This document shows, piece by piece, positions 1-46,456 of a stretch of 46,456 bases of DNA. Positions within the stretch are counted from its first letter, which is position 1. Each line of letters begins with the position of its first letter. The position numbers were made by a program, and so were the translations under genes. The notes under the pieces are model-generated. The model made no database searches and was not told the DNA's origin. It saw nothing but the letters and a program-made list of their open reading frames with translations. Source of the stretch: Candidatus Aerophobota bacterium. Lineage in GTDB: Bacteria > Aerophobota > Aerophobia > Aerophobales > B3-G15. The stretch spans positions 1-46,456 of the forward strand of contig JACUUP010000001.1 in NCBI GenBank assembly GCA_014859225.1. Direction: 5' to 3'.

Positions 1-348
1 CTCCTTTGCTATACATACCTTCATGCGCAGGATGTAAAAGAATTTAAAGGTAATATTCTTCCCTACGGACCGCACCATACATTGAACCTGAATCTTCAGT
101 ATAAACTACAGGACAATCTTCGTACCTACATTGAGGGAAGCCTTATCGGAGAAAGGTATACCAACCGGGAAAATACAGAAAAACTTCCCGCCTACAGCCT
201 GATTGGAACCGGCTTCACATACAAACCAGTCCCTAACATAGAGACGTTCGTCAGGGTAGAAAATCTTCTGGATGTGCGTTACGAGAATATAAACGGCTAC
301 CCGATGCCCGGGATAACGATACGAGGAGGAGTGGATATTGCTTTATAA
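1..348 (+). CDS. TonB-dependent outer-membrane receptor, C-terminal end (partial)
   Basis: The reading frame is open from the first base of the window, so the gene starts upstream and only about 115 C-terminal residues are present. They alternate hydrophobic and polar residues like beta-barrel strands. The last 35 residues carry the typical end of TonB-dependent receptors: a strand with VRVENLLDVRYE, then GYPMPG, then a closing strand that ends in hydrophobic residues (VDIAL). The product would take up a siderophore, cobalamin or similar ligand across the outer membrane. exbB, exbD and tonB follow immediately on the same strand, which supports the call. The ligand cannot be inferred because the plug domain and upstream regulatory region lie outside the window. 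Confidence 0.88.
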   Translation, partial: LLCYTYLHAQDVKEFKGNILPYGPHHTLNLNLQYKLQDNLRTYIEGSLIGERYTNRENTEKLPAYSLIGTGFTYKPVPNIETFVRVENLLDVRYENINGYPMPGITIRGGVDIAL

Positions 349-422
349 CGTGAAAATTCACAACGTTTATAGTTTCCAAAATAAATAAAGACATGCACAG
401 CATGAGTGAAAGGAGGTCTGCC

Positions 423-1034
423 TTGGTAGATTTAGCTCTGAAAGGAGGGATAGTGCTCTGGGTCATTTTCGCTTTTTCCGTTATTTCTTTGAGTATAATC
501 CTGGAAAGAATATACACCTTTAGATGCGCAAAAATGCACCTTCCTCAATTCATAAGGGAAATCAAAGAGTATCTGCAGCAGGGGCGCAAAAAAGATTTGC
601 TTGGCATATGTGAGCGCAAAAAAAGCCCCTTGAGTGGCATTTGCGCTCTGGCAATTCAAAACTTCAAACTGCCTGAGGCGGAAAAAGAAAAAATTATTTA
701 CCAGTTCAGTGCAAGCAAGGTAAGACAACTCGGGATAAGAGTCAAGGCACTGGGAATAATCGGACACATACTCCCACTTCTTGGTTTGCTTGGAACGGTG
801 ATTGGGATGATAAAAACCTTCATGGTAGTTGAAGCTGCCGGTAGCTCCGTTAATCCGGGTATGCTGGCAGGAGGTATCTGGGAAGCCCTCCTGACAACTG
901 CAGTGGCACTGTCTGTAGCCATACCAACTCTGGTAGCCTACCACTACCTGGAAGGAAGGCTGGAAGATTTTTCTTCACAGATGAGTGATGTCGTTTTCCA
1001 CGTGGAAAGAATGTTGAAGGAGAAAAGCCAATGA
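423..1034 (+). CDS. exbB: ExbB/TolQ-family proton channel subunit
   Basis: MotA/TolQ/ExbB-family inner-membrane protein of about 203 residues. It has an N-terminal membrane helix (IVLWVIFAFSVISL), a cytoplasmic region, and two later helices including the family segment GLLGTVIGMIKTF and a Thr-rich last helix (LLTTAVALSVAIPTL). It uses the proton gradient, with ExbD, to energise TonB. The start is placed at TTG 423 because AGGAGG at 411-416 lies 6 bases upstream. In-frame ATGs at 393 and 402 have no good ribosome site and would put that AGGAGG inside the gene. It follows the receptor by about 75 bases and overlaps exbD by ATGA. Confidence 0.9.
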   Translation: MVDLALKGGIVLWVIFAFSVISLSIILERIYTFRCAKMHLPQFIREIKEYLQQGRKKDLLGICERKKSPLSGICALAIQNFKLPEAEKEKIIYQFSASKVRQLGIRVKALGIIGHILPLLGLLGTVIGMIKTFMVVEAAGSSVNPGMLAGGIWEALLTTAVALSVAIPTLVAYHYLEGRLEDFSSQMSDVVFHVERMLKEKSQ

Positions 1035-1432
1035 AAGAGTTTCTCCGCAAAAAGATACCTCTTTCCCTGGAAATAACCCCGCTGGTTGACGTTGTGCTCC
1101 TCTTGCTCATTTTCTTTTTTATGACCTTTTCCGTGAGCATGCAGAGTATGCAGCTTGATCTTCCCGAGGCTTCGTCTGAAGAGCACGTAGAAGAAGCTTT
1201 AACTATCCTCATTAATCAAGATGGCGAGATTTTCCTGGGAGAGGATAGTATGAACCTTGAGACGCTGCTTCCCTTCTTAAGACAGTTATCTACTGAATAT
1301 GCAACCAGAACTATCAGCATCCAGGCAGATGCCAATGTTCCGCTCAAAGTTGCCGTTCAAGTTATGGATATCTGTCAAAGAGCAGGTTTTATGGGCATAT
1401 CTATAGCCACCAGGAAAGGTGAAAGTAACTGA
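1031..1432 (+). CDS. exbD: ExbD/TolR-family biopolymer transport protein
   Basis: A 133-residue ExbD/TolR protein with a short cytoplasmic N-terminus, one membrane helix (about residues 17-37) opening with the family motif PLVDVVLLLLIFF, and a periplasmic domain. Asp in LVDVV is the conserved membrane-embedded proton-site residue. It works with ExbB to drive TonB. The start codon overlaps the exbB stop (ATGA), and its own stop overlaps the next start (TGATG), so the three genes are probably translationally coupled. Length is normal for the family. Confidence 0.92.
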   Translation: MKEFLRKKIPLSLEITPLVDVVLLLLIFFFMTFSVSMQSMQLDLPEASSEEHVEEALTILINQDGEIFLGEDSMNLETLLPFLRQLSTEYATRTISIQADANVPLKVAVQVMDICQRAGFMGISIATRKGESN

Positions 1433-3132
1433 TGCGCTGGATACTACTTTCAATAGCTATACATATCGTGGTGATGAGCGGTGCTCTTTTGTTATTTGGG
1501 CAAAAAACAGTAAAAGAGGAAATAACACTAAACTACCAGTTCAAAGAAACACTTGAACGAGAACCAGCAGGACGTGGAACAGGCGAAATACGAAGGCTAA
1601 ACAATCTTCTATCACGGGATACTCTTTTGTCGGGTGAAGAGGAAATATTCATTCTGGAACAAGAAAGAAAGCTCATTATGCCTGCTCATAAAAATATCTT
1701 GTTAGAACAGGCTGAGCAGCATTTTTCTTTGCCACAAACAATGCAAGAGAAACATTTTGTATATCCAGTTGAAAATAGTCTACATACGGGAACAGCTATA
1801 TCCCCACGTACCCCAACCAGAAACAATGTGGAAACTATACGCCACACAAGCTTTGCCACTCATCCTCCAGAAAAAACACATGTATTAAGTATGTCCAGGC
1901 AGAGCGACGAGGAGAGCGTGCTTTTTCTTACACACCTGCCTGCGGTAAGCACGTCCAGCAAAACTTCCATTCGCTGCGACCCCTCCCTACCCCATCCGGG
2001 CTTGCTTCTAAAAGATGTAGTACCACACACCCCTTCAGAGTCTCCTGCAATCATAAGAACTGCTAAACATGCGTACCCAGAACACGCACATAAAGAAGCG
2101 CTCGCGTCTTTACCCATTCCTGCAGATAGTATCAGCACGAAGAGAGAAGAAACATCCATTCTACAAAAAGAAAAAAACCTCATCACAGTCGCTCAAAAAA
2201 ATATCCCTCTACAACAAGCTCAACATCATTTTCCCTTTCCTCAAGCAATTATGGAAACAAACTTTTCAGATAAAACTGAAAGTAGCCTGTATACGAAAAC
2301 TGCCATATCTCCACGTGCCCCGAGTAAAGAAGATCTGGAGCATCTACGGCGCGCAAGTTTTATATTTCCTCCAGAACACGCACCTGCATCCAGCACATCC
2401 GGGCAAGACGAGCAAAAAAATGTGTTTTTTGCCACACATCTACCTGCGATAACTACATCCACCAAAACTTCCATTCGCTGCCACTCCTCCATACCTTATC
2501 CGGGCTTGCCCGTGGAAGATGTGCTACCAGGCACCTTTTCAGATAATCCTGTGGCTACAAACGCTATTCATAATCCATACCCTGCAAACACCTATAAAGG
2601 AGCGAGTGGTGTTCGCTTCGCACATTTTTTACCAGATACCCTTTGCTCATCTTCTCCTTTATTTACAAAAGCACAAATGCTCACTCAGCAAAGTTTCGGC
2701 GAAGCTATAACCAACAATAGTTTTCCTGCAAAACTTTCCTCTCTAAAGGAAAATCTTTTTTCTCCCGAACAAAGAATCATCCATAAACCTTTTTCTGCAC
2801 TGACAAGCCCGATGAAAAATCAAGAATCTTCCAGCTCACTTACCGGTTACCTGAAGCACATAGTAGCAATTATTGAACAAAATAAAAGATACCCTTCTCG
2901 TGCCCGCAAAGAAGGTATGGAGGGAAGAGTGGGAATACGTTTTGTCATTACCAGAGCGGGAAAGGTGCAAAACTTTAAGCTGCTGGCTCCCAGCAACTTC
3001 CCCGAACTAAACGAAGCTGCAAAAATACTTATAGATAGCCTTTCCCCTTTTCCGCCTTTACCCGAGGATGTGAGCCGGGAAAAAATTACAATAAACATGG
3101 AGGTTGTATATGAACTTCAAGAAGCACCCTAA
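1432..3132 (+). CDS. tonB: TonB-like energy transducer with very long, internally duplicated spacer
   Basis: A 566-residue protein with an N-terminal membrane anchor (about residues 3-22) and a C-terminal TonB domain (about residues 475-562: RYPSRARKEGMEGRVGIRF, then LLAPSNFPELNEAA and a final strand NMEVVYEL). Typical TonB proteins are 230-350 residues. Here the periplasmic spacer is about 440 residues and contains two related copies of a roughly 168-residue unit. The spacer is rich in Ser, Thr, Pro and His rather than the usual Pro-Glu/Pro-Lys runs. By position it links ExbB/ExbD to the outer-membrane receptor encoded just upstream. Its stop overlaps the next gene. Assignment rests on the C-terminal domain and operon context; the spacer itself resembles nothing I know. 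Confidence 0.86.
   Translation: MRWILLSIAIHIVVMSGALLLFGQKTVKEEITLNYQFKETLEREPAGRGTGEIRRLNNLLSRDTLLSGEEEIFILEQERKLIMPAHKNILLEQAEQHFSLPQTMQEKHFVYPVENSLHTGTAISPRTPTRNNVETIRHTSFATHPPEKTHVLSMSRQSDEESVLFLTHLPAVSTSSKTSIRCDPSLPHPGLLLKDVVPHTPSESPAIIRTAKHAYPEHAHKEALASLPIPADSISTKREETSILQKEKNLITVAQKNIPLQQAQHHFPFPQAIMETNFSDKTESSLYTKTAISPRAPSKEDLEHLRRASFIFPPEHAPASSTSGQDEQKNVFFATHLPAITTSTKTSIRCHSSIPYPGLPVEDVLPGTFSDNPVATNAIHNPYPANTYKGASGVRFAHFLPDTLCSSSPLFTKAQMLTQQSFGEAITNNSFPAKLSSLKENLFSPEQRIIHKPFSALTSPMKNQESSSSLTGYLKHIVAIIEQNKRYPSRARKEGMEGRVGIRFVITRAGKVQNFKLLAPSNFPELNEAAKILIDSLSPFPPLPEDVSREKITINMEVVYELQEAP
1651..2604 (+). repeat. Internal tandem duplication within tonB spacer
   Basis: Two in-frame copies, about 1651-2100 and 2158-2604, offset by 504-507 bases. 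Matching protein segments include SLHTGTAISPRTP against SLYTKTAISPRAP, and THLPAVSTSSKTSIRCDPS against THLPAITTSTKTSIRCHSS. The DNA of the best segment (near 1936-1990 and 2440-2494) is also closely similar. The copies have diverged, so this is an older duplication rather than an assembly error. Confidence 0.85.
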
Positions 3133-4330
3133 TCTTTGTATTTTGAGGCTATGGGGAGCAGTAGGGGTGTGTGGGCTTTTCATTTTTCTTCTGGCGCCTA
3201 CTCTTTTTGCTGAACAAAATGTCACACTTCACCTCAATTTAGGGGTAGCGTACTACCACCAGCAACAATACGAGAGTGCCGAGCAAGAACTGAAAAAAGC
3301 ACTGACAATTCTACCCGACAGTTTTGAGGCACATTACAACCTGCACCTCGTGTACCTTGCTCAGGGAAAGGTAGCTTTAGCAGAACATGAACTTAAAACC
3401 TGCCTCGCTTTAAATCCCGACTATCCCGAGCTTCACTTTCAACTCGGCAATGTATATTTCTACCAGAAAAAAATGGCTGAGGCTAAAGAAGAGTATCTAC
3501 AAGAGCTTGAGAAAAATCCTCACCACCTTTTTTCCCTGTACAACCTATCTAAACTATACGAGAGCCAAACAATCTGGGAGGAAGCAGAACGGTATTTGAA
3601 TAGAATAGAAAAAATCAATCCTGATTTTCCTGCAATATACGATGAGCTCGGTAAGCTACATTATCTGATGGCAAATACAGAGGAAGCCCTGGTAACTTTA
3701 AATAGAGCACTGGACAAGGGCTCAAATGATATCCACTCCTACATCTACCTTGCAAGAATTTATCAGGAAAAAGAAAACTACAAAGAGGCAAAAGGTGTAA
3801 TGCAAAAGGCAGTTGCAAAGTTCCCCGACAATTTTCACGTTCACATAGAAGCAGGATACCTGCACCTGAAGCTCAAAGAGTATTCTCTGGCAACCGAGTA
3901 CCTGCAAAAGGCTTTAGCCCTCACCCCGGGTGATGTAGCTACCATGTACTATCTTGGCTACATCTACACACAGCTTGAGCAAATAGATGATGCCATAGCC
4001 TGTTACGAATTCATTATAAGCACAAGGGAACAAGGGTATGAGGATACCTACTTTCTCCTTGGTAACCTCTACTACGGAAAAAATGACCTGGACAAAGCTG
4101 CCCATTTATATCTAAAAGAATTAGAGATGAATCCTCAGAATACGGATGCGCTCTTTAATCTTTCTCATACCTACTTTCAGCAGGGAAAGTTAGACGAGGC
4201 AGAAATGAGTTTACGCAAACTCCTTGAAATGAAACCAGACGATACTTCGGCTCATCTATTACTTGGTGATACGTACATGCAGAAGAATATGTACGACAAA
4301 GCAATTGAAGCATACGAGAAGGCTAAGTGA
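3110..4330 (+). CDS. Exported tetratricopeptide-repeat protein (11 TPRs)
   Basis: About 406 residues: a signal peptide with a hydrophobic core (VGVCGLFIFLLAP, probable cleavage near LFA-EQ), then eleven consecutive 34-residue TPR units filling the rest of the protein (starting near NVTLHLN, FEAHYN, PELHFQ, LFSLYN and so on). TPR arrays bind protein partners. The start is ATG 3110, because GGAGG at 3099-3103 is 6 bases upstream; the in-frame TTG at 3104 directly abuts it. The gene overlaps the end of tonB by 23 bases, so it belongs to the TonB operon. It may scaffold the TonB complex in the periplasm, as TPR proteins beside ExbB/ExbD/TonB do in other bacteria; that role is inference. Confidence 0.85.
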   Translation: MNFKKHPNLCILRLWGAVGVCGLFIFLLAPTLFAEQNVTLHLNLGVAYYHQQQYESAEQELKKALTILPDSFEAHYNLHLVYLAQGKVALAEHELKTCLALNPDYPELHFQLGNVYFYQKKMAEAKEEYLQELEKNPHHLFSLYNLSKLYESQTIWEEAERYLNRIEKINPDFPAIYDELGKLHYLMANTEEALVTLNRALDKGSNDIHSYIYLARIYQEKENYKEAKGVMQKAVAKFPDNFHVHIEAGYLHLKLKEYSLATEYLQKALALTPGDVATMYYLGYIYTQLEQIDDAIACYEFIISTREQGYEDTYFLLGNLYYGKNDLDKAAHLYLKELEMNPQNTDALFNLSHTYFQQGKLDEAEMSLRKLLEMKPDDTSAHLLLGDTYMQKNMYDKAIEAYEKAK

Positions 4331-4344
4331 TAAAAACAAAAAAA

Positions 4345-4405
4345 AGGGGGGGAGGCAGATTTATTTATTGAATGTCAAATACTCAAGACCTGACCCCAAA
4401 AAGAC
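4345..4405. repeat. Decayed repeat ends
   Basis: A poly-A/poly-G run followed by GCAGATTTATTTATTG resembles a worn copy of the arm GGGGACAGATTTATTTT seen at 11705 and 15764. Next to it lies AGACCTGACCCC at 4388-4399. I read this as debris of small palindromic elements between two convergent transcription units. No terminator hairpin was recognised here. Confidence 0.35.
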
Positions 4406-4444
4406 ATTTACTAATTAATCTCATAGGATGCACGTTAATAGGTA

Positions 4445-4804
4445 TTATCCAATATACCTCATCCTGTATTTGTCTGGCTCTACTACGCAAAAATACTTAT
4501 GTAATTGTGTTTCAACGTGTTCTCGGAGAACTCGCTTAAGCTCTTTATGTATCTCATTGATACTCATAGGTTTACCTCTCAGTAGAATTACACCTGAGGA
4601 TGAGATTTTCTCAATAAATACAAGAGCACCAAAATCCTTATCCCGTGTAATAAATATCCGATTCGTCTCTTTGGCTTTTTTTAATAGTTCACGGTCTGAT
4701 GCCCTGTGCATCCCAATTTCCCGAGCGGTAACAACATTGTGTCCCAATTTTATCAGATAATCAATTGTTACCTGATAGATATCCTGGTCAATTAAGAAAT
4801 GCAT
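4445..4804 (-). CDS. DUF5615-type PIN-like protein (putative toxin)
   Basis: A 119-residue protein of the DUF5615/Mut7-C-like PIN family. Visible marks are the N-terminal acidic FLIDQD, the central FITRDKDFG and the strand GVILLRGKPMS. These are the expected positions of the acidic residues of a PIN-type nuclease fold. Such proteins are normally paired with a DUF433 protein in a toxin-antitoxin-like unit, which is the arrangement here: its ATG overlaps the stop of the upstream DUF433 gene by one base (TAATG). An RNase toxin role is inferred from the fold. Confidence 0.82.
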   Translation of the reverse strand: MHFLIDQDIYQVTIDYLIKLGHNVVTAREIGMHRASDRELLKKAKETNRIFITRDKDFGALVFIEKISSSGVILLRGKPMSINEIHKELKRVLREHVETQLHKYFCVVEPDKYRMRYIG

Positions 4805-5049
4805 TATATCTTTTCAAGGTGAACTTCTTCTGAGCGCACAATATCAGTAGCATAGCTAACGCAAGCCTTAACATCATCGGTATCTAAATCGGGATAATAT
4901 TTAGTTACTATCTCCTCAAACGGAATACCTTCCTGCACTAATTCGAGCACATCCTCTACAGTAATCCGTGTACCGGCTATACAGGGTTTGCCAAAGTGAA
5001 TATTTGGGTCAATAACTATTCTTTCTGTATATTTTTCTTTTTTCGCCAT
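4804..5049 (-). CDS. DUF433 protein (putative antitoxin)
   Basis: An 81-residue DUF433 protein with the family signature DPNIHFGKPCIAGTRITVED followed by VLELVQEG and an acidic YYPDLDTDDVKACVSYA helix region, a winged-helix/HTH-like fold. The start is placed at ATG 5049, where AAGGAG sits about 7 bases upstream; an earlier in-frame start at 5070 would bury this site. It is the first gene of a two-gene unit with the DUF5615 protein and has a clear promoter at 5089-5116. It is probably the antitoxin and autorepressor, by analogy with similar pairs. Confidence 0.85.
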   Translation of the reverse strand: MAKKEKYTERIVIDPNIHFGKPCIAGTRITVEDVLELVQEGIPFEEIVTKYYPDLDTDDVKACVSYATDIVRSEEVHLEKI

Positions 5050-5088
5050 TCTTAAACTCCTTTTCAGCAAAACGCATTTACTTTGTTT

Positions 5089-5116
5089 ATTTTAATGCAT
5101 TGAAAAGCACTGTCAA
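5089..5116 (-). promoter_or_regulatory. Sigma70-type promoter for DUF433/DUF5615 pair
   Basis: On the minus strand TTGACA (5111-5116), a 16-base spacer, then TAAAAT (5089-5094). It lies about 40 bases upstream of the DUF433 start. Confidence 0.75.
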
Positions 5117-5162
5117 TTTGCACAAAAAGAAAATCAGTTGCTATTTTAAAAAAATCCCGCAC

Positions 5163-5855
5163 TTATTCATCTTTGTCCCTACGCTCCTGCACCTTTCTTT
5201 TTATCCTTTCCATCATGTCTTTCAACTTCTGTGTTTGTTTTCGCTCCTCTTCTGTTTTTGGTTCAAGCTCAGGTCTTGTTACTCTCCAGGTAACCTTTCT
5301 ACACACAGCATCTTCAGGATAAGCACCAGGGTCATAAAGAGTGTAGTCCCTGAATTTTGTGGACTTTTCCTGATAACAGGACCATACTGCCTGTCTTATA
5401 ACATCAGGATGCCCCTCATTTAGAAGATTGACGAGGGACACCTGTTTTCTTAACCTTTCCACTATCTCCGAAGGGATATTAAATAGATAAGGTGTTGGAG
5501 CCTTTGCTCCGATAATTTTCTTTCTCTCATCTATCCCATTTTTAAAAAGCTTCATAAGGGCATCACCTGTTGCATGGCCAGGAGATTCAGGTCCGGCAAG
5601 CACAAGATAACGGATATTGGGATTTGCCACCAGGTTACAGACCATCTTCTCTATCCCGATGTTCTCTGTTTGAAGAGTTCCAGATAAGGCGGCTCCCGCC
5701 TCAACTCCCACCCTTACCAGATTTTCAATGTCAGGGGGAATATTATCATAAGGATAGTTCAGAATAATCACCACTGCAACAGGTGATAGGTCATTTCCTC
5801 TCAGGTAATGCCCTTCTTCTGGGGGATAATCAGCCGGGGGTTGAATTTTTCGCAT
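5163..5855 (-). CDS. MtrA-like corrinoid-binding methyltransferase subunit, soluble
   Basis: A 230-residue homologue of subunit A of methanogen tetrahydromethanopterin S-methyltransferase. Family segments are visible in order: YPPEEGHYLRGNDLSPVAVV (near residues 10-29), GAALSGTLQTENIGIEKMV (54-72), NPNIRYLVLAGPESPGHATG (78-97) and KQVSLVNLLNE. His94 aligns with the His that coordinates the corrinoid cobalt in MtrA. The methanogen C-terminal membrane anchor is missing; a charged Lys/Arg/Glu tail replaces it, so the protein should be cytosolic. It is the last gene of the arsR-permease-thioredoxin-DGC operon. A methyl-transfer role with a methylated metalloid or thiol is inference. A relic of a second copy lies at 15830-15871. 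Confidence 0.82.
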   Translation of the reverse strand: MRKIQPPADYPPEEGHYLRGNDLSPVAVVIILNYPYDNIPPDIENLVRVGVEAGAALSGTLQTENIGIEKMVCNLVANPNIRYLVLAGPESPGHATGDALMKLFKNGIDERKKIIGAKAPTPYLFNIPSEIVERLRKQVSLVNLLNEGHPDVIRQAVWSCYQEKSTKFRDYTLYDPGAYPEDAVCRKVTWRVTRPELEPKTEEERKQTQKLKDMMERIKRKVQERRDKDE

Positions 5856-5874
5856 TAGCTCTCTCTTGTAGAAT

Positions 5875-6309
5875 TTATGCCTCTTTCAGAGCATCTACAA
5901 TTAAGTTTTTTGCCTTCTCCACATCTTCCTGAGAAATATACTCCATTAAGGGTTTTAGACTCTTTCCAATATCCTCATGAAGCGCTTTTTTCTTCATCCC
6001 TATATCTCTTGCCAGGACAAAACTTTTGGTTGGTTTAAATCCTGCCTCTTCCACCACTTTTCTTGAGCACTCACTGGGACATCCATCAACGGTAATTATT
6101 TTCTTTGCTGCCTTTGTCTTACCATGAACGGGAGGCACGCCTACCGGAAGTCCAGCCAGGCATCCTATTGCTACTTTATCAAGACCAACTTCTTTCACTG
6201 CTTCCATGCTGGCAAGCGCTGCAACAATTCCTGTATTAGAGAGTCCTCCAAAGCAGTTAAAAATGATATTTTCATGCGTTGGCATTCCTTCTTTCCATTC
6301 TGGCATCAT
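5875..6309 (-). CDS. DGC-domain putative zinc-binding protein
   Basis: About 144 residues with the DGC-domain pattern: an N-terminal NCFGGLSNTG (Cys followed by SNTG), an internal Cys (IGCLAGLP), and VDGCPSECSRK, the Asp-Gly-Cys motif that names the family, with two Cys positioned to bind metal. The biochemical role is unknown; members often sit with redox and metal or metalloid genes. AGGAGG precedes ATG 6309 and ATG 6306, so either could be used. The start overlaps the thioredoxin stop (ATGATGA), indicating coupling. It is 19 bases from the mtrA-like gene. The paralogous cassette at 15.8-17.5 kb lacks it. Confidence 0.8.
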   Translation of the reverse strand: MMPEWKEGMPTHENIIFNCFGGLSNTGIVAALASMEAVKEVGLDKVAIGCLAGLPVGVPPVHGKTKAAKKIITVDGCPSECSRKVVEEAGFKPTKSFVLARDIGMKKKALHEDIGKSLKPLMEYISQEDVEKAKNLIVDALKEA

Positions 6310-6545
6310 TCTTCCTCCTTTAACCATTTCTTTATTTTATCAGGTGAGGCAATCTCCCCTGAACATTTAATTTTGCCATCAATGGCAAGCGCCGGAGTCA
6401 TCATCACCCCGAACTTACTAATTTCTCGTACATCTTGCACCTTTTCAATCTCGGCTTCAATACCAAGCTCTTCAATTGCTTCCCTGGCATTTGCCTCTAA
6501 TTTCCTGCATTTTGCACAACCTATTCCAAGGACTTGGACTTTCAT
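6306..6545 (-). CDS. Small thioredoxin-like redox protein (CAKC)
   Basis: A 79-residue single thioredoxin-fold domain of the redox-active disulfide protein 2 type. It has a beta strand MKVQVLGIG, the active-site motif CAKC (residues 10-13), the cis-Pro loop MMTPAL and a final helix IKKWLKEEE. It probably reduces or relays disulfides for the neighbouring permease or DGC protein. It is 32 bases downstream of the permease. A near-identical paralogue is at 15858-16100. The pairing of this thioredoxin type with ArsP-like permeases is common. Confidence 0.88.
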   Translation of the reverse strand: MKVQVLGIGCAKCRKLEANAREAIEELGIEAEIEKVQDVREISKFGVMMTPALAIDGKIKCSGEIASPDKIKKWLKEEE

Positions 6546-6577
6546 ACTATCACCCTCCTTACGGTGTTTTTTTTATT

Positions 6578-7612
6578 TTAAAATACAAATGTTCCAAAAA
6601 TCATCCCGATAAAAGTGGACATAATAACAACTAAACCTATGTAAACAAGTGCCCTCTTTGTCCCCATAATACTTCTTATCACCAGCATATTAGGAAGGGA
6701 AAGTGCAGGCCCTGCAAGAAGAAGAGCCAGGGCAGGCCCTCGTCCCATACCCAAATCAAGAAAAGCTCTTAAGATGGGAACCTCGGTTAAGGTGGCAAAG
6801 TACATAAGAGCCCCGGCAACTGATGCTATGAAATTAGACCTTAGGGCATTTCCTCCCACCCAGGTCCTTATCACCTCAGGTGGTAAATACTCCCTGATTA
6901 TCCCGGCAGCAAACACTCCCACAAGAAGCCAGGGCAAAATAAGCCTGGTAAACTGCCAGGTTGCGGCAAGCCAGGATACAACTTCCTCTTTGCTGAACCA
7001 GAGCTTCAGCAGGATGACCAGGAAAACAAGTAACGCCACCACTATCCACCACCTCCCCCAGGCACCAAAAATGAGAATTGCTACGAGGTCGGCAAAAAAC
7101 AAAAGGGTTACAAGGGGATTTTTCCGGGAATCGTCAGTATCAGCTGTAAGGACAAACTCCTTTTTCTTCCCTTTCTCCCTTTTTTCCTGGAATAATTTTG
7201 CCATTATAAGTCCAATAATGATGGAAAAGCCAACTGCTCCAATTGCTCGTGCTATACCAAGCTCTATCCCTAAAAGACGTGCAGAGTAAATAATGGCAAG
7301 AAGGTTGATGGCAGGCCCTGAGTAGAGAAAAGTCGTGGCAGGGCCTATGCCTGCTCCCATAGTATATATCCCGGAGAAAAGGGGAAGAATCGTGCAGCTA
7401 CACACAGCAAGCACTGTTCCTGCAACCGATGCGATAGCGTAGGATAGGAATTTATTGGCAGATGGACCAAAATATTTTAAAATTACCTCCTTTTTGACCA
7501 TGCTGCTTATTGCCCCGGCTATGAAAAATGCAGGAACAAGACAGGTCAAAACATGAGCCGAGAGATACTCAAGTAGTGCCCTTGCCCCTGATAAGAAAAC
7601 GGATACGAACAT
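6578..7612 (-). CDS. ArsP-type permease (DUF318 family), copy 1
   Basis: A 344-residue polytopic membrane protein of the PF03773 permease family, which includes ArsP, an exporter of trivalent organoarsenicals. About eight hydrophobic helices in two related halves can be seen, joined by a charged loop near residues 148-165 (QEKREKGKKKEF). First half: CSCTILPLFSGIYTMGAGIG and FLYSGPAINLLA. Second half: ASVAGALMYFATLTEVPIL and ALLLAGPALSLPNML. The CSC in the first half is a plausible metalloid site. It is preceded by its own arsR and followed by thioredoxin. Substrate is not proven; an organoarsenical or other soft-metalloid substrate is inferred from the family and regulator. Confidence 0.88.
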   Translation of the reverse strand: MFVSVFLSGARALLEYLSAHVLTCLVPAFFIAGAISSMVKKEVILKYFGPSANKFLSYAIASVAGTVLAVCSCTILPLFSGIYTMGAGIGPATTFLYSGPAINLLAIIYSARLLGIELGIARAIGAVGFSIIIGLIMAKLFQEKREKGKKKEFVLTADTDDSRKNPLVTLLFFADLVAILIFGAWGRWWIVVALLVFLVILLKLWFSKEEVVSWLAATWQFTRLILPWLLVGVFAAGIIREYLPPEVIRTWVGGNALRSNFIASVAGALMYFATLTEVPILRAFLDLGMGRGPALALLLAGPALSLPNMLVIRSIMGTKRALVYIGLVVIMSTFIGMIFGTFVF

Positions 7613-7669
7613 TCATTTCTCCTTTTTATGATTCAATGGTCAGCTTAGCATATAGTGTGCAAAAAAATT

Positions 7670-7981
7670 TTAAGTTAACAGGGCCATTTTTTCCTTTACC
7701 AGTTTTTTTACAAAAGATAAAACAAGCTCAAGTATTTTAAACACATTGTCATCCTGCACCCGGTAGTAAACACTTACTCCCTCCTTTCTTGAGGAAAGTA
7801 TCCCGGCTCTTTTTAAAGCAGCAAGATGACGGGAGACATTGGATTGCTCTTCTCCTAAGTAAGGAAAAATCTCGCACACACATCTTTCCCCTTCCCTCAG
7901 GTAGTTAACAATTCTTATTCTTGTGGGATGCGAGAGTGCCTTCAAATACTCAGCCTGTGCCTCATACACCCTCTGGTTCAT
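7670..7981 (-). CDS. arsR: ArsR/SmtB-family repressor, copy 1
   Basis: A 103-residue winged-helix regulator. It shows LKALSHPTRIRIVNYL, the metal-sensing type motif CVCEIF (Cys34-x-Cys36, close to the ELCVCDL of ArsR), a recognition helix SNVSRHLAALKRAGIL and a wing SRKEGVSVYYRV. By my alignment it matches the second copy at 17222-17533 in 82 of 103 positions. It is the first gene of the permease operon and is expected to repress it until As(III), Sb(III) or a related ligand binds the CxC pair. GGAG lies just upstream of ATG 7981. The palindrome at 8001-8022 is its likely operator. Confidence 0.92.
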   Translation of the reverse strand: MNQRVYEAQAEYLKALSHPTRIRIVNYLREGERCVCEIFPYLGEEQSNVSRHLAALKRAGILSSRKEGVSVYYRVQDDNVFKILELVLSFVKKLVKEKMALLT

Positions 7982-8000
7982 TTCATTCTCCTTTTATGCT

Positions 8001-8022
8001 TTTATGATTAGATGCTCATAAA
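8001..8022. promoter_or_regulatory. Probable ArsR operator, copy 1
   Basis: A 22-bp inverted repeat TTTATG-N10-CATAAA immediately downstream of the -10 box, between the promoter and arsR. The same arms and spacing occur at 17556-17577 upstream of the second arsR, which supports function. Confidence 0.65.
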
Positions 8023-8024
8023 GT

Positions 8025-8052
8025 ATTATAAATAAAATTATACTACTGTCAA
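8025..8052 (-). promoter_or_regulatory. Consensus sigma70 promoter of arsR-permease operon 1
   Basis: On the minus strand TTGACA (8047-8052), 16 bases, TATAAT (8025-8030): both hexamers match the consensus exactly. The predicted transcription start falls inside the palindrome 8001-8022. Confidence 0.85.
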
Positions 8053-8057
8053 GAATC

Positions 8058-8097
8058 AGGCTCTCTCACCTATAAAACAGGAGTGGTGGCTATTTTT
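8058..8097. repeat. 40-bp direct repeat, copy A
   Basis: Matches 9355-9394 at 39 of 40 positions in the same orientation. The two copies bracket the MNT/HEPN module. Copy B contains the stop codon of the DUF6062-like gene; copy A has no gene attached. Confidence 0.85.
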
Positions 8098-8145
8098 AGC
8101 AGTATTTGCCTCCAAAGCGAGCAAAAAGGGGCAGATTACGCTTGT

Positions 8146-8253
8146 TCATTTTTTTTTAAACTGTTGTTTTAACCCACACGAAGGACAAACGCAGGACCTG
8201 GCAATACGAGGTTTAATAACCTTAATCCGCAGTTCCTTGCTATCTTTAGACAC
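8146..8253 (-). CDS. Possible 35-residue Cys-containing peptide or zinc-ribbon relic
   Basis: A GTG-started frame of 35 codons with AAGGGAG about 6 bases upstream. It is basic and has SCVCPSCGLKQQ, a CxCxxC arrangement like half of a zinc ribbon. It may be the N-terminal scrap of a transposase or a real small protein. It lies within the segment bracketed by the 40-bp direct repeats. Weak support. Confidence 0.25.
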   Translation of the reverse strand: MSKDSKELRIKVIKPRIARSCVCPSCGLKQQFKKK

Positions 8254-8609
8254 TTGATGCTCCCTTCTTTTTGGTAGGAGGTGATTTAAAAACCTGGTTT
8301 TCCCCATGGAAAAAATATGCTAAAAAATTGACATAAACCTGCCACTTTTGGTATAATGAAATGTGGGGAATGTGAAGGACTGGTTAGTGGCAACTTTCAC
8401 TGGAATACGCAGTATAAGTGCGTATACTTTATCATTGTTGAACCTGAAAGTATCCAGCTGGTTATCAAATCTTATCAACCTAAAAGCATTCTCAATGTTC
8501 AGAAACTTTTTGAGAACAAAGAGTTTGAAGAATTCATCTGAATTTATAAAAATATAAAGGAAGAAAATAATTGTAGCTTTAAAAACATTGGGATAGGAGG
8601 ATAAGAGCA
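8254..8609. other. Stretch without a convincing gene
   Basis: This 356-base stretch between the Cys-rich scrap and the nucleotidyltransferase gene holds one clear plus-strand promoter (8328-8357). Two overlapping short open frames follow it, but neither has a usable ribosome site; one starts inside the -10 box. The promoter would give the nucleotidyltransferase mRNA a leader of about 250 bases. I see no hairpin-rich riboswitch-like fold in it. Confidence 0.5.
8328..8357 (+). promoter_or_regulatory. Promoter reading toward MNT/HEPN genes
   Basis: TTGACA (8328-8333), 18-base spacer, TATAAT (8352-8357). Both hexamers are consensus; the spacer is one base longer than ideal. The next genes downstream on this strand are the nucleotidyltransferase and HEPN genes. 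Confidence 0.7.
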
Positions 8610-8939
8610 ATGAGACTAAATGAAAAGGAGGAACTTGCACTGAGAAAATTTAGATCGACAATAGAAAAAGTATTAGGAGGTAATCTTGTAGAAGTAAAGT
8701 TGTTTGGCTCCAGAGTTCGTGGAGACGCTCGGAAGGACTCTGATATAGATGTACTAGTAATCATATCAAGTGGTGACTGGCGGATGCGGGATGTAATTTA
8801 TGACATAGCTACTGATGTACTTCTTGAAACTGAAGTTTGCATATCTCCAAAGGTTATCAACAGAAAGGAGTATGAGTATCTTTCCAATATAGGAGCTCCT
8901 TTTATAACAAATGTTATTCGAGAAGGAATTACAGTATGA
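8610..8939 (+). CDS. MNT-type nucleotidyltransferase (antitoxin of HEPN/MNT pair)
   Basis: A 109-residue minimal nucleotidyltransferase. The catalytic pattern GS-x10-DxD is intact in KLFGSRVRGDARKDSDID (about residues 30-47), followed by the strand VLVIIS. GGAGG lies about 9 bases before the ATG. In characterised HEPN/MNT pairs the MNT protein inactivates the HEPN RNase by AMPylating it; that is the likely role here. The stop overlaps the HEPN start by ATGA. Confidence 0.9.
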   Translation: MRLNEKEELALRKFRSTIEKVLGGNLVEVKLFGSRVRGDARKDSDIDVLVIISSGDWRMRDVIYDIATDVLLETEVCISPKVINRKEYEYLSNIGAPFITNVIREGITV

Positions 8940-9325
8940 ACGAAAGGGAGTGGGCTAATAAAGAATTGATACGGGCTAAAAAGGCTCTTCTTGCGGCAAA
9001 GACGCTATTAGAGAAAGATTTGTTTGAGGATTGTGTCTCCAGAGCTTATTACGCTGTCCTTCATGCTGCAAAGGCAGCTTTGACCTTATCTAAAATTGAA
9101 GTGGATACCCATAATGGAGTACGAAGAATGTTTGGCCTTCATCTTGTTAAAACGGGAAAAATAGAGAAAGAATTTGCGAAAATACTCACAAGAGAGCAAG
9201 AAGATAGAGAAATGGGAGACTATGAAGTTGGTGTCGAAATAGAAGAAGAAACAGCAAGACAAAGAGTTAATGAGGCTGAGAAATTTATACGAAGAATTGA
9301 ACAATACCTTCAGGTAACTAAGTAA
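8936..9325 (+). CDS. HEPN-domain protein (putative RNase toxin)
   Basis: A 129-residue all-helical HEPN protein. The signature Rx6H is visible as SRAYYAVLHAAKAAL (Arg about 38, His about 45), preceded by the usual WANKELIRAKKALLAAK helix. The RxYYAxxH form is typical of partners of MNT nucleotidyltransferases. It is predicted to be a metal-independent RNase toxin neutralised by the upstream MNT protein; the ATGA overlap indicates coupled translation. The pair is bracketed by 40-bp direct repeats, which suggests it was inserted as a unit. Confidence 0.88.
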   Translation: MNEREWANKELIRAKKALLAAKTLLEKDLFEDCVSRAYYAVLHAAKAALTLSKIEVDTHNGVRRMFGLHLVKTGKIEKEFAKILTREQEDREMGDYEVGVEIEEETARQRVNEAEKFIRRIEQYLQVTK

Positions 9326-9354
9326 ATATAAAACTTGCTCGAATTTTTAGCAAG

Positions 9355-9394
9355 AGGCTCTCTCATCTATAAAACAGGAGTGGTGGCTATTTTT
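9355..9394. repeat. 40-bp direct repeat, copy B
   Basis: Partner of 8058-8097. This copy covers the TAG stop (9387-9389) and the last Lys codons of the DUF6062-like gene, so the parental junction probably was DUF6062-like gene followed by the arsR operon. Confidence 0.85.
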
Positions 9395-10058
9395 TCTCTC
9401 CTGTCTCATCCTTGTTTCCCACTATCTTATCCACAACTTTTTTCCAGGAGGTAGATTCGCCACCGAATCCTTCATAAAAGAAGCGATAATCGTGTTTTCT
9501 AATAAACTCTTGGAGCTGAAAAAGATGTTCCTGTAAGGTGTGCAACTGACACTGCTTGAAGATTTCCTTTTCTTCCTCTCTGGCTAATCTTGAACAAATC
9601 ACCAGGAAATGTTGCATACAAAGTCCAAAACTTTGCTGATAGAGATTCTGAAAATCCTTTTCAGGAAAATTTTTTAAAAAGATACTGATATATCGCTCCT
9701 CAACCTCATCGGAAAACCTACAAACCGGACACCCTTTCCCAGGATAAGAAATTTCTGCTCCTTTTTCTATTTTCTCCCTGAGAATTGAGCAAATATCCTC
9801 GTAGATTATTGCTATACCCAGGGGCTTTCCCACCTCTTTGGCTAATGTGGCATGTCTTGGGCAGAACCCATACGATTTTCTCAATTTCTCCCTAACCCCG
9901 GGGTCATTGACCAGTTCATAAAAAAGAGTGTCCATAAAGGAGAGCTCAGACTTTTTAATAAGAAAACAAACAGGGCATGTGTTTTCTTTCATAGCCTCCA
10001 GAAGTTCAAAATAGCTGCTGTCATAAAAACTTTCGTTTCTCTGTTTTTCTTTTCCCAT
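9387..10058 (-). CDS. DUF6062-like Cys-rich protein behind a fluoride riboswitch
   Basis: A 223-residue soluble protein with two similar Cys/His modules: CPVC (near residue 28) with FCPRHA (near 66), and CPVC (near 111) with FGLCMQH (near 144). The spacing suggests two metal or disulfide sites from an internal duplication. It resembles the uncharacterised DUF6062 family. There is no signal peptide and no membrane helix, so it is unlikely to be a fluoride channel itself. It is preceded by its own promoter and a fluoride aptamer with terminator (10148-10276), about 90 bases upstream of the ATG; AAGG lies just before the ATG. The stop lies in a 40-bp direct repeat. A fluoride-induced role is inferred from the riboswitch; the biochemistry is unknown. 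Confidence 0.8.
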   Translation of the reverse strand: MGKEKQRNESFYDSSYFELLEAMKENTCPVCFLIKKSELSFMDTLFYELVNDPGVREKLRKSYGFCPRHATLAKEVGKPLGIAIIYEDICSILREKIEKGAEISYPGKGCPVCRFSDEVEERYISIFLKNFPEKDFQNLYQQSFGLCMQHFLVICSRLAREEEKEIFKQCQLHTLQEHLFQLQEFIRKHDYRFFYEGFGGESTSWKKVVDKIVGNKDETGEKK

Positions 10059-10147
10059 TTTGTGCCTTACAGGTTAAAAATCAAAAGTCTTTGGAAAAAT
10101 ATGTAATCTCCCCCAGAGCTCATGTAAACATAGCTTATGTTTTAAAT

Positions 10148-10178
10148 AAAAAACCCCTACTTTTAAAAAGTAGGGGTT
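10148..10178 (-). terminator. Rho-independent terminator of the fluoride riboswitch
   Basis: A 12-bp perfect stem (arms 10152-10163 and 10167-10178, AACCCCTACTTT with its complement) and a 3-base loop, followed on the minus strand by TTTTTTATTT. Its 5' arm overlaps the aptamer, as in switch-type expression platforms. Confidence 0.92.
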
Positions 10179-10227
10179 ATCATCCTGCACTAATTTGCAG
10201 GCAGTTAAGGGTGAACCCCATCACCTT
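10148..10227 (-). promoter_or_regulatory. Fluoride riboswitch (crcB motif) with expression platform
   Basis: Read on the minus strand, the conserved order of the fluoride aptamer is present: GGTGATGGGGTTCACC (a hairpin GGTGA/TCACC enclosing TGGGGT), then AACTGCCTGC with a stem closed by GTGCAGG, then ATGATAACCCCTACT. The late CCCC pairs back with the GGGG of the first loop to form the pseudoknot, and it is also the 5' arm of the terminator. This layout matches the known Bacillus cereus crcB riboswitch closely, so fluoride binding should prevent termination. The controlled gene is the DUF6062-like gene at 9387-10058, not crcB or a CLC-F antiporter. Confidence 0.92.
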
Positions 10228-10248
10228 GATTTATTGGGCTTGAGAGAC

Positions 10249-10276
10249 ATTCTAATTACTTTCAAGCTTAAGTCAA
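10249..10276 (-). promoter_or_regulatory. Promoter of the fluoride riboswitch transcript
   Basis: Minus strand TTGACT (10271-10276), 16 bases, TAGAAT (10249-10254). The start would be about 15-20 bases upstream of the aptamer, so the riboswitch has its own promoter separate from the cupin/permease operon. Confidence 0.72.
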
Positions 10277-10324
10277 ACAAGTAATTGGTTCAAGCAGAAG
10301 TTTAGTTTCATATATACAAGTCCA

Positions 10325-10633
10325 TTATTCTGTTTTCACTATCTGCATACCCATTATCCTTACTCCACCCTCTGTCCTCATGGACAAAGTCGCCGGCTTC
10401 GTAATAAGGCACTGTCCTTCTCTGATGGTTATCTTTTCCTCGTCCACCGTCACCTCAGCTTCTCCCTCAACAACATAAAAAATGACATGAGAAGACATCT
10501 CACAAACTGGAATTTTGTCCCCGGGAGATAGTGCAATAATTAATGTCTTAAATTCCTTTGCCTTATGAAAAACATTCTTTTGCCTCTCTTCATACGGGTA
10601 TGCGGTCATTGTTTTGAGGTCAAATACCTGCAT
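10325..10633 (-). CDS. Small cupin-domain protein (permease operon)
   Basis: A 102-residue single cupin barrel. The core strands can be followed: LSPGDKIPVCEMSSHVIFYV, VVEGEAEVTVDEEKI, then IREGQCLITKPATLSM. Only one His is seen in the usual metal-binding cluster, so a catalytic metal site is doubtful; it may sense or bind a small ligand. It overlaps the end of the upstream permease gene by 14 bases, and AAGGAG lies ahead of the ATG, so it is the third gene of the two-permease operon. A second cupin of similar size sits next to the other arsR cassette (17697-18044). Confidence 0.85.
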   Translation of the reverse strand: MQVFDLKTMTAYPYEERQKNVFHKAKEFKTLIIALSPGDKIPVCEMSSHVIFYVVEGEAEVTVDEEKITIREGQCLITKPATLSMRTEGGVRIMGMQIVKTE

Positions 10634-11192
10634 TATTTTCTTCTCCTTTTTTAGATTTGTTCATTTTTTTATCGCCCCATTCAACTACTCGTTCTATAAA
10701 AAACCCCATGGCGGCCACCAGGATAATAGTTAGAATGAGTCTGGTAGCCATAAATCCGAATCCTAAAAATTGTAGCTCCACCATCTCCTGAGGAATCTTT
10801 ATGCACGCCCAGGCAGATAGAAAAATAACTATATTGGAGATACTTGCCCCTTTTTTAATGAGAGCCGAAGCTAAAGGAAACGCCACATAAAGAGGACCTG
10901 TGGGAAGCGCACCAAAAAGGATTGCCACAAAGATACCCTTTGTACCTGAAGTTTTGCCCAAATACTTTACCACAAGCTCCCTGGAGATAAAAACACTGAA
11001 AAGACCCATTAAAACCATTACTGCAGGAAGTATCATGATCATCTCAAGAAAAAAATCCCAGGCGGTAGTAGTTACTGGTCCTTTTTTCTCCGGGAAAACT
11101 ACAATAAGAATCGCTACGAAAATCACTATTGCTGCCAGCATAGCCCAATCTCTTACCAATTTTCCTGTTTGTTTTCCTTTTTTACCCCTCAT
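10620..11192 (-). CDS. Half-size ArsP-like permease subunit B
   Basis: A 190-residue membrane protein with about five hydrophobic segments. It contains the half-repeat pattern of PF03773 permeases: VVKYLGKTSGTKGIFVAILF, GALPTGPLYVAFPLASALIK and KIPQEMVELQFLGFGF. It matches one half of the 344-residue permeases at 6.6 and 16.1 kb in layout, so it probably pairs with the product of the gene upstream (11189-11671) to form a complete transporter. Start and upstream stop overlap as ATGA. N- and C-termini are basic and cytoplasmic. Substrate unknown; no arsR is present in this operon. Confidence 0.8.
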   Translation of the reverse strand: MRGKKGKQTGKLVRDWAMLAAIVIFVAILIVVFPEKKGPVTTTAWDFFLEMIMILPAVMVLMGLFSVFISRELVVKYLGKTSGTKGIFVAILFGALPTGPLYVAFPLASALIKKGASISNIVIFLSAWACIKIPQEMVELQFLGFGFMATRLILTIILVAAMGFFIERVVEWGDKKMNKSKKGEENNAGI

Positions 11193-11671
11193 AGAACCGC
11201 CCCCATAATAAGAGCAATAACAATGGCAATGACAAAACTTATTCCATTACGAAGAAAAGCCATTTTCTTTCCCAGTTCTTTTATCTCCAGAGGCAAGGTA
11301 ACTGTTCCAATCATGGTCAATGTGGTGATAAATGCTGCCACGGCAGAAATTGATGCCCCGCTTTTAAGAAGCGATGCAGCAAGGGGAAAGGAGACAAGAG
11401 CTGGAATGTGCAAAACTGCCCCTACCATGGCAATAATAACTATTCCAATCAGGCCGGATTGCTCACCTATAAATTGAGAAATTTTTTCCGGTGGGATAAA
11501 TCCTAAAAGAAGACCAATGAGGATGACAATAATAAGCACAACCGGCAAAATACGCAAAAGTGATTTTGCTGCTACTATAAGAGATTTTTTTGTTTTTTCT
11601 TTGTTTTTAAAAACCGCAAAGAAAAGACAACTAAGGGCAAAGACATTTATGAAAACAGCGGTTAGACTCAT
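11189..11671 (-). CDS. Half-size ArsP-like permease subunit A
   Basis: A 160-residue membrane protein with about four hydrophobic segments and the half-permease pattern IPPEKISQFIGEQSGLIGIV, GAVLHIPALVSFPLAASLLK and TTLTMIGTVTLPLEIKEL. The PALVSFPLAASLLKSGAS stretch parallels GPLYVAFPLASALIKKGAS in the next gene, showing that the two are diverged halves. GAGGTG is 6-7 bases upstream of the ATG. It is first in the operon permease A, permease B, cupin. A small palindromic element (11705-11788) lies directly upstream. Confidence 0.8.
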   Translation of the reverse strand: MSLTAVFINVFALSCLFFAVFKNKEKTKKSLIVAAKSLLRILPVVLIIVILIGLLLGFIPPEKISQFIGEQSGLIGIVIIAMVGAVLHIPALVSFPLAASLLKSGASISAVAAFITTLTMIGTVTLPLEIKELGKKMAFLRNGISFVIAIVIALIMGAVL

Positions 11672-11704
11672 ATTTTCACCTCTATTATTAAAATTTCCAA
11701 AAAC

Positions 11705-11788
11705 AAAAAGGGGACAGATTTATTTTTTTCTTGTGGATACAACAAAGAGACACAAAAAAAGAGAAAATAAATCTGTCCCCTTTTTTTT
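11705..11788. mobile_element. Palindromic MITE-like element, copy 1
   Basis: Terminal inverted arms of about 22-24 bases: GGGGACAGATTTATTTT on the left (near 11710-11726) and its complement on the right (11763-11782), with A and T runs outside and about 35 bases inside. The same arms flank a different interior at 15764-15831. There is no coding capacity, so it is probably mobilised in trans. Confidence 0.72.
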
Positions 11789-11809
11789 CTTTGTGACCCC
11801 CCTGATTAT

Positions 11810-12025
11810 TTACTCTTTTTCTATTTCCTCTATCCTGTTTTTTACCGCCTCAAGTTTTTTCTCCAGTACATCCTTCATATTCCGCAAGTACTCTATCTCC
11901 TCTTCCTTAGAGACAGGGTGACAGCATCCCCAGAAAGGATGCCCCATGGGATGCACATACTGGTAAAAATGAGGATGGGGATATCCTCCCACACAACATC
12001 CTGAGTGTATGTAGCCTCCACACAT
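11810..12025 (-). CDS. Small Cys/His/Gly-rich protein with C-terminal coiled coil
   Basis: 71 residues. The N-terminal half is rich in Cys, His, Gly, Tyr and Pro (CGGYIHSGCCVGGYPHPH, then HPMGHPFWGCCHP) and could bind metal. The C-terminal half is a charged helix (EEIEYLRNMKDVLEKKLEAV) that looks like a coiled coil. The layout resembles DUF5320-type small proteins. The start is ATG 12025 with AGGAGG 8 bases upstream; an in-frame GTG at 12034 overlaps that site. It lies about 30 bases after the ABC-2 permease and is likely co-transcribed. Function unknown. Confidence 0.75.
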   Translation of the reverse strand: MCGGYIHSGCCVGGYPHPHFYQYVHPMGHPFWGCCHPVSKEEEIEYLRNMKDVLEKKLEAVKNRIEEIEKE

Positions 12026-12055
12026 AATAATCACCTCCTGCTTATTTTTTATAGG

Positions 12056-12823
12056 CTATAGTGCCTTTATAAGATTTTTTCGGTGCAATTTAACAGCAAA
12101 AGTAAAAAATGCTATAGAAAAAGCTAAGAGCGCTATAATATTAAGAAAAACAGGGTAAAATTCCAAGCCATATAAGCTATACCTGATTAAATCCGCACTA
12201 TAAGTCAAAGGAGAGACGCTGGATACAGCCTTTCCCCAGGAAGGAAGATTCTCCAGAGGTATAAATATACCGCTTATGAAAATGAGAGGAAACCTGATAA
12301 GGGCAGAGAGCATCATTACTTGAGAGGGAGCCTCAGTTGCCGGGGAAGATAAAAGAACTCCCAGGGAGGAAAAACATAAAGAAGATAAAACCATACCCAC
12401 TAAAAAAATGGCTGAATGTAAAATGCTCGTATGGAAAAAAATAATACCTATCAAAAGAGGTGCAAAAGATATAACTATACCAAACACAAGCCCCGCAAGC
12501 ACATCACCTAAAAGAATGGCAAAAAGGGAAACAGGCGTGCTGAGGAGCCTCTCGTAGGTTCTGGCACCTCTTTCCCAGGGAGTTACTAAGGGTCCAACCG
12601 AGGAAGAGGTGAAAAAAAGGGTCATACTCACAAGCGCAGGAACAAGAATATGGGTTTGAACCTGCCTTCCCAGGGAAAAGGCTAAAAAGAAAAACACAGG
12701 AAAAAGGATGCCAAAGATTATCACCGGAGGCTTCAGATAGTAAATACGGGCATCTTTTTCCGCCACTACCAGTGAACCTCTTAAGTTGAAAATGAAATTA
12801 GAAAATCTTTGCTCTTTAAACAT
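12056..12823 (-). CDS. ABC-2 type transporter permease
   Basis: 255 residues with six hydrophobic segments typical of ABC-2 membrane proteins, including the amphipathic stretch GPLVTPWERGARTYERLLST before helix 3 and the late FPLIFISGIFIPLENLP signature. It forms an exporter with the ATPase encoded just upstream, which it overlaps by 8 bases. Substrate unknown; drug, lipid or polysaccharide precursors are usual for the family. Confidence 0.9.
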   Translation of the reverse strand: MFKEQRFSNFIFNLRGSLVVAEKDARIYYLKPPVIIFGILFPVFFFLAFSLGRQVQTHILVPALVSMTLFFTSSSVGPLVTPWERGARTYERLLSTPVSLFAILLGDVLAGLVFGIVISFAPLLIGIIFFHTSILHSAIFLVGMVLSSLCFSSLGVLLSSPATEAPSQVMMLSALIRFPLIFISGIFIPLENLPSWGKAVSSVSPLTYSADLIRYSLYGLEFYPVFLNIIALLAFSIAFFTFAVKLHRKNLIKAL

Positions 12824-13769
12824 CGGTTGTCTCCCTTTCTTCGGTAAGTTTTAGAAATACATCTTCTAAACTTGGACCCAGTGTATTAAGCGAGGTAAAG
12901 TGTAAATTATTTTTCATTGCATGTTCGCCAAGTTTCTTGATTAGCGCATCTGGATTCTGGGTGTAGAGTTTAAATTTATCACCTAATCTCTGGCATCGGT
13001 TAACCTCCGGGATGCTTTCCATCCAATTGACATCTGCAAAAGTTACGTTAAAGGAAACTTCTACCGATTGAGTCTTTTGGAAAGCACCCTTTAGTTGCTC
13101 CGGACTATCAGAGGCAACTATCCTGCCTTTGTTAATGATAGCCACTCTATCACAGAGAATATTTGCCTCATCAATGTTATGCGTGGTTAAAAAAATAGTT
13201 TTCCCTTTTGACCTTAGCTCCTGTAATATATCTCTTATCATTCTGCTACTTTTCACATCCAATCCAGAAGTTGGCTCATCAAGAAAAAGTACTTCCGGCT
13301 GATGAATTAAACACATAGCAAGAATGAGTCTTTGTTTCATCCCCCTGGAGAATCTTCTTGTTTTTTCTTCTTTTCTTTCCCAGAGGTCAAATTTTTGCAG
13401 AAGCTCTTTTGCTCTTTCCTCCCTTTCCCTTCGCTTAACAGCATACATTTTCCCCATGAGCATTATGTTATCCCGGGCAGAAAGGTCCACATACACATTA
13501 CACACCTCGGGAACAACTCCCATTATCTTTTTTGCTGCAATTGGATTTTTAAGGGTATCAATCCCTGAAACCTCAACTTTTCCCTTATCGGGCAAAAGGA
13601 TTCCCGTGACAATACGTATGGTGGTGGTCTTTCCTGCCCCATTTGGTCCCAGAAAACCAAAAATCTCACCCTTTATCACCTCAAAACTTACATTATCCAC
13701 CGCCAAAAAATCCCCATAGTATTTGGTGAGACCATGAACTTTAACTGCCACCTCTTTTTTCTCCATCAT
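12816..13769 (-). CDS. ABC transporter ATP-binding protein
   Basis: 317 residues with a complete nucleotide-binding domain: Walker A GPNGAGKTTT (about 40-49), signature FSRGMKQR, Walker B VLFLDEPTSGLD and switch His in LTTHN. The roughly 90-residue C-terminal extension is typical of drug-type (CcmA/DrrA-like) exporters. ATG codons at 13769 and 13766 are both possible, behind a GGGAGA site. It is the first gene of the ATPase, ABC-2 permease, small Cys-rich protein operon. It is divergent from pfkA, with promoter elements on both strands between them. Confidence 0.92.
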   Translation of the reverse strand: MMEKKEVAVKVHGLTKYYGDFLAVDNVSFEVIKGEIFGFLGPNGAGKTTTIRIVTGILLPDKGKVEVSGIDTLKNPIAAKKIMGVVPEVCNVYVDLSARDNIMLMGKMYAVKRREREERAKELLQKFDLWERKEEKTRRFSRGMKQRLILAMCLIHQPEVLFLDEPTSGLDVKSSRMIRDILQELRSKGKTIFLTTHNIDEANILCDRVAIINKGRIVASDSPEQLKGAFQKTQSVEVSFNVTFADVNWMESIPEVNRCQRLGDKFKLYTQNPDALIKKLGEHAMKNNLHFTSLNTLGPSLEDVFLKLTEERETTDV

Positions 13770-13904
13770 GTTCTATCTCTCCCGAAAAATGCTGCTAATT
13801 TCTATTTTTCCCATAGCATTACCAGAACTTATTTTCTTTTTGTAACCTGCAAACTTTTTGCTTGCCATTTGTCCTGCTAAAATAAGTGTATCAATATTTA
13901 CTTA

Positions 13905-13933
13905 TATAATAACAAAAAACTATACCCTGTCAA
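13905..13933 (-). promoter_or_regulatory. Probable promoter for ABC exporter operon
   Basis: Minus-strand TTGACA (13928-13933) is followed by an AT-rich -10 region TTATATAA around 13903-13910 with 17-19 base spacing. The -35 is consensus; the -10 register is uncertain. Confidence 0.5.
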
Positions 13934-13959
13934 GTGGGTTTAATTGAAAGTGAATTTAG

Positions 13960-13988
13960 TTGACATATAGAGGAAAACAGCGTAAAAT
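13960..13988 (+). promoter_or_regulatory. pfkA promoter
   Basis: TTGACA (13960-13965), 17 bases, TAAAAT (13983-13988). It directly precedes the phosphofructokinase gene and shows that the long upstream extension of that frame is not coding. Confidence 0.78.
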
Positions 13989-14016
13989 CAAGCAAAAATA
14001 CAGCAAAGGTGAAAAT

Positions 14017-14985
14017 TTGAGAAAGATTGGAGTTCTTACCAGTGGAGGCGACGCTTCCGGAATGAATCCCTGTATTAGAGGAGTAGTTAGAGCTGCTACC
14101 CAGGAAGAGCTGGAAGTTGTGGGCATAAGACGAGGGTATGCAGGATTAATCGAGCAAGATATCCAGCCAATGGATGCAAGCTCAGTCTCGGGTATTATTT
14201 GTCAGGGAGGGACCATACTGAAGACTGCACGTTCTGATTATTTTATGCAACAGGAAGGACAAAGAAAAGCGGTTGACAACATTAGAAAAATGGGAATAGA
14301 TGCCCTGGTTGTTATTGGGGGAGATGGTTCGTTTAAGGGAGCTAAAATGCTTGATGAGGTATGGGGAGTTCCTACGGTAGGAATTCCCGCCACAATAGAT
14401 AATGACATCTGGGGAACTGATTTTACCATAGGATTTATGAGCGCGGTAAACACTGCCCTTGAGGCAATAGATAAAATAAGAGATACCGCTACCTCGCATA
14501 ACCGTTTATTTTTGATAGAGGTCATGGGAAGAACTTCCGGATTCATTGCCCTGTGGGCAGGGGTTGCCGGAGGTGCAGAGGATATTGTAATTCCAGAGAT
14601 ACCTACTAACCTTGATAGTATCTGTGCAAAATTGGAAGAGGGGCGAAGACGGGGGAAAACCAGCAGTATAATGGTTGTGGCAGAAGGAGATGAGGCGGGT
14701 AACGCCTTTGAGATTGCATCAAAGATAGAGCAAACGATACATTACGAGGTTAGAGTAGCAGTTTTAGGGCATATGCAAAGAGGAGGCGCACCAGGTGTCT
14801 GGGATAGAATTCTCGGTATGAAATTAGGAAAAGGTGCAGTTGACGTGATATGTGAGGGAAAAAGGAATGTTATGGTCGGGCTGGTAAACGGAAAGATTAA
14901 AGTTTCGCCGATAGAAGATAGCTGGAAAAGAAAAAAAGAGATAGACCTTGAGCTTTACCGCTTAAACCAAATTATGGCTACGTAA
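14017..14985 (+). CDS. pfkA: ATP-dependent 6-phosphofructokinase
   Basis: 322 residues from TTG 14017, the normal PfkA length (about 320). AAGGTG lies 5 bases before this TTG. An in-frame TTG at 13960 coincides with the -35 box and is rejected. Motifs in order: KIGVLTSGGDASGMN (N-terminal nucleotide loop), IGGDGSFKGA (Gly rather than Asp after GGD points to ATP, not pyrophosphate), GIPATIDNDI (the catalytic TIDND), EVMGRTSGF (fructose-6-phosphate site) and a C-terminal GHMQRGG. It phosphorylates fructose 6-phosphate in glycolysis. Monocistronic, with its own promoter. Confidence 0.95.
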   Translation: MRKIGVLTSGGDASGMNPCIRGVVRAATQEELEVVGIRRGYAGLIEQDIQPMDASSVSGIICQGGTILKTARSDYFMQQEGQRKAVDNIRKMGIDALVVIGGDGSFKGAKMLDEVWGVPTVGIPATIDNDIWGTDFTIGFMSAVNTALEAIDKIRDTATSHNRLFLIEVMGRTSGFIALWAGVAGGAEDIVIPEIPTNLDSICAKLEEGRRRGKTSSIMVVAEGDEAGNAFEIASKIEQTIHYEVRVAVLGHMQRGGAPGVWDRILGMKLGKGAVDVICEGKRNVMVGLVNGKIKVSPIEDSWKRKKEIDLELYRLNQIMAT

Positions 14986-15036
14986 AAGAAATTTTTGATA
15001 ACAAATTAACCTGTGCGTGGATACACATAGGGTAGA

Positions 15037-15588
15037 TCACAGCTCAGGAGTGGCATACCCTGCGTCCTTTAGAACCTTCAGCAAACTTTCTCTTGCCTTT
15101 TTGTATTCATCGGTAAAAAAAGGCTTGCACATATCAATAGATACTTCCTCAGTCACCAGTTTACTGGCAAAAGCCATGCAGGTTGCCTGTCCACAATCTC
15201 CACAGTTGGTTCGGGGTAAAAGCTTGTAGATACCAAGGGCTGTTAATTTGGCACGCGTCTTGTAGCTCGGAGTAATCGTGTCTTTGTCCTCGTAGGTTCG
15301 GTTGATCAGGTCTTTTACCTCACCCAGAACTTTTTTTGCCTCTTCAGGATTTTTGCATCCTGCAACAAGCATATTTTCAGGATAAAGAGTAACCCCTCTA
15401 CCCTCTTGCCTAAAAGAAAGTGTCCTGGCTTCTGGATTATAGATAGTCCCTTTAAAGATGGCATTCAAGTAGGGAAATGCAGGGCTAATATCACCTATAA
15501 GCTCTGCTGTAGCCGTAACCGTCTCTACCTCTCCGGGACGGCAGGGTGGAAAAAAGGTATTGATTTTACGAAGCTCTTTGAGAAGCAT
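15037..15588 (-). CDS. 4Fe-4S cluster protein related to the CODH/ACS gamma-subunit Fe-S domain
   Basis: About 183 residues. The C-terminal part has the PF04060-type motif TNCGDCGQATCMAF plus a fourth Cys in SIDMCKPF (Cys 129, 132, 137 and 154 from this start), as in the Fe-S domain of the corrinoid Fe-S protein large subunit. The N-terminal 110 residues carry no motif I recognise. The start is placed at ATG 15588, with GAGAGG 4-9 bases upstream; ATG 15600 is an alternative. The corrinoid-type Fe-S module is notable near MtrA-like genes, where it could serve in corrinoid reactivation; that link is inference only. Confidence 0.75.
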   Translation of the reverse strand: MLLKELRKINTFFPPCRPGEVETVTATAELIGDISPAFPYLNAIFKGTIYNPEARTLSFRQEGRGVTLYPENMLVAGCKNPEEAKKVLGEVKDLINRTYEDKDTITPSYKTRAKLTALGIYKLLPRTNCGDCGQATCMAFASKLVTEEVSIDMCKPFFTDEYKKARESLLKVLKDAGYATPEL

Positions 15589-15763
15589 ACACCCTCTCAT
15601 AATAGTTATTGTCTACTTTAACCATGTTGGTCAGCTCCTGGTATTTAATCGTAAAAGACAATTAGCAAAAAGCAGCCTACCCTACTCAAATTCCAACCAG
15701 CAAACCTTATAATAGAACACAGGAGGAAAATGTCAAATATCGCATTCTATATCAAAAAGTATC

Positions 15764-15831
15764 AAAAAGGGGACAGATTTATTTTCTGCTTTGCAGGAAG
15801 AAAATTAAAGAAAATAAATCTGTCCCCTTTT
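15764..15831. mobile_element. Palindromic MITE-like element, copy 2, inserted in mtrA-like gene
   Basis: Arms with GGGGACAGATTTATTTTC at 15769-15786 and its complement near 15810-15827, bounded by A/T runs, with 23 internal bases unlike those of copy 1. The minus-strand reading frame of an mtrA-like gene runs into its right end and stops at a TAA formed at the junction (15830-15832). Confidence 0.75.
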
Positions 15832-15871
15832 ATTTTGGAGGATATTCAGCTGGAGGTTCAACTTTTCTCAT
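15830..15871 (-). pseudogene. 5' remnant of a second mtrA-like gene
   Basis: Thirteen codons, MRKVEPPAEYPPK then stop, begin 11 bases before the end of the thioredoxin gene. They match the first 12 residues of the intact MtrA-like protein at 5163-5855 (MRKIQPPADYPP) at 9 of 12 positions, the rest being conservative. The frame is cut by the palindromic element and no continuation is found beyond it. The second cassette therefore once ended in an mtrA-like gene too. Confidence 0.82.
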
Positions 15872-16100
15872 TCTTGAGCCATTTTTTTATTTTATCAGGT
15901 GAGGCAATCTCCCCTGAACACATGAGCTTGCCGTCAATGGCAAGAGCCGGGGTCATCATTACCCCGAATTTGCTAATTTCTCGCACATCCTGCACCTTCT
16001 CAATCTCGGCTTCAACACCGAGCTCATCAATGGCTTCCCTGGCATTTGCCTCAAGCTTTCTACACTTTGCACAACCTGTTCCAAGAATCTGAACTTTCAT
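15858..16100 (-). CDS. Small thioredoxin-like redox protein (CAKC), copy 2
   Basis: An 80-residue thioredoxin-fold protein, nearly identical to the one at 6306-6545, with the same CAKC active site (residues 10-13) and MMTPAL cis-Pro loop. The start is ATG 16100, where GGGAGG precedes by 9 bases; a longer open frame to 16178 runs into the permease end and lacks a ribosome site. The gene is 28 bases from the permease stop. Directly downstream lies the mtrA-like remnant instead of the DGC gene found in the first cassette. Confidence 0.88.
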   Translation of the reverse strand: MKVQILGTGCAKCRKLEANAREAIDELGVEAEIEKVQDVREISKFGVMMTPALAIDGKLMCSGEIASPDKIKKWLKNEKS

Positions 16101-16128
16101 ACTATTCACCCTCCCTGCCGTGTTTTTT

Positions 16129-17166
16129 TTAAAACACAAATATTCCAAAAAGCATCCCGATAAAGGTGGACATAGCAACTACTAAAGTTATGTAAACAAG
16201 TGCTCTTTTTGTTCCCATGATGCTTCTTATAACGAGCATATTCGGGAGCGAGAGCGCAGGTCCAGCAAGAAGGAGCGCTAAGGCTGGCCCTCTTCCCATA
16301 CCTAAATCGAGAAAGGCTCGCAGGATTGGAACCTCGGTCAACGTGGCAAAGTACATCAATGACCCGGCAACTGATGCTATGAAATTAGAACGTAGTGCGT
16401 TTCCTCCCACCCAGGTCCTTATCACCTCAGGTGGCAAAAACTCTCTGATTATCCCGGCAGCAAATACTCCCACAAGGAGCCAGGGCAAAATTAGCAGGAC
16501 AAACTGATAGGTTGCTGCAAGCCAGGACAAAATCTCATTCTTGGTGAACCAGATTTTCAGCACAATGACCAGGAGCACGAGCAAGCCTGTAACTATCAAC
16601 CACTGTCCCCAGGCACCAAAAATGAGGATTCCTACGAGGTCGGCAAAGAATAAAAGGACTGCAGCAGGATTTTTTGAAGGTGTTTTGGGGTCAGCTACCG
16701 GAGAAAATTTTACCTTTTCCGCATCCTTTGTCCTTTTTTTCTCAAATATAGATGACATTATAAGACCAATAACGATGGAAAAGCCAACTGCCCCAATTGC
16801 TCGTGCTATACCAAGCTCTATCCCTAAAAGACGCGCCGAGTAAATAATGGCAAGCAGATTGATAGCAGGGCCTGAGTATAAAAAAGTGGTGGCAGGACCT
16901 ATTCCTGCTCCCAGGCTGTATATTCCGGAAAAAAGGGGAAGGATGGTGCAACTGCAAACAGCAAGCACTGTTCCTGCAACTGATGCTATGGCGTAGGATA
17001 AAACCTTGTTGGCAGAAGGTCCAAAGTACTTCAAGATAATTTCTTTTTTCACCATACTGCTTATCGCCCCGGCAATAAAAAAAGCAGGAACAAGACAGGT
17101 TAAAACATGAGCCGAGAGATACTCAATGAGTGCCCTCACCCCTGATAAGAGAATGGACACTAACAT
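16129..17166 (-). CDS. ArsP-type permease (DUF318 family), copy 2
   Basis: A 345-residue paralogue of the permease at 6578-7612. Most of the helices are identical, including CSCTILPLFSGIYSLGAGIG and ASVAGSLMYFATLTEVPIL. The central cytoplasmic loop (residues about 148-168, KRTKDAEKVKFSPVAD) has diverged strongly, so loop and not transport core separates the two. AAGGAG precedes ATG 17166. Same operon logic: arsR, permease, thioredoxin. Predicted to export organoarsenicals or a related soft metalloid. Confidence 0.88.
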   Translation of the reverse strand: MLVSILLSGVRALIEYLSAHVLTCLVPAFFIAGAISSMVKKEIILKYFGPSANKVLSYAIASVAGTVLAVCSCTILPLFSGIYSLGAGIGPATTFLYSGPAINLLAIIYSARLLGIELGIARAIGAVGFSIVIGLIMSSIFEKKRTKDAEKVKFSPVADPKTPSKNPAAVLLFFADLVGILIFGAWGQWLIVTGLLVLLVIVLKIWFTKNEILSWLAATYQFVLLILPWLLVGVFAAGIIREFLPPEVIRTWVGGNALRSNFIASVAGSLMYFATLTEVPILRAFLDLGMGRGPALALLLAGPALSLPNMLVIRSIMGTKRALVYITLVVAMSTFIGMLFGIFVF

Positions 17167-17221
17167 TTGTTTCTCCTTTTTATGATTAAATGGTCAGCTT
17201 AGCATATATTGCGGAAAAATT

Positions 17222-17533
17222 TTAGCTTAAAATGGCGGCTTTTTCCTTTGCTACTTTTTTTACAAAAGATAAAACAAGCTCAAGTACCTTAAACACATTT
17301 TCATCCTGCACTCTGTAATAAACACTTACCCCCTTTTTCCTTGAAGAAAGTATCCCTGCTCTTTTTAAAGCAGCAAGGTGGCGCGAGATATTGGACTGTT
17401 CCTCCCCAAGATGAGGAAAAATCTCACATACACACATCTCATTCTTCCTCAAATACTCAACAATCTTTATCCTGGTTGGATGAGATAGCGCCTTGAAATA
17501 TTTTGCCTGTGCCTCATAAATTTTTCCATCCAC
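17222..17533 (-). CDS. arsR: ArsR/SmtB-family repressor, copy 2
   Basis: A 103-residue paralogue of the regulator at 7670-7981. The helix-turn-helix (SNISRHLAALKRAGIL) and wing are conserved, and the sensing pair is CVCEIF preceded by Met instead of Arg. As the recognition helix differs only by Val/Ile, the two repressors probably bind each other's operators. First gene of cassette 2; promoter and palindrome lie just upstream (17556-17607). Confidence 0.92.
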   Translation of the reverse strand: MDGKIYEAQAKYFKALSHPTRIKIVEYLRKNEMCVCEIFPHLGEEQSNISRHLAALKRAGILSSRKKGVSVYYRVQDENVFKVLELVLSFVKKVAKEKAAILS

Positions 17534-17555
17534 CGTAGTTTCCTTTATTTATGCT

Positions 17556-17577
17556 TTTATGGTTAAATACTCATAAA
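17556..17577. promoter_or_regulatory. Probable ArsR operator, copy 2
   Basis: TTTATG-N10-CATAAA, the same arms and spacing as at 8001-8022, in the same position relative to the -10 box. Confidence 0.65.
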
Positions 17578-17579
17578 GT

Positions 17580-17607
17580 GTTATAAATAAAATCATCTTC
17601 CTGTCAA
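17580..17607 (-). promoter_or_regulatory. Sigma70 promoter of arsR-permease operon 2
   Basis: Minus-strand TTGACA (17602-17607), 16 bases, TATAAC (17580-17585), one base off consensus in the -10. Otherwise the same layout as promoter 1. Confidence 0.82.
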
Positions 17608-17696
17608 GTCAGAGGTCTCTTACTTGATACAGGTCACACATCCACCTGTCATTTTTACAAGGTCTACGGACTTAAGTTTAAATACGACCCCAAACC

Positions 17697-18044
17697 TCAG
17701 GAGCGTACCATAGTTAAAACCATCTTAAATTTATTTATTGCCTTGAGAACATGGGGCTTATTCGCAGGCATTATAATCATCTCACCTTCTTTTACACAAA
17801 AGGGTTTGCCAGAGATAGCAATCTCTGCCTCACCTTCAACAAGAAAGATAAGAGCATCAAAAGGTGTTGTATGCTCACTGAGTCCCTGTCCTTTATCAAA
17901 AGCAAAGAAGGTTACTGTGCCTGCTTTCTTATCAATTATGCTTCTACTTACTATAGATTCTTCCTGGTATTCTGCCAGCTCAGTTAGTTTTAGAGATCTG
18001 GCAACAAGCTTTTCCATAGTTTCTTGCCTGTTATTTTGCTCCAT
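17697..18044 (-). CDS. Cupin-domain protein
   Basis: A 115-residue cupin with a 30-residue helical lead, then the barrel: GQGLSEHTTPFDALIFLVEG (His and a possible metal cluster), EAEIAISGKPFCVKEGEMII and MPANKPHVLKA (second cupin motif with His). The His residues make metal binding plausible, unlike the cupin at 10325. AAGGAG is 7 bases before the ATG. It lies upstream of the second arsR cassette in the same direction, separated by about 160 bases that hold the arsR promoter, so it is probably a separate unit. Confidence 0.87.
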   Translation of the reverse strand: MEQNNRQETMEKLVARSLKLTELAEYQEESIVSRSIIDKKAGTVTFFAFDKGQGLSEHTTPFDALIFLVEGEAEIAISGKPFCVKEGEMIIMPANKPHVLKAINKFKMVLTMVRS

Positions 18045-18383
18045 ATTTTGACTCCTTGACTAAGATTTCAGTGCCCATAACATGACAGGCGAGACGCCTG
18101 TCCTACTTTACCTTAGCTGTCCTACGATGTATTAGCCATCTCTGGCAGGATGGGCGAGATGCCTGTTCTGCCTCTAAAGACCACTTCAACACTTCATTTC
18201 TTCTCGCAACCAAGGTGGTTTACTAACTACTTAACAGTATTTTTTATCTTACTTTTCTTTTTACCTTAAGTCAATTCTTTTTCTCTTAATCCGGGAACTT
18301 TTTTTGTGTTTTTATGTCTAAATTAGTTGTAAATATGGTTACTAAAATATTTTTTAAAAGGTCAATAAAAAAGGGAGGATTTG
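18045..18383. other. Intergenic stretch with REP-like palindromes
   Basis: About 340 bases between the divergent cupin and tolC-like genes. It holds one perfect palindrome (18084-18102), one degenerate copy (18143-18172) and then a very AT-rich region. A promoter for the efflux operon must lie in the AT-rich part, but I could not fix a convincing -35/-10 pair. Confidence 0.5.
18084..18102. repeat. REP-like palindrome GACAGGCG-AGA-CGCCTGTC
   Basis: A perfect 8-bp inverted repeat with a 3-base loop. Exact or reverse-complement copies occur at 41205-41223 and 42846-42864; worn copies at 18143-18172 and 42752-42782. All are intergenic. Confidence 0.8.
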
Positions 18384-19478
18384 ATGAAAGGCGCAGGAAA
18401 AAAATTTATTGTGTTGGTAGCGGTTTTAACAGTATTTGGCGCAGGCGCATCGTTAGCTTTGGCAGCACAGGTTCCAGAGTCTCCTGAAGTCATCTCTTTA
18501 ACTGATGCAATAAAACTGGCAGCTGCCCATAGCCCGCACATAAAAAGAGCTGAGCTTGAGCTCAAAGAAGCAGAGCTTTCTCTCAACGAGGTACGGGCAG
18601 AGCAGTATCTTCAACCCTCACCTGTTAGGCTTCGGGAAGCAGAAAATTCAGTCAAGCTGGCTGCGATAGATCTTGAAACGGCGAGGCAGGATGTAGCTTT
18701 TTCCGTTGAAGAGGCTTATTATGAGATTATAAGGCAGCAAAATCTGGTGAAAGTTAATGAAGAGGCGCTACTATCGGTTACAACTGACCTGAAAACGGTG
18801 GAAAGTAGATTTAGGGCAGGAGTTGCCTCCAGGTTAGACCTTTTAAGCGTGAGAAACCAGGTAAGCTCCGTGGAAGTTACATTGCAGGCAACTAAGCGAG
18901 ACCTGGAGAATACACTCTTTGCGTTCTCGCTTCTTACAGGAGTAGAAATTGGCGAAATTAAACTTAGCTATGAAAGCTACGAGGATTACACCATTCCAGA
19001 CGTGGAAATAAATTTAGATACATCTATCAAGGAAGCTTTAAATAACAGAGTAGAGGTTAAAAAAGCAAAGTTAAATGTAAACTTGCGAGAAACCGATTTA
19101 GAATTGGCAGACCCTGCCTATACCCCTGATATACAAATAGAGAGAATAAGGATAGCCTTAGAAAAGGCAAGGATAGATGAAGGAAGCGTGAAAGAGGAGA
19201 TAATTCTTGAGGTTAGACGTTTATTTAATACTCTGAAAAAATCAGAGCAGCTTATTGAAGTTAACCGACAAAAATGTGAACAGCTCAAAGAAGCCTTAAG
19301 TGTTGCAGAAGCAAGATTTGAGGCAAAAATAGTTACAATTGGCGAAGTCCTGGATGCCAAAACAAACCTCATAGAAGGAGAAAGTAGTTACATCAATTCT
19401 ATTTTTGACTACAATCTTAATCTGACAAGATTTTTTAACTATATTGGGCAGAGCTTCAGCGAAAGAGAGGAAAAATGA
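18384..19478 (+). CDS. TolC-like protein lacking the beta-strand insertions
   Basis: 364 residues: a signal peptide (about 1-28, ending LALAA), then two OEP-type helical repeats. Helical landmarks of TolC-family proteins are present (ISLTDAIKLAAAHSPHIKRA; VESRFRAGVASRLDLLSVRN; VAEARFEAKIVTIGEVLDAK). In both repeats the segment where a TolC protomer inserts its two outer-membrane strands is missing: EQYLQPSPVRLREAENS joins the helices directly, as does LADPAYTPDIQIERIRI. The protein is 75 residues shorter than the next gene's product. Start ATG 18384 follows GGGAGG by 5 bases. It is first in the MacAB-like operon and overlaps the second tolC-like gene by ATGA. It is possibly a periplasmic helical partner; otherwise a decayed or specialised channel. 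Confidence 0.82.
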   Translation: MKGAGKKFIVLVAVLTVFGAGASLALAAQVPESPEVISLTDAIKLAAAHSPHIKRAELELKEAELSLNEVRAEQYLQPSPVRLREAENSVKLAAIDLETARQDVAFSVEEAYYEIIRQQNLVKVNEEALLSVTTDLKTVESRFRAGVASRLDLLSVRNQVSSVEVTLQATKRDLENTLFAFSLLTGVEIGEIKLSYESYEDYTIPDVEINLDTSIKEALNNRVEVKKAKLNVNLRETDLELADPAYTPDIQIERIRIALEKARIDEGSVKEEIILEVRRLFNTLKKSEQLIEVNRQKCEQLKEALSVAEARFEAKIVTIGEVLDAKTNLIEGESSYINSIFDYNLNLTRFFNYIGQSFSEREEK

Positions 19479-20794
19479 AAATAGGCAAATTCGGGATAGT
19501 AGCAGTTATAATAGCTTTTTCTTTTCTCCCGCATATTGTTTTTGCTCAAGAATTCACCCTAAAAGAAGCTATTTCCTATGCCTTGAAAAACTCACCCCTA
19601 ATACAAGAGATTGAAGAAAACCTGGTATCTGCCAGAAGTAAGTACAAAGAAGAGCTTTCTACTCTTCGCACCTCGGTTGACTTGAGTGCCAGCACAGCAG
19701 CAGAAGCAGAAAGAGAATCTTTAACATCATCTATAAAGCTAAATCTTAAAAAACCCTTAAGCTTTTCACCTCATAGCTTAAGGTCGGTAAAAATAGCAGA
19801 GTTAGAGATGGAAAGTGCCCGGGCAAGATACAAAGCTCAGATGGCTGATGCCCTGCTGGAGATTAAAAACGCCTACTATTCGCTTTTTAAGGCACAGGAG
19901 TTTTCCCAACTGGCAGATGCAAAGCTAAAGGAAGGCAAAGAAAAGGTAGAGATTGAACAAAAAAAGGTTGAAAGAGGGGTTGCCTCAGAAATTGACCTTC
20001 TTCGGGCAAAAATTGAACTTGGCAACCTGGAAAAAGCAGTAATAGAGGCAGAAAATCAACTTGCTCTGGCAAAAATAAAGTTAAATCAAATCTTAGGAAG
20101 AGAACCTAAAGCGAAAATCTTTGTTAAAGAAGAGCTCAACGCTTCTTTACCTTTTGCCATGGACCGCAACTCTTTAATTGCTGAGATACTAACAAAAAGA
20201 CCAGAAGTTATTGAAGCTCAAAATTCCCTTGCGGGGACAAGTTTAGCTTTAGAGGAACTTATCTCTCAAAAAAGCCCTTCTTTTTCAGTTTATGGCGCCT
20301 ATCAGGTTGAGAATGGAGAAGCAAGGCTTAGCCTTGATGACAGGCTTAATGCCGCAGGCGAGATTTCCTATTCACCCAATACTGTATCTACTCTTGAAAA
20401 TTCAAAAGATGGGTGGAGGGTTGGAGTAACGCTAACCTGGACTGTCTCCGATGGGGGAGGACTTGATGAACGCATAAAGCAAAAACAATCTTCAGTGCGT
20501 CAGGCTGAAATAGCTCTCCAAAGAACTAAAGATTCTATTATTATTGAGGTAGAGTCTGTTAGGATGGCGGTGGAGGAAAATGAAAAACTTCTGGAAATAG
20601 CCAAAAAGCAGTTAGATGGGGCACAAAAAGTTTATAATATAAGTGAGGAAAGATTTCAAGCAGGGGTAATTACCGCATTTGAACTTCTACAAAGAGGTGG
20701 AGAAGCTCTGGAGGCAGAAAAAAACTATCTTTCAGCTCTTGTTGAATATAGCTTAAGTGTTGAGCGCTTAAAAAAGTGCCTGGTTATTGAATAA
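19475..20794 (+). CDS. TolC-family outer-membrane efflux protein
   Basis: 439 residues with a signal peptide (cleavage near VFA-QE) and two OEP repeats. Unlike the preceding protein, it has beta-strand insertions in both halves: near residues 60-95 (TSVDLSASTAAEAE and SSIKLNLKKPLS) and near 265-325 (SFSVYGAYQV and WRVGVTLTWTVSDGG). Helical landmarks include VERGVASEIDLLRAKIELG and ERFQAGVITAFELLQ. It should form the outer-membrane channel of the efflux pump encoded downstream. Its start overlaps the previous stop (ATGA). Confidence 0.9.
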   Translation: MKIGKFGIVAVIIAFSFLPHIVFAQEFTLKEAISYALKNSPLIQEIEENLVSARSKYKEELSTLRTSVDLSASTAAEAERESLTSSIKLNLKKPLSFSPHSLRSVKIAELEMESARARYKAQMADALLEIKNAYYSLFKAQEFSQLADAKLKEGKEKVEIEQKKVERGVASEIDLLRAKIELGNLEKAVIEAENQLALAKIKLNQILGREPKAKIFVKEELNASLPFAMDRNSLIAEILTKRPEVIEAQNSLAGTSLALEELISQKSPSFSVYGAYQVENGEARLSLDDRLNAAGEISYSPNTVSTLENSKDGWRVGVTLTWTVSDGGGLDERIKQKQSSVRQAEIALQRTKDSIIIEVESVRMAVEENEKLLEIAKKQLDGAQKVYNISEERFQAGVITAFELLQRGGEALEAEKNYLSALVEYSLSVERLKKCLVIE

Positions 20795-20835
20795 AAAGCT
20801 ATGGCTAAAAAGATGCTAAAGTGAGGATAACAGAT

Positions 20836-21921
20836 ATGCTTTTAAAAAAGAAAAAAGTATGGATTCCTTTAATAATTTTAATAGCTGCTGCAGGAACAGG
20901 GGGAACGCTTTATTATTATACGAGAGCAGATACAAAGAATACTGCAAGCATGGCTCAAATGCGAGAAGTGCCAGTCTGGCGGGGGGAAATAATAGATACG
21001 ACCCAGGCAGATGGAGTTGTGGGGGCCAACAGACGATTTGCGCTCAGAGCAAAAAATTCAGGCGAGATCGCCCGGGTGTATGTGAGTGAAGGTGAAATGG
21101 TGGATGAAAAACAGCTTATTGCCGAGCTTGATACCGAAGAGCTAAAAATTAGATTAAGGCAAGCTGAGATAAAATTTAACTCAGCCCGGCAGACGCTTGA
21201 GCGAGTCAGGTATCTTTTTGAGCAAAAAGCTATCTCAAAAGGGGAGCTGGAGGATGCTGAGTTTAGTTTTGCTGAGGCAGAAGAAAATTTAAATCTGGCG
21301 AAACTTCAATTTGAGCAAGCCTTTTTTAAATCCCCTATCCGGGGAGTTGTTACCAGTCTTCCAGTGCAGGAGACCGATATGGTATCTTCGGGAAGCGATG
21401 TTGCCATTATATCAGAGCTTGACCCAATAAAAGTTATCGCCTATATAAATGAGATAGACATAAGATTGTTAAAAGTGGGGCAAAAAGCAATCATTGTAGC
21501 TGATGCCTATCCTAAGAGAGAATTCCAGGGAAAAGTGATTAAAATTGCACCTGAGGCAGGAGTGCAGGATGGTGTGGTAAGCTTTGAGGTTACGGTGGAA
21601 CTTTCAAATAAAGAGGGAATGTTAAAACCAGGAATGAGCACCGAGGTACAAATAATTACCACGCAAAAAACCGATGTCCTTTTAGTTCCACGTGAGGCAA
21701 TAAGGATTGAAGAAGGACAAACATTCGTTATGGTTAGAGAGGGAGAGAAAGAAACTCTGAAAAAGGTAAGAACGGGATTAATCAGCGTAAATTTTACCGA
21801 AATTATTGAAGGCTTGAAGGATGGGGATAAAGTTCTCGTTTCTGCACAAACTCCTTTAGCAACACCAGCTGTAAGACCTGGTGCACCCGGAGGAATAGTT
21901 CCCATGATGCGGGTCCGCTGA
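20836..21921 (+). CDS. Periplasmic adaptor / membrane fusion protein (MacA/HlyD family)
   Basis: About 361 residues: an N-terminal membrane anchor (WIPLIILIAAAGTGGTLYYY), a biotinyl-lipoyl-like domain split by a helical hairpin (ALRAKNSGEIARVYVSEGEM and FFKSPIRGVVTSLPV), a beta-barrel domain and a C-terminal membrane-proximal domain (TFVMVREGEKETLKKVRTG). It links the inner-membrane ABC pump to the TolC channel. The start is ATG 20836, 9 bases after GAGG; GTG 20821 has no ribosome site. It is followed by macB-like genes. Confidence 0.9.
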   Translation: MLLKKKKVWIPLIILIAAAGTGGTLYYYTRADTKNTASMAQMREVPVWRGEIIDTTQADGVVGANRRFALRAKNSGEIARVYVSEGEMVDEKQLIAELDTEELKIRLRQAEIKFNSARQTLERVRYLFEQKAISKGELEDAEFSFAEAEENLNLAKLQFEQAFFKSPIRGVVTSLPVQETDMVSSGSDVAIISELDPIKVIAYINEIDIRLLKVGQKAIIVADAYPKREFQGKVIKIAPEAGVQDGVVSFEVTVELSNKEGMLKPGMSTEVQIITTQKTDVLLVPREAIRIEEGQTFVMVREGEKETLKKVRTGLISVNFTEIIEGLKDGDKVLVSAQTPLATPAVRPGAPGGIVPMMRVR

Positions 21922-21942
21922 GAAAAATGACAAGGATGACAC

Positions 21943-22626
21943 ATGCTCATACAATTGCAAGATGTAGTTAAAATTTACAATTTAGGTGCCCATTTTATAG
22001 AAGTTCCCGCTTTGCAGGGCGTTTCCTTGAATATTGAAAGGGGCGAGTTCGTAGCCATAATGGGGCCTTCCGGCTCAGGCAAATCAACCCTCATGAACAT
22101 CATAGGCTGCCTTGACCGTCCTACAAAAGGGTCATATTTTCTTGAAAATACTGATGTATCCAGACTAAGCGACAGGGAGCTGGCAAAAATCCGTAATCGT
22201 CAGATTGGATTTGTATTCCAGACATTTAACCTGCTTCCAAGAGAAACTGCCCTGCAAAATGTTGAATTACCCATTATATATGCAGGCATAAAAGCTTCAG
22301 CCAGGAAAGAGAAAGCTAACCAGGCACTTGGGCAGGTGGGGTTAGCTGAGCGGGAAGCCCATAAACCAAACGAGCTATCCGGGGGGCAACGGCAGAAGGT
22401 AGCAATAGCAAGAGCTCTGGTAAATAGCCCTTCTATAATTCTTGCTGATGAGCCCACAGGTAACCTGGATACCACATCAGGCAAAGAAATTATGCAAATA
22501 TTTGGAGAATTAAACAAGGAAGGACGGACAATTATCCTGGTAACGCATGAGGCAGAAATTGCAACCTATGCGAAAAGATTTATAAAAATGCGTGACGGAA
22601 AGATTGTTGAAGATAGTTCAAAATGA
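21943..22626 (+). CDS. MacB/LolD-type ABC ATPase
   Basis: 227 residues, the usual length. Walker [11 protein letters not shown], family-typical [18 protein letters not shown], signature [15 protein letters not shown], Walker [13 protein letters not shown] and switch VTHE are all present. It energises the FtsX-type permease encoded next. AAGGATG precedes the ATG. Confidence 0.93.
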
Positions 22627-22638
22627 GGTAAAGTCATT

Positions 22639-23844
22639 ATGAATTTTTGGGAATCGGTAAAAGTAGCTCTTTCTGGAATTGCCGCTAATAAGCTACGGTC
22701 TCTTCTCACCGTGCTCGGTGTAATCATTGGAGTTGGCGCGGTTATAGCTATGCTCTCTTTGGGAGAAGGAGCCAGGGTGCAGATATCTGAGAGAATCGCC
22801 GGTCTTGGAACTGACCTTTTAATAATTCGCCCGGGACGATTTGGGCTTCCGGGTGCTGCGGCGGGTGCACGCGGCTCCGCCGACGTTCTCACCTTTGAAC
22901 ATGCCAGGGCTCTGGTGCAAAACACAAGCAGTATCATTCGGGTTGCACCTGAAGTTTCCAGAACAGTTACCATAAGTGCAGGGGGAACGAATCTAAGGGA
23001 AACAGTGGTGGGAACAACACCAGATTTCACTGAGGTAAGAAGGACATCTGTTGCTTACGGGAGATTTTTTGACAATGAGGAGATAGAACGGGCAAGTAGA
23101 GTAGCGGTTCTTGGTTCTGGCGTGGCGAACGAGCTTTTTACAAACGCAAGTCCCTTAGGACAAATGATACGAATAGATGGGCGCTCATTTACCGTCATTG
23201 GAGTACTTGCAGAGCGAGGACAGAGAGGGATGTTCAACACGGATGATAATATATATGTTCCCCTTACTACCGCCCAGCAACGTCTTTTCGGAACAAAGTA
23301 CCTCGGGACAATATACGTCCAGGCACGCGAAAACAACCTGGTAAGACAGGCAGAAGATGAGGCTTCTGCTCTGCTTTTAGTTGAACTTGGCAACACTGAA
23401 CTTTTTTTTATCCAGAACATGGGTGAAATTCTCGCTACCGCAGAAGAGACGGCAAAAACATTCACCTTCCTGCTGGCAGGAATCGCAGCAATCTCCCTGC
23501 TGGTGGGAGGCATAGGAATTATGAATATCATGCTGGTATCGGTCACGGAAAGAACAAGAGAGATTGGTATAAGAAAAGCGGTAGGTGCCTCAGGTAAAGA
23601 TATACTTTTCCAATTTATCATTGAAGCCGTGGTACTGAGCGCTACGGGAGGCATACTCGGAATACTATCAGGAGTTGTTATCTCAAGATTAGCCTCTTCT
23701 TTCAGTGGCTGGCCCGTGGTAGTATCAATGACCTCTATAGTATTTGCTATTAGCCTCTCCTTAGCGGTAGGGCTCTTTTTTGGAATCTGGCCCGCCAGCC
23801 GTGCCGCTAAAATGGACCCCATTGAAGCTCTGCGCTACGAATAA
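22639..23844 (+). CDS. MacB-like FtsX-domain ABC permease
   Basis: 401 residues: an N-terminal helix (about 18-42, LTVLGVIIGVGAVIAML), a large periplasmic MacB core domain (about 45-275) with GTDLLIIRPG and ERASRVAVLGSGVANELF, and three C-terminal FtsX helices with GGIGIMNIMLVSVTERTREI and the closing PASRAAKMDPIEALRYE. With the ATPase, adaptor and TolC it makes a tripartite mechanotransmission exporter for macrolides, peptides or lipids. The ATPase and permease are separate genes here, unlike fused E. coli MacB. Confidence 0.92.
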   Translation: MNFWESVKVALSGIAANKLRSLLTVLGVIIGVGAVIAMLSLGEGARVQISERIAGLGTDLLIIRPGRFGLPGAAAGARGSADVLTFEHARALVQNTSSIIRVAPEVSRTVTISAGGTNLRETVVGTTPDFTEVRRTSVAYGRFFDNEEIERASRVAVLGSGVANELFTNASPLGQMIRIDGRSFTVIGVLAERGQRGMFNTDDNIYVPLTTAQQRLFGTKYLGTIYVQARENNLVRQAEDEASALLLVELGNTELFFIQNMGEILATAEETAKTFTFLLAGIAAISLLVGGIGIMNIMLVSVTERTREIGIRKAVGASGKDILFQFIIEAVVLSATGGILGILSGVVISRLASSFSGWPVVVSMTSIVFAISLSLAVGLFFGIWPASRAAKMDPIEALRYE

Positions 23845-23847
23845 TAC

Positions 23848-23875
23848 TTGCACAATTTCAATTCTTAGTTATAAT
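23848..23875 (+). promoter_or_regulatory. Promoter of the lytic transglycosylase gene
   Basis: TTGCAC (23848-23853), 16 bases, TATAAT (23870-23875). The next ATG is at 23882, where transcription itself should start, so the mRNA may be leaderless. Confidence 0.7.
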
Positions 23876-23881
23876 AAATAT

Positions 23882-24751
23882 ATGCAGATGAAAAGAAAGG
23901 TCAAAATAGTAATAAAACGGTGGATAGAGGGTGGATTAGCTATTTTTTTAATTCTTTTGCTCTCTCAACCTACCTATATTATTTACTTTGACCATAGCCC
24001 CGAGGAATACATCAAATGGATTGAGAGACTATCCTCATTTTACAGCAATTACCCGAGCCTTGATGATTACTACTCCTCTCTGGAAAAGGATAGTTCTTTT
24101 TATAGATTGGTTTTAAACCAATTAAAGGATAAAGAAAAAAATTATTTTCTACAAATGAGACCCTTCATAAGTAAGATAGCAAAAGCCTCCCAGAAAACAG
24201 GTGTTCCTACACATTCTATCGCCTCTCATATAAAGCGAGAATCTCAATTTGACCCCTGGGCGGTCAGCAATAAAGGAGCATATGGACTTATGGGTATAAC
24301 GATATGGGCCTATCAGGATATATATCGGCTCCGTAGTAGGACAAAGTGGGTTGCCGAGGCACTTGAAGAATACGGAGATTTTAGCTGGGAGGAGGTTCAA
24401 TTTGACCCCGAGCTAAATATAGTAGTGGGAACTGCTTACTATAAGTTTCTCCTTAATCAATTCAAGGATACCACGTTAGCCTCCCTTGCCTACAACTGGG
24501 GTATGGGTAATGTTTATTTAATGCAGGAAAGATACGGGGATAAAGAAGGTATTTTTGCTCGCCTGGAGGACCTTGCCTCCACTCGTTCCGAGTGGGTGGA
24601 GCCTTTTGAATACCCGGAACACATATCTAACTTTAAGGCTGTTTTCCAAAAAGTAGAGGAGAGAATTAAGTTTGCTTATGCCACTTATAAAGAAATTCAT
24701 CTGGATAGTTTTGCCTCTTTAGAATCACCTGAGAAAAATCCATCCTCTTAA
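23882..24751 (+). CDS. Exported or membrane-anchored lytic transglycosylase (SLT domain)
   Basis: About 289 residues: an N-terminal hydrophobic segment (GGLAIFLILLLSQPTYIIY) that is a signal or anchor, then a helical linker and an SLT domain. The catalytic Glu is residue 120 in IKRESQFDPWAVS, followed by GAYGLMGI (usual form GLMQI) and SLAYNWGMGNV. It cleaves peptidoglycan glycan strands in the periplasm. ATG 23882 and ATG 23888 are the candidate starts; neither has a ribosome site, and the promoter places the RNA start close to 23882. An upstream in-frame extension overlaps the permease gene and is rejected. Confidence 0.86.
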   Translation: MQMKRKVKIVIKRWIEGGLAIFLILLLSQPTYIIYFDHSPEEYIKWIERLSSFYSNYPSLDDYYSSLEKDSSFYRLVLNQLKDKEKNYFLQMRPFISKIAKASQKTGVPTHSIASHIKRESQFDPWAVSNKGAYGLMGITIWAYQDIYRLRSRTKWVAEALEEYGDFSWEEVQFDPELNIVVGTAYYKFLLNQFKDTTLASLAYNWGMGNVYLMQERYGDKEGIFARLEDLASTRSEWVEPFEYPEHISNFKAVFQKVEERIKFAYATYKEIHLDSFASLESPEKNPSS

Positions 24752-24799
24752 ATAAATTTCATTCCTACTTACGGTACATCTTTCCGGGAAATGAAAGTT

Positions 24800-26215
24800 T
24801 TATGTTTTCTTGAGATTTGCTAAAACTTCAAGCTTTTTTTTATCCTGCTCATCTTGTTTATCTTCATCTTGAACCATGGGATTGAGAATTCTTTTCTTCA
24901 TTTTGGACAAGGTCTTCTTATAATAAAGGTTAAAGGCCAAAAGGAGCAAAGCGTACTTCCATCTTCCACCTGAGAATATCCCTGTTAGTCTTTTAAAAAT
25001 AGAGAAAAAGCTAAGGATATTTACATAAGCCCATGCCAACCCTTTATCCAGCTCTTTTGGACTCATTTTTTTTGGTTTAAATACTACATGACCGCAATCA
25101 TAGTTAGACCAATCCCTATCAAATATTCTATTCTCATTTTCCAGCTGCCTATGAAGCCTGGTTCCAGGTAAAGGTGTAAGAATGGAATACTGAGCACTAT
25201 CCAACCTGGTTTTATTTATAAAATCTACAGTCTCCTTAAATATACTTGCATCATGATTATCCATCCCAAATATAAAAGCCGCGTGAAGAAATATCCCAAA
25301 CCGATGGAATCTCTTTATAGCCTCCTCGTAAAACTCAACTTTGTTTTGAGTTTTGCCGACCTCTACAAGCGCATCCTTTGATACCGTCTCGAAACCTACA
25401 AAAAGTGCCTTACAGCCGCTTTTTTGTGCTAATTCTAAAAGCTCTTCATCGTAAGCTGCATTAATAGATGATTGACTCATCCACATTATTTTTAAGGGGA
25501 TAAGAGCTTTGAAAAGTTCTTTAGCATAAGCTTTATTCCCCATAATATTGTCATCAAGAAATGCAAAAAGCCGCCCCTTTAATCCTTTACCTATATGTTC
25601 CTTAATAAAATTTACAACTTGATTTACCGGGCGAAATCTTATTTTTCTACCAAAAAACTCGGTAACTGAGCAAAAAGAACAGTTGTAGGGACATCCTCTG
25701 GTAAGATGAAGAGCTTTGTCCGCAATGTATCTTTTCCCCTTTAAAATATCCCATCTGGGGAACGGTATTTTAGAAAGGTCGGGCAACTTTTCAGCTTTAT
25801 AGATTTTTTGTAAAGCTTCTTTTCCACCCTTTATAAAATCATCCATTAGCTTTTCCCATGCACCCTCAGCTTCTCCAATTACAACCGAATCGGCATGTTG
25901 AAGACCTTCCTCCGGTAAAACAGATACATGGGAGCCTCCCAGCACCACAGGAATTTTCCTATCCCTAAATTGGCGCGCAATTTCATAAGCCCGGGGAGCA
26001 GCAGATGTCATAGTGGTTATGCCTACCAGGTCAATTTTTTTATTAAAATCTATAGGTTCAACATTTTCATCCGTAAGAGTTACCTCAACCCCCGCCGGAG
26101 TAACTGCAGCCACATTGAGCAATCCAAGTGGGGGAATTTTAAAAATCTTTTTCCTCTCCGCTCTCTTTGTTTGAATATTTGCCATCCATGTCGGTGCTAT
26201 TAACTCTACTCGCAT
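24800..26215 (-). CDS. B12-binding domain radical SAM protein
   Basis: 471 residues: an N-terminal cobalamin-binding-like Rossmann domain (about 1-140, with IDLVGITTMTSAAPRAYEI and VVLGGSHVSVLPEE), then a radical SAM domain with the cluster motif CPYNCSFC (RGCPYNCSFCSVTEFFGR), and a C-terminal extension with a short hydrophobic stretch (YALLLLAFNLYY) and a Lys/Asp/Glu-rich end. The usual DxHxxG B12-binding motif is not evident, so cobalamin binding is uncertain. Such enzymes often methylate lipids or antibiotics or carry out C-C chemistry; the substrate is unknown. AGGAGG precedes the ATG and a consensus promoter lies at 26305-26332. Confidence 0.9.
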   Translation of the reverse strand: MRVELIAPTWMANIQTKRAERKKIFKIPPLGLLNVAAVTPAGVEVTLTDENVEPIDFNKKIDLVGITTMTSAAPRAYEIARQFRDRKIPVVLGGSHVSVLPEEGLQHADSVVIGEAEGAWEKLMDDFIKGGKEALQKIYKAEKLPDLSKIPFPRWDILKGKRYIADKALHLTRGCPYNCSFCSVTEFFGRKIRFRPVNQVVNFIKEHIGKGLKGRLFAFLDDNIMGNKAYAKELFKALIPLKIMWMSQSSINAAYDEELLELAQKSGCKALFVGFETVSKDALVEVGKTQNKVEFYEEAIKRFHRFGIFLHAAFIFGMDNHDASIFKETVDFINKTRLDSAQYSILTPLPGTRLHRQLENENRIFDRDWSNYDCGHVVFKPKKMSPKELDKGLAWAYVNILSFFSIFKRLTGIFSGGRWKYALLLLAFNLYYKKTLSKMKKRILNPMVQDEDKQDEQDKKKLEVLANLKKT

Positions 26216-26304
26216 TTTCCCTCCTATATAGATATTGACGATAAGTCACTTTGCTCAGGTTTACTCTTTTTAAGAGCTGTAAAATCACCAAGTTGGCTGT
26301 TGCA

Positions 26305-26332
26305 ATTATAGCGTAAAGTAGCCCTCTGTCAA
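26305..26332 (-). promoter_or_regulatory. Promoter of the radical SAM gene
   Basis: Minus strand TTGACA (26327-26332), 16 bases, TATAAT (26305-26310). The leader of about 85 bases contains a small hairpin CTCTT/AAGAG. Confidence 0.83.
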
Positions 26333-26397
26333 TTTGACACGTTTGACGCGCTTGACATTTCCAATTAAAAAAGTGATAAAAGGCAAAAAAAAATAAA

Positions 26398-27252
26398 CTA
26401 TGTTAGAGATTTTAACCAATTCTTAGCCATATACGAACTCCTGACGAAGGGTGATGAGGCAACATAAAGAAAACGTAAGCTGTAGGCAACCTTCTCATAC
26501 CATTCAAAAGTTGCCGGCGGGATAAACTCTTTTACCTCAAGGTGCTCTGGCGAGGGTCTCAAGTACTGTCCTATTGTTAGAATATCACAATCCACATTTC
26601 GTAAATCTTGCATCACCTGCACCACCTCATCTTTTTTTTCTCCCAGGCCCACCATTAATCCTGATTTGGTGTAAATTTTTGGATAGATTCTCTTACACTC
26701 TTTTAAAAGCTGTAGGGAACGCTGATAATCAGCCTCTGGCCTTACCTCAGTGTATAATGCTGGAACAGTTTCCAGATTGTGGTTTAAAACAAGTGGCTTC
26801 GCTTGCAAGACCTCTTGCAGAGAAGACAGGGAACCACAAAAATCCGGTATTAAGACTTCCACAAAAGTCTTCTCTCCACATAGTTTTTTTATAGCAGTAA
26901 TAGTTCCGGCAAACTGCCTTGCTCCTCCATCCGGTAAATCATCCCTGGTTACCGAGGTTATAACTACATATCTTAAATCAAGTTTAGCTACAACCTGTGC
27001 TATTCTCTCTGGTTCCTCCATATCGGGGAAAAGAGGTTTTCCCTTTTTTACTGCACAAAAATAGCAATTCCTGGTACACACATCTCCTAAAATCATAAAA
27101 GCAGCGGTTCTTTGAGAAAAACACTCTCCAATATTGGGACATCTTGCCTCCTGGCATACCGTATGAACTGAAAAAGAATGTAAAAGATGCTCCATCTCTT
27201 CTATAACCTCAAAAGAGGACACTCTCTTGGTGAGCCAGGAAGGTAACTTCAT
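26398..27252 (-). CDS. lipA: Lipoyl synthase
   Basis: 284 residues, full length. The LipA-specific auxiliary cluster motif CQEARCPNIGEC (CX4CX5C) and the radical SAM motif CTRNCYFC (CX3CX2C) are both present, with the C-terminal FVRSSY Ser that ligates the auxiliary cluster. It inserts two sulfurs into protein-bound octanoate to make lipoyl groups for dehydrogenases or the glycine cleavage system. GAGG lies before the ATG, and a consensus promoter is at 27270-27298. Confidence 0.95.
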   Translation of the reverse strand: MKLPSWLTKRVSSFEVIEEMEHLLHSFSVHTVCQEARCPNIGECFSQRTAAFMILGDVCTRNCYFCAVKKGKPLFPDMEEPERIAQVVAKLDLRYVVITSVTRDDLPDGGARQFAGTITAIKKLCGEKTFVEVLIPDFCGSLSSLQEVLQAKPLVLNHNLETVPALYTEVRPEADYQRSLQLLKECKRIYPKIYTKSGLMVGLGEKKDEVVQVMQDLRNVDCDILTIGQYLRPSPEHLEVKEFIPPATFEWYEKVAYSLRFLYVASSPFVRSSYMAKNWLKSLT

Positions 27253-27269
27253 TGTATTTTCCTCGGTTG

Positions 27270-27298
27270 ATTATAAACAAAAATACCTTTTATGTCAA
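27270..27298 (-). promoter_or_regulatory. lipA promoter
   Basis: Minus strand TTGACA (27293-27298), 17 bases, TATAAT (27270-27275): a full consensus match with ideal spacing. The mRNA leader would be only about 10 bases. Confidence 0.88.
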
Positions 27299-27322
27299 AA
27301 AAATCAATCAAGCTTATTTCAA

Positions 27323-27350
27323 TTGACAATTCTGATAGATTTAGCATAAT
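27323..27350 (+). promoter_or_regulatory. Promoter for the 27421 gene
   Basis: TTGACA (27323-27328), 16 bases, CATAAT (27345-27350). The leader contains the stem CCTCAA/TTGAGG between about 27366 and 27391. Divergent from the lipA promoter. Confidence 0.72.
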
Positions 27351-27420
27351 AAAGAAAATATTACCCCTCAATAAATTGATAAATGTTGAGGTGCGTGTAT
27401 AAAGGGGCGAAGGTATCAAA

Positions 27421-27825
27421 ATGTTTTACATTGAGGAGCTTTTCAGTGTAAGTTTTGAGGAAGAGGAGAAAATAAAGAACAACCCTGTGCCCTACGGTAA
27501 ACCCTGCAAAACATCGGTTGAAAAAACAAGATACGTGGGTATAGCTCGGATACGCGGAACAGAAGCTCAAGATTACAGATTGGAGCAAGTCACCATAATA
27601 ATTCTTCCAGGTAAAGATGAGGTTACGGAGGAAAAAAAGAACAGGATAACCGTGTACACTCAAGCCTTAGCAAGGAAAAGATACGCTAAAATAGTAAGGG
27701 AAGACTTTATTATTAATATTGACCCTGATATCTCTTCTCTCCTGCACGATGTTGCTTTGTGGATGCCTTTTAAATTTATGTTCCAGCGAGTGGAAGAGGC
27801 AATTGAAGATATGTTATCTTTATGA
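27421..27825 (+). CDS. Protein of unknown function, 134 residues
   Basis: I do not recognise a family. The protein is soluble and charged, with no signal peptide or membrane helix. It reads as alternating strands (TRYVGIARIRG, EQVTIIILPG) with a long helix at the C-terminus (RVEEAIEDMLSL). A GAAGG site is 7 bases upstream and a good promoter precedes it, so it is likely a real gene. It is followed after 44 bases by the exported ClpP-like gene, with which it may be co-transcribed. Confidence 0.65.
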   Translation: MFYIEELFSVSFEEEEKIKNNPVPYGKPCKTSVEKTRYVGIARIRGTEAQDYRLEQVTIIILPGKDEVTEEKKNRITVYTQALARKRYAKIVREDFIINIDPDISSLLHDVALWMPFKFMFQRVEEAIEDMLSL

Positions 27826-27869
27826 GATTAAGTTGAATTAAAGACTTCAAACAGGGGGAAAGTGAAAAA

Positions 27870-28586
27870 ATGATAAAAAAAATAGTAATTGGCCTGGTTA
27901 TATTTTTACCCTTAATGTGCGCTTCGTTTTCCTTTGCACAAATACCTGAGATTGTCCCTGATGATTGGGTCAGTATTTCGGGAAACATTGACCGGGCAAA
28001 GGCAGAAGAGGTTATACTTGCGCTCATAAATCTGGACTCCAAACCAGAAACAGCTCCCATTGGAATAAGAATCTCTTCTCCCGGTGGGTCTTTAATGCCG
28101 GTTATGGCAATATGCGATGTGATAAGAAATTTACGCCGCCCTGTAATAACTCTCGCTTTAGGTGAGGCATTCTCAGGGGCTGCAATAATCTTAACTGCAG
28201 GTGATAAAAGATTTATAGGTGAGCACACTATGGTAATGCTGCATCAACCTGCCATTATTTTTGACAGATGGAGCTCCAGCTTTGAAGACCTCAGAGAGTT
28301 TGCCTCAGTTTTAACCAAAATAGAAGACCAGATGTATAACCTGTTAGCCAAAAATACAGGAAAATCTATTGAAGAGATAAAACAGATGTTGAAAAAAGAG
28401 GTATGGTTTACGGCTACAGAAGCAATAGATTTTGGACTGGCTGATGAAATTTTAAGTCAAGAAGTTTTAAGGATAAAAATAAAAGAGGAGCCTGCCACCC
28501 CACCACCAATAGAAGAAGAGGGGGAAGATGAATGTGAAAGCCCCCCACCCACTCAATCTTACCAGAATGTTGAGATAAGTAGCTAA
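27870..28586 (+). CDS. Exported ClpP-like serine protease
   Basis: 238 residues: a signal peptide (cleavage near SFA-QI), then a Clp-protease fold domain. Landmarks: RISSPGGSLMPVMAI, LGEAFSGAAIILTAGDKRF with the presumed nucleophile Ser102, and VMLHQPA with the presumed His125. The position of the third catalytic residue (Asp in ClpP, before F-M-S-A-E-E-A) holds Glu in KEVWFTATEAIDFGL, so activity is uncertain. The tail is acidic and Pro-rich (PATPPPIEEEGEDE). ClpP is normally cytosolic; export suggests an envelope role, as in SppA/NfeD-type relatives. GGGGGAAAG precedes the ATG. Confidence 0.82.
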   Translation: MIKKIVIGLVIFLPLMCASFSFAQIPEIVPDDWVSISGNIDRAKAEEVILALINLDSKPETAPIGIRISSPGGSLMPVMAICDVIRNLRRPVITLALGEAFSGAAIILTAGDKRFIGEHTMVMLHQPAIIFDRWSSSFEDLREFASVLTKIEDQMYNLLAKNTGKSIEEIKQMLKKEVWFTATEAIDFGLADEILSQEVLRIKIKEEPATPPPIEEEGEDECESPPPTQSYQNVEISS

Positions 28587-28639
28587 CCTAAACTTGTTTG
28601 CCGTCTCAAAAAATTTTTCAGAGGTCTGGAGCACCTTAT

Positions 28640-28668
28640 TTGACATAAAGCTATGATACAGGTATCTT
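28640..28668 (+). promoter_or_regulatory. Promoter of the lysE-GT4-leuCD operon
   Basis: TTGACA (28640-28645), 17 bases, TATCTT (28663-28668). It lies about 30 bases before the TTG start of the LysE-family gene. Confidence 0.68.
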
Positions 28669-28698
28669 TTATAAAGATTTTGTTTTAAGGAGCGCAAG

Positions 28699-29313
28699 TT
28701 GCCCCTTTTTTTGCTTACAGTTGCCCTTATCTCCCTATCAGGAGTAATGATGCCAGGACCTGTCCTTGCTGCCACCATAGCGAAGAGCGGAGGGTCAAAA
28801 TTCGCCGGCTCTTATATTGCCCTTGGCCACGGACTGGTGGAATTTCCTCTTATGTTTGCCATTTATTTTGGACTTTATAATTTTTTTCAAAACAATTTAA
28901 TTAAAATCACGCTTGGACTGGTGGGGGGAGTTGTGTTAATCTATATGGGAAAAGGCATATTTAATTTGAAGAAGGAAGCAGAAATTACTATTAAAGATAA
29001 TAATACCTCCACCTCTACGCTAACTGGAGCCATTACCAGTATGCTAAATCCTTACTTTATTCTCTGGTGGGTAACGGTGGGGACTGCTTTAATTATGAGA
29101 AGCGCACTTTTCGGTCTTTTAGGGCTTATTCTTTTTGGAGTTGTTCACTGGTTATGTGACTTCATATGGTATTCATCAGTCTCCTACGGAGTTTATCGCT
29201 CGGGTGAAATCTGGGGTAAAAAAGTTCAAATTGTCCTGCTCGGGATATCCAGTCTGCTGTTAATTGGCTTTGGGACATGGTTTATTATCTCATCATTTAA
29301 ATGGATAACCTAA
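28699..29313 (+). CDS. LysE/RhtB-family amino-acid or small-molecule exporter
   Basis: 204 residues with six hydrophobic segments and the family start SGVMMPGPVLAATIAKSGG, then GHGLVEFPLMFAIYFGLY and a central SMLNPYFILWWVTVG. LysE-type proteins export amino acids such as lysine, threonine or homoserine. TTG is taken as the start because AAGGAG is 6 bases upstream and no ATG is available. It is one base from the following gene. Substrate unknown. Confidence 0.88.
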   Translation: MPLFLLTVALISLSGVMMPGPVLAATIAKSGGSKFAGSYIALGHGLVEFPLMFAIYFGLYNFFQNNLIKITLGLVGGVVLIYMGKGIFNLKKEAEITIKDNNTSTSTLTGAITSMLNPYFILWWVTVGTALIMRSALFGLLGLILFGVVHWLCDFIWYSSVSYGVYRSGEIWGKKVQIVLLGISSLLLIGFGTWFIISSFKWIT

Positions 29314-29314
29314 T

Positions 29315-30298
29315 ATGCGTATATCTTTCTTAATCTTCTTTGCCTCTTTTTTGGTCACCATTTTAATAATGCCGAATGCTATTTCTTTATTAAGAAAAGC
29401 AGGCATAGTGGGTAAAGACGTCAATAAACCCGGTCAACCAGAGGTGGCTGAAATGGGTGGATTAATTATGGTTGCCGGATTCGCCGCAGGGGTTATCCTG
29501 GCAATTGCTTTAGAGACTTTTTTTTCTCGCTCCATAGATCTGGACTTTGTGCACACCTTTGCCATATTATCTACTGTGCTTATGATTGCACTCATAGGAA
29601 TAATAGATGATTTAATCCTGGTACCCAAATCTATAAAAGCTATTACACCACTTTTTGCTTCCTTTCCTCTTTTAGCGATTAAAGCAGGATACACAACTAT
29701 GAGCATCCCTTTTGTAGGAACGGTTAATTTTGGAATTTTATATCCCATACTGCTTCTTCCACTGGGAATCACCGGCGCAGCTAATGCGGTTAATATGCTG
29801 GCTGGATTTAATGGTCTGGAGGCAGGAATGGGAATGGTTGCTATTGCCTCTTTGAGTATCATTGCCTATATAACTGGCGCAGCAACATCGTTTATAATTC
29901 TTATATCTGCACTGGGAGCACTCATTGCTACATTCTGCTTCAACTGGTATCCAGCTAAAGTGCTCATTGGAGATGTTGGAACTTTAAGTATAGGAGCTAT
30001 TATTGCCTCAGCCATTATCATAGGTAGCTTTGAGCTTGCAGGAGCAATAATAATCATCCCTTATTTTGCTGATTTTATGATAAAAATTTTTCATGGTTTT
30101 CCCAGTAAAGGATGGGGAGGAAACTACTATAAAGGAAAGCTCTACTGCCCCTCCCATGGTCCGGTAAGCCTGTGTCAGCTCATTATGAAAATATCAAAAG
30201 GGATAAGTGAAAAACATTTATCCTTAAGCTTAATCCTGATAGAGCTTGTGCTTGGGGTTGTAGCTATACTTTATTATCTTAGCGTATGGAAATTTTAA
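29315..30298 (+). CDS. Polyprenyl-phosphate sugar-phosphate transferase (ALG7/AglH-like, MraY/WecA superfamily)
   Basis: 327 residues with about ten membrane helices. Motifs: PEVAEMGGLIM (N-terminal substrate loop), IGIIDDLI (Mg-binding Asp pair), NAVNMLAGFNGLEAGMG and KVLIGDVGTLSIGA. The NMLAGFNGLEAG form is the archaeal/eukaryotic (AglH, ALG7/DPAGT1) version rather than the MraY NLTDGLDGL type. It is expected to transfer a HexNAc-1-phosphate from UDP-sugar to polyprenyl phosphate and start a glycan. It sits one base after the lysE-family gene and 19 bases before leuC. manC nearby fits a glycan context. Confidence 0.87.
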   Translation: MRISFLIFFASFLVTILIMPNAISLLRKAGIVGKDVNKPGQPEVAEMGGLIMVAGFAAGVILAIALETFFSRSIDLDFVHTFAILSTVLMIALIGIIDDLILVPKSIKAITPLFASFPLLAIKAGYTTMSIPFVGTVNFGILYPILLLPLGITGAANAVNMLAGFNGLEAGMGMVAIASLSIIAYITGAATSFIILISALGALIATFCFNWYPAKVLIGDVGTLSIGAIIASAIIIGSFELAGAIIIIPYFADFMIKIFHGFPSKGWGGNYYKGKLYCPSHGPVSLCQLIMKISKGISEKHLSLSLILIELVLGVVAILYYLSVWKF

Positions 30299-30317
30299 CC
30301 TTAAAAAGGGGAAACTT

Positions 30318-31571
30318 ATGAATCAAACAATCGCTGAAAAAATCATCTCCGCCCACTGTGACAGAAAGGTTAAACAGGGGGACATAGTAATTGCTGACGT
30401 TGACTTTGCCATAGCTCAGGATGGCACAGCGCCTCTTGCCATAGATGTGTTTAGAAAGATGGGACAAAAAAAGGTATTCTCCATGGAAAAAATCGCTTTT
30501 TTTGTAGACCACAGCGCCCCCCCTCCAGGTAAAGACATATCCACTCTGCATAAACTAATGCGTGATTTTGTCAGGGAGCAGGGTATTTATTTTTACGATG
30601 TAGGCTCGGGAATCTGTCACGTTGTCACCACAGAAGAAGGACATGTAAGACCAGGATATCTGGTGGTAGGAGCAGATTCTCACACCTGCACCTACGGTGC
30701 CCTTAATTCATTTGCCACAGGGGTTGGCTCAACAGACCTTGCCGCTGTTATGGCATCGGGCAAAATATGGCTGAGAGTTCCCGAAAGCATCAAAATCATA
30801 CTCTCTGGAAAAATCCCCCCCGGGGTATACTCCAAGGATATAATCTTATACTCAATGGGAAAAGTTGGCTCGTGGGGAGCTGTTTATAAATCTATTGAAT
30901 TTGAGGGCGAAGTTATTAAAAGTTTATCTGTGGAATCAAGATTCACCATAGCTAATATGGCGGTGGAAATGGGAGCAAAAACTGGCTTGATGCAGGTTGA
31001 TGAAAAGACAAGAAAATGGCTAAAGGATAAAGTAAAAGGTGAGATTAATCCAATTTTTCCTGATTCTGGAGCCTCCTACACCAAAATTCTAAAATATGAT
31101 ATCTCTCACATCACGCCCCAGATAGCCTGCCCCCATAGTGTAGACAATACTCACCCCATTGAGAATGTTGAAGGAACTCCTGTTCAACAAGCTTTTATAG
31201 GCACCTGTACCAATGGAAGGCTGGAGGACCTTAAGATTGCCGCCTCTATCTTAAAGGGAAGAAAAGTTAATCCTGAGCTAAGACTAATCATCGCTCCTGC
31301 TTCAAGGAAAGTATACCTGGATGCCTTAAGAGAGGGTATAATATCACAGCTAATAGAGGCAGGCGCAACAGTTGTGTCACCAGGATGTGCATGTTGCGTG
31401 GGAACACACAGCGGTATCCCTGCCGATGGAGAAAATGTCATCTCCACCGCTAATCGTAACTTTAAGGGCAGAATGGGGAATCCAGATGCTTTTATATACC
31501 TTGCCTCACCCGCAACAGTGGCTGCCTCTTCTATAGAAGGAAAAATTACCGACCCCAGAAGATATATATAA
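30318..31571 (+). CDS. leuC: 3-isopropylmalate dehydratase (or related homoaconitase-type) large subunit
   Basis: 417 residues, the short archaeal-type large subunit of the aconitase superfamily. Cluster ligands are visible: GTCTNG (first Cys) and PGCACCVGTHSG (two further Cys). GADSHTCTYGALNSFATGVG is the conserved active-site loop. It isomerises isopropylmalate in leucine synthesis, though homoaconitase or dimethylmaleate hydratase cannot be excluded as no leuA/leuB neighbour is in the window. AGGGGAAA precedes the ATG; the small subunit follows after 14 bases. Confidence 0.9.
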   Translation: MNQTIAEKIISAHCDRKVKQGDIVIADVDFAIAQDGTAPLAIDVFRKMGQKKVFSMEKIAFFVDHSAPPPGKDISTLHKLMRDFVREQGIYFYDVGSGICHVVTTEEGHVRPGYLVVGADSHTCTYGALNSFATGVGSTDLAAVMASGKIWLRVPESIKIILSGKIPPGVYSKDIILYSMGKVGSWGAVYKSIEFEGEVIKSLSVESRFTIANMAVEMGAKTGLMQVDEKTRKWLKDKVKGEINPIFPDSGASYTKILKYDISHITPQIACPHSVDNTHPIENVEGTPVQQAFIGTCTNGRLEDLKIAASILKGRKVNPELRLIIAPASRKVYLDALREGIISQLIEAGATVVSPGCACCVGTHSGIPADGENVISTANRNFKGRMGNPDAFIYLASPATVAASSIEGKITDPRRYI

Positions 31572-31585
31572 CAGGAGATACATAA

Positions 31586-32098
31586 ATGAGAGGAAAACTT
31601 CTAAAAGGAAAGGTGCATAAATTGGGAGATAACATAAATACCGATTACATCATCTCGGGTAGATATAAATTTAAAACGCTTGATAATGTAGAGCTTGCTA
31701 AACACCTTCTGGAGGATATCCATCCCAATTTCTACCAGAAAGTCTCCCCGGGTGATTTTATTGTAGCAGGTGAAAACTTTGGATGTGGCTCATCAAGAGA
31801 ACAGGCTCCCTTAGCTATTAAATATGCTGGAATCGGAGCGGTGCTGGCTAAATCCTTTGCACGCTTATTTTACCGTAATGCTATAAATGTTGGACTTCCC
31901 ATAATCATAAGCAATACTGACAGGATTAAAGAAAATGACACTATTTTAGTTGACCTTGCTAAAGGAAATATCAGTATTCCTGAACAAGGCATAAACCTAT
32001 CCATAGAGCCTTTCCCTCCCGAGATACTTAAAATAATTGAAGCAGGAGGACTGGTAGAGTATTTCAAAAAGTATGGAGGCTGGCCCCTCTCGCTTTGA
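31586..32098 (+). CDS. leuD: 3-isopropylmalate dehydratase small subunit
   Basis: 170 residues, matching the archaeal-type small subunit. It shows [32 protein letters not shown] (the GCGSSREQA signature) and [18 protein letters not shown]. It pairs with LeuC encoded upstream. A perfect 16-bp palindrome lies right at its end (32098-32113) but lacks a T-run. Confidence 0.93.
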
Positions 32099-32123
32099 AA
32101 GAGAGCTCTCTTTAAAATCTTCA

Positions 32124-32152
32124 TTGACAAAGGTAGCTTTTTTGTTTATTAT
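32124..32152 (+). promoter_or_regulatory. manC promoter
   Basis: TTGACA (32124-32129), 17 bases, TATTAT (32147-32152), about 30 bases before the manC start. Confidence 0.82.
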
Positions 32153-32182
32153 TTTTAACGAATAAGAGAAGGAGAAGATAAG

Positions 32183-33262
32183 ATGGCTACGGGTCTCATC
32201 ATGGCAGGAGGATTTGGCAAAAGACTATGGCCAGAGAGCAAACTTAACCATCCCAAACAATTCTTAGCAATCAAAGAAAAAAAGAGCCTCATTCAGTTGG
32301 CGTATCAAAGATGCATCAATCTCTTTGGAGCTGAAAATACATTTATTATAACCCGCCAGGAGCTTAAAGAAAAAATTCTCTCTCATATACCCTCAGTTTC
32401 TTCTGAGCAAATAATACCTGAACCCGTGGGAAGAGATACAGCTGCCTGTATCGGCTTTGGTGCTATTTACATAAAAAGAATAAGGGGAGATAGTCCTGTG
32501 GTTGTCCTTCCATCTGACCATTTAATTGAGGATAAAGGAAAATTTAATGAAATTATGAAGGCTGCAACTAAGTTTGCACAAAAAGGATACCTTGTAACTG
32601 TTGGTATTAAACCTACAAGAGCTGAAACAGGATATGGGTATCTTCAGATAGCCAATAAAATAGAAGATTTTAATCACATTTCCTGTTACAAATTAGAAAG
32701 GTTTACGGAAAAACCCTCCCAGGCAAAAGCAAAAAGTTTTGTTGAAAGTGGAAATTTTCTCTGGAATGCAGGCATATTTGCCTGGCGTCCCAGTGTAATA
32801 CTAAAAGAGATAAAAAAGTACCTTCCACCTCTTCACCAAGGCCTGGAAAAAATAAAAATGGCTCTGGGAAAAGATGAGGAGGAAGAAACTATAAAAAAAG
32901 TTTATCCTCATCTTCCCAAAATATCTATTGATTATGGGGTAATGGAAAAAACCAAAAAGGCGGTAGTAATTCCTGCAGAATTTGCCTGGGATGATATTGG
33001 TGAATGGCGAGCCCTGGAAAGAGTATTTCCTGAGAATCAAAAAGGCAACATTATTCAGGGACTGGTAAAGGAATTGGGAGTGGAAGATTGCATTCTGGTA
33101 AACAGAGAAGAAAAAATGTTAGGAGTTATAGGGATTTCCAATGTAATTGTTGTAAACTGCAAAGGAGGGCTTCTTCTGGTAAATAGGGAGTTTTCCTTCA
33201 GAGTGAAAGAGCTGGTAGATGAGCTTCTTCAGGATGAAAAATTGAGAAAATATGCAGAGTGA
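32183..33262 (+). CDS. manC: Mannose-1-phosphate guanylyltransferase
   Basis: 359 residues, the guanylyltransferase without a fused phosphomannose isomerase domain. Motifs: MAGGFGKRLWPESKLNHPKQ (nucleotide binding), EPVGRDTAACIGFGAIYI, VVLPSDHLI, RFTEKPSQAKAKSFVESGNF (the EKP signature) and FLWNAGIFAW. It makes GDP-mannose for glycan synthesis. GGAG precedes the ATG. It overlaps the next gene by 11 bases, opening a run that continues through amaP. Confidence 0.93.
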   Translation: MATGLIMAGGFGKRLWPESKLNHPKQFLAIKEKKSLIQLAYQRCINLFGAENTFIITRQELKEKILSHIPSVSSEQIIPEPVGRDTAACIGFGAIYIKRIRGDSPVVVLPSDHLIEDKGKFNEIMKAATKFAQKGYLVTVGIKPTRAETGYGYLQIANKIEDFNHISCYKLERFTEKPSQAKAKSFVESGNFLWNAGIFAWRPSVILKEIKKYLPPLHQGLEKIKMALGKDEEEETIKKVYPHLPKISIDYGVMEKTKKAVVIPAEFAWDDIGEWRALERVFPENQKGNIIQGLVKELGVEDCILVNREEKMLGVIGISNVIVVNCKGGLLLVNREFSFRVKELVDELLQDEKLRKYAE

Positions 33263-34295
33263 ACAAGAACTTCGCTGGAAAAAATTAGAACAAAAGTTAA
33301 AAGAAAAAGACCTGGATGCTTTTCTTGTGACAGGAAAGATGGATATCTTTTACTTCTCCGGCCTGTGCTCAGGGGGAACAGTTCTTTTCACCTCTAAGAA
33401 AAAATTCTTTTTCCTCCCTCCTATGTATGCAGAAGAGATAACAAAGGATGAGAGCGGATGGGAAGTGCTTGTATATGAGAACAGCCTTGAGAGTGAACTT
33501 GAAAATGTAAGCAGAAAAATAAATGTAAAAAGGTGTGGATTTGACTCAAATCAGCTTTCTTTTGCCCTTTACAAAAAGATAAAAGAAAAATTTAAGGCCG
33601 AGCTTGTTCCCTGCGATGGTATGGCTGAAAAAATCAGAGCTATAAAAGATGGAAAAGAGCTCAATTTAATTAGAAAAGCCCGACAGATAACTATTGATGC
33701 TTTTTATCATTTAAAAAAAATTTTGCACAATGGAATGAGCGAGAAGGAAGTTGCCAATGAAGCAATAAATTATATACTAAGAGAAGCTGATGATGTATCT
33801 TTTTATCCCATAGTGCTTTTCGGAAAGAGAACCTCCCGGCCCCACGGGAAAGCCACTGAACAAAAATTAAGGGATAATGAGCTGGTGCTTATTGACATGG
33901 GAGCAAAAATCGGGGGTTACTGTGCAGATATAACCAGAACGTTTATGTGGGGCAAGGTGCAGGAAAAGTGGGAAAAAATTTATAATTTTGTGCATACGCT
34001 TCAACAATTAGCTATACAGCACATAAAGCCAGGAGTGAAAGCTAGTAAAATTGATGAGTTAATCAGAGAAGAAACTGCTAAGGCAGGTTACCAGAAAAAA
34101 CTTTTGCATGGAGCAGGTCATGGAATAGGACTTGAAGTTCATGAACAACCAATTCTTAAACGTAATTTTGATACTGTGCTGGAGGAAGGGATGGTAGTTT
34201 GTGTTGAGCCGGGGATATATTTTGCTGGAGAAGGAGGCGTAAGAATAGAAGATATGGTTTTAGTAACAAACCAGGGAGGACATATTTTATTATGA
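33252..34295 (+). CDS. pepP: M24-family aminopeptidase (Xaa-Pro type)
   Basis: 347 residues: an N-terminal creatinase-like domain (1-120) and a pita-bread peptidase domain. Metal ligands are visible in LVLIDMGAKIGGYCADITRTF (two Asp), LLHGAGHGIGLEVHE (His), VCVEPGIY (Glu) and GVRIEDM (Glu). It removes N-terminal residues preceding proline. The position directly before efp is common in many bacteria, where it is called pepQ or ypdF-like. The stop overlaps efp by ATGA. Confidence 0.92.
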   Translation: MQSEQELRWKKLEQKLKEKDLDAFLVTGKMDIFYFSGLCSGGTVLFTSKKKFFFLPPMYAEEITKDESGWEVLVYENSLESELENVSRKINVKRCGFDSNQLSFALYKKIKEKFKAELVPCDGMAEKIRAIKDGKELNLIRKARQITIDAFYHLKKILHNGMSEKEVANEAINYILREADDVSFYPIVLFGKRTSRPHGKATEQKLRDNELVLIDMGAKIGGYCADITRTFMWGKVQEKWEKIYNFVHTLQQLAIQHIKPGVKASKIDELIREETAKAGYQKKLLHGAGHGIGLEVHEQPILKRNFDTVLEEGMVVCVEPGIYFAGEGGVRIEDMVLVTNQGGHILL

Positions 34296-34849
34296 TAACC
34301 GCTAATGATTTAAGAGAGGGAATGACAATTGATATAGATGGAGAACTTTATGTAGTGGAAGAGTTTCAACATGTAAAAAGAGCAAGAGGAGGAGCTTTTG
34401 TTAGATGTAAACTTAAAAATCTATCAACCTCTCAAGTTTTAAGAAAAATCTTCCAGCCGGATGAGAAAATGAAAGATGCCTTTATTGAACAAAAGCCCTT
34501 TCAATATCTTTACCAGCAGGGAGATATTTTTTACTTTATGGACCTGGAAAGTTTTGAAGAAAAAACTATGCACAAAAATCAAATTTCTGATAAGGCTTAT
34601 TTTTTGAAAGAAAATATTGAGGTCAATCTTAATATTTATGAGGGAAAAATTGTAGTAATTGAACTTCCAACTTTTGTGGAAATGCAGGTGAAAAAAACCG
34701 AACCAGGAGTAAAGGGAGACACGGTAGGCTCTGCTACTAAACTGGCAGTTTTAGAGTCAGGTCACAAAGTCCAGGTTCCGCTTTTTATAAACGAAAAAGA
34801 TGTTATTCGTCTGGATACACGCAGCGGTGAATATGTTGGAAAAAAATGA
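34292..34849 (+). CDS. efp: Translation elongation factor P
   Basis: 185 residues, full length, with the three EF-P domains and the C-terminal signature SATKLAVLESGHKVQVPLF...DTRSGEYV. It relieves ribosome stalling at polyproline. The domain I loop reads VKRARGGAFVR, so the tip residue that is Lys34 in E. coli is Arg (about residue 32). That is the Arg type seen in EarP-modified and some unmodified EF-Ps, so EpmA-style lysylation is excluded. Several proteins here contain PPP or Pro-rich stretches. Confidence 0.95.
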   Translation: MITANDLREGMTIDIDGELYVVEEFQHVKRARGGAFVRCKLKNLSTSQVLRKIFQPDEKMKDAFIEQKPFQYLYQQGDIFYFMDLESFEEKTMHKNQISDKAYFLKENIEVNLNIYEGKIVVIELPTFVEMQVKKTEPGVKGDTVGSATKLAVLESGHKVQVPLFINEKDVIRLDTRSGEYVGKK

Positions 34850-34866
34850 AAATAGAGGAATAATGA

Positions 34867-35310
34867 ATGGATTTAGAACAATTAAAAAACATAATAACTA
34901 TTTTTGAGTTTTCTTCTCTTTGCGAACTTGAAATAGAAGAGAGGGGAGTTCGGTTTCGTCTGGTTAAAAAGGTATCCTCTCCTGAGACCTCTATTCCTGA
35001 ATTTGCCCGGAGCAAAGAAATTGAAGTAACTCCAACTCAAGAACAGCCTGAAAAAGTCAGTGATAAAGAGGTTATAGTTAGATCACCTCTGGTGGGAACT
35101 TTCTATAGAGCTCACTCTCCGGGTGAGGAACCTTTTACAGAAACAGGTGAACATATCCATCCCGGACAAACCCTCTGTGTTATTGAAGCTATGAAGGTTA
35201 TGAACGAAATATCCTCCGAGGTTTCGGGGAACATTAAGAAAATCCTGGTGGAAAATGGGCAACCCGTTGAATACGACCAGGAACTTTTCATTATTGAAAG
35301 GGAAGATTAG
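34867..35310 (+). CDS. accB: Biotin carboxyl carrier protein of acetyl-CoA carboxylase
   Basis: 147 residues: an N-terminal helix region ([20 protein letters not shown]), a charged linker and a C-terminal biotinyl domain with [20 protein letters not shown] and the biotinylation site [11 protein letters not shown] (Lys in AMKVM). It carries carboxybiotin between AccC and the carboxyltransferase. It ends directly against accC. Confidence 0.95.
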
Positions 35311-36666
35311 TTGTTTACCAGAATTCTCATTGCCAATCGGGGTGAGATAGCTCTACGCATTATAAGAGCCTGCAAGGAACTGGGAATAGAGTCAGTGGTA
35401 GTATTTTCCAAAGAGGATGAGCAATCCCTGCCGGTTTTATTTGCGGATGAGGCTATATGTATAGGGCCACGCGAGCCAGCGGAAAGCTACCTTAATGTCC
35501 CTCGCATAATAAGCGCTGCGGAAATAGCTGGTGCTGATGCTATCCATCCGGGATATGGTTTTTTAGCAGAAAATGAACAGTTCGCAGAAGTTTGTAGAAG
35601 TTCAGGCATAGAGTTTATTGGACCAAATCATGAGGTTATGAGAAAACTTGGCAACAAACTGGAGGCTCGCAATACTTTATCCGAAGCCAGAATACCTGTG
35701 CTTCCCGGCTCTCCCAGTATAATAAATGATAAAAGAGAGATAGAAAAATTCGCCTCTAAGATTGGCTATCCAGTAATACTCAAGGCAACAATGGGTGGAG
35801 GCGGGAGAGGAATGAGGGTCATCTGGAAAAAAGAAGACATTGACAGTTTATTCAGTCTCGCCCGACAGGAAGCTAAGATTGCTTTTGGTCATCCGGACCT
35901 CTATTTAGAGAAATATGTTCCTAATGCAAGACATATAGAGTTTCAGATAATGGCGGACAATTTTGGCAGTATAGTTCATTTTGGGGAAAGAAATTGTTCT
36001 ATACAGAGAAGATACCAAAAACTTATAGAAGAGTCTCCATCCCCTTCCATAGACCAGAAGATGAGAGATGAAATGGGAAAAACTGCTGTAAAAGTGGCAA
36101 AACAGCTACATTATACAGGAGCAGGAACTGTTGAATTCATAGTAAACAAGCACAACAACTTTTATTTTATGGAAATGAATACCCGTCTTCAGGTGGAACA
36201 TCCGGTTACAGAAATGGTCACGGGAAAAGACCTGGTAAAGGACCAGATAAGAGTGGCAAGTGGAGAACCCTTAGGTTATATACAGAAAGATGTCAGGATG
36301 TACGGTGCAGCTATTGAATGCCGCATTAATGCTGAGGATGTTGAAAAAAACTTTACTTCCTCACCAGGAAAAATTTCTTCCTTTCATGTTCCCGGAGGCC
36401 CGGGCATTAGAGTAGACACCCATGTTTTCACTGGATATACGATATCCTTTTCTTATGATTCACTAATAGCCAAACTTATAAGCTGGGGAATAGATCGCTC
36501 GGAGGCAATACTCAGAATGAAACGAGCCCTGGAAGAATTTGTAATTGAGGGAGTTAAAACTACAATCCCCTTTCATCAGAGAATCTTAGAACATGAGAGC
36601 TTTGTAGCGGGCAAATTTGATACGGAATTTATAGAAAGAGAGATAATGCAAGAGATTAATAAATAA
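35311..36666 (+). CDS. accC: Biotin carboxylase subunit of acetyl-CoA carboxylase
   Basis: 451 residues, full length. Motifs: ILIANRGEIALRIIRACKEL, IHPGYGFLAEN, ATMGGGGRGMR (ATP-grasp Gly-rich loop), GERNCSIQRRYQK and FYFMEMNTRLQVEHPVTE (metal and bicarbonate site). TTG 35311 is used as start right after the accB stop, with AGGGAAG as ribosome site; no ATG is near. It carboxylates biotin on AccB. accA/accD are not in the window. Confidence 0.95.
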   Translation: MFTRILIANRGEIALRIIRACKELGIESVVVFSKEDEQSLPVLFADEAICIGPREPAESYLNVPRIISAAEIAGADAIHPGYGFLAENEQFAEVCRSSGIEFIGPNHEVMRKLGNKLEARNTLSEARIPVLPGSPSIINDKREIEKFASKIGYPVILKATMGGGGRGMRVIWKKEDIDSLFSLARQEAKIAFGHPDLYLEKYVPNARHIEFQIMADNFGSIVHFGERNCSIQRRYQKLIEESPSPSIDQKMRDEMGKTAVKVAKQLHYTGAGTVEFIVNKHNNFYFMEMNTRLQVEHPVTEMVTGKDLVKDQIRVASGEPLGYIQKDVRMYGAAIECRINAEDVEKNFTSSPGKISSFHVPGGPGIRVDTHVFTGYTISFSYDSLIAKLISWGIDRSEAILRMKRALEEFVIEGVKTTIPFHQRILEHESFVAGKFDTEFIEREIMQEINK

Positions 36667-36678
36667 AGGAGGATTTAT

Positions 36679-36981
36679 TTGGAAAAGGAAAATAGCTACG
36701 AGGTAGAAAAAAAAGTCACAATAAATCTGATAAAAAAAATTGTCAGGGAAGTGGATGGAGTCCACTCTATTAAAAGCGGCTTTTTAGGCAAAACTATCCG
36801 AATAAAACAAGATTTTGAGGGTATGGATATCTCCCTGGGATTAGTTCTAAAAAGAGGAACCTTCATCCCCGAGGTTGCGCAAGAAGTCCAGAAAAAATTA
36901 AAGCAAGAGATGGAAAAAACACTGGGAACTTCTGTAAGAAAGATAGATATAAAAATTAAAGGGATTAAGTTTTCCCCTTAA
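36679..36981 (+). CDS. Asp23/Gls24-family protein
   Basis: 100 residues matching the small Asp23/Gls24 envelope-stress family: KVTINLIKKIVREVDGVHSI at the start and a C-terminal VRKIDIKIKGIKF strand. TTG 36679 is the start, with AGGAGG 5-8 bases upstream. In Gram-positives Asp23 is anchored by AmaP, and an AmaP-like gene follows after 18 bases. Role in envelope homeostasis is by analogy. Confidence 0.82.
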   Translation: MEKENSYEVEKKVTINLIKKIVREVDGVHSIKSGFLGKTIRIKQDFEGMDISLGLVLKRGTFIPEVAQEVQKKLKQEMEKTLGTSVRKIDIKIKGIKFSP

Positions 36982-36999
36982 ATAGAAAAGGAGGCTGTC

Positions 37000-37521
37000 A
37001 TGAAGATATATCAAAAAGGTTTATGGGTCATAGGATTAATTGCACTGGCTGCTCTTTCGCTGGGGGGATTTTTGATAAGTGCGGGAATTATGCCTAAAAT
37101 TCTTATTTTCGGTGCTCTAACCGGGATAGAACTGAACATCCTTATCCGAGCTATATCTACCATAGTCTTTGCTTTACTCTTTATTCTTAGCATCTACCTT
37201 CCCCTGTTCACCTGGACAGAAAAAAAGGGGACAGTCATTCCCCTGAGAAATCCTCTGGGAAATGTGGAAATATCCCAGGGAGCAATATCTGATTTCATAG
37301 AAAGAGTAGGCGCAGAAGTTGAAGGAGTTGAAGATTTGAGGGCACAAGTTAAATCTACAGAGGAGGGAATTGATGTAGAGCTTTCTCTTTCGGCTCAGGG
37401 GCAAGGGGAGATACCAAGACTGATAGACGAGCTGCAGAATGTGATAAAAAAATACCTGAATACTACAGTAGGTATTGAGAATATAGGAGAAATTAAGGTA
37501 AAAGTTAAAAAAATTATTTAA
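37000..37521 (+). CDS. AmaP-like membrane anchor for Asp23-type protein
   Basis: 173 residues with two N-terminal membrane helices (GLWVIGLIALAALSLGGFLI and LNILIRAISTIVFALLFILS), then a cytoplasmic Asp23-like domain (NVEISQGAISDFIERVGAEV ... VEGVEDLRAQV). This layout matches alkaline shock response membrane anchor AmaP. It follows the Asp23-like gene with an AGGAGG-type site and completes the accBC-asp23-amaP order known from Firmicutes-like genomes. Confidence 0.85.
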   Translation: MKIYQKGLWVIGLIALAALSLGGFLISAGIMPKILIFGALTGIELNILIRAISTIVFALLFILSIYLPLFTWTEKKGTVIPLRNPLGNVEISQGAISDFIERVGAEVEGVEDLRAQVKSTEEGIDVELSLSAQGQGEIPRLIDELQNVIKKYLNTTVGIENIGEIKVKVKKII

Positions 37522-37562
37522 ACCTCAGTGCACCCTGTCCTGAATATAGAAAGGGAGAGAAT

Positions 37563-40424
37563 GTGAAAAGATGGATGTTAAAGATTGGTGTTTTCTTATT
37601 AATTGCTCTTTTTCCCTCCTTTGCCCTGGCTCACTTTAACCATCCTGAACTTAACTGGCAAATAGTAGAAACTCCCCATTTTTTAATCCATTATCATCAA
37701 AATACCAAAAATTTTGCTCACCAGAGTGCTCAAATAGCAGAAGAGCTTTACGAAAAATTAACCTCTAATATAGGTTATTATCCGCGGGAAAAAATTCCTG
37801 TGGTAATAGAAAACATAGATGATAAAACAGGCGGTTACACCACTATCTTTACCAATAAGATAGTTATCCAGGCTAAATCTGACCCTTTGCGAAGCTCAGG
37901 CAATCTTTCCTGGCTGGAGGAGGTACTGGCACACGAGCTAACCCATTACATTAGCTTTGCGGCAATAGATGAATCCATCGTCCCTTTAAGAAAAATGATG
38001 GCTCATTTAGCTATTCCCATGTGGTTCATTGAAGGGCTGGCTCAATACTTAGGAGAGGAATGGCATTCCTTAAAGCAGATGAGCGTAGCTGACCAGGCAA
38101 GGGAAAATAAGATAATGTCTGAGGGGGATTTAGGGGCTTTTTATTTTTTTGATGGCTGGGGAAGGATGAGTGGATATTACCAATCTAATAGCTTTGTTCG
38201 CTACATTTTTGAAACCTACGGCAGGGATAAAATATCCGAAATACACAATAATCTCGGAAAGCAACCTTTACTGAGAGTAGTAGGAGTAATTGATATTACG
38301 GGTGGCGCAGCCCTATACCCTATACCTCGATTTGTAAATTTCGACCAGGCTCTAAGGGAAACTTTGGGGAAAGATACTCTGCAGCTTTATCAGGAATGGA
38401 GAAAATGGGTGATGGAAAAACATAAACTTAAGGAGGATGAAATAGATTTTCTCTTAAAAAAACCTGCCATCCTGTTAGGAAACAGAGCCCAGAGTCCCAC
38501 CTTCTCACCTGATGGGAACTACATCGCCTTCGCATCTAACAAAGATTATGATTTTGCCATATTTGACCTTTACCTTTTCCATCTTTCTACAGAAAAAATA
38601 AAAAAACTTGTTAGTGGGATAAATACTTATTTTTCTTTTTCACCCGATGCAACCTCCATAGTTTATTCCAAAACAGATTTTTATTCTCCCAGCCGCTCCT
38701 TTTTATCTGACCTTTATCAAATTGATCTATCTACGGGGCACACAAAAAGGCTAACCTACGCCGAAAGAGCCTTTCAACCTGTATTTTCTCCTGAAGGTGA
38801 TAAAATCCTTTTTGTAAAAAAAGAGGGAGGAAACTCCAACCTTTATTATCTTAGCCTTAAAACAGGAAAAGTTTCCCCTTTAACTTTTGAGGATGATGGG
38901 CTAACTCAAAACTTTTCTCCCGCATTTTCTCCTGATGGGGAAAGTGTTGTTTTTGTCAGATTTGCAGAAAACAGAAGAAACCTTTATATTTTAAGGATGG
39001 AAGATAAAAAAATTCATCCGCTAACAGAAGGAGATGGCGATGATAGAAACCCAGTTTTTTCTCCGGATGGGAAAAGGGTACTATTTATCTCCGACAGATG
39101 CAGTCCTCAAAAAATAAACAGGGAAGTTTTTAACCTCTGGTCTTTGGAACTTGAAACGAACAGATTAACAAAACACACTCAGGTTGATGGAGGGGTGTTT
39201 GACCCTGCTATCTCACCTGATGCAGGTAAAATTGCCTTGTCCGGATATAGGGAAGAGGTTTTCTCCATCTATATTTTCCCCTTTGATAAGATAATCTCCC
39301 AGGAATTTCCCTTAGAGGATGAATTTGAAGATGAAAAAAACGAGCAACAAGACCACATCACTGAGGGGCAAAAAGAGATTATAGCTGAGGTTGCTCAAGA
39401 AAAAGAGCCTGTAAGGACAAAAACATACCCTTATAGTCCCAGCCTGAAGCTGCACTATATTTTCCCCTGGTTTTCCATAAGTGAAACTGAATCTTTTTTC
39501 TCGCTTGATTTTTATGCATCAGATGTTCTGGAAAAACATGGGCTGATGGGCTCGCTTTATCTATCCAGAGATACACAGTATGAGTTTTTTTATGTAAACA
39601 GAAGTTTTGAGCCCACACTGTGGATAAATATGTATCATAAAGAGGGACGGTCAACTTTTAAAGAAAAAACTTTCCCGGTAGAAATTACAGGACAGGCGGC
39701 AGGAGTTTATTATCCTTTAAATAATAAAATATCAACCCAACTTACTTACTTCCAGGAGGAGCTAAAAACACATCTTTTTACGAGAGCCCTTGAGCCAGTT
39801 CCCTGGGAGGGGAGTATCAGAGCACTTAAAGGAGAGCTTGGCTATTCTAACCTTCTGCCCACAAGAGATTCTGAAACTTTGCCCCGGGGAAAAAAACTTT
39901 ACCTTGGAGTAGAGTACTCCGATAGACAAATTGGTAGTGACCTTAATTATTTAGCCTGGTATGCCCATCTGAACAATTACTTCAAACTTTCTGATAACAC
40001 AAGTTTTGCCGTAAGATTAGCAGGAAAAAGGATAGAAACCCAAGATGAGCCTCGTCCTGTTTTTTCCCTTGATGGATGGAGAGAGTTAAGAGGATATCCC
40101 CAGCACTTTCTGGACGAAGCTGCCGGGGAAAATCTTCTGCTTGGCTCAGTGGAGTATAGATTCAGACTGCAAGAAAGAATGGGAGGCTCTTCATTTTTTT
40201 ATCTTGACAGCCTGGGGGGAGCACTTTTCTTTGATGCAGGAGTAACCTGGCTGGAGGAGGAAAACCTGAAAAAGAAAAGAATTTACAAGGATGCGGGATT
40301 TGAGTTTCGCTTACGAATGCTCCCTTTTGGTAAGTACTCTTCCGTTTTGCGCTTTGGTATGGCGTGGCCCTTTGATTACGATAACCGGGGACGATTCTTC
40401 ATCATGTTAGGAGGCATATTTTAA
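37563..40424 (+). CDS. Peptidase MA - PD40 beta-propeller - outer-membrane barrel fusion
   Basis: 953 residues. A signal peptide (cleavage near ALA-HF) is followed by a gluzincin-like domain with HELTH at 124-128 and Glu157 in FIEGLAQYLGEEW, the zinc ligands of peptidase MA-like enzymes. A TolB-type propeller (about 300-590) has repeated FSPDG motifs (SPTFSPDGNYIAFAS, PVFSPDGKRVLFIS). An acidic linker leads to a C-terminal strand-rich region (about 640-953) ending GRFFIMLGGIF, typical of surface-antigen/Omp85-like barrels, with VFSLDGWRELRGYP in the late part. It is probably an outer-membrane-anchored metallopeptidase. GTG 37563 has GGGAG upstream. Confidence 0.83.
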   Translation: MKRWMLKIGVFLLIALFPSFALAHFNHPELNWQIVETPHFLIHYHQNTKNFAHQSAQIAEELYEKLTSNIGYYPREKIPVVIENIDDKTGGYTTIFTNKIVIQAKSDPLRSSGNLSWLEEVLAHELTHYISFAAIDESIVPLRKMMAHLAIPMWFIEGLAQYLGEEWHSLKQMSVADQARENKIMSEGDLGAFYFFDGWGRMSGYYQSNSFVRYIFETYGRDKISEIHNNLGKQPLLRVVGVIDITGGAALYPIPRFVNFDQALRETLGKDTLQLYQEWRKWVMEKHKLKEDEIDFLLKKPAILLGNRAQSPTFSPDGNYIAFASNKDYDFAIFDLYLFHLSTEKIKKLVSGINTYFSFSPDATSIVYSKTDFYSPSRSFLSDLYQIDLSTGHTKRLTYAERAFQPVFSPEGDKILFVKKEGGNSNLYYLSLKTGKVSPLTFEDDGLTQNFSPAFSPDGESVVFVRFAENRRNLYILRMEDKKIHPLTEGDGDDRNPVFSPDGKRVLFISDRCSPQKINREVFNLWSLELETNRLTKHTQVDGGVFDPAISPDAGKIALSGYREEVFSIYIFPFDKIISQEFPLEDEFEDEKNEQQDHITEGQKEIIAEVAQEKEPVRTKTYPYSPSLKLHYIFPWFSISETESFFSLDFYASDVLEKHGLMGSLYLSRDTQYEFFYVNRSFEPTLWINMYHKEGRSTFKEKTFPVEITGQAAGVYYPLNNKISTQLTYFQEELKTHLFTRALEPVPWEGSIRALKGELGYSNLLPTRDSETLPRGKKLYLGVEYSDRQIGSDLNYLAWYAHLNNYFKLSDNTSFAVRLAGKRIETQDEPRPVFSLDGWRELRGYPQHFLDEAAGENLLLGSVEYRFRLQERMGGSSFFYLDSLGGALFFDAGVTWLEEENLKKKRIYKDAGFEFRLRMLPFGKYSSVLRFGMAWPFDYDNRGRFFIMLGGIF

Positions 40425-40435
40425 TTTCTTTGTTG

Positions 40436-40463
40436 TTGGCAACTTAAATTTTCAAATTATAAT
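40436..40463 (+). promoter_or_regulatory. Promoter of the PIN/antitoxin-like pair
   Basis: TTGGCA (40436-40441), 16 bases, TATAAT (40458-40463), with the ATG 18 bases further on. Confidence 0.75.
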
Positions 40464-40480
40464 GCATATGGAGAAAAAAA

Positions 40481-40927
40481 ATGAAAATATACCTGGATAC
40501 ATCTGTAATATCTGCTCTTTTTGATAACAAAAATCCCGAAAGAAAAGCATTAACAGAGGAGTTCTTCTCTGGCATTAGACTTTACAGAACTTACATATCA
40601 GAACTTAGTCTTGTGGAGATCGCAAAAACACCCGATAAATCTCTAAGAGACAAAATGAGACAGGTAGCTAAGAGATTCTCAATTCTTGAAATAAATGAAG
40701 AGGTAGAAAAACTGGCAAGTGAATATGTCAGGTATAAAGCTGTTCCTAAATCTTATTCGGAGGATACCTACCATATAGCAGTTGCTGTTCTAAACGAAAT
40801 AGATTATCTTTTAAGTTGGAATTTTCGGCATATCGTCAGGAAAAGGACGAGGGACATTGTAAGGATGATAAATACTTTAAGAAATTTAAAAAGTATAGAG
40901 ATAATTACACCAGGAGAGTTATTGTAG
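40481..40927 (+). CDS. PIN-domain protein (VapC-like toxin)
   Basis: 148 residues with the PIN acidic residues in order: IYLDTSVISALFD (Asp6), ISELSLVEI (Glu near 50), SEDTYHIAVA (Asp near 90) and LSWNFRHIV. This is the fold of Mg-dependent RNase toxins. A 62-residue gene follows after 13 bases, so the toxin comes first, the reverse of the usual VapBC order but common for this PIN subgroup. The pair is followed by an attC-like site. Confidence 0.87.
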   Translation: MKIYLDTSVISALFDNKNPERKALTEEFFSGIRLYRTYISELSLVEIAKTPDKSLRDKMRQVAKRFSILEINEEVEKLASEYVRYKAVPKSYSEDTYHIAVAVLNEIDYLLSWNFRHIVRKRTRDIVRMINTLRNLKSIEIITPGELL

Positions 40928-40940
40928 GGGAGGTGAAAAA

Positions 40941-41129
40941 ATGAAAGAAAAAAAAATAATGAAAATAAAGAGAGATGTTGAAAAGGAATTTCCAGGTGAT
41001 TTTGCGTTACAACAGGTTCATATAGCGAGAAAATTGCTTTCCGAAGAAGCAAAAGAGAAAAATCTGAGTTTATGGAGGCACATTAAAATGCAAGCCAAAG
41101 AGGTGGAAAAAGTGGTGCACGACCTATAA
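40941..41129 (+). CDS. Small basic helical protein, putative antitoxin
   Basis: 62 residues with no recognised domain; charged and mostly helical (DVEKEFPGDFALQQVHIARK, then SLWRHIKMQAKEVEKV). GGGGAGGTG lies 5-6 bases before the ATG, so translation is well supported. Position behind a PIN gene suggests the cognate antitoxin. The stop codon TAA forms part of the TATAAC core of the site at 41123-41164. Confidence 0.7.
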   Translation: MKEKKIMKIKRDVEKEFPGDFALQQVHIARKLLSEEAKEKNLSLWRHIKMQAKEVEKVVHDL

Positions 41130-41164
41130 CAAGAGGTGCACAATTCGTATTCGGGAAGTTAGGC
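41123..41164. other. Short attC-like site (CCTATAAC ... GTTAGGC)
   Basis: CCTATAAC (41123-41130) and GTTAGGC (41158-41164) form imperfect complementary ends 42 bases apart, directly at the end of the PIN/antitoxin pair. The same core pair ends the next gene pair at 42447-42541. It is shorter than canonical integron attC sites and may be deleted internally. No integrase is in the window. Confidence 0.4.
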
Positions 41165-41204
41165 ATAGAGAATTTTATCCCTGACTTTAAAATAAATACA
41201 GTAG

Positions 41205-41223
41205 GACAGGCGTCTCGCCTGTC
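41205..41223. repeat. REP-like palindrome GACAGGCG-TCT-CGCCTGTC
   Basis: Exact reverse complement of the copy at 18084-18102 and identical to 42846-42864. The shared left flank is GTAG. Confidence 0.8.
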
Positions 41224-41255
41224 ACCACACAGGAGGAGTTTGCTGTACAAGTTGC

Positions 41256-41283
41256 TTGACATTTTTAAAAAAGAAGGTAGAAT
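41256..41283 (+). promoter_or_regulatory. Strong promoter reading into a gene-poor region
   Basis: TTGACA (41256-41261), 16 bases, TAGAAT (41278-41283). The first convincing downstream start on this strand is ATG 41845, giving a leader of about 550 bases, or else a non-coding RNA. Confidence 0.6.
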
Positions 41284-41551
41284 AGTTTGCAGTGCTATAC
41301 AGATGCGCTCTTCTTCAAGATGTAATTAGGTTGCCCCGCTCAGAAATTGTTTTACCTTACCACAAGTAGCGAAAGAAGATACGAGTAGCTTAAAGCTCGC
41401 CCGGATACAGAAAATGAGTTCCATAGCAATAGCTTGGAAAATGTAAAAAGGTATTTTCATGAAAAATTTCCGGGCAAAGAAATTAAGGATGAGCTGTAAA
41501 TTATTGAAACTTTCTCCCCTAAGAGTTATATTTTTGCTTTCCATAATAAAG

Positions 41552-41785
41552 CTAACCAGAATAAAATCTTTCAGAAATCTTGTCCCCAACTTTAAAAATA
41601 AAGATAGGGTGGAACCGAGGACAATAAGGTTGCTTTTTAGCGAACTTCTTCGATGCACGGATAGGACAGAGAAACTTATGACGCCACCTCTTTTGCTTTT
41701 TATCGTAGAATCTTCCTCTGGATGCCATCTCAAAACTTGACATAGGAGAACAAAAAGGGACGCAGTGTACTTGGAAATAGTGCAA
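41552..41785 (-). pseudogene. Possible transposase relic
   Basis: A 77-codon frame with RGRFYDKKQKRWRHKFLCP and ASKKFAKKQPYCPRFHP, which looks like the Cys-containing zinc-ribbon part of a DDE transposase. The frame then degenerates, and no transposase continuation is readable in any frame. Assignment is by general appearance only. Confidence 0.3.
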
Positions 41786-41844
41786 TAAAGCTGGTTTACG
41801 AATTTAGTGAAAGACAGAATTTTTAATGTAAAGGAGATAGAGCC

Positions 41845-42039
41845 ATGGGTAAAAATTTCGATGCATATATAGCACTCGATAAAAAGGGGTTAGAGAATAA
41901 ATACGTGATCATTGTGAATGGTGAGGTGGTAGCAAAGGGTGAGAATATCGAGGAAATGCTCGATAGGGTGCGGCGAGAATATCCTCACGAAAGACCCTTT
42001 ATAGCGAAAGTGCCCGAGGAAAGGGTACTAGTGCTATGA
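41845..42039 (+). CDS. DUF5678-type small protein
   Basis: 64 residues in the pattern of DUF5678: an N-terminal helix, then KYVIIVNGEVVAKGENIEEM (the YVii-nGeVv-hGen core), a helix LDRVRREYP and a closing strand IAKVPEERVLVL. AAGGAG lies 9 bases before the ATG. Its stop overlaps the retropepsin-like gene by ATGA. DUF5678 genes regularly precede aspartyl-protease-like genes in thermophilic bacteria and archaea; function unknown. Confidence 0.83.
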   Translation: MGKNFDAYIALDKKGLENKYVIIVNGEVVAKGENIEEMLDRVRREYPHERPFIAKVPEERVLVL

Positions 42040-42434
42040 TACGTCAAAGATTCAGAGAAGAAAGAAGTAACTTAGGAATCGTTCTTCGCCCTCTAGCAGA
42101 GGTAATTTTGGAAAATGATAGTTTTGCCGTGGAAATACCAATGTACATAGATTCAGGTGCTGACGTTTCAATGATACCTTTTCGTTTTGGCAGGGCACTT
42201 GGTTTTAAGCAAGAGGAAGAAGATGCTATCCAGGAGATTAAAGGAGTTTCAGGAGCAGGAGTTTCTTATATTCTCAAGGAGGTCTCTTTGGTGTTGAATG
42301 GCAAAAGGCTGAAAATAAGGATAGCGTGGGGATTAGTTGAAGAAATACCGATGCTTATGGGAAGAATGGACATATTTGATAAATTTCGGGTGATTTTTGA
42401 TGAAAGAAATGGATGGATTGATTTTGAGGAATGA
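42036..42434 (+). CDS. Retropepsin-like aspartyl protease
   Basis: 132 residues, a single-domain retroviral-type protease. The catalytic motif is YIDSGADVSMIPF (Asp-Ser-Gly-Ala), with the flap-like VSGAGVSYIL and the second family motif MLMGRMDIFDKF followed by VIFDER. Single-domain enzymes of this kind must dimerise to form the active site. The upstream DUF5678 protein overlaps by ATGA and may be its partner or substrate. An attC-like dyad follows immediately. Confidence 0.85.
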   Translation: MIRQRFREERSNLGIVLRPLAEVILENDSFAVEIPMYIDSGADVSMIPFRFGRALGFKQEEEDAIQEIKGVSGAGVSYILKEVSLVLNGKRLKIRIAWGLVEEIPMLMGRMDIFDKFRVIFDERNGWIDFEE

Positions 42435-42446
42435 CGGCGGAACAGC

Positions 42447-42541
42447 GTATAACTATAAAGACCGTATCTGGCTACGGCGCTTGGCACCTCTGCCCAAATT
42501 CCCTCTTTGAGGAAATTCAGATACACTCGGAGCCGTTAGGC
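42447..42541. other. attC-like large imperfect dyad
   Basis: Symmetric blocks: GTATAAC (42447-42453), 10 bases, GTATCTG (42464-42470) on the left; CAGATAC (42518-42524), 10 bases, GTTAGGC (42535-42541) on the right. The interior has a hairpin AATTCCCTC/GAGGAAATT (42497-42505 and 42509-42517). Core ends and one-armed bulge resemble integron attC sites, but the inner-box spacing (10 instead of 5-6) is not canonical. Confidence 0.5.
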
Positions 42542-42751
42542 GCCATCGACTTCGGGAGAACAAACAACAAAAACTATACATAACATATTATACAAGGAGA
42601 TAATCTAATGGTAGGGGAGGAAAGCCCGAACATATGATAGTTCAGGGAATAGTGCTTTTTGCTATAGGCTCTGTTTATCGTAATGCAAAAGCTATTAGAA
42701 GAGAAATCAGGAAAGAATAGAACAATAATGAATAAGAAAACTCCGAGAGCA

Positions 42752-42782
42752 TAGCATAACAGGCGAGACACCTATATGCTAT
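42752..42782. repeat. Degenerate REP-like palindrome
   Basis: Contains CAGGCGAGACACCT, a worn copy of the 18084 palindrome, set inside further symmetric flanks AGCATA/TATGCT. Confidence 0.55.
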
Positions 42783-42845
42783 GCATGCTTTAGTGGATAT
42801 TGACAAAAAATGATTGTAATAAGTTAGGATTCACCTATTCCGTAG

Positions 42846-42864
42846 GACAGGCGTCTCGCCTGTC
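42846..42864. repeat. REP-like palindrome GACAGGCG-TCT-CGCCTGTC
   Basis: Identical to 41205-41223, again preceded by GTAG and followed by AC. It lies just beyond the dnaE stop. Confidence 0.8.
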
Positions 42865-42911
42865 ACTGCACAACCCATGTAGCCGCAAGGCTATAGGAGA
42901 GTAGCACCCAC

Positions 42912-45900
42912 TTACTCTATCCAGCAGCTTCCCTCCCCTATTAGTTTATCCACCTGAGCGATAAGTTCTTCGGAAAAATCTACTTTTAAGGATTTTGATT
43001 GAATGAGTAAACTTTCCCCATTGTCATTCTTGAATTGAAGATACACAGAATTTTCACCCGTTCTTTCCTCCAGAGTCTCTTTTATCTTTTTCAATTTGTG
43101 CTTTTCCCAGTTTTCCGGACCAATTCTAATGTAAAACTTACCATCCCTTTTTTCTATGGTGGAAAACGAAAGGATACGCTCAGCTATAATTTTGGGAGGC
43201 TCACTTGCCGCATCTATTCTGCCCTCAACAATTACCAGCTCTCCTTCCTTCACAAAAGAAGAACAAGTTTCATACACTTTGGAAAAAACGACCACCTCTA
43301 CATCTGAGTGAGGGTCCTCAAGGGTGAAAAAAGCCATGGGTTGGCCCCTTTTGTCTTTCTTTGAGGATACAGCACTTACAACCCCGGCTGTTTTTACCTC
43401 TCTTCCATCCTCCAGTTTACTTAACTTGTCTGTTGAATGGGTAGAGCAGGCGGCTATTCTCCTCTGGCATCCATCCAGGGGATGCCCGGATAGGTATACT
43501 CCTAAAAGTTCTTTTTCCCAATTTAATCTTTTAGAGCGGGATATCTCTTTAATCTGTGGTAGCTCTATTTTGGCTTCGGCTGCTTTATCACCAAAAAGAG
43601 AAAGTTGCCCTCTTTCTTTTTCTTTATGCATCTTTACCGCATTTTCTATAGCATCCTCAATTACTGCTAATTTTTGCGAACGATAGCCAGGAAGACAGTC
43701 AAAAGCTCCACATTTCACAAGACTCTCAAGAACTTTTTTATTTACAACTCTGAGGTCTACCCTCTGGCAAAACTGGAAAATTGAGGTAAATTTCCCCCCT
43801 TTTTCTCTTTCCTGGATAATAGATGCTATAGCAGCTCCTCCTACATTTTTTATGGCAGTTAGACCGAATCTTATCTTTCCCGAACTTGCACGAGAGGTAG
43901 CAGGTATCTTACTCTCTGTTACTATGAAATTGTCCCCAGACTCATTTATATCAGGAGGAAGAACTTCAATTCCCATACGCCTGCACTCATTTATATAAAA
44001 AGTTAACTTATCCGTGTTGTCTTTCTCTGAAGTTAAAAGAGCAGCCATAAACTCAAGCGGATAGCTGGCTTTTAGATATGCTGTCTGGTAGGAAATTAAA
44101 GCATATCCTGTTGAATGGGATTTATTAAATCCATACCCGGAAAAATGTGCCATAAGTTCAAATATTTTCTCTGCAATCCGGGGAGAAATTCCTCTTTGCA
44201 CTGCCCCTCTTATAAATTTTTCCCTCTGCTCTTCCATAAGTTTAGGTATCTTCTTTCCCATAGCTCTTCTGAGGATATCAGCCTCACCCAGGCTAAAACC
44301 AGCAAGTTCATTGGCAATTTTCATAACCTGTTCCTGATAGAGTATAACCCCGTAGGTTTCTTTTAGGATAGGTTCTAATCCAGGATGAAGATACTCTACT
44401 TCACTTCTACCAACCTTTCTGGTTATAAAATCATCAACCATTCCACTTTGCAAAGGACCTGGTCGGTAAAGAGCAAGCACAGCGATGATGTCTTCAAACT
44501 TTTCCGGTTTTAATCTTTTTAAAAGGTCCTGCATACCTCTTGATTCTAACTGAAAAACACCCGGGGTCTCTCCACGAGATAGCATTGCATAGGTAGGTTT
44601 ATCATCAAGGGAGATATTTTTTAAACTAACCTTTTCAGCTCTACAGCTTTCAATGAGCTCAAGTGTTTCTTTAATCACATTGAGAGTCTTTAATCCTAAA
44701 AAATCCATTTTAAGAAGACCAATACTCTCAAGGGAATGCATATCATACTGGGTAGTAATTTCATTCCTGTTAGTCCGATAAAGAGGAGTGTAGCGGGTTA
44801 GCCTGTCAGGAGCTATTACCAATCCTGCTGCATGGGTGGAGGCGTGCCTTGTTAAGCCTTCAACCCTCTGGGCAATCTCAAACAAAGACTGTATCTGACT
44901 ATCCCTGGCTATAAGGTTTTTAATTTCTTCATTTTCCTTCAGGGTTTCTTTTAGCCTGGCGTTGGGAGGAATTAACTTGGCAATTTTGTCCACAGCAGTA
45001 TAGGGCATACCCAGGACTCTTCCTACATCGCGCACAGCTGCACGAGCAGCCATTGTTCCAAAAGTAATTATCTGAGCAACGTTTTCCCCTCCGTATTTTT
45101 CCCTTACATATTCAATCACCTCACTTCTTCGTTCATCCTGGATATCTATATCTATATCGGGCAGGCTTTTTCTTTCTGGATTTAAAAATCTTTCAAATAT
45201 CAAACCGTACTTTAGAGGGTCAATCTCTGTTATACCGAGAAGATAGGCAACAAGAGAACCAGTAACCGAGCCTCTACCCGGCCCAACGAGTATACCTTTT
45301 TCTTTAGCATAACGGATGAAGTCCCATACTATAAGAAAATAACTGGCATATCCCATGCTGAAGATAACATCAAGTTCGTAATTTAATCTTTCTCTGAGTT
45401 CTCTGGAAATATTAGAGTAGTGTTTAACTAAACCCTCTTCGCAGAGCTTTTTTAAATACTCTGTCAGCGTATAAGTTTTGGGAGGATGGTAAAGAGGAAG
45501 ATATATCTTTTCCTCTTTTAGAGATAAATTGCACTTTCTGGCAATTTCTCCAGAAGTATAGATAAATTCTTTATCAAAGTTAAAGGCTTCTAACATTTGC
45601 TCAGCAGAACGAAAGTAAAGTTCGCAAGAAGAAAACTTGAGACGGGAAGTATCCTCCAGAGTTTTTCCTGTCTGAATACAGATAAGTACCTCTTGAGCCT
45701 TAGCATCCTCTTGCTGTATATAATGAACATCATTAGTAGCTACAAGAGGAATAGAAAGTTTTTTGCCCACTTCTTTTAGTTTACTATTGGCAAGTTCCTG
45801 TTCCTCTAAACCATTAGCCTGAATTTCAAGATAAAAATCATCAGCGTAAATTTCTCTAAACTCCCCTGCAACCTTAAAGGCTTTCTCAATATCACCTTTT

Positions 45901-46346
45901 ATCAGGAGTGAGGGAATCTCACCCTTTATACATCCTGAAAGAGCTATGAGCCCCTCACTAAATTCGGAAAGCAGTTTTTTGTCAACTCTCGGGTTGTAGT
46001 AGAAACCTTCCAGGAATCCCTTACTCACAAGTTCCATTAAGTTTTGGTAACCCGTTTTATCCCTGCAAAGCAAGGTTAAGTGGTACGAGGTATCTTCTCC
46101 CTTTGTTCTTCTCTTCTTGAAACGAGACTCGGGAGCTACGTATACTTCGCAACCTATAATTGGGTGCAGTCCCCTTTTGTATGCCTTTTGATAAAACTCT
46201 ATTGCTCCAAACAGATTCCCATGGTCGGTTAAAGCGAGAGCCGGCATATTCAACTGATAAGCTCGTTCAATAAGTTGAGAAATACTACAGGCTCCGTCTA
46301 AAAGGCTAAATTCGCTATGGGTATGCAGGTGAACAAAATCAGACAT
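42912..46346 (-). CDS. dnaE: DNA polymerase III alpha subunit (replicative polymerase)
   Basis: 1144 residues, complete. It starts with a PHP domain (FVHLHTHSEFSLLDGACSI, with the metal-binding HxH, and LTDHGNLFG), then palm and fingers with GPGRGSVTGSLVAYLLGI and the catalytic LPDIDIDIQDERR (about residue 395), the helix-hairpin-helix and tudor-like parts (AHFSGYGFNKSHSTGYALIS), and a C-terminal OB fold (about 985-1060, AGVVSAVSSKKDKRGQPMAF). This is the DnaE1 type; no proofreading exonuclease is inserted. GAGG is 7 bases before the ATG. Confidence 0.96.
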   Translation of the reverse strand: MSDFVHLHTHSEFSLLDGACSISQLIERAYQLNMPALALTDHGNLFGAIEFYQKAYKRGLHPIIGCEVYVAPESRFKKRRTKGEDTSYHLTLLCRDKTGYQNLMELVSKGFLEGFYYNPRVDKKLLSEFSEGLIALSGCIKGEIPSLLIKGDIEKAFKVAGEFREIYADDFYLEIQANGLEEQELANSKLKEVGKKLSIPLVATNDVHYIQQEDAKAQEVLICIQTGKTLEDTSRLKFSSCELYFRSAEQMLEAFNFDKEFIYTSGEIARKCNLSLKEEKIYLPLYHPPKTYTLTEYLKKLCEEGLVKHYSNISRELRERLNYELDVIFSMGYASYFLIVWDFIRYAKEKGILVGPGRGSVTGSLVAYLLGITEIDPLKYGLIFERFLNPERKSLPDIDIDIQDERRSEVIEYVREKYGGENVAQIITFGTMAARAAVRDVGRVLGMPYTAVDKIAKLIPPNARLKETLKENEEIKNLIARDSQIQSLFEIAQRVEGLTRHASTHAAGLVIAPDRLTRYTPLYRTNRNEITTQYDMHSLESIGLLKMDFLGLKTLNVIKETLELIESCRAEKVSLKNISLDDKPTYAMLSRGETPGVFQLESRGMQDLLKRLKPEKFEDIIAVLALYRPGPLQSGMVDDFITRKVGRSEVEYLHPGLEPILKETYGVILYQEQVMKIANELAGFSLGEADILRRAMGKKIPKLMEEQREKFIRGAVQRGISPRIAEKIFELMAHFSGYGFNKSHSTGYALISYQTAYLKASYPLEFMAALLTSEKDNTDKLTFYINECRRMGIEVLPPDINESGDNFIVTESKIPATSRASSGKIRFGLTAIKNVGGAAIASIIQEREKGGKFTSIFQFCQRVDLRVVNKKVLESLVKCGAFDCLPGYRSQKLAVIEDAIENAVKMHKEKERGQLSLFGDKAAEAKIELPQIKEISRSKRLNWEKELLGVYLSGHPLDGCQRRIAACSTHSTDKLSKLEDGREVKTAGVVSAVSSKKDKRGQPMAFFTLEDPHSDVEVVVFSKVYETCSSFVKEGELVIVEGRIDAASEPPKIIAERILSFSTIEKRDGKFYIRIGPENWEKHKLKKIKETLEERTGENSVYLQFKNDNGESLLIQSKSLKVDFSEELIAQVDKLIGEGSCWIE

Positions 46347-46383
46347 TTGGATTCCTCAGGAGTGAAATTTTGAAATTTCCTAA

Positions 46384-46414
46384 ATAATACTACTTGAAAA
46401 TCTCCCTCTGTCAA
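46384..46414 (-). promoter_or_regulatory. Possible dnaE promoter
   Basis: Minus strand TTGACA (46409-46414) and TATTAT (46384-46389) with a long 19-base spacer, about 40 bases upstream of dnaE. Confidence 0.5.
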
Positions 46415-46456
46415 CTAAAGTTCCTGCTTAATCAAAAATTCTAAAATGGGCTCTCA

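Follow-up and report, generated by a model that had tools for sequence, protein, structure and literature searches.

Within the 46,456-nucleotide stretch of an Aerophobota MAG analyzed here (the window), a gene for a soluble MtrA homologue shares an operon with genes for an ArsR repressor, an ArsP permease, an ArsE-type thioredoxin, and a DGC protein, and arsenic resistance (ars) genes accompany its relatives in 51 of 80 surveyed loci, the 51 spanning 13 phyla of bacteria and archaea. The reading we put forward, at about even chances, is that the ars operon has recruited a corrinoid methyl carrier of the MtrA family that works anaerobically and shuttles methyl groups between arsenic and the pterin pool. 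No description of MtrA or DUF4346 in arsenic operons was found in open-licence PMC papers, in agreement with a preliminary description of this DNA, which knew of no system of such composition. Earlier work recorded MtrA homologues with no assigned function in bacteria and archaea outside methanogenesis (PMC4915002), and no enzyme has been identified for the anaerobic demethylation of dimethylarsenic, a process important in rice paddies (PMC10579292, PMC6776024). The link between MtrA and arsenic, seen across many phyla, provides a specific gene, residues (His94, Cys73, and Cys160), and hosts for testing.

Architecture of the operon and its paralogue

All five genes, as well as the other window features given below, lie on the minus strand, and all five were identified by Pfam and NCBIfam profile matches above the curated cut-offs. 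These matches bear out the gene identities assigned in the preliminary description, and the coupling by overlaps or short gaps that it noted is evident from intergenic distances of 57, 32, −22, and 19 nt in the order ArsR, ArsP, thioredoxin, DGC, and MtrA-like. The ArsR/SmtB repressor (103 aa; 7670..7981) matches HTH_5 and NF033788 (95 bits; cut-off 55) and contains the CxC sensor previously attributed to it (Cys34-Val-Cys36, CVC), with no further cysteine; the three-cysteine As(III) site of the E. coli-type ArsR is absent from both this repressor and its paralogue ArsR2, which possess Cys34 and Cys36 only. ArsP (344 aa; 6578..7612; ArsP_1, PF03773, 276.7 bits; cut-off 32.3) carries HVLTCLVPAFFIAG and LAVCSC, corresponding to the motifs HvLxClvPAfFIAG and LAVC(S/T)C that define ArsP cluster 1 (PMC4435449). 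The ArsE/MTH895-type thioredoxin (79 aa; 6306..6545; PF13192; TIGR00412, 105.6 bits; cut-off 62) has the expected CxxC in the form Cys10-Ala-Lys-Cys13 (CAKC), and the DGC protein (150 aa; 5875..6327; PF08859, 64.3 bits; cut-off 27) displays the VDGC motif along with Cys25, Cys56, Cys83, and Cys87.

The operon is preceded by a sigma-70-type promoter (TTGACA-16-TATAAT; 8025..8052) with 12 of 12 matches to the −35 and −10 elements, starting at position 8052, the upper edge of the feature delimited in the preliminary description. Promoter-like sites as a whole are no more numerous in the region than expected by chance. This particular promoter and the dyad that follows it are conserved, both upstream of ArsR2 in a paralogous operon (17.5 kb) and in the related genomes L022 and L024. 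The dyad, TATGA-N8-TCATA, located between the promoter and the ArsR start at approximately 7990..8022 according to the alignment of the four upstream regions, is likely the ArsR operator. By its sequence, the cluster places ArsR and an efflux permease of arsenic type in a single predicted transcription unit, as ars operons do, and is thus a predicted ArsR-controlled arsenic-type resistance operon. An assembly chimera was rejected: the ArsR-ArsP-MtrA arrangement, mostly including the thioredoxin, recurs in three other, independently assembled genomes of the same taxonomic order, and the locus is therefore not an assembly artefact.

A second ArsR-ArsP-thioredoxin set lies 9 kb from the MtrA-like operon. 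It consists of ArsR2 (17222..17533; 79% identical to the first ArsR), ArsP2 (16129..17166; 85% identical), and thioredoxin 2 (15858..16103; 90% identical; annotated start uncertain), followed 257 nt downstream by a 187-aa protein (15037..15600) whose C-terminal Fe-S domain is of the type found in the large subunit of the CODH/ACS corrinoid protein. This Fe-S protein may be an electron donor.

The MtrA-like protein

The MtrA-like protein (230 aa; 5163..5855; PF04208, 142.9 bits; cut-off 25) shares its fold with MtrA (Z 28.2 without and 26.5 with cobalamin) and most of the cobalamin contacts of that family, which includes both the methyltransferase subunit and cytoplasmic homologues. As proposed in the preliminary description, the cobalt ligand is retained: His94 aligns with His84 of methanogen MtrA and, together with Thr63, Asn65, Gly67, and Asn74, is invariant in the alignment of 78 sequences (78/78). 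The counterparts of these five residues, His84, Thr53, Asn55, Gly57, and Asn64, line the cobalamin pocket of MtrA (PMC4915002). Two features speak against the proposed role. Pro92 takes the place of the MtrA residue that contacts the corrinoid through its backbone NH, and Glu64, although present in the Aerophobota protein, is kept in 61 of the 78 sequences; in the remaining 17, the position of MtrA Glu54, which hydrogen-bonds the cobalt-ligating His, is occupied by Pro or Ala. From the fold, the conserved pocket residues, and the domain fusions described below, we infer that the protein binds a corrinoid.

The MtrA-like family nevertheless differs from canonical MtrA. It forms its own clade, occurs in ars islands, and carries two family-specific cysteines, Cys160 (78/78) and Cys73 (70/78), neither of which occurs in eight canonical MtrA sequences. 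The C-terminal helix of the Aerophobota protein is charged and is not a membrane anchor. Assignment to the Mtr complex (H4MPT:CoM methyltransferase) was rejected, since the TIGR01111 score of 136.5 bits falls short of the equivalog cut-off of 249.15 and no Mtr partner genes are found in the operon.

Arsenic islands across phyla

The 80 loci were selected by MtrA sequence similarity alone, blind to neighbours, and were considered ars-linked if Acr3, ArsP, ArsR, ArsE, ArsC, or ArsM was encoded on the same strand within 7 kb. The preliminary description had proposed a search for co-occurrence of MtrA-like, DGC, and PF03773 genes and held that an association confined to this genome would count against its interpretation; the survey could have overturned the idea that a corrinoid-type carrier belongs to arsenic-type operons, and instead extended it to both domains. 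Acr3 was found in 40 loci, ArsP and ArsE in 31 each, ArsR in 27, DGC in 18, and ArsM in 10. Chance neighbourhood was rejected on 2 grounds: Acr3 lies less than 5 kb from MtrA in 26 of the 42 genomes having both (expected, 0.27), and 20 control loci of 15 kb, drawn at random from five of the surveyed genomes, contained no Acr3, ArsP, ArsE, ArsC, DGC, or ArsM and a single ArsR. Most ars-linked relatives are located near the arsenite pump Acr3.

The six ars genes are absent from 29 of the 80 loci; in 17 of these 29, less than 3 kb of contig is available on one side, and in several others with full flanks the MtrA-like gene is solitary. The one consistent partner found in the loci without ars neighbours was, in a single clade, a Cys-rich protein of ~117 aa. 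Such loci and solitary copies would be expected if the MtrA-like gene were a passenger that horizontal transfer spreads together with ars islands, its housekeeping role lying elsewhere. We regard this as improbable, given that MtrA stays with ars genes through varied arrangements in the 13 phyla and that the genes overlap or are closely spaced behind one promoter, whereas a passenger should have been lost or scattered.

Rather unlikely, too, is a different substrate, such as antimony, selenium, mercury, or a methylated thiol, with arsenic genes adjacent through the tendency of toxic-element genes to gather in islands. The ArsR family includes sensors of many metals, long MtrA forms adjoin ArsR and heavy-metal P-type ATPases, and genes with the HgcA motif occur within the MtrA/ars cluster in three Methanoregula loci; arrayed against this are the predominance of Acr3, by far the commonest neighbour, the additional presence of ArsC and ArsM, and the affiliation of ArsP to cluster 1 with its CSC motif. 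The suggestion in the preliminary description that a methylated thiol serves as methyl donor received no support in this analysis.

DGC adjoins ArsE in several relatives that lack a PF04208 gene. MtrA was thus rejected as a fixed component of each ArsE-DGC module and is an addition to a more general one.

Proposed methyl transfer and comparison with known systems

Domain fusions provide further indications of function. In ten Chloroflexota loci, MtrA is fused to an Fe-S domain (PF04060) like that of the CODH/ACS corrinoid protein (for example, E = 1.5e-11 in L084 and 6.2e-12 in L095), and in a long, distant MtrA branch (L016, L018, and L020) it is fused to PterinBD-DUF4346 beside ArsR, the pterin-binding label being that of Pfam. 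Three relatives (L083, L093, and L094) carry winged-helix fusions. The CODH/ACS corrinoid protein (PF03599, E ≤ 1e-30) is encoded in 45 of 48 host genomes, as against 24 of 145 in the comparison, a co-occurrence that is confounded by anaerobic life; the Aerophobota genome encodes it with a pterin-binding match beside it. Against a methyl carrier stands the lack of any recurring dedicated pterin methyltransferase in the surveyed islands.

We hypothesize that the MtrA-like protein methylates or demethylates an arsenical. Binding of the corrinoid would be base-off, with His94 as the lower ligand of the cobalt, and a low-potential Fe-S donor, namely the fused domain in Chloroflexota and perhaps the 15.0-kb Fe-S protein in the Aerophobota genome, would generate Co(I). 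The pterin partner in methyl exchange would be methyl-tetrahydrofolate or -methanopterin, with the CODH/ACS methyltransferase as one possible route. In the methylation direction, a methyl cation would pass to thiol-held arsenite, yielding methylarsenite for export by ArsP; in the demethylation direction, methylarsenicals would be stripped of their methyl groups and the arsenite exported by Acr3. The two directions are close: methylation is possible if doubtful, and is slightly favoured over demethylation, which is a little more doubtful. ArsM, present in ten loci, would render methylation by the MtrA-like protein redundant there.

The protein could also bind a corrinoid without transferring methyl groups to or from arsenic, acting in cobalamin sensing, storage, or repair, or in thiol or redox control when arsenic damages CODH/ACS corrinoid enzymes. 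The operon lacks a pterin methyltransferase or acceptor enzyme, nearly all hosts have CODH/ACS and hence a corrinoid pathway to protect, and the winged-helix fusions suggest regulatory use in some members. We consider this unlikely, because the CFeSP-type Fe-S and long-branch pterin-binding fusions favour redox cycling and methyl exchange over storage, and the nearest neighbours are transporters and arsenic enzymes.

Methyl transfer to or from arsenic would have a parallel in mercury methylation by HgcA/HgcB, where a corrinoid protein with an Fe-S partner acts on a toxic element, as we suppose for the MtrA-like protein; hgcAB is likewise found beside acr3, arsC, and arsR (PMC7438021), and the HgcA-motif genes in the three Methanoregula clusters also count in favour of the proposed methyl carrier. 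HgcA has the CFeSP fold (PF03599) and an NVWCAAGK cap, whereas the MtrA-like protein has the unrelated MtrA fold and a His ligand. No open reading frame with N(V/I)WCA(A/G)GK occurs in the window, and homology to HgcA was rejected. The best reading is that the MtrA-like protein would work like HgcA without being a member of its family, and the coupling of MtrA to arsenic suggests at least two recruitments, from unrelated folds, of B12 proteins that act on toxic elements. The presence of an MtrA relative inside ars clusters of at least 13 phyla makes it a good candidate for anaerobic addition or removal of arsenic methyl groups. With somewhat less than even probability, these clusters encode an undescribed yet widespread system for corrinoid-dependent methyl transfer to or from arsenic. 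In it, an MtrA-fold protein distinguished by its two family-specific cysteines would methylate arsenite or demethylate methylarsenicals in anaerobes of at least 13 phyla, as the arsenic counterpart of HgcA and perhaps as the anaerobic demethylase that is still missing.

Arsenite methylation by the MtrA-like protein would yield what ArsM, the SAM-dependent arsenite methyltransferase, produces, but the proteins are unrelated and the methyl donors differ. The predicted transporter ArsP shares PF03773, the cluster-1 motifs, and CSC with known ArsP proteins, which export methylarsenite and roxarsone(III), and differs in being encoded alongside MtrA-like and DGC genes. With the ArsEFG organoarsenical system, the operon has in common the ArsE-type thioredoxin, recognized here by sequence; no ArsF or ArsG gene was seen in the Aerophobota operon. 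In the loci of relatives, ArsF-like and CcdA/DsbD-like proteins are often encoded nearby.

Composition and surroundings of the metalloid operon

The window spans an entire contig (46,456 bp) and derives from a 1.8-Mb MAG whose nearest relatives bear the name Candidatus Aerophobetes. On its minus strand, from position 7981 to 5163, we identified genes for ArsR, ArsP, an ArsE/MTH895-type thioredoxin, a DGC protein and an MtrA homologue, separated in this order by 57, 32, -22 and 19 nt, which bears out the five-gene composition proposed for positions 5163-8052 in the preliminary description. The promoter (8052-8025, minus strand) matches TTGACA-16-TATAAT perfectly and is directly followed by a dyad, TATGA-N8-TCATA with small variations, which is likely the ArsR operator; both elements are kept upstream of a paralogous ArsR2 and in L022 and L024, two loci from other genomes. 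ArsR contains only two cysteines, Cys34 and Cys36, and ArsP carries both of the motifs that define cluster 1 (PMC4435449). Directly downstream of the operon, a DUF5615 (PIN-like)/DUF433 pair (4445-5070, minus strand) with a promoter-like sequence (5116-5089) is likely a toxin-antitoxin module.

The paralogous ArsR2-ArsP2-thioredoxin 2 set lies 9 kb from the operon (79, 85 and 90% identity, respectively) and is followed after 257 nt by a gene for a protein whose C-terminal part is an Fe-S domain (PF04060) of the type present in the large subunit of the CODH/ACS corrinoid protein (match to 4djd at 8.7e-10). Between the two sets are situated two half-length ArsP_1 proteins, of 190 aa and 160 aa and with a 4-nt overlap, and then a cupin (10325-11671, minus strand). 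Both half-length proteins match PF03773 in its first half only; the pair is possibly a heterodimeric permease, and such pairs also occur near short, soluble MtrA homologues (hereafter, ars-type MtrA) in L029, L030, L037, L045 and L094. A radical SAM protein with a B12-binding domain is encoded at 24800-26215 (minus strand), and the genome encodes CODH/ACS corrinoid protein genes with an adjoining pterin-binding match. The sole Acr3 of the genome belongs to an ArsR-ArsC-Acr3 operon on a different contig; since inorganic arsenic is served by this separate operon, we infer that the window operon likely serves something other than, or beyond, inorganic arsenic.

MtrA-like genes in arsenic islands

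When 84,980 species genomes were scanned for MtrA sequence only, with two peptide patterns that favour close relatives, 80 loci emerged, many of them on MAG contigs ending near the MtrA-like gene. Neighbours were assigned with profiles built from, and then applied to, these same loci, a circularity guarded against by random control loci and by NCBIfam checks of profile identity (357.7 bits versus a cut-off of 282.8 for Acr3; 352 versus 263 for ArsM). By these profiles, the same strand of the MtrA-selected loci carried Acr3 in 40 of the 80 cases, ArsP and ArsE in 31 each, ArsR in 27, CcdA/DsbD in 22, DGC in 18, ArsF-like proteins in 13, ArsC in 12 and ArsM in 10. At least one of Acr3, ArsP, ArsR, ArsE, ArsC and ArsM was present on the same strand in 51 of the 80 loci, and none of Acr3, ArsP, ArsE, ArsC, DGC and ArsM was found in 20 random 15-kb loci (five of the same genomes). 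With half-length ArsP pairs counted too, ars-neighboured loci span 13 named phyla, including Methanobacteriota (15/19), Chloroflexota (12/16) and Actinomycetota (8/10). The association noted in the preliminary description thus reaches beyond the window genome. Three further genomes from the order of the window genome also have MtrA together with ArsR and ArsP, alongside a SurA/thioredoxin protein, a CcdA-like protein and Acr3. Acr3 and PF04208 lie within 5 kb of each other in 26 of the 42 genomes containing both, versus 0.27 expected from genome sizes; because genomes are non-independent samples, the nominal P value deserves little weight and the phylum spread is the stronger argument.

The ars operons, ArsP, ArsE, DGC and MtrA are individually known already, and bacterial MtrA homologues with mostly conserved His84 have been noted (PMC4915002). 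In open-licence papers, we found no account of MtrA-family genes recurring in arsenic islands. A 92-aa protein without a family match (L058, 1211-1489, and relatives) was observed in ten loci, often adjoining the ArsE-type thioredoxin.

Fold, cobalamin pocket and phylogeny

The window MtrA-like protein shares 71-74% of its residues with its closest relatives and ~40% with methanogen MtrA. Superposition of its AlphaFold model (pLDDT 90.7; 59 sequences) gave Z 28.2 and 1.0 A over 168 residues with apo MtrA (5l8x), and Z 26.5 and 0.9 A over 159 residues with cobalamin-bound MtrA (5laa); this supports the MtrA fold only, since AlphaFold had probably already seen such folds. The cobalamin contacts of MtrA have been listed (PMC4915002), and His84, Thr53, Asn55, Gly57 and Asn64 (MtrA numbering) are unchanged in 78/78 ars-type sequences. 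The Glu54 position holds Glu in 61 of the 78 and Pro or Ala in 17; Lys52, which makes its contact through the backbone, is Gln in all. Two cysteines are family-specific. Cys160 is present in 78/78 sequences, where eight canonical MtrA have Leu; Cys73 is present in 70/78, and the canonical proteins have Ala or Thr at this position.

In a quick, midpoint-rooted tree with long branches between groups, the 78 short sequences form a single group (SH-aLRT 98), distinct from both the canonical MtrA group (99) and the long forms. Within this group, ars-neighboured and non-ars loci are intermixed, so that missing ars neighbours likely reflect linkage loss or cut contigs.

Fusions and the proposed methyl transfer

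A C-terminal fusion of the MtrA-like protein to PF04060, a type of domain that serves cobalt re-reduction in the CODH/ACS corrinoid protein, occurs in ten loci from Chloroflexota, most of them from Dehalococcoidia. In a distant long branch, MtrA is combined with a Cys-rich N-terminus and with a domain named PterinBD-DUF4346 by Pfam; the branch is also found in Planococcus and Paraburkholderia, genera known as aerobes, and adjoins ArsR in three loci: in L016, and in L018 and L020, where a heavy-metal P-type ATPase is present as well. The Planococcus long forms reside on small plasmids (L020 is plasmid pA30H1); L021 is also a long form. Archaeal ars-type MtrA in L083, L093 and L094 carries a winged-helix-like C-terminal extension (PF12840 in L083), a putative DNA-binding domain fused to a corrinoid-type protein. 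In a further clade (L064, L067, L069, L070, L076, L077, L079, L086 and L092), with no ars genes seen near MtrA, a Cys-rich protein of ~117 aa without a family match follows the gene, and in several members a domain resembling it extends the C-terminus of the MtrA-like protein itself. We found no description of the MtrA-Fe-S-domain fusion or the family-specific cysteines in open-licence papers.

CODH/ACS corrinoid protein genes (PF03599, E<=1e-30) occur in 45/48 host genomes versus 24/145 comparison genomes, a difference confounded by anaerobic life. In three Methanoregula clusters with ars-type MtrA and Acr3, a gene with the HgcA motif NVWCAAGK lies within 2.3 kb of MtrA (L047, 9924-11012; L058, 3710-4762; L065, 8124-9197); hgcAB beside acr3, arsC and arsR was already known (PMC7438021). 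Together, the PF04060 and PterinBD-DUF4346 fusions, the CODH/ACS co-occurrence and the HgcA-motif neighbours suggest a carrier cycling between Co(I) and methyl-Co(III), which would exchange methyl groups with reduced pterins and act in metalloid islands. The protein would resemble HgcA in carrying methyl groups on a corrinoid and in having a toxic element as its target, yet it belongs neither to HgcA nor to the Mtr complex.

That such a carrier moves methyl groups to or from arsenic has, in our estimate, about an even chance of being correct. His-ligated methyl-Co(III) gives up its methyl group as a cation, for which thiol-ligated trivalent arsenic makes a suitable nucleophile, just as in ArsM; arsenite methylation by transfer of the cation to thiol-bound As(III), with export of the resulting methylarsenite by ArsP, would therefore be chemically plain, and we propose it tentatively, as rather unlikely taken singly. 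The reverse, demethylation of methylated arsenic by the MtrA-like protein, appears slightly more doubtful; it would fit the frequent Acr3 neighbours and the so-far-unassigned anaerobic demethylase, whose mechanism has been called unclear (PMC10579292) and for which a corrinoid protein has been suggested (PMC6776024).

Follow-up and report, generated by a model that had tools for sequence, protein, structure and literature searches.

Fluoride riboswitches are known to control genes for the exporters CrcB/Fluc and CLC-F, Na+/H+ antiporters, pyrophosphatase, enolase, Usp, formate hydrogenlyase and MutS. In the paper originally describing the motif, the genes listed were mutS and those for ion transport and formate hydrogenlyase. 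Textbook targets of fluoride include enolase and pyrophosphatase (PMC11139923). DUF6062 is absent from the fluoride-riboswitch genes named in the literature searched, with the 2012 gene lists falling outside that search and possibly hiding members as hypothetical proteins. The word DUF6062 itself was found in none of the papers searched.

The locus considered here lies in a 46,456-nucleotide stretch of DNA from a Candidatus Aerophobota bacterium (contig JACUUP010000001.1), the whole of which is referred to as the window. The locus shares with the described fluoride riboswitch (crcB motif, RF01734) the aptamer, the pseudoknot, the overlapping terminator and the ON-switch layout but differs in that the regulated gene encodes a DUF6062 protein. 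Several of the known fluoride-riboswitch genes share operons and switches with DUF6062 in relatives. Unlike these, DUF6062 is predicted to be soluble and bears no exporter or enzyme signature; both the CRCB or Voltage_CLC domain and the membrane segment of the CrcB/Fluc and CLC-F exporters are absent from the window protein.

The fluoride riboswitch leader

A first-pass annotation of the window had placed a complete fluoride aptamer on the minus strand, followed by a terminator sharing one of its arms, and had called for scoring with the Rfam covariance model. This yielded a match to RF01734 of 50.4 bits, well above the gathering threshold of 34 (E 3.9e-11), covering model positions 1-64 in full and representing the sole match across the whole 1.8 Mb draft genome. 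Moreover, the arm CCCCTACT is indeed common to aptamer and terminator. The span originally given for the aptamer, 10148-10227, had to be redrawn, as it mixes the aptamer with the terminator (Table 1). The terminator comprises a 12-pair stem followed by TTTTATTT and folds with an MFE of -16.9 kcal/mol (z = -4.6), with none of 200 shuffles being equally stable. Transcriptional ON switches are typically laid out with aptamer and terminator overlapping in this manner.

The leader had also been assigned its own promoter. The sequence agrees with the consensus at 10 of 12 positions, but promoter-type matches of this quality are no scarcer in the region than chance allows (2 found versus 3.2 expected). 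As such, the sole argument supporting this promoter is its position directly 5' of the aptamer. Transcription from this site would start close to the 5' end of the aptamer.

The long-range pseudoknot joining the P1 loop to the 3' end is present in the window aptamer, where it reads GGGGT/ACCCC, as compared to GGAGT/ACTCC in the consensus. Conservation of these pairings was considered in a set of 12 aptamers, namely, 11 from riboswitch-DUF6062 loci and the pyrophosphatase leader of the sister genus. Pairing was complete (100%) across 108 pair cells covering P1 and the pseudoknot, and four of the nine pairs, two of them pseudoknot pairs, had changed on both sides. As control, the partners were slid by 1-3 columns. 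Now, pairing dropped to 48-57%. The riboswitch is under selection, with the pseudoknot being kept via compensatory change.

Table 1. Positions of the riboswitch leader, the DUF6062 gene and the conserved protein segments in the window.
Feature	Position	Strand	Basis or remark
Fluoride riboswitch aptamer (RF01734), complete	10164-10234	-	Rfam covariance model
Intrinsic terminator, AACCCCTACTTT-TTA-AAAGTAGGGGTT + TTTTATTT	10152-10178	-	expression platform
Sigma-70-like promoter, TTGACT-16-TAGAAT	10249-10276	-	10/12 consensus matches
DUF6062 protein gene, 223 aa	9387-10058	-	PF19538
Module 1, CPVC-x34-CPRH	9852-9977	-	residues 28-69
Module 2, CPVC-x33-CMQH	9609-9731	-	residues 110-150; tandem copy of module 1
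C-terminal conserved stretch, EFIRKHDYR...W	9444-9509	-	residues 184-205
Terminator-like hairpin, CTTGCTAAAAATTCGAGCAAG then TTTTATATTT	9334-9354	-	sequence reading; absent from the output of the terminator scan

The DUF6062 gene and its surroundings

The gene behind the switch, preceded by a TAAGG ribosome site, encodes a protein whose sole Pfam match is PF19538 (78.7 bits, cut-off 27), in agreement with its earlier description as DUF6062-like. As originally claimed, the switch is followed by this one same-strand gene only, since the next starts 1.4 kb further on, with two opposite-strand genes intervening. Together with the hairpin found behind the gene, this arrangement points to a one-gene transcript. 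In the window genome (91% complete), neither CRCB nor Voltage_CLC was matched, leaving DUF6062 as the sole detected riboswitch-controlled gene, with an exporter possibly being hidden in the approximately 9% of the genome that is missing.

Other genes in the vicinity include a nucleotidyltransferase and HEPN pair (8610-9325, plus strand), which converges on the DUF6062 gene and is of the MNT/HEPN toxin-antitoxin type. Immediately upstream of the switch lie a cupin gene and two half-size permeases of the ArsP type (10325-11671, minus strand). Further along the minus strand (5875-7981), a run comprising an ArsR regulator, a full-size ArsP permease, a small thioredoxin and a DGC-domain protein likely forms a metalloid or metal efflux operon.

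Recurrence of the riboswitch-DUF6062 pairing

The distribution of the pairing was addressed in a broad panel of 386 genomes, 16 being relatives from the same order and the remainder being spread over the domain. DUF6062 was found by Pfam in 22 of these and a riboswitch scoring over threshold in 70. In eight of the 22, namely, the window genome, G114, G197, G206, G210, G259, G367 and G387, DUF6062 follows a fluoride riboswitch at a distance of no more than a few genes, as compared to a chance expectation of about 0.018 (Poisson P about 3e-19); in a scan of 20 DUF6062 loci, 7 were so paired. At the level of whole genomes, a riboswitch occurs in 11 of 22 with DUF6062 versus 59 of 364 without (Fisher P 4e-4).

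Searching the riboswitch loci with a profile built from our own alignment brought in G028 and G169, while a small-phylum search, an approach which otherwise gave little, contributed the pairing in G453. A riboswitch lies upstream in each of the five DUF6062 genomes from the phylum of G028, G367 and G028 itself included, with DUF6062 having been picked by profile regardless of riboswitches. In the cultured Thermomicrobium roseum DSM 5159, DUF6062 (TRD_RS12225) lies 41 nt behind a riboswitch (L096:5787-5864; NC_011961.1) that contains a long insertion after P1 and scores 29 bits, below the threshold of 34. Since this switch retains complementary pseudoknot arms (GAGGC/GCCTC) along with a strong terminator that ends immediately ahead of a ribosome site, it appears that the Rfam model misses long-insertion variants. 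In total, 15 riboswitch-DUF6062 operons from about ten families were identified, such that the aptamer indeed precedes this family in many other genomes, as the first-pass annotation had asked. Its suggestion of an undescribed fluoride-tolerance function is the most economical reading of these operons.

At the same time, the pairing could be accidental or a relic, with the switch having once served another fluoride gene and a rearrangement having placed DUF6062 behind it. In G002, a sister genus in the same family as the window genome, the sole riboswitch (L013:5969-6043) lies directly before a gene for a membrane H+-pyrophosphatase (H_PPase; 3946-5919) and no DUF6062 is found in the genome, while the MNT/HEPN pair adjoining the window gene is a sign of local rearrangement. 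Yet the pairing is seen in about ten families and in differing gene orders. On the DUF6062 tree, with T. roseum scored as being without a switch, the riboswitch label most likely calls for about six changes, at least three of which are forced by well-supported branches, arguing against one inherited accident. A relic is thus highly improbable and, given the recurrence, descent from an H+-pyrophosphatase leader was rejected as a general account.

At more than half of the DUF6062 loci in the broad panel, no riboswitch lies nearby, even at a permissive threshold. Permissive scans of most switchless loci revealed a hidden riboswitch only in T. roseum. As such, the family would have other roles or be otherwise regulated at these sites. 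No fluoride riboswitch was found on three faecal 'phage' contigs encoding DUF6062, nor were relatives found in viral contigs. One apparent relative, L002 (Sneabacter), was discarded as spurious, the sequence being that of a DNA polymerase III delta'-like protein.

Genes behind fluoride riboswitches

Behind 90 riboswitches, the genes in first and second place, 125 in all, were scored against Pfam. Using simple longest-ORF gene calls, which render the counts approximate, DUF6062 was detected 9 times, CRCB 11, DUF190 10 and Dynamin_N 12 times, placing DUF6062 close to CRCB and DUF190, with the count for Dynamin_N being equally unexpected. The survey is validated by its recovery of known fluoride gene classes (Na_H_Exchanger, 21; NADHdh, 8; Usp, 6; Voltage_CLC, 4; MutS, 3).

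Dynamin-like GTPase genes were separately noted in 16 fluoride-riboswitch loci by profile search and in two more (L048, L059, L113, L116, L117, L119, L128, L129, L132, L135, L147, L159, L165, L169, L173, L175, L186 and L187), a frequency equal to that of CrcB; fluoride riboswitches and dynamin were not found joined in any paper searched. At two loci (L113:3394-4085 and L059:605-1308), two tandem DUF190 genes lie between the dynamin-like GTPase and CrcB genes.

Operon partners of DUF6062

Examination of the operons revealed that partner genes vary between lineages, such that no single partner explains DUF6062 function. The order riboswitch, DUF6062, CrcB is seen in G210, G114, G387 and G453, while CrcB is the last operon gene in G367 and G028, as might be expected were DUF6062 to serve the CrcB/Fluc fluoride channel, either as an accessory subunit or in its assembly. 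However, the window genome offers no CRCB or CLC match and the operons of G259, G206, G197 and T. roseum are devoid of CrcB in the stretch read, rendering such a role distinctly improbable.

A dynamin-like GTPase gene adjoins DUF6062 in G028, G367 and G482 and lies in the same operon in G197 and G485, with those of G482 and G485 being recognised by sequence only. Clusters of the MoxR-DUF58-transglutaminase type are likewise recurrent partners. MoxR and DUF58 share the DUF6062 operon in G259 and T. roseum, DUF58 and transglutaminase genes lie beside DUF6062 in G146, and the MoxR gene of G114, like that of G387, stands behind a fluoride riboswitch of its own. DUF6062 is, however, no known component of MoxR systems, none of which lies beside the window gene. 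The fluoride-riboswitch loci of these MoxR genes, with DUF6062 (G259, T. roseum) or alone (G114, G387), are L060, L096, L109 and L112; those checked further also carry DUF58 and a gene of the transglutaminase type.

Enolase is the direct neighbour of DUF6062 in G485 (riboswitch, dynamin, enolase, DUF6062), whereas in G273, with no switch, DUF6062 closes a run of pyruvate kinase, enolase and phosphofructokinase genes, with enolase being one gene away. MoxR and dynamin machines are as frequent partners of DUF6062 as is enolase. In G169, a Na+/H+ antiporter-like gene lies between the switch and DUF6062.

The DUF6062 protein

The two CPVC...CxxH modules of the first-pass annotation were recovered. 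Residues C28, C31, C66 and H69 of the first module and C110, C113, C147 and H150 of the second are invariant across 20 divergent sequences, all matching PF19538 and sharing 21-37% identity with the window protein. The spacing between ligand pairs is 31-35 residues, almost always 33 or 34. Comparison of the two modules by hhalign gave 97.6% (E 4.4e-12), as opposed to at most 0.76% for 20 column-shuffled controls; judged by these profiles, the protein repeats a CxxC-x33/34-CxxH unit in tandem. Three modules are found in T. roseum DUF6062 and four in G169 and in the second gene of G206. In the G028 protein, CARC replaces the second CxxH, and such exchange of Cys for His is typical of zinc sites. 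Most likely, the two Cys3His modules each hold one structural zinc ion.

Eight invariant Cys and His residues could also serve a metal buffer or thiol-redox protein countering fluoride-caused metal release or oxidative stress, given that fluoride perturbs divalent metals and may add oxidative stress (PMC11139923). Still, the fixed ligand spacing and the one Cys-for-His exchange better suit a structural site and the window protein presents no thioredoxin-like match, leaving a buffering or redox role quite unlikely.

With a top 19-residue Kyte-Doolittle mean of 1.04, the window protein contains no membrane segment and is presumably a soluble, helical protein of the cytosol. Single-sequence structure modelling returned a pLDDT of 35.6 and no usable fold. 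The best PDB match of the whole-protein profile was the zinc form of mycobacterial bS18 (PDB 5v93 chain r; CVFC-x33-CVQH), in which the ligands align and the spacing is that of DUF6062 module 2. This match is weak and not significant (E 0.048) and was lost with a module-only profile; moreover, DUF6062 differs from bS18 in containing two to four modules and a conserved FIRKxDYR tail. Although the match fits a zinc-type site, it offers only a hint of kinship.

The main rival to the adaptor or chaperone-like role favoured below also draws on bS18, namely, that DUF6062 is a zinc protein binding RNA or DNA, acting, for example, as a fluoride-stress regulator or as an accessory factor in translation or repair. 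In addition to the weak bS18 match, mutM is the next gene after DUF6062 in two genomes, and mutS is among the genes known to follow fluoride riboswitches. Given how the bS18 match falls short of significance and vanishes with the modules alone, and as neither a basic surface nor a known nucleic-acid domain was identified, nucleic-acid binding is considered unlikely.

In one family, a second small Cys-rich protein adjoins DUF6062 (L061:2852-3292, L062:3858-4295 and L063:2840-3277). According to the profile from our own alignment, it is a weak relative (E about 1e-5 to 1e-3); the L062 copy yielded no Pfam match.

Discussion

By comparison across genomes, both the regulation described here and the link of the family to fluoride appear well supported, and DUF6062 proteins very probably represent a so-far unnoticed part of bacterial fluoride coping. 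Drawing on the established fluoride riboswitch literature, the nascent leader would bind Mg-fluoride as fluoride levels in the cell rise, holding the pseudoknot and blocking the terminator, such that RNA polymerase would transcribe the DUF6062 gene. We infer that the gene is fluoride-induced in this organism and that its product binds zinc and takes part in tolerance.

As to what the protein does, it seems rather probable that DUF6062 is not an exporter but a fluoride-induced zinc-scaffold protein supporting remodelling machinery or fluoride-sensitive enzymes. It may act as an intracellular adaptor or chaperone-like partner that helps either remodelling machines (MoxR-type AAA ATPases, dynamin-like GTPases) or fluoride-sensitive Mg enzymes (enolase, pyrophosphatase) to function under fluoride, this adaptor role being the least certain of the points raised. 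A metal enzyme might be protected or repaired, as originally suggested. More tentatively, and as a possibility rather than an expectation, DUF6062 could define an exporter-independent class of fluoride tolerance, in which zinc-scaffolded adaptors act alongside either MoxR-type ATPases or dynamin-like GTPases and sometimes provide the sole riboswitch-controlled defence. If true, such adaptors would protect cells in which phosphoryl-transfer and Mg enzymes are being poisoned by fluoride.

Riboswitches directly show which genes cells want in the presence of a given toxin. The connection to fluoride thus gives a nameless family found in many little-studied lineages a testable function, with T. roseum TRD_RS12225 offering a named test case in a cultured organism. 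Beyond the model phyla, the catalogue of fluoride genes is shown to have gaps, and DUF6062 suggests that export is complemented by a second line of defence.
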